Shown here: positions 1 to 18,496 of the stretch, in pieces
Position numbering within the stretch: position 1 is the first letter of the stretch
How the letters are laid out: every line of letters starts with the position of its first letter
DNA from: Candidatus Woesearchaeota archaeon
GTDB lineage: Archaea > Nanobdellota > Nanobdellia > Woesearchaeales > J091
NCBI GenBank assembly: GCA_003695045.1
Contig: RFJB01000043.1
Location: 1 to 18,496, forward strand
Reading direction: 5' to 3'
Length of the DNA stretch: 18,496 nucleotides
The notes under the pieces: model-generated
The model's input: only the letters and a program-made list of their open reading frames with translations
What the model was told of the DNA's origin: nothing
The model's database searches: none
Program-made: the position numbers and the translations under genes

Positions 1-10
1 CATTGGCTTT

Positions 11-1465
11 ATGTCCCTGGCGCGTAGAATAGCTAAGAACGCTGTTTTGCTCAGCGTTTCCAATGTTTTAAGCCAACTGGTGTATCTTGTCCTTATTATC
101 GCGGTAACGCGCTTTATGGGCGACTCAGGTTTTGGAAGATTCTCATTTGCAGTTTCTTTTACTTCTGTCTTTTTGTTTGTAGCCGACATGGGGCTTTCTG
201 TTCTTAGCACACGGGAGGTTTCCCGCCGGCACTCGCTGGCTCCAAAGTACATGGGAGCATTGTTGCTCCTTAAGGCGTTTATTTCTCTGGCAACTTTTGC
301 TTTGATATTCTTCCTGTCCCTTTTGTTGGACAAACCTCTCGAAACAAAAGTGGCAATATGGATCCTTGCCCTGTACATTATCCTTAGAAGTTACAGGGTT
401 GTTTTTGTTTCAATATTCCGCGCTTTTGAAAGGATGGAATATGAAGCAGTGGCTATATTTCTTGACCGGTTCATAATAACTGTGTTGGGTCTCTTGATGC
501 TTTATTCCGGCCACGGTCTGATAATGCTGGCGTGGTCGTTTCCCGTAGCAGCGATTATTGTGGATATCTACCTCTGGCGCAGCATATCCAAAGCCAGAAT
601 ATCCCCTGTCTTGAGGATAGACCTGCGCTTTTGGAAAAAGCTGCTTCTAAACTCGTGGCCTCTTGCTCTTTCCAACTCTTTCACTTTGCTTTATTATCAG
701 ATAGGGGTTATCCTCATAGGTCTGTGGCTCTCTGATGCAGCTGTTGGCTGGTATAATGCCGCGCTTCAGCTTTCGTCTTCCATTGTCTTCATACCCCGCA
801 TGTTTTCGCTGGCGGTGTTTCCTTCGTTTTCCTCTCTTTATGTGTCTTCCAAAAGCACATTAAAGAGGGTGCTGTTTCTTTCTCTTAAACTTATGGCAGC
901 TCTTGCACTCGCAATTGCAGTGGCAACCACTGTTCTTGGAAAACTTTTTATCTCCATCATCTATTCTCCTGATTTTCTCCCAGGATTGCTGCCTCTCCGC
1001 ATTCTCACTTGGGCGCTTGTATTCATCTTCACGAATCAGATATTCCTGAATTTCCTTAATGCCACAAACAGGGAGAATTTTGTGTTGCTTGTGAGCGGCG
1101 GTTCTCTCGCGCTTAATGCCCTGCTTTCCATAATCCTCATACCCCTGATTGGTTTTGCAGGGGCTGCCTTCGCTCTTCTTATCTCTTCATTGGCAGGATT
1201 TGTCGCATATTCAGGGTATGTCTTCAAAAACTTCTTCACCCTGAATTATATTAAGATATTTGCAGGTCCTTTTATGGCTTCTGTGCTGATGGGAATTCTG
1301 TTATTCCTTCTTAAGAACATCTCTTTACTCATTCTTGTGCCCCTGGGTGCAGTATCTTACTTTGTCTTTCTCTTTTTGGTGCGGGGCGTGAGCCCTGATG
1401 AGATGAAGATTGTAAAAGAAATTCTTTCCGGGGCTTTGTCAGGGGAATTCAAAACAAAAACCTGA
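11..1465 (+). CDS. Wzx/MATE-like polysaccharide (lipid-linked glycan) flippase
   Basis: This is a 484-residue, highly hydrophobic protein with about 12-14 predicted membrane segments. It begins with the pattern typical of the polysaccharide-biosynthesis flippase family: a short basic N-terminus (SLARRIAKNAV), a first span, then TRFMGDSGFGRFSFA, close to the usual 'lG...yG.ysla' stretch. The family moves lipid-linked glycans across the cytoplasmic membrane, so the likely cargo here is the dolichol-linked glycan used by AglB encoded in the same window. The reading frame is open to the left edge of the window, so a start upstream cannot be excluded, but the ATG at 11 gives a normal family N-terminus. 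The 3' end overlaps the convergent asparagine-synthase-like gene by 17 bp. The family is clear; the exact cargo is inferred from context. Confidence 0.88.
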   Translation: MSLARRIAKNAVLLSVSNVLSQLVYLVLIIAVTRFMGDSGFGRFSFAVSFTSVFLFVADMGLSVLSTREVSRRHSLAPKYMGALLLLKAFISLATFALIFFLSLLLDKPLETKVAIWILALYIILRSYRVVFVSIFRAFERMEYEAVAIFLDRFIITVLGLLMLYSGHGLIMLAWSFPVAAIIVDIYLWRSISKARISPVLRIDLRFWKKLLLNSWPLALSNSFTLLYYQIGVILIGLWLSDAAVGWYNAALQLSSSIVFIPRMFSLAVFPSFSSLYVSSKSTLKRVLFLSLKLMAALALAIAVATTVLGKLFISIIYSPDFLPGLLPLRILTWALVFIFTNQIFLNFLNATNRENFVLLVSGGSLALNALLSIILIPLIGFAGAAFALLISSLAGFVAYSGYVFKNFFTLNYIKIFAGPFMASVLMGILLFLLKNISLLILVPLGAVSYFVFLFLVRGVSPDEMKIVKEILSGALSGEFKTKT

Positions 1466-3305
1466 TTTTTTCCTGATTGACAAATTGTTTGTGCCACATT
1501 TCAAATATGAGAATGCTCCATGCTTTCTGGCTGTTGTACCAGTTCATGTTGTAATTTCTTCCTGCTTTCCTTACCTTCTCAAATATCTTGAGTGCGTAGT
1601 CCTTTCTGTAGAGCCCGTGCTCGGATTCCTCAATGAGCTGTCTGCCAATCTCCTGCAAAGACCCTCCGAGCCATCTGTCCATCGGTGCGTTGTAACCCCT
1701 TTTTTTTCTCAAGATTATTTCTCTTGGGAGCAGGTCTTTCATGGCTTTTTTGAGTATGTGCTTCTCGTTGTTTCCTTTTAGTTTGTGCTGTACCGGCATT
1801 CTCATGGATAACTCTGTTATCCTGTGGTCCAGGAATGGAACTCTCTCCTCAAGGGAGTGCGCCATTGTCATCTTGTCCACTTTCATGAAAAAGTCGTCTG
1901 GAAGAAGCGTCTTTATGTCAAATGCCAGCATCTTATTCAGTTCCGCCTTGAATCCGGACGGCATGAGTTTGATCTTCCTCGGTTCCGCTCCGGTCAGAAC
2001 GTTTATTTCGTCTCTGCTGAACAAGCTTATCGTGCTTCTGAACATTTCTTCAAGGTTTCTTCCCTTTGCTATATCAAACGCTCTGGTTATGTTTGAGTGT
2101 TTTCCAAAAACAGCTTTTGCTGTCGCATGCACAGCCCTTCTTGCTTTTGTCGGAATCAGCGATGCTGTCCTGCGCGCTTTCAAAACTATCTTGTACCTGT
2201 CGTATCCCGCAAACTGTTCGTCGCTTCCTTCTCCTGCAAGAACAACCGTGACCTTGGGCTTTGCAAATCTGGATATGATATAAGTCGGAAGCGTGGCTGC
2301 ATCTCCGATTGGTTCTTCAAGATGCCAGACCATTTCAGGCAGAATGCTGAGGTCTTTTTCCTCTACTGCAATTTCGTGATGCTCCGTTCCAAAATGCTCT
2401 GAAACTTTTCTTGCGTATTCAAACTCGTTTTCAATCCCTTCTCCAAAGCCCACTGTGAATGTTTTCACGTTGTCTTTCTGGAATTTGCTCATAAGAGCTA
2501 CGATTGTTGAGCTGTCTATCCCGCCTGAAAGATACGCTCCGAGCGGAACATCGCTCATCAACCTCTTTTTGACAGAGTCCTCCAGGAGGGCTCTGAGTTT
2601 CTTTGAATACCATTCCTCGCTTTTTGGCTCTATTTTTTCAGACAGCTCCCAGTACCTCCCTTTCCTCAACTCTTCGTTTGCGGCGTCGTACACCATCCAT
2701 GTTCCCGGCTCGACCCTCCTTATTCCTTCCAGGATCGTGTTCTCTCCCGGAACAAATCTGAACTCCAGGAATTTCAGGAAGCTGTTTTTGTCGACTCTGG
2801 CATCCAGGAAACGGCTTTTCAATACCGCTTTAATCTCTGACGCAAATGCGAACTTTCCGCCCCTCTTGTCGTAATAGTAATAAAGCGGTTTTATTCCGAG
2901 CCGGTCTCTGGCCAGAATTAATCTTTTCTTCTCTTCATCCCAGAGGGCTATTGCGAAGAAGCCGTTGAGCTCATTCAGGAAACGGATTCCTTTCTTTTCG
3001 TAGAGATGCACAATGACTTCTGCATCGCAGTTTGTCTTGAATGCATGCCCTTCCTTTTCAAGCTTGCTCCGGATCTCCCGGAAGTTGAATATTTCCCCGT
3101 TGAAAACGAGAAAAACGCTTTCGTCTTCGTTTGTTATGGGATACAACCCTTTTCTGAGGTCTATTATTTTGAGCCGCTGCATTCCCATTGAGATTCCTTT
3201 GCTCTGGAAGAATGCCTGGTCGTCTGGTCCGCGGTGCTCTAATTCTTTCATCATTTCGGAAAGAACTTTCCTGTCTTCAATGTTGATTCCGCATATTCCG
3301 CACAT
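1449..3305 (-). CDS. asnB: Asparagine synthase (glutamine-hydrolysing) family amidotransferase
   Basis: This is a 618-residue two-domain class II glutamine amidotransferase. The protein starts MCGICGI, so Cys2 is available as the N-terminal glutaminase nucleophile. EHRGPDD and VFNGEIFN are typical of the glutaminase domain. The synthetase domain shows the PP-loop SGGIDSS at residues 260-266, then LAGEGSDEQFAGY and the C-terminal SLEERVPFLDHR stretch. The family adenylates a carboxylate and amidates it with ammonia from glutamine. It is the last gene of the glycan operon, 4 bp after the GT4 stop, with a GGAGAGG-like leader inside the end of that gene. It may be housekeeping AsnB, but paralogues in surface-glycan loci amidate uronic-acid-type sugars, so a sugar substrate is possible (inference). 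It overlaps the convergent flippase by 17 bp. Length is normal and no key residue is missing. Confidence 0.93.
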   Translation of the reverse strand: MCGICGINIEDRKVLSEMMKELEHRGPDDQAFFQSKGISMGMQRLKIIDLRKGLYPITNEDESVFLVFNGEIFNFREIRSKLEKEGHAFKTNCDAEVIVHLYEKKGIRFLNELNGFFAIALWDEEKKRLILARDRLGIKPLYYYYDKRGGKFAFASEIKAVLKSRFLDARVDKNSFLKFLEFRFVPGENTILEGIRRVEPGTWMVYDAANEELRKGRYWELSEKIEPKSEEWYSKKLRALLEDSVKKRLMSDVPLGAYLSGGIDSSTIVALMSKFQKDNVKTFTVGFGEGIENEFEYARKVSEHFGTEHHEIAVEEKDLSILPEMVWHLEEPIGDAATLPTYIISRFAKPKVTVVLAGEGSDEQFAGYDRYKIVLKARRTASLIPTKARRAVHATAKAVFGKHSNITRAFDIAKGRNLEEMFRSTISLFSRDEINVLTGAEPRKIKLMPSGFKAELNKMLAFDIKTLLPDDFFMKVDKMTMAHSLEERVPFLDHRITELSMRMPVQHKLKGNNEKHILKKAMKDLLPREIILRKKRGYNAPMDRWLGGSLQEIGRQLIEESEHGLYRKDYALKIFEKVRKAGRNYNMNWYNSQKAWSILIFEMWHKQFVNQEKIRFLF

Positions 3306-3309
3306 TTTG

Positions 3310-4446
3310 TTATTCCTCTCCCTTTGTTACTTCTTTCAGCAGTTTTTTCCATCTGTCAGCAAGTTTTTCAAGATTGAACTCTTCTCTTATTTTTTTCCGG
3401 GCGTTTTGTCCCATTTTTCTTCTGAGGTTCTCGTTATCTGCAAGTTCTTCTATTCTTCTTGTCATTTCTTCAGCGTTTCCCCTTTCAAAGAGAAATCCGT
3501 TTTTGCCGTGATCTATTATTGCCGGCACCCCTCCGACTCTGCTTGCAATTACCGGAGTCCCGGCTGCCATGGCTTCCATTACTGTGTTTGGAAGTCCCTC
3601 TGCGTGGGAACTGAGGACTCCTATGTCGCTTGCCGCCCAGACATTCTCTATGTCCTTTCTGAACCCTGTAAGTATCACGTTCGGGTATTCTCTGCTTATT
3701 TTCTTTCTCTTCTCGGGGTGCTTGTCCCCTACAACCATGAGGAACATGATGTCTTTCCTTTGTCTGCCTATCTTTTTGGATGCTTCAAGTATGAGACGAT
3801 ACCCTTTCACTTCGTCAAGCCTTCCGACGTATGTCACAAGCTTCTTGTTTCCCTTCATTTTTAGAATGTCTTCGGCTGGTTTTGCTTCTTTGTACTTTCT
3901 GAAATCAACTCCGTTATGAATTACTTCGTATCTCAGCCCGAGTTTTTTGGCGGTCTTGACAAGCCCTTCGTGGAGAAGAACAACCCTGTCGCTTTTTCTC
4001 AGGACTCTCTTTCCCAGTGTTCTTGCATAAACCCACATCCCGGCATTCAGTAATCTGGATGGTGCAAACCAGATTATTCCTGGAAAAGTATCCGTCTGAA
4101 CTATAACCTTCTCTTTCTTCTTCTTAAGATACGGCCCTGCAAGCGATGTGTAAAACATGTACTTGTTTATTATGAATGCATCCGGCTTTTCTTCATCGAT
4201 GATTTCGTTCACGCTTTTTCTAAGCCCTATTGGTATTGTGAAATTGAATGGATCTGAAATGAATATTGAAGGCATCCTTCTGACCCTGACCCCTTCTATG
4301 ACCTCCGACTCTCTGCTTCCTTTGGTTCGGGTGGTCAGAACAACAACATCTATTCCTGCCCTTTTCAGCAGAATGGCTGTCTTATATGCGCTTACCATCC
4401 ATGCGGTCGGCTCAAGGAAGTTAGGGCTTATTATGCATATTTTCAT
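3310..4446 (-). CDS. Glycosyltransferase family 4 (GT-B fold)
   Basis: This 378-residue retaining glycosyltransferase has a GT-B layout. The N-terminal domain opens MKICIISPNFLEP. The C-terminal domain carries the glycosyltransferases-group-1 signature: TYVGRLDEVKG near residue 205, then EGLPNTVME with the E-x7-E pair at residues 283 and 291, followed by AMAAGTPVIAS and GGVPAIIDHGKNGFL. It would add a sugar from a nucleotide-sugar donor to a lipid-linked glycan at the cytoplasmic face. No membrane span is evident. Its ATG overlaps the stop of the upstream epimerase gene in an ATGA (4 bp) and no strong Shine-Dalgarno sequence is visible, which fits translational coupling. Donor and acceptor cannot be read from sequence; the neighbouring epimerase may supply the donor. 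Confidence 0.9.
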   Translation of the reverse strand: MKICIISPNFLEPTAWMVSAYKTAILLKRAGIDVVVLTTRTKGSRESEVIEGVRVRRMPSIFISDPFNFTIPIGLRKSVNEIIDEEKPDAFIINKYMFYTSLAGPYLKKKKEKVIVQTDTFPGIIWFAPSRLLNAGMWVYARTLGKRVLRKSDRVVLLHEGLVKTAKKLGLRYEVIHNGVDFRKYKEAKPAEDILKMKGNKKLVTYVGRLDEVKGYRLILEASKKIGRQRKDIMFLMVVGDKHPEKRKKISREYPNVILTGFRKDIENVWAASDIGVLSSHAEGLPNTVMEAMAAGTPVIASRVGGVPAIIDHGKNGFLFERGNAEEMTRRIEELADNENLRRKMGQNARKKIREEFNLEKLADRWKKLLKEVTKGEE

Positions 4447-5414
4447 CTTTTTTTGTCTTTTAGAATTTCTTTTTTGTAGAATTCGATAGTCCTCTTGAGG
4501 CCTTCTTTTACCTTAACGACCGGCTCATAGCCGATGAGTTTCTTGGCAAGAGTGATGTCTGCAAGCGAGTGTTTGACATCCCCTGCTCTTTCCGGCCCGA
4601 ATGCCGGCTTTATGCTGGTTCCCAGTTCTCTGTTGAGTTCTCTTACAAGTTCAAGCAGGGTTATTCTTTCTCCGCAGGCAATGTTCACCACTTCTCCTTT
4701 TGTCTTTCTGGCTTTGCATGCCAGAATGTTTGCATTCACAACATTTTCCACATATGTGAAATCCCTGCTTTGCTTTCCATCTCCGTAGATTGTGGGCTTT
4801 TTTCCTCTCAGAAGGGCTTTAATGAACAGAGGGATGACTGCAGAATACTGGCTGTTGGGATCTTGATGCGGTCCGAATATGTTGAAATACCTCAGGGATA
4901 TTGTCTCCAGCCCGTACACTTCGTAAAAAGCCCGCATATAATGTTCTCCTGCAAGCTTGCTGACCGCATAGGGAGACAGCGGTTCCGGCTTCATTCCTTC
5001 GTGTTTCGGAAGTGTGGGGGTGTTTCCGTATGCGGAGCTTGAAGCAGCGTAAACAACTCTTTTAACTCCTGAGTCGCGGGCTGCCAGAAGCACCTTTAAT
5101 GTGCCTTCAACATTCACCCTGTTTGTTTTCTCCGGTTCTTTTACAGAACGCGGCACTGAGCATAGTGCTGCCTGATGAAGGACATAATCCGCCCCTTTAA
5201 ATTCCCGTCTGAGAAGCTTCAGGTTGGTTATGCTTCCCTTCACAATCCGGATCTTGCTTTCTATTCCCTTCAGATTTTCCTTTCTTCCGGTTGAAAAATT
5301 GTCTATTACTGTAACTTTGTTGTCCTTGCAAAGTTCTCTGGCAAGATTGCTGCCAATAAATCCTGCTCCTCCGGTAATGATTATTTTCTTGCCTTTTAGC
5401 GTTGGTTTTCTCAT
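4443..5414 (-). CDS. NAD-dependent nucleotide-sugar epimerase (GalE/Gne-like extended SDR)
   Basis: This 323-residue extended short-chain dehydrogenase/reductase has a Rossmann glycine motif GGAGFIG at residues 15-21 (TGxxGxxG type). ASSSAYG and the catalytic pair Y149/K153 (YAVSK) lie in the middle. RYFNIFGPHQDPNSQYSAVIP and SRDFTYV are substrate-side segments typical of UDP-hexose and UDP-HexNAc 4-epimerases. The most likely reaction is C4 epimerisation of UDP-Glc or UDP-GlcNAc, supplying a sugar for the lipid-linked glycan; a 4,6-dehydratase role is less likely. It overlaps both neighbours through ATGA junctions (4 bp each), so it is firmly inside the operon. An AAGAGG Shine-Dalgarno-like sequence lies in the end of the upstream gene. 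Family certain, exact sugar uncertain. Confidence 0.9.
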   Translation of the reverse strand: MRKPTLKGKKIIITGGAGFIGSNLARELCKDNKVTVIDNFSTGRKENLKGIESKIRIVKGSITNLKLLRREFKGADYVLHQAALCSVPRSVKEPEKTNRVNVEGTLKVLLAARDSGVKRVVYAASSSAYGNTPTLPKHEGMKPEPLSPYAVSKLAGEHYMRAFYEVYGLETISLRYFNIFGPHQDPNSQYSAVIPLFIKALLRGKKPTIYGDGKQSRDFTYVENVVNANILACKARKTKGEVVNIACGERITLLELVRELNRELGTSIKPAFGPERAGDVKHSLADITLAKKLIGYEPVVKVKEGLKRTIEFYKKEILKDKKR

Positions 5415-5767
5415 TTTCTGCCTCTTCTCTTTTTAGGTGCCTGCGCATTTTTTAGTGCGAAGCTTCTTGCAAGCTCTTCAACCTTTCTTTCTGTTCTTTT
5501 GTTGGTAATGTAAAGGTGAAATATTACTAATGCGAAGACGAAGAATCCTCCGATAACAAAGAAGTCGACAGTCCTTTCTATCCTTAAGGTTTCCATGACT
5601 CCGTAAACCGTCTTGGGAAAAAGGACTATGAACAGAAAAGAGAACCAGATGACGTTCCACAGCACAAAATCTCCGGTCAGGTAGTCCCCTCTTTTGAAAT
5701 GCAGGAATGTCAGGTACACCATTACAAGCGCGAAAAGCATCCCCACTATTTGAAGTCCGATTATCAT
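5411..5767 (-). CDS. DUF2304 family membrane protein
   Basis: This small protein of 118 residues has three predicted membrane segments at roughly residues 2-21, 33-51 and 68-87. A lysine/arginine-rich tail follows, ending KKRRGRK. Size, three-span layout and the short charged C-terminus match DUF2304, a family often encoded beside GT2 enzymes of the dolichol-phosphate mannosyltransferase type. Here it starts 9 bp after the GT2 gene and overlaps the epimerase start by 4 bp. No enzymatic motif is visible. A role as a membrane partner or anchor for the adjacent soluble GT2 is a reasonable inference from conserved neighbourhood, but is not demonstrated by this sequence. Confidence 0.8.
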   Translation of the reverse strand: MIIGLQIVGMLFALVMVYLTFLHFKRGDYLTGDFVLWNVIWFSFLFIVLFPKTVYGVMETLRIERTVDFFVIGGFFVFALVIFHLYITNKRTERKVEELARSFALKNAQAPKKRRGRK

Positions 5768-5776
5768 TTTCTCATC

Positions 5777-6448
5777 TCATATTCTTTTTATTCTCCACCA
5801 TACAAGGTCTGCGACGATTTTTATTCCGTCAATAACAGTTGTGCCTTTGTACTTGTCGGAGTAAAGTGTTTTAATTGTGACCTCTCCGTATTTTAGGCCT
5901 TCTTTTCCTGCTCTTGCTATCATTTCCGACTCAACGCTGTAGTCCGTGCTTTTCCATCTTATCCTCTCATAGGCCTTGCGGGTCATGCATCTGAATCCTG
6001 ATTGAGTATCCTTTATGTTTATCCGGTAAAGGAATCTCATCACAGAGCTTATTATTTTATTTCCAAGTTTCAGTATTGCAGGCATGTTTTTATCAAACTT
6101 TCTGACTCCGAAAACTATGTCTTTTCCTTCTTTTATTTCTCTCAGGAGGTTGTCTATTTCTTCAGGGTGGTGCTGCCCGTCTGCATCAATAAACACAAGC
6201 ACATCTGCATTCTGCGATACCGCGTATTCGCATCCTGTTTTTAGTGCAGCGCCCTTCCCAAGATTTACGGGGTGTCTCAGTATGTGCACTGGCCAGTTTC
6301 CTGCTTCTTCGTATGTTCCGTCACTGCTTCCGTCGTCCACCACCACGACATTCTCAACTTTCTTGAGAAGGGATTCTAAGACCTTCCCTATCCTCTTTTC
6401 TTCGTTGTATGCAGGCATAATTGCCCAAACATTATTCTTTTTGCTCAT
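5777..6448 (-). CDS. Glycosyltransferase family 2, dolichyl-phosphate sugar synthase-like
   Basis: This 223-residue GT-A inverting glycosyltransferase contains MPAYNEE near the N-terminus, DDGSSDG at residues 38-44, HPVNLGKGAALKTG, the metal-binding DAD at 88-90 followed by GQHHPE, and QSGFR at 149-153. That combination is characteristic of the DPM1/dolichyl-phosphate glucose or mannose synthase group. Unlike many bacterial relatives it lacks C-terminal membrane spans, so membrane association may depend on the next gene (DUF2304). It probably transfers one sugar from a nucleotide donor to dolichyl phosphate for N-glycan assembly. The start lies inside the 3' end of aglB (17-bp overlap, different frame) and the DUF2304 gene follows after 9 bp. 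Donor sugar unknown. Confidence 0.9.
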   Translation of the reverse strand: MSKKNNVWAIMPAYNEEKRIGKVLESLLKKVENVVVVDDGSSDGTYEEAGNWPVHILRHPVNLGKGAALKTGCEYAVSQNADVLVFIDADGQHHPEEIDNLLREIKEGKDIVFGVRKFDKNMPAILKLGNKIISSVMRFLYRINIKDTQSGFRCMTRKAYERIRWKSTDYSVESEMIARAGKEGLKYGEVTIKTLYSDKYKGTTVIDGIKIVADLVWWRIKRI

Positions 6449-9335
6449 CTTCCCGTGCGGTTTGGCTTTCTTCTGCCAGTCCTCTGTTCAGATATTTCTC
6501 CCAGTCAACTTTGTATGCGTAAAGGTCTCCTCCTGTAACCTGTTTTCTGTGGGAGAGCGGAGTGAAGTATTTGAGCCCTTTGCCTTCAAAGAAAAACATG
6601 CGCGTAAACATTGACTTGGCAAGCTTAGGATGCATAAATATCGAGTATGTTCTTCCTTCCTTGCTGAAGAGTGCTGCGCTGTACGGTATTATGGGCTTCT
6701 TGAATGTCTTTTCTCTGAATACTCCTTCCCCGTCCAGATAGACCAATGAAACGGGACTTCCGGTTCCCTGCTGCGTTGATACCTCTGCAGTTCCTTTCTC
6801 GGTATTGACTTTCAGGCCGTTATTGCATATTATCTCCTTGTCCTGTATGTTGCATCTTCCTATCGAGGATGCATAACTCGGCCAGGGGCTCACCCATTTG
6901 TCCGCATCAGTGGTGCTTATTTCATAATAGTACTGTTCTGCCGTGCTGTCGTCAAGGCCGTACTTCTCTTTCAGAATTTTTATTCCTTCTGCAATGCTCT
7001 CATCGTGAACATCATGCCACATTGCTCCTCTTGTGAAGTTCCATATCCCGAAATGCGCCCACACGCCGCTTTTTCCTATCATGTCGTCGCTGGCGATGTA
7101 ATATTGGGGCAACATGTCTGTGCAGTGCGTCAGGTTCAGAACTTTTTCTGCCTGTTCTTCAGTCATTCCGCTTTCAATGTAGCCAATTTTTGCTTCCTCT
7201 CTGCTCTTCTTGAGATTGTCTATTATTGTGTTGTATGCCTTCAACTGGTCGCCAAGGTATTTTTCTGCAAGGTTGGGTCCTGTATCCTGGCCGCAGTTGA
7301 GCATTCTTAAGATGGCTACTGCCTCTTCTTCGTCGTTCTCCAGGAGCGTTTTTCCGACCCAGTGTATTCTTCTTCCCTGGTTTCCGCCGTCAAAAGTCAC
7401 TCTTCTTTCCGCTATCGCTGTGAACCAGTGCCCGAAATCCCACCATGAAGTTATTATCCCGTCTGTGTCGTCTTTTTTTATGTCTTGAAGAAGATTGTAC
7501 CATCCGTCGTTCATTGAGGGGATTTCTGTCTTTGCAGTGTTGTATGCGCCTCTGATTGGATTGACTAGCAGGAACAGTATGAGTGCGCCCATCACAATCT
7601 TCCCGATGCTCTTTTTGAGTTCCAGCGACTTTTCCATCTGGTTTGCTGCTGCGTTGTACATGACTCCCAGGCCGCTTCCAAGGGCAACAGAAAGACCCGG
7701 AACTATGAGTGCCGAGAATCTTATGCCTCTCATTGCAGCATAGAATGTTGCTGCAAACCACACTGCGAGAATGAGCATGTACTTCGCTTCTGTCTTGACA
7801 TTTTCACGGCTCTCTAAAACAAGCACTGCAAACGCAGGCAGCACAGTGAAAGCCAGCAGGAGCATCCAGTGAAGATGGTTTCTCATCCACATAACCAGAA
7901 GAATCCATGCTGCGCTGGCCAGCCCGTACTTGAACACTTTTCCGTGTTCTTTTCCTCTTGCGAAGATTACGACAGCAAGCGATGTTGCTGTAAGCAGGTA
8001 AAAGAGATTCCCGCCCATCTGTTTCATTACCTTGTCTGCGGATGCAAGATTTAACTCTGCCACTGTCGTCAGAACATTGGGCCAGATGTCCTTTACCGCA
8101 ACGGCTTTGTACTGGGTAAAACCAAGGGGTTGTGTTATGAAATGAACCAGATACTGAAGTGAGTATGCGAATGTGTTGCCGCTGTACATTGTTCGGAAAA
8201 GCAGTATGAATATGTTGGTTGCTGCTATGAAAACACCTGTTGCTACGGTTATGCTTTTGAGTGTGCTTCCTTTTTTGAATTCATCTTTTAGTTTCTTCCA
8301 GCTTCTCTTGTTTATAGTAAGTATTATGAGATATCCTATTGCCGCGGCAAGTATGAAGTCATACACGTACCACCATCCGCCCCAGGCCAACTGATATATT
8401 CCCACAAAAAATGCGCTCACACCTGCAAGCAAAGCACTTTTTTTGACGTCCTTCCTGTCTATTGCTTCAACGAACAGCCACGTAATTAACAGCGGCAAAA
8501 ACAGGTTGTAAGAGTCGGTGTCTGAGAATCCCCCTGCTGTTCTCCCGAGCACTGCGGGGTGTATTGCAGTTATCACTGCTGCGACAAACCCGCCGAAGTC
8601 GCCGCCAATCTTTCTTGCGAGGAAAAATGCTGGTATTACTGCAAGTGTGCATACGATTATCGGGAAGTAGAACACGGAGCCCATTACGCTTATTCCCGGC
8701 TTGAATATTGAGATTACCTTGTGAAGCTTGGACATTACCCACGGGTGGAATGTCGGCGGCTGTGCTCTCATGAGCCGGCCGTTTCTGAGTGCGTCGTACA
8801 CCACTCCATCTACTACAACTTCTCCGGGGCGTCCGTACCTGACATAGTTGCGAGCGTGTCTGTAAAATAGGTATGGGTCTATGGCGAGAAGATATGTCTG
8901 TCCGCTCTCATCCTGAAACCTGCTTTTGAATTCCTTTGAGAGATCTTTTGCTTGTTGTTGTATTTCCTGCGCCTGCTGTTGTTTTACTTTGATGAACTCT
9001 GATTCTATCAGCGCGTTCTTGTTTGCGTCCGGCAGATTGGGGTATAACTGGTTTATTTGCTGGCTTATCTGGTTTTTGTAGTACGACTCTACATTTCTTT
9101 GCGCCCAGTCGTCTGTTATGGGAAGGTAGAGCGGCTGCGCCCTGAGGAAGATTGAGAGAAGCATCGGTATGGCGATAAGAATTATGAGCCGGTAGCTCGT
9201 TGCCCTGTTCCATGCCTTTGTGATTGTCTGCCATGCTTTTCCCGCGGTTTCTTTTATTGTTGTTGTTTTGTTCTCTTCTTTTGGTTCTTCTTTCTCGTGT
9301 TCAGTGTGAGAGTGTGTTTTCTTCTTTTTGGCCAT
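6432..9335 (-). CDS. aglB: Archaeal oligosaccharyltransferase AglB (STT3 family)
   Basis: This 967-residue catalytic oligosaccharyltransferase moves the lipid-linked glycan onto Asn of N-X-S/T sequons outside the membrane. A lysine-rich cytoplasmic N-terminus is followed by a first span near 48-64. The first catalytic acidic site is probably D153 (AIDPYLFYRHAR) and the second the DTD at 272-274 (GGFSDTDSYN). TVAE at 424-427 matches the TIxE loop motif. The soluble domain carries WWDFG at 631-635, a variant of WWDYG, and DMIGK at 751-755 in the place of the DK/MI sequon-recognition motif. About 70 Gln- and Lys-rich residues (75-145) sit in the first external loop before D153. This is the first gene of a six-gene operon, with GGGGGT 6 nt before its ATG. 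Function is certain at family level. Confidence 0.97.
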   Translation of the reverse strand: MAKKKKTHSHTEHEKEEPKEENKTTTIKETAGKAWQTITKAWNRATSYRLIILIAIPMLLSIFLRAQPLYLPITDDWAQRNVESYYKNQISQQINQLYPNLPDANKNALIESEFIKVKQQQAQEIQQQAKDLSKEFKSRFQDESGQTYLLAIDPYLFYRHARNYVRYGRPGEVVVDGVVYDALRNGRLMRAQPPTFHPWVMSKLHKVISIFKPGISVMGSVFYFPIIVCTLAVIPAFFLARKIGGDFGGFVAAVITAIHPAVLGRTAGGFSDTDSYNLFLPLLITWLFVEAIDRKDVKKSALLAGVSAFFVGIYQLAWGGWWYVYDFILAAAIGYLIILTINKRSWKKLKDEFKKGSTLKSITVATGVFIAATNIFILLFRTMYSGNTFAYSLQYLVHFITQPLGFTQYKAVAVKDIWPNVLTTVAELNLASADKVMKQMGGNLFYLLTATSLAVVIFARGKEHGKVFKYGLASAAWILLVMWMRNHLHWMLLLAFTVLPAFAVLVLESRENVKTEAKYMLILAVWFAATFYAAMRGIRFSALIVPGLSVALGSGLGVMYNAAANQMEKSLELKKSIGKIVMGALILFLLVNPIRGAYNTAKTEIPSMNDGWYNLLQDIKKDDTDGIITSWWDFGHWFTAIAERRVTFDGGNQGRRIHWVGKTLLENDEEEAVAILRMLNCGQDTGPNLAEKYLGDQLKAYNTIIDNLKKSREEAKIGYIESGMTEEQAEKVLNLTHCTDMLPQYYIASDDMIGKSGVWAHFGIWNFTRGAMWHDVHDESIAEGIKILKEKYGLDDSTAEQYYYEISTTDADKWVSPWPSYASSIGRCNIQDKEIICNNGLKVNTEKGTAEVSTQQGTGSPVSLVYLDGEGVFREKTFKKPIIPYSAALFSKEGRTYSIFMHPKLAKSMFTRMFFFEGKGLKYFTPLSHRKQVTGGDLYAYKVDWEKYLNRGLAEESQTAREDEQKE

Positions 9336-9423
9336 TAGAAAACCCCCTGGATTCGTTATGCTGTTTTGGGTTTTGGTTTGCGAGTTATTCTCTGGACCCC
9401 CTTCTCGGTTGGCGCATGCTCTT

Positions 9424-9435
9424 ATTTAAATATTT
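9424..9435 (-). promoter_or_regulatory. TATA box for the aglB operon
   Basis: Read on the minus strand this is AAATATTTAAAT, an A/T-only archaeal TATA-like element. Transcription would start about 25 nt downstream, near 9403, giving a leader of roughly 70 nt. The leader contains GGGGGT (complement of 9342-9347) with a 6-nt spacer before the aglB ATG at 9335. Confidence 0.6.
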
Positions 9436-9453
9436 GCCTGGCTCATTTATGAC

Positions 9454-9469
9454 ACCACTATCAAGTGGT
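9454..9469. promoter_or_regulatory. Perfect inverted repeat between divergent promoters (candidate operator)
   Basis: ACCACT-ATCA-AGTGGT is a 6-bp perfect inverted repeat with a 4-bp centre. It lies between the minus-strand TATA (9424-9435) and the plus-strand BRE/TATA (9477-9491). Position and symmetry suit a dimeric regulator acting on both divergent units, but no binding protein is known from this window. Confidence 0.4.
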
Positions 9470-9476
9470 TCATCTC

Positions 9477-9491
9477 AGAAAAGTTTATATA
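9477..9491 (+). promoter_or_regulatory. BRE/TATA promoter of the repeat-rich surface protein gene
   Basis: AGAAAAG followed by TTTATATA resembles a strong archaeal BRE plus TATA box. The expected start of transcription is near 9514, leaving a leader of about 58 nt before the ATG at 9572. Confidence 0.65.
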
Positions 9492-9540
9492 GGGGTTTCT
9501 TTTCTCCTGCTTCTCTGAATAATAGACTGAATCAGTTATG

Positions 9541-9557
9541 TTATAACAGAGTTATAA
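9541..9557 (+). promoter_or_regulatory. Leader inverted repeat just upstream of the ribosome binding site
   Basis: TTATAAC-AGA-GTTATAA is a perfect 7-bp inverted repeat with a 3-bp centre. It ends 2 nt before the GGGGGT Shine-Dalgarno element at 9560-9565. It could be a protein-binding site or a weak RNA hairpin modulating access to the ribosome binding site. The stem is A/T-rich, so the RNA structure would be marginal. Confidence 0.35.
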
Positions 9558-9571
9558 TAGGGGGTAGCCAA

Positions 9572-12070
9572 ATGCCAACGATGTCTAACCTGCAATCTTT
9601 TTTTGCCTCGGTCCGTTCATCTCTTAAAACTCTTCTTCTGTTTGTTTTTCTCTTTATTGGAGCTCTCTCGCTTCCGCCTTATGCCAGCGCCAATTCCTCT
9701 TATTACATAGATCTTCTTCCTACAAGGATTGCGCCCTCTTCCGGCACAATAAACCACTGGGAGATGGTTTATGTCTACGCTACCAATGTGGGAAACAAAT
9801 GCACGAATGAGCCGGTCGAAGTTTCTGTTGACATCTTTGACCCTGATGACAATTATGTTTCCACAGAATACATGACTATCACTCCATGGCTCCAGCCGGG
9901 AGACGAAAGAAGCAACTGGGTGCGCTTTTACATTAATAAGTCCGGCTTTTACCGTTTGCATGTCTTCGTAGATTACCCTGATGAGTACGCTGAGCGTGAT
10001 GAAGAGAACAACATTGCCGACTTCTACTTCGAGTCAATAAGCCCCGACCGGGACGGCGACGGCGTGGAAGACATCTATGATGCGTGTCCCAACGAACCGG
10101 GATATGACTGCAACGGTTGTTCAGACCCCTGTATGGGCTGTGCGGTAATGGTTTGTGATGAGGGTGCAGGGACTGTTCCTACCTGCCAGGCGGAAGATTC
10201 CCTCTGCGAAGACACAATATGCCCCTCAGACGGCTGCTACACCACATTCTGCGGTTTGGATGAGAAGGTTGTCTTCGATTCCCCGGCTGTTGAGAACACA
10301 TGTCACCTTACTGCTTACAACCGGGGGGAATGCACTCAGAATGAATGCACCTTCGAATGCGTCTATGATTCCGAATGTGATATTGACGACGATGACGACG
10401 GCGTCAGAGATTCTGATGACATCTGCCCTGACACGCCGAGCGGGGAAGCTGTTGATCAGAACGGTTGCTCATGCTCTCAGAAATCATGCAATGACGGCAA
10501 TGAATGCACCGACGACGGCTGCGACTGGTCTACCGGCTATTGCTGGTCGGTAATTGACAACACGAACGAATGCGGCTCTTTCAGGGACTGCCCTGAAGAC
10601 CACTGCGAAGGAGATTATCTCTACTCTTATTCACCTGACGGCCATGATTACTGTCTTGCAGGAGAATGCGTGGAGTATGCCTGCACAGAGTCAGTAACCT
10701 ACAGTCAGGACTGCGACTATGATGACGACGATGACGGCGACCCTGATGACACTGATTGTGCGCCTCAGGACCCGAACATCCACCACGGAGCTCCTGAAGT
10801 TTGCAACAATTTAGATGACAACTGTGACGGCGTCGTTGACAATATCACCCAATCATGCGGCATTTCCGATGTCGGAGCATGCTCTTTTGGTGTAGAAACC
10901 TGCCTTGAAGGTTCATGGTCTTCCTGCGAAGGCGCGGTCTACCCGTCTGAGGAACTATGCGACGGTATAGACAACGATTGTGACGGCGCTGCCGATGAGG
11001 ATTGCGACTGTGTTGTCGGCGACACGCGTCTCTGCCCTGTTCAGGCCGGTGTCTGTGAAGGTTCTTATGAAACATGCACCGAATCAGGGTGGTCTGGCTG
11101 CGATTATTCATCATTCAGCCCTTACTATGAATCATCAGAGTCCTCCTGTGATTCGCTGGACAACGATTGCGACGGGGTTGTTGACAACATAGTGAGAAAC
11201 TGCTCAGACAACTATCCGGGCATCTGCGGCGTCGGGACAGAGGTCTGCTCTGACGGCTCGTGGTCCGGTTGTCCTGCTCCGCAGGAAGAGACCTGCGATG
11301 GCCTTTATGATGAGGACTGTGATGGTGTTGTTGATGAGGACTGTGAATGTGTTGACGGAGACACACAGGCCTGCGGTTCAGATGTTGGCTTATGCGAGCA
11401 GGGGCTTATGACTTGCATCAACGGGTCGTGGTCTGATTGTGAAGGCGCTGTCTGGCCTGTTCCGGAGGTCTGCGACGGTCTCTATGATGAGGACTGTGAT
11501 GGCGTTGTTGATGAGGGCTGCGATTGTGTAGATGGTGAGACGCAGGTCTGCGGTTCCAATATCGGCGCATGCGAATTCGGCACTCGCACCTGTATAGGTG
11601 GCTCCTGGTCTGATTGCGAGGGAGGCACAGGCCCTGTTGAGGAGGTCTGCAACGGCGTTGATGACGACTGCGATATGCTTGTAGACGAGAATGCTTGCTT
11701 TGTTCCTTCCCGCGAAACTCTCAGAGTAACAGGTCTCCGACTCATGCCTGACGACTGGGTTTCTCCGCCTGATGACCTGTTTGTTCTCGTTTCTGTTGAG
11801 AACGCGGGCTCAAGGACTTTGAGGGACCTGAAGATAACTGTCTATGTTGACGATCTTGGATTAAGGGTCCGCTCGTCAAACTTTGATTTGAAACCTGGCA
11901 GGTCTGCTTCCAAAAGCATCCTGTTGTCAATTCCGGCATACGCTGAAGAAGGGGTTTACGACCTGCGGGTTTCCGTTTCCAATGATGCTGTGAAAAGGGT
12001 TAAATACAGGTCCTTTGTAATCTCCTCTTCTACCGCATATTGCTCGTCTCCATTGTGTGGCTGGTGGTAG
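9572..12070 (+). CDS. Secreted Cys-rich protein with TSP3/MopE-type calcium-binding repeats and CARDB-like domains
   Basis: This is an 832-residue exported protein. ATG 9572 is chosen because GGGGGT lies 6 nt upstream and the protein then begins with a Sec signal peptide (KTLLLFVFLFIGALS, cleavage near YASA). In order: a CARDB-like beta-sandwich (about 40-155); thrombospondin type 3-like acidic motifs near 159 (DRDGDGVEDIYDACP) and 270 (DDDDDGVRDSDDICP); a Cys-rich stretch; then from about 382 to 713 tandem MopE-like metal-binding modules with six DxDCDGxxDE-type loops alternating with CxxGxxTCxxGSWSxCEG motifs; and a C-terminal CARDB-like domain (714-820). No C-terminal membrane span is present, so it is probably secreted or held by other surface proteins. 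It has five N-X-S/T sequons. Many Cys suggest disulfides and the Asp loops suggest Ca2+ binding. Adhesion or surface scaffolding is an inference. Confidence 0.85.
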   Translation: MPTMSNLQSFFASVRSSLKTLLLFVFLFIGALSLPPYASANSSYYIDLLPTRIAPSSGTINHWEMVYVYATNVGNKCTNEPVEVSVDIFDPDDNYVSTEYMTITPWLQPGDERSNWVRFYINKSGFYRLHVFVDYPDEYAERDEENNIADFYFESISPDRDGDGVEDIYDACPNEPGYDCNGCSDPCMGCAVMVCDEGAGTVPTCQAEDSLCEDTICPSDGCYTTFCGLDEKVVFDSPAVENTCHLTAYNRGECTQNECTFECVYDSECDIDDDDDGVRDSDDICPDTPSGEAVDQNGCSCSQKSCNDGNECTDDGCDWSTGYCWSVIDNTNECGSFRDCPEDHCEGDYLYSYSPDGHDYCLAGECVEYACTESVTYSQDCDYDDDDDGDPDDTDCAPQDPNIHHGAPEVCNNLDDNCDGVVDNITQSCGISDVGACSFGVETCLEGSWSSCEGAVYPSEELCDGIDNDCDGAADEDCDCVVGDTRLCPVQAGVCEGSYETCTESGWSGCDYSSFSPYYESSESSCDSLDNDCDGVVDNIVRNCSDNYPGICGVGTEVCSDGSWSGCPAPQEETCDGLYDEDCDGVVDEDCECVDGDTQACGSDVGLCEQGLMTCINGSWSDCEGAVWPVPEVCDGLYDEDCDGVVDEGCDCVDGETQVCGSNIGACEFGTRTCIGGSWSDCEGGTGPVEEVCNGVDDDCDMLVDENACFVPSRETLRVTGLRLMPDDWVSPPDDLFVLVSVENAGSRTLRDLKITVYVDDLGLRVRSSNFDLKPGRSASKSILLSIPAYAEEGVYDLRVSVSNDAVKRVKYRSFVISSSTAYCSSPLCGWW
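11130..11690 (+). repeat. Tandem coding repeats of the MopE-like module
   Basis: Within the 9572-12070 gene, modules carrying a (D/E)DCDGVVDE loop plus a GSWSxCEG segment repeat head to tail. The last two full copies are nearly identical in nucleotide sequence: TATGATGAGGACTGTGATGG begins at 11306 and again at 11483, a period of 177 bp (59 codons). Earlier modules (from about 10800) are more diverged and vary in length. The left boundary is approximate. Confidence 0.75.
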
Positions 12071-12073
12071 AAT

Positions 12074-12092
12074 CATTGAGGAGTGGTCAATG
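12074..12092 (+). terminator. Weak hairpin after the repeat-rich protein gene
   Basis: CATTGA and TCAATG form a 6-bp inverted repeat with a 7-nt loop, starting 4 nt after the stop codon. No T-run follows, so a terminator role is only tentative; the next promoter lies 30 bp further on. Confidence 0.25.
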
Positions 12093-12121
12093 GCAGTATC
12101 TACTCTTATATACTCAATTAA

Positions 12122-12139
12122 CGAAAAACTTATATATAA
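12122..12139 (+). promoter_or_regulatory. BRE/TATA promoter of the S-layer-like gene
   Basis: CGAAAAAC followed by TTATATATAA is the cleanest archaeal core promoter in the window. Start of transcription is expected near 12160, with a leader of about 40 nt ending in GGGGGT (12187-12192) 8 nt before the ATG. The strength of both elements suggests high expression. Confidence 0.72.
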
Positions 12140-12200
12140 AGGACATGTAGTTAAAAGCCAAATACTCTTCGGATTAAAAATTGTAAGGGGGTAAGAAAAA

Positions 12201-13499
12201 ATGGTAAGTTCAGTTAGGAGCGTTATTTTGACCGCTTTGTTTTTGGTGGGTCTTCTGAGCATGGCAAGCATTGCTCTTGCAGTGCCGGTTACCATAGACC
12301 AGGTAAAGGTCAACGGCGACGTTGTCAGTCCCGGAGGGACTGAAGTAAGAAGCCTTGACAGAGACAACGAGTTTGATGTCAAAGTTTTTCTGACAGCGCT
12401 GGCAGATGCAGACAATGTCCAGGTAGAAGTTATGATGCGTGGCTATGACCACAATGACCTCATAGAGGACATAAGCGACGTCTTTGATCTGGAAGAAGGA
12501 GTTACCTACGTCAAGACGCTGCACATAACTCTTCCCAAACGAATGGAAGCTCAGGACCAGTACTGGCTGAGAGTTCTGGTGACTGACAGGAATTCCGACC
12601 TTGTTCAGGAGAACTACGTTATCTATGTCAATACTGACAGGCATGACGTTGAAATCAGGGATGTCATCTTCAGCCCTGAGAATGAAGTCAAGGCAGGAAG
12701 GGCGCTTCTCGCAACAGTCAGGATAAAGAATTACGGAAAGACAGACGAAGAGAACATAAAAGTCTCCGTCAGCATTCCGGACCTCGGAGTTTCCGCATCC
12801 GACTACATAGACGAGCTTGACGCCGGAGATTCAATATCTTCAGAGGAACTCTATCTGAGAATTCCCATGTGCGTCGAGACAGGCACTTATGACGTAAAGG
12901 TCGAAGCAGAGTATGACGACGGAGACGAGGTCACAACAAAGACAGAATCAATAAGAGTGGTTCAGGACGAAACCTGCGGCGCGAAGGAAGAAAAGCCGTC
13001 AGAGCAGACGGAAAAGACCTTTATCACAGCGCCCGGTTCGCAGGACGTTGTCAAGGGAACAACCGGAGCAGTTTATCCTGTGCTCATTACCAACGCAGGG
13101 TCCCAGGCGAAGACCTACGCTCTTTCAGTTAGCGGAGTTGAAAGCTGGGGTGCATACAGGATTGAGCCCTCTGCAGTCCTCGTTGTTCCTGCAGGAAAGA
13201 CAGAAACCGCTTACGTCTATGTCACTGCCAACGAGGATGCTCCGGAAGGCGAAGCAGCATTCTTCGTCGAGGTTTCTTCAGGAAGCGACAAGAAGATGCT
13301 TCCTCTGACAGCCAATGTTGTCAAGGGAGAAGAAACTGAAGCAGGAGCTTCCAGCTGGGACAAGGTCAAAAGAGGACTCGAGGTCGGTCTTGTTGTGCTG
13401 GTCGTCCTCCTTGTAATCCTCGGCCTCATCATCGGCTTCAACAAGCTGAAAGGCGATGAGGGTTCTGGAGAGGAAGACATGTCCCAGACCTACTATTAA
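12201..13499 (+). CDS. Putative S-layer-like surface protein, single-pass C-terminal anchor
   Basis: This 432-residue exported protein has a signal peptide (about 1-27, ending SIALA). Three beta-sandwich domains follow: residues about 28-147, 148-253 and 271-385. The second (DVEIRDVIFSP...) is CARDB-like; the third (ending in EAAFFVEVSS and LPLTANVV) resembles NEW3-type domains. One span lies at about 393-415 and a short acidic tail ends MSQTYY. The layout matches proteins annotated as putative S-layer proteins in small archaeal genomes. A strong BRE/TATA and GGGGGT leader suggest abundance, and a hairpin with a T-rich tail follows the gene. Notably it has no N-X-S/T sequon at all, although AglB is encoded nearby. 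Domain 2 is related to the C-terminal domain of the preceding gene's product. S-layer function is inferred. Confidence 0.82.
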   Translation: MVSSVRSVILTALFLVGLLSMASIALAVPVTIDQVKVNGDVVSPGGTEVRSLDRDNEFDVKVFLTALADADNVQVEVMMRGYDHNDLIEDISDVFDLEEGVTYVKTLHITLPKRMEAQDQYWLRVLVTDRNSDLVQENYVIYVNTDRHDVEIRDVIFSPENEVKAGRALLATVRIKNYGKTDEENIKVSVSIPDLGVSASDYIDELDAGDSISSEELYLRIPMCVETGTYDVKVEAEYDDGDEVTTKTESIRVVQDETCGAKEEKPSEQTEKTFITAPGSQDVVKGTTGAVYPVLITNAGSQAKTYALSVSGVESWGAYRIEPSAVLVVPAGKTETAYVYVTANEDAPEGEAAFFVEVSSGSDKKMLPLTANVVKGEETEAGASSWDKVKRGLEVGLVVLVVLLVILGLIIGFNKLKGDEGSGEEDMSQTYY

Positions 13500-13534
13500 T
13501 CAGGACTTGCTCCTGATTTCTTTTTTCGTTTTTG
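13498..13534 (+). terminator. Hairpin plus T-run after the S-layer-like gene
   Basis: AATCAGGA (13498-13505) and TCCTGATT (13511-13518) form a perfect 8-bp stem with a 5-nt loop, starting within the stop codon. A T-rich tail to 13534 (TTTCTTTTTTCGTTTTT) follows. This looks like an intrinsic terminator. It may reduce read-through into the next gene, for which no clear separate TATA box is visible. Confidence 0.62.
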
Positions 13535-13575
13535 TTGGCTTTTCAAATCTTTTTAAGAAACGTTGGGGGACCGAA

Positions 13576-16098
13576 ATGAAGCGTAATGCCGTAGTGTTAT
13601 CAATTGTTATCCTGTTTCTTCTCTCTCTTTCATCAGTCCATGCTGTGGAGATAGTCCCCCAGAACGCGTGCTCCTGCGGCCTCACAACAGAATCCGTCAG
13701 AGTCGTCAATCAGGACTCTGAAAAGCACTCCTTTACAGTTTCCGTTGAAGGCGAAATATCGCCCTTTTCGGTTGTTTATCCCCCTTCATTCACGCTTCCC
13801 GGTGACGGTTACATAGATGTTACTGTGGACGTTCACTTTCCCTGCATGAAGGACAAGCCATACACCGGCTTCATTGTTGTAGAGTCCGATGACGGCTCGG
13901 TTAATAAGTTTCCAAGGGCATACTTTACGAGGGAATGCCCAAACATTCAATTGAGATCCGCTTCTGCCCTGAAGGAAGCTTCTCCCTGCGAGCCGGTCAC
14001 ATTCAGGTTCGACATCACTAACGCGGCGCCTTTCAAGGACTACTTCTCCTTCAAGGTTCTTCCCGAAGATTACTCTGATTTCGTTTCTTTGAACTCGCAG
14101 AAGGTTGCCCTTCAGCCGCGCCAGACGCACACACTCTTTGTCACCACGAGTTTTCCATGCGATGTCAGCGGCAAAAAAGACTTCACACTCATTACCGAGA
14201 CCGAAAAGTCAAACCTCAGGGCAACAACTCCTTTTTCTCTTGATATAAAACCTGATTACAAATTCGACCTGTCTGTTGAGGACAAATCCCTTTCTGTTTG
14301 CGAGCAGACCCGGAAAAAGCTCTCGGTTTCTGTTGCAAACCAAAACGATTTCAGCCAGAACTTCCACCTTTTCCTTGAGGATTCTCCATCTTGGGTTTCT
14401 TTGTCTGCATCCTCTCTGTCAGTTAATTCGTCAGAAACGGGGGTTTCTGAACTCACGATACAGCCGCCTGACGGGGCAGCGGGCTCATACGAGTTTTCCG
14501 TTAAGGCAGTTTCAGAGTATGGCAACATCTCAGAGTCAGTCCCTGTCAGAGTATCTGTAAGCAATTGTTATGACTTCACTCTTAATTTTGATTTTCCCGA
14601 AAGAGTTTGTTGTGATGCCGCTGAATTGCCTTTGGTTCTTTACAACAACGGCACCGAAAGTGGCAGGTTCAACGTTTCCGTTGTGTCTCCCGAGGGGCTT
14701 TCGCTTTCCTCAGATGCTGTCTTTGTTGCTTCAGGCGAGGCAAAGTCGTTTGCCCTTGATCTTGACAGCTGCCCTTCATCGGCAGATGAAGTGGTTATTT
14801 CCGTTGCTCCTCTGGACGCGCCCGAACTTTCAAAGACCTTTTCAAGGAAAGCATCCTTCATCAAAGAAGATTCCTGCTCTGAGATTGCGCTTCTTAAGGA
14901 CGACTTTACTATTTCGTATTCCAACTATTCCCTTAAGCTTCCCGTCAGGAATATTGGCGCGAAGCCGACCTACTATTATTTCTCTCTTGTTTCCGGAAGC
15001 TGGGAGCATCTCGAAACCTTTGACTTTGTGCTGAAGCCGGGCGAAGAAGCGTCGGTAAAGCTTTATCTTGAACCGGAAGGAATCCCTGAAGACAAGTATG
15101 CCTTGGAGCTTGTCGCGACAACCGCCTCCGGTCAGGAATTTAGATTGCCTTTCTTCATAACCCTTGAGAAGGAATTTGACTTGTATGAATTCCTCGGCTC
15201 AGTTTACATGTCGGCTGTGCAGAATCCGTGTTCCTTCTCCTACAAGGTTCTGCTGTTCGTTTTTGTAGTTTCCCTTGTGCTGTCCGTTGCATTTTCTCTG
15301 TTCAGGTCAAGATGCAAGAGGATAAAGCCGAGGCGCCGCCTGACAAAGCTTCTCAGGTTCTTTGCCTATCTCTCCTTTGTAGCTGTTCTTGCTGTAGGGA
15401 TTACTTTCCTCTTCTGCAATTACGGCCTTTCTTCAATCACAACTTATGTTCCCTCAAACATATCTGCTCCTCCAGCATCTCCCGGACAGTCCATGCCTTC
15501 TGAGGTTAATCAGACGGCAAACGTGACTGTGAACGAGTCAGAAGGAGCTCAGGAAGAATTCCAGGGTTTTGTTCTTGAGATCCCTCCCGAAGGAACCTTC
15601 GAGTGGGATCTTTCAGAGGTCTTCAGGGATCCCGATGCTGATGTGTTGTACTACACTGTCATAAGTCCTCCGTCCCTTGAAGTGGAAGTGAACAATGAGA
15701 AGGGGGTTGCTCTTATAACTCCGCTGGAGGGCTTCAAAGAAGGGTCTCTGCTGAGCGTCATAGTCAGCGACGGCGAATACACCGTCTCAAGCCCGCCGAT
15801 AAAGGTGGTTTTCAGTTCTCCTGAAGACAAGGAAACCGTGTCCGCCAACTCCAGGAAGAACGAGGAGGGCGCCTCCTCTCTCGGAAAGTACATTTTCATA
15901 GCACTTCTGCTGGTGCTTTTGATTTTGTTCTTCAGGGTTCTTCTTTCCCGCAGGGAGCAGAAGCACGAGGAGCCCGCGTTAGTTAAGAAGCCCTCTGTTT
16001 CCCAGCTTAGAGGTCCTGAGCCGCCAAAAAGAAAGCGTGGCAGACCCAAGGGCTCCAAGAACAAGAAGAAGCGCGGAAGGCCTAAGAAAAACGAGTGA
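13576..16098 (+). CDS. Envelope-spanning beta-sandwich protein with cytoplasmic AT-hook tail
   Basis: This 840-residue protein is not assignable to a named family as a whole. The start at 13576 gives a signal peptide (MKRNAVVLSIVILFLL...SSVHA) with GGGGGA 5 nt upstream; an in-frame extension to 13456 lies inside the previous gene and is not favoured. Residues about 25-550 are tandem Ig/NEW3-like sandwiches with scattered Cys. Two spans at about 557-578 and 595-615 flank a basic cytoplasmic loop (RCKRIKPRRR). An external segment with four clustered sequons (NISA, NQTA, NVTV, NESE) leads to a cadherin/dystroglycan-type domain (about 675-760, FRDPDADVLYYT). A third span lies at about 772-792. 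The inner tail ends with two AT-hook cores RGRP at 821-824 and 833-836. It has nine sequons in all. The topology is self-consistent. A chromosome-to-envelope tether is hypothetical. Confidence 0.8.
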   Translation: MKRNAVVLSIVILFLLSLSSVHAVEIVPQNACSCGLTTESVRVVNQDSEKHSFTVSVEGEISPFSVVYPPSFTLPGDGYIDVTVDVHFPCMKDKPYTGFIVVESDDGSVNKFPRAYFTRECPNIQLRSASALKEASPCEPVTFRFDITNAAPFKDYFSFKVLPEDYSDFVSLNSQKVALQPRQTHTLFVTTSFPCDVSGKKDFTLITETEKSNLRATTPFSLDIKPDYKFDLSVEDKSLSVCEQTRKKLSVSVANQNDFSQNFHLFLEDSPSWVSLSASSLSVNSSETGVSELTIQPPDGAAGSYEFSVKAVSEYGNISESVPVRVSVSNCYDFTLNFDFPERVCCDAAELPLVLYNNGTESGRFNVSVVSPEGLSLSSDAVFVASGEAKSFALDLDSCPSSADEVVISVAPLDAPELSKTFSRKASFIKEDSCSEIALLKDDFTISYSNYSLKLPVRNIGAKPTYYYFSLVSGSWEHLETFDFVLKPGEEASVKLYLEPEGIPEDKYALELVATTASGQEFRLPFFITLEKEFDLYEFLGSVYMSAVQNPCSFSYKVLLFVFVVSLVLSVAFSLFRSRCKRIKPRRRLTKLLRFFAYLSFVAVLAVGITFLFCNYGLSSITTYVPSNISAPPASPGQSMPSEVNQTANVTVNESEGAQEEFQGFVLEIPPEGTFEWDLSEVFRDPDADVLYYTVISPPSLEVEVNNEKGVALITPLEGFKEGSLLSVIVSDGEYTVSSPPIKVVFSSPEDKETVSANSRKNEEGASSLGKYIFIALLLVLLILFFRVLLSRREQKHEEPALVKKPSVSQLRGPEPPKRKRGRPKGSKNKKKRGRPKKNE

Positions 16099-16121
16099 TT
16101 CCTGTTATTCTTTTAGAAGTA

Positions 16122-16211
16122 CGAGCCTGGGGGGATTCGAACCCCCGACCTACTGCTTTCCTCTTTGTGAATTAGGAGGCAGTCGCGCTATCCAGACTGC
16201 GCCACAGGCTC
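16122..16211 (-). tRNA. tRNA-Arg (anticodon CCU) with a 15-nt intron
   Basis: Reading down from 16211: acceptor GAGCCTG pairs with CAGGCTC (16123-16129), discriminator G at 16122, and no CCA is encoded. The D stem is GCGC/GCGC around AGTCTGGATA, and the T arm is GGGGG-TTCGAAT-CCCCC. The anticodon stem ACTGC/GCAGT encloses 22 nt, so an intron is required. The loop reads C-T-CCT-A-A after removing 15 nt at 16158-16172, the standard 37/38 site. AGGA in the intron (16159-16162) can pair with TCCT spanning the anticodon, as in precursor tRNAs cut by the archaeal splicing endonuclease. Mature length is 75 nt. It would read AGG codons. Confidence 0.93.
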
Positions 16212-16235
16212 ACCTTGCGGATTCGGGACACCTGT

Positions 16236-16247
16236 TTAATATTTAAA
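16236..16247 (-). promoter_or_regulatory. TATA box of the tRNA-Arg gene
   Basis: On the minus strand this is CTTTAAATATTA. Its centre is about 30 nt upstream of the tRNA 5' end, consistent with transcription starting a few nucleotides before the mature end. Confidence 0.6.
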
Positions 16248-16254
16248 GATTATG

Positions 16255-16269
16255 GAAAAGCTTATTTAG
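16255..16269 (+). promoter_or_regulatory. BRE/TATA promoter placing the VTT gene as leaderless
   Basis: GAAAAG followed by CTTATTTAG is a BRE/TATA-like pair. The TATA centre (about 16265) is 26 nt from the ATG at 16291, so transcription should begin at or next to the start codon. No Shine-Dalgarno sequence is seen upstream of the ATG, in agreement with a leaderless message. Confidence 0.5.
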
Positions 16270-16290
16270 TCCCTTTTTTGTTCTCGTCTT

Positions 16291-16911
16291 ATGAACAGGA
16301 GGGCTTCTCTTAAATCTTTTCTTCACATAATCCTCTTCTTTGTGATAATTTACGTTCTTCTTTCCCTCTTCAAAAATCAGGTTATGGACTATCTCAGCTC
16401 CTATCCTCTTCTTTTCTCGCTCTTCAACCATGTCAAGTCGACTATTGAGTCGAAGTCCCTTCTGGGGCTTGCTTATCTTGTCTTTGTCGGCAATCTTTTC
16501 TTTATCATGCTTCCTGTTGAGCTTGCTGCTGCTTACTATTTCACTCTTGATTATTCTCCGTTAATCGTGATGGCTGTTCTCGTGGCTTCTACTGTTGCCG
16601 CTCAGCTGATTAACTTTTTTGTCGGTTTTCTTCTCGGCAGGTTTGTTTTCTCTTTGATTCTCAAGAATTCTTTTTCTTCATGGCAGACGCGCTCAGAACG
16701 ATGGGGCTTCTTTATGCTGGCAGTTTTCAGCATGGTTCCCTTTCTGCCTCTTGATGCTGTAACGCTTTTCCTTGGCTCCATGCATTATTCTTTCAGAAAG
16801 TTTGTGCTGTGGGTTTCCGTGATGTCTTGCTTGAAGTATGTTCTTGTGTATTACTTTTCTTCCTGGGCTGTTTCTTCCCTGTCTTCTTTCTGGCCGATAG
16901 GTCTTTTCTAG
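16291..16911 (+). CDS. VTT (DedA/SNARE-associated-like) family membrane protein
   Basis: This 206-residue integral membrane protein has spans at roughly 10-27, 57-80, 90-122, 138-160 and 168-195. The region 98-124 (ASTVAAQLINFFVGFLLGRFVF) and the segment RWGFFMLAVFSMVPFLPLDAV near 137-157, followed by LGSMHYSFRKFVL, match the VTT domain, where a re-entrant loop and a Pro-containing motif are conserved. Family members include lipid scramblases and DedA proteins that move lipid carriers or support membrane homeostasis. A link to recycling of the glycan lipid carrier is conceivable but the gene lies outside the glycan operon. It is probably leaderless. Its stop shares a CTAG with the stop of the convergent DUF192 gene (4-bp overlap). 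Confidence 0.8.
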   Translation: MNRRASLKSFLHIILFFVIIYVLLSLFKNQVMDYLSSYPLLFSLFNHVKSTIESKSLLGLAYLVFVGNLFFIMLPVELAAAYYFTLDYSPLIVMAVLVASTVAAQLINFFVGFLLGRFVFSLILKNSFSSWQTRSERWGFFMLAVFSMVPFLPLDAVTLFLGSMHYSFRKFVLWVSVMSCLKYVLVYYFSSWAVSSLSSFWPIGLF

Positions 16912-17261
16912 TTTTCGACTATCACATCCCCTTTCTGTATGTCTGCTTTCTTGACTGTGCCGGCAGGGCATTCTATTATGTATGAACACTTCTTTTCGGG
17001 GCGGTAATAGATGCTGAACGCCCGGAATTCCTGTTTTGTTTCCAGAACGGTCATTTTCCTGTCCAGGCATATTATGTCAATCGGGAAGAAGACAAACAGG
17101 TTGTGCATTGCCGGTCTCTGGGGCTTTTTAAACTCAAATACCAGCGCATAGTCATCTATCGGTCTGTGAAACATCAACCCCACTGCCTTTGAGAGGGCTG
17201 TTTTGCACCTTTTATGCTTTCCCGCTATCTTTTTTCCGTTTTTCTTGTTTATAAGCGCCAT
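16908..17261 (-). CDS. DUF192 family protein
   Basis: This is a 117-residue protein from the preferred start at 17261. GLMF at 28-31, the hydrophobic stretch AMHNLFVFFPIDIICLD at 51-67 and ECPAGTVKKADIQKGD at 97-112 follow the DUF192 layout closely. The family is a small beta-rich fold of unknown function. No signal peptide is present, so this copy is probably cytoplasmic, whereas many bacterial members are exported. An in-frame ATG at 17285 would add eight residues (MRRHNKER), but the minus-strand TATA (17301-17310) predicts a transcript start near 17279, and GGAG precedes the 17261 ATG. Hence the shorter form is chosen. The gene converges on the VTT gene and is divergent from the 95-aa gene. 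Confidence 0.85.
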   Translation of the reverse strand: MALINKKNGKKIAGKHKRCKTALSKAVGLMFHRPIDDYALVFEFKKPQRPAMHNLFVFFPIDIICLDRKMTVLETKQEFRAFSIYYRPEKKCSYIIECPAGTVKKADIQKGDVIVEN

Positions 17262-17300
17262 TCTCTCCTTGTTGTGTCTACGCATGCCATGTTTTTAATT

Positions 17301-17310
17301 CTTTTTAAAT
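17301..17310 (-). promoter_or_regulatory. TATA box of the DUF192 gene
   Basis: The minus strand reads ATTTAAAAAG. The predicted transcript start is near 17279, inside the region that would encode the longer N-terminus. This supports the 17261 start. Confidence 0.5.
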
Positions 17311-17321
17311 CAGAACCCAAA

Positions 17322-17331
17322 CATTTATATA
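17322..17331 (+). promoter_or_regulatory. TATA box of the two-gene zinc-module unit
   Basis: CATTTATATA on the plus strand precedes the ATG at 17371 by about 45 nt, with a predicted transcript start near 17352. GAGGTG at 17359-17364 lies 6 nt before the ATG and would be in a short leader. Confidence 0.6.
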
Positions 17332-17370
17332 TTTGTTATCACTACATCATGGTAAAAAGAGGTGTTTCAT

Positions 17371-17658
17371 ATGTCTGGCTACACTCCAAATATTTCATAT
17401 GACTCTGGCTATCATCCTTCAATTGTCTATTCCCATTACGGCGTTTCCGAGAGGGCAGATGCTCCTGTGCCTGAGGCGGTAAGAGAAGCCATAGAAGGCA
17501 GAAACCCTTCAGGAACCTATCAAACCCAGCTCAGTCAGGAAGCGCTTTCTCGTGCCAGAAGAGATTCAAAAAGCATGGTGGCTGAAATGATGCCCGGCCC
17601 GCACCCCCTTTATTATCTCCCCGACCATGTGTTTTACGAACATTTGAACATGAACTAA
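17371..17658 (+). CDS. Hypothetical 95-aa Tyr-rich protein
   Basis: I do not recognise this family. ATG 17371 is chosen over the in-frame GTG at 17362 because GAGGTG ends 6 nt upstream of it. The N-terminal third is rich in Tyr, Ser, Pro and Gly (SGYTPNISYDSGYHP), with Tyr at residues 4, 10, 14, 20 and 23. The middle (about 35-72) looks helical and basic (EAVREAIEGR, EALSRARRDSK). The C-terminus is Pro/His/Tyr-rich (PGPHPLYYLPDHVFYEHL). There is no Cys, no signal peptide and no membrane segment, so it is probably cytoplasmic and partly disordered. The gene for the tandem zinc-module protein follows after 11 bp with its own GGTGG, so the two are probably cotranscribed and may act together. Confidence 0.7.
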   Translation: MSGYTPNISYDSGYHPSIVYSHYGVSERADAPVPEAVREAIEGRNPSGTYQTQLSQEALSRARRDSKSMVAEMMPGPHPLYYLPDHVFYEHLNMN

Positions 17659-17669
17659 AAGGTGGTTTT

Positions 17670-18335
17670 ATGCGAAGAATAATGATGCCTCCTCCCCCTC
17701 CGGCTGTGATGTTCCGGAGAACCGTGCAAAAAGAAGAAGCTCCCGATGAGTTGCTTCTGCAAGATGTTGAGAGCCATCTCGACAGGTCTGTTCAATCCGC
17801 CATCAGGCGGGAAAAGCTCCTTATGATTTCCCAGGACTTGAGAGCGAGCATAGCCCTGACAGAGATGAAGCAGGAAAGGTTCCGCCTGATGGATGAGGCG
17901 TCAAAGACGAGACAGAAGGACAGCCCAGCGCATTATAAAACCCTTCTGAATGAAATCTTCTCGATACTCGACATCCTTGAGGCTCTTTCAATGCCTCCTC
18001 CCAAAAAAGATTCGGACCCTGCTCAGCCCACCATCGCCTCGCTTGGCGGATCCCGCTTCCATTGCCCTGACTGCGTTGTTGTAGAGCGCATTCCCAAAGA
18101 AAAAAGAATGTCCTTCTCTACCGAAAAAGAAGCCGTAGAAGCAGGATATTCCCCGTGCAGCGTCTGCTTCCCGTCCAGCAGCTCTCTTGTCGGCAGCAGG
18201 GACCACGCAAAAATTCACAGGGATTCCTGCATTGCAGTGAAGCACATCAACAACGAGAACCTGCTTTCATTCTCCAATGAGAAGGAAGCGTTTGACCTGG
18301 GATTCTCCCCGTGCAAACTCTGCATGCACGAGTAA
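17670..18335 (+). CDS. Protein with two tandem Ada-type zinc-binding modules
   Basis: This is a 221-residue protein. GGTGG lies 4 nt before the ATG. A Pro-rich N-terminus (MPPPPPAVM) is followed by a predicted helical, possibly coiled-coil region at about 25-110, a Pro-rich linker, and two copies of a module resembling the zinc-binding domain of Ada. Copy 1 has H131/C132, C135 and C163-x2-C166 within YSPCSVC. Copy 2 has H183, C187 and C215-x2-C218 within FSPCKLC. Between the ligand pairs both share a '(M/L)SFS-EKEA--G(Y/F)SPC' core, as in Ada-like modules appended to nucleases and repair proteins. No methyltransferase or nuclease domain is present. Zinc binding is well supported by ligand spacing; DNA binding or damage sensing is inference. 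It is cotranscribed with the 95-aa gene. Confidence 0.78.
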   Translation: MRRIMMPPPPPAVMFRRTVQKEEAPDELLLQDVESHLDRSVQSAIRREKLLMISQDLRASIALTEMKQERFRLMDEASKTRQKDSPAHYKTLLNEIFSILDILEALSMPPPKKDSDPAQPTIASLGGSRFHCPDCVVVERIPKEKRMSFSTEKEAVEAGYSPCSVCFPSSSSLVGSRDHAKIHRDSCIAVKHINNENLLSFSNEKEAFDLGFSPCKLCMHE

Positions 18336-18372
18336 GGGAGGACCGCAACAGGCGTCTAACACATATTCTTAA

Positions 18373-18496
18373 TCACTTGAACACTATGCTCGCATATCCC
18401 ACTGCGTTGCTGTAATCGCCCATTACATCTCCTGAGGTGTAATACATCTCAAAGAGAACCTTGTCTGTTTTTTCCTTGAGAAGTTCAATAAGAAGC
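18373..18496 (-). CDS. MEMO family protein (AmmeMemoRadiSam system protein B), 3' end only
   Basis: Only the last 40 codons lie in the window; the gene continues past the right edge. The translated end reads LLIELLKEKTDKVLF followed by TSGDVMGDYSNAVGYAS and ends IVFK. The 'Y-TSGD--GDYS-AVGYAS' ending is characteristic of the MEMO1 family C-terminus. MEMO proteins have a fold related to class III extradiol dioxygenases and in prokaryotes are encoded with AMMECR1 and radical-SAM partners; their reaction is not firmly established. The gene converges on the zinc-module gene with a 37-bp gap showing no clear hairpin. Confidence 0.8.
   Translation of the reverse strand, partial: LLIELLKEKTDKVLFEMYYTSGDVMGDYSNAVGYASIVFK

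Follow-up and report, generated by a model that had tools for sequence, protein, structure and literature searches.

A possible chromosome-to-surface tether: two AT-hooks on the predicted cytoplasmic tail of a Woesearchaeota envelope protein

Introduction

How archaeal chromosomes are attached and segregated relative to the cell envelope is largely open. A gene on an 18,496-nucleotide stretch of a Candidatus Woesearchaeota genome (the whole stretch analyzed, called the window here) raises the question of whether a surface protein could hold DNA directly, as a first-pass annotation had read its product as an exported protein whose inner tail carries two AT-hooks and may anchor the nucleoid to the envelope or S-layer. 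We consider here what kind of protein this is, how good the hooks are, whether they belong to its family, and what else a strongly basic tail could do.

Gene and protein architecture

An ORF scan of the window gave the gene an ATG at 13576 and a stop codon ending at 16098 (840 amino acids); the frame is open already from an ATG at 13456, and the signal-peptide-like start is the one at 13576. Besides the hydrophobic N-terminal stretch, hydropathy detected three spans, which coincide with helices at residues 551-579, 588-618, and 767-791 of an AlphaFold2 model built on a 25-sequence alignment (mean pLDDT 78); the pTM of this model is 0.45, so the arrangement of its domains is unreliable. The coordinates and three-span plan of the first-pass annotation therefore stand. 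All features are collected in Table 1.

Table 1. Positions of the features discussed, in window coordinates.
Feature	Position	Strand	Basis
Secreted-type protein preceding the pair, with CARDB and four Cu-binding_MopE repeats	9224-12070	+	Profiles
Partner: NEW3/CARDB/FixG_C single-span protein, putative S-layer type, ends QTYY	12201..13499	+	Profiles, family
Envelope protein, Ig-rich, multi-span, 840 aa, AT-hook tail	13576..16098	+	ORF, family, model
Signal-peptide-like N-terminus, aa 1-23	13576..13644	+	Hydropathy; model helix 3-18
Ig-like beta-sandwich string, aa 29-531, about five domains, 5 sequons	13660..15168	+	Model; FixG_C over cut-off
Span 1, aa 551-579	15226..15312	+	Hydropathy, AlphaFold2 helix
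Basic loop CKRIKPRR, aa 580-587, predicted cytoplasmic	15313..15336	+	Residue charge count
Span 2, aa 588-618	15337..15429	+	Hydropathy, AlphaFold2 helix
Big_9/cadherin-like domain, aa 665-746; preceding linker with 4 sequons	15568..15813	+	Sub-threshold profile, family, model
Span 3, aa 767-791	15874..15948	+	Hydropathy, AlphaFold2 helix
Predicted cytoplasmic tail, aa 792-840, net +15, mostly pLDDT <50	15949..16095	+	Model, charge count
AT-hook 1, KRKRGRPKGSKNKKK, aa 818-832	16027..16071	+	PF02178; HMG-I/Y 2ezd_A match
AT-hook 2, KKRGRPKKNE, aa 831-840	16066..16095	+	PF02178
tRNA gene just after the envelope gene, 90 bases	16122-16211	-	Rfam, 58 bits
Two-domain Ada-like Zn-binding protein; membership of the same system putative	17670..18335	+	Ada_Zn_binding, 31.9 bits (cut-off 23)

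Counting spans from the exported N-terminus puts the short loop and the tail on the inside, and the positive-inside rule agrees with this prediction: the loop has five Lys/Arg and no acidic residue, the 49-residue tail has 20 Lys/Arg and 5 Asp/Glu, and both parts of the ectodomain are net negative. The inward orientation proposed earlier for loop and tail thus holds as a prediction on which hydropathy, model helices, and charge pattern agree, and the tail is also predicted to be disordered. The nine N-X-S/T sequons all lie in regions predicted to be outside, as had been claimed; since these regions account for most of the sequence, this supports the topology weakly.

The cadherin-like domain of the first-pass annotation fared less evenly, as relatives carry it (Big_9 matches in 14/25 aligned family members and Cadherin_5 in 8/25, at E ≤ 0.01) but Big_9 is sub-threshold in the protein itself (20.7 bits against a cut-off of 23.6). 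A fold search with the model returned generic Ig-string proteins only (axoneme central apparatus, complement, desmosomal cadherins), with an S-layer protein at rank 41 and low whole-chain TM-scores throughout, and the sole matches of the protein's profile among PDB sequences were HYDIN chains. We regard these matches as uninformative about function.

A divergent member of an envelope family

The searches turned up no close relative in which the hooks could be followed. A single-sequence search, in which the 7,993 candidates sharing most words were scored, gave the protein itself and one distant protein; a profile search over 7,990 candidates chosen in the same way gave 10 rows including the query; and residues 620-840 gave, besides the query, two repetitive AT-hook proteins that match weakly (E 0.14 and 0.23). 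Across the order, matches were found in 42 of 59 other genomes (43/60 with its own), all 59 coming from other families of the order than its own. Forty of the 42 were examined, and a family ORF was present at the threshold used in 39, the exception being L059. A further scan with the neighboring partner gene supplied the best 80 of 112 loci, and as these are titled mostly Candidatus Woesearchaeota or Nanoarchaeota, we speak of a Woesearchaeota family. Pooling gave 80 complete members, 70 of them distinct.

Identity to the relatives is 17-23% in two alignments, the best-scoring relative being L032 in the comparison of fetched loci and G058 in the genome scan, and no curated whole-protein model passed for the family. 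Its members share a common plan, with a signal peptide, a string of Ig domains with conserved Cys and Asn positions, spans, a Big_9-like domain, and a basic tail. Judged by sequence, the protein is a divergent member of this Woesearchaeota envelope family.

The partner gene and its surroundings

The partner lies upstream, its stop codon separated by 76 bases from the start of the envelope gene, and its single span lies near the end of the protein. A putative S-layer type for this neighbor agrees with its NEW3/CARDB/FixG_C profiles and with a match to NCBIfam NF033506 (PACE-CTERM putative S-layer protein), on which the partner scores 98.1 bits and the envelope protein 33.4, both below the curated 110. 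PACE-CTERM is named in no paper of the open-access literature searched. A partner match is present in 111 of the 119 genomes of a phylum sample that includes its own, and the last span and tail of the partner are strongly conserved. In the best 80 of 112 loci (L111-L190), found by a juxtamembrane pattern that did not include the terminal residues, all 80 partner-type proteins end in Tyr-Tyr, on a predicted cytoplasmic tail of the (Q/E/K)(T/S)YY type, as does 1 of the 551 remaining complete, non-overlapping frames of these loci. At class level (L224-L237), the two tyrosines stand near the end in 14/14 and exactly at the end in 12/14, the other two having a short extension; a family member follows just downstream in 3/14. 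So invariant an end on a near-universal coat-type protein suggests a free terminus that is recognized by some binding partner.

A family gene comes directly after a partner-type gene in 31/39 loci of the first set and in 46 of the best 80 of 112 loci. The other 34 have no family member directly downstream; in some the contig or stretch stops at that point, and many carry instead what we take to be an FAD-oxidoreductase-like gene. Further upstream, several relatives have repeats or domains related to those of the protein at 9224-12070, which is a possible third coat component. The tRNA gene was found by Rfam and missed by ARAGORN (bacterial mode, which reported no tRNA), and with its 90 bases it may hold an intron. 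As the genome encodes a histone, any chromatin met by the tail would be histone-bearing.

Two AT-hooks at the C-terminus

The protein ends in KRKRGRPKGSKNKKKRGRPKKNE, with RGRP cores at residues 821-824 and 833-836. These cores, noted from the start as AT-hooks, pass the curated cut-off of Pfam AT_hook (PF02178) in two stretches, with 21.4 bits against 17.4. Compared with PDB sequences, the tail has a sole match at E ≤ 10, the HMG-I/HMG-Y chain 2ezd_A, whose KRPRGRPKGSKNKGA aligns with KRKRGRPKGSKNKKK at 12 of 15 identical residues, including RGRPKGSKNK (E 0.1 with a 23-residue query). We take this chain to be the second DNA-binding domain of HMG-I/Y, solved with DNA.

Shuffling the 49-residue tail 200,000 times gave at least one RGRP in 1.4% and two in 0.0055% of shuffles, the latter amounting to a few per thousand over some 70 family members, and a chance product of basic composition is thus unlikely. 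In all four codons the two units have a different third base, and yet the encoded residues are the same, a pattern that fits an old duplication under constraint or an independent origin; the residue two before the core is Arg in one hook and Lys in the other. At the level of bare DNA, a pattern for RGRP-K/R occurs at 7 places in the genome, of which this tail supplies two, and the reversed control occurs at 22. The pattern thus shows no enrichment, and the case for the hooks rests on the profile match and on their pairing. Neither hook has the proline that precedes RGR in the HMG-I consensus. According to passages of a MeCP2 study (PMC5028900), prolines on both sides of RGR are suggested to help, and the first MeCP2 hook, which also lacks the preceding proline, binds more weakly than the HMG-I consensus. 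A review (PMC11354804) states that adjacent polar or basic residues raise the affinity of the second HMGA1 hook.

AT-hooks in other proteins

The PF02178 cut-off is exceeded in 7/287 genomes of the order and 6/378 of the class, two overlapping samples that both include its own genome. By hydropathy, none of the 11 other proteins over the cut-off has a span (the frame at L083 is cut by the locus end), and the present protein is the only membrane protein in the order and class samples with an over-cut-off hook. Among the 11, we take two to be endonuclease-Q-like, several to be of winged-helix type, and one to be nucleotidyltransferase-like; several of these spanless proteins are thus presumably DNA enzymes or regulators. 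Its own genome (1.06 Mb, 84% complete) has one other frame that passes, a 125-residue protein on a different contig that is presumably a PadR-like regulator. No AT_hook over the cut-off was found in 14 control genomes, with sub-threshold matches in 7. A very long surface-type frame at L101, with RGRPPK after its last span, is sub-threshold at 12.6 bits.

Three further observations concern other proteins. A 159-residue frame at L081 (G020) has a winged-helix-type-looking domain and, behind it, tandem repeats that hold three RGRP hooks; it may represent an HMGA-like chromatin protein of the order. In the PHP-domain proteins at L082 (G151) and L086 (G122), the C-terminus consists of an AT-hook and then a QKGLxDF stretch; we take them to be endonuclease-Q-like, and the stretch presumably resembles a PCNA-binding motif. 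Within the window, a DUF2304 membrane protein (5411-5767, minus strand) in a glycosylation-type cluster ends in a basic, hook-like KKRRGRK that is sub-threshold.

Tails of the relatives

The tails of the family are mostly basic but varied in sequence. Sixty-one of the 70 distinct members have a net positive tail and 42 reach +4 or more, counts that include a few members in which the last span is missed by the hydropathy cut-off or absent (L050, L145, L157). In the first set, the median net charge is +5.5 in 36 family tails (39 ORFs less two that are truncated and one in which a single span was detected) against -2 in 31 adjacent partner tails. In the named set, it is +5 in 41 family tails against +1 in 74 tails of other membrane proteins from the same loci (p 2.7e-6, a generous value because relatives are non-independent samples) and -3 in 80 partner-type tails.

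The hooks behave differently. A single RGRP occurs in one of the other 70 distinct complete members (L037) and two in none, so the AT-hook as a family trait is rejected, and the expectation that RGRP tails would accompany this ectodomain is not borne out. Relatives that lack RGRP and end in varied basic residues are what the first-pass annotation had named as telling against it; they do so for a conserved system, and a function specific to this lineage is unaffected. On sequence evidence, the basic tail is a property of the family, and the AT-hooks are not, being peculiar to the lineage of this protein.

The main rival to DNA binding follows from these charges, and we give it a substantial minority chance. 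The tail would be a generic electrostatic element that sets the topology and binds either membrane lipids or the acidic QTYY end of the partner; the RGRP units would be incidental, and DNA would not be the target. The generality of basic tails and the acidity of the partner tails agree with it, as do the adjacency of the two genes and a negative partner tail opposite a positive family tail in 34 of 42 pairs. Against it, the charges of the two tails are uncorrelated across the 42 pairs (Spearman 0.10, p 0.53), so that correlated charges are ruled out as proof of docking, and charge alone leaves two canonical hooks and the HMG-I/Y match unexplained.

A few relatives have other ends. In two of them, L037 (6286-8967, minus strand; phmmer E 2.7e-5) and L051 (5228-8122, minus strand; E 5.4e-9), the inner tail bears a domain akin to the Ada-like protein of the window; the scan covered 134 loci, and its third, weak match was a separate small frame. 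With Ada_Zn_binding, L051 scores 14.8 bits, below the cut-off of 23, and L037 has no match, its Ada ligand cysteines looking lost; L037 is also the member in which RGRP and an Ada-like domain share one tail. S/T-P-basic-basic motifs, which bind the minor groove, were seen in two of 68 family tails (L032 and L051). Such tails hint at nucleic-acid-type ends and are suggestive only.

The Ada-like tails, and the union of an ectodomain with a DNA-binding-type tail in one protein, would also suit a membrane-bound regulator that senses the outside and, through its AT-hook tail, changes how nearby or A/T-rich promoters are transcribed. Neither profiles nor the model place a folded, sequence-specific DNA-binding or transduction domain between span 3 and the end of the tail, and AT-hooks alone have low sequence specificity; we find this the least probable of the readings weighed.

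A membrane-localized role in binding RNA or ribosomes, for instance during insertion of coat proteins, has a slim chance in our estimate. Disordered basic tails suit RNA. Hook 1 of the protein resembles the HMG-I/Y chain with KGSKNK, which is presumably the second hook. Excerpts from PMC11354804 report that AT-hooks can bind RNA and that an extended AT-hook prefers it over DNA; in the same excerpts, RNA binding by HMGA1 is shown for the first hook only, not for the second or third.

Discussion

We consider the best explanation, at a probability of about 0.45, to be that an inner tail whose basic character is ancestral acquired, in this lineage, a pair of AT-hooks through which it contacts A/T-rich DNA at the membrane. 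The protein is the lineage's version of a conserved envelope protein, with Ig domains, two spans, a Big_9-like domain, a last span, and a basic tail, probably co-transcribed with its partner. Its end carries a pair of canonical AT-hooks, predicted to be disordered and to face the cytoplasm, and the near identity to HMG-I/Y suggests that RGR would most likely insert into the minor groove of A/T-rich DNA, by which the envelope complex might keep adjacent parts of the chromosome close to the membrane. Such an attachment is as conditional as the binding of A/T-rich DNA. The simplest account would be a local gain of AT-hooks on a family tail whose common property is positive charge.

In favor of this explanation we count the PF02178 score, the HMG-I/Y match, the shuffles, the codons, the spanless AT-hook proteins, the charge of the tail with its predicted disorder and inward orientation, the reported effect of polar or basic neighbors on the second HMGA1 hook, and the Ada-like tails. 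Against it we count a double hook in one genome, basic tails in relatives that need no DNA, the E value of 0.1, and the missing proline before RGR. The 59 compared genomes, on which a view of hook conservation would depend, all belong to other families.

A dedicated chromosome-to-surface tether is a possible function of such a protein. A wider reading, which we think unlikely, would have the AT-hooks hold A/T-rich DNA, the spans and basic loop pair with the QTYY partner, and the outer Ig and cadherin-like domains become part of the coat, the tail serving across Woesearchaeota as a swappable socket for nucleic-acid-binding ends (AT-hooks in this protein, Ada-like domains in two relatives, H1-like or TPRK-type basic tails in others). 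If the AT-hook explanation is true, an HMG-type tail on the partner of a surface coat would allow a single peptide to test whether an archaeon with a small genome attaches its nucleoid directly to the envelope. Even with an electrostatic tail, a conserved two-gene Woesearchaeota envelope unit is outlined, whose first product ends in an invariant, predicted-cytoplasmic Tyr-Tyr.

Among the top matches of the open-access literature on AT-hooks, archaea, nucleoid anchors, and DPANN, we found no archaeal AT-hook membrane tether, and no paper there pairs AT-hooks with Nanoarchaeota, in line with the earlier remark that no such archaeal system was recognized. The closest motif is that of HMGA1/HMG-I(Y), with RGRP cores in a basic context and the match at hook 1 described above. 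HMGA proteins have three AT-hooks, as stated in part of PMC11354804, and are small and soluble nuclear proteins, whereas this is an 840-residue, three-span envelope protein with two hooks and thus falls outside that family; the likeness seen is one of the motif. In role, ELYS/MEL-28, described in passages of PMC4920428 and PMC7764596 as an AT-hook nucleoporin that links chromatin to the nuclear envelope, is similar, being a eukaryotic nucleoporin with a likeness of role only. RocS of Streptococcus pneumoniae, membrane-bound and linking chromosomal DNA to the membrane according to an excerpt of PMC13042908, is bacterial, has a membrane-targeting sequence, and lacks a surface ectodomain; here too the likeness is of role only. 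The motif and predicted topology of the archaeal protein fit a RocS-type role with a DNA-binding part on the cytoplasmic side, both binding and sidedness being predictions. AT-hooks and membrane-linked DNA-binding proteins are thus each known, and their combination on the partner of an archaeal S-layer-type protein, seen in one genome, would be a new variation on both.
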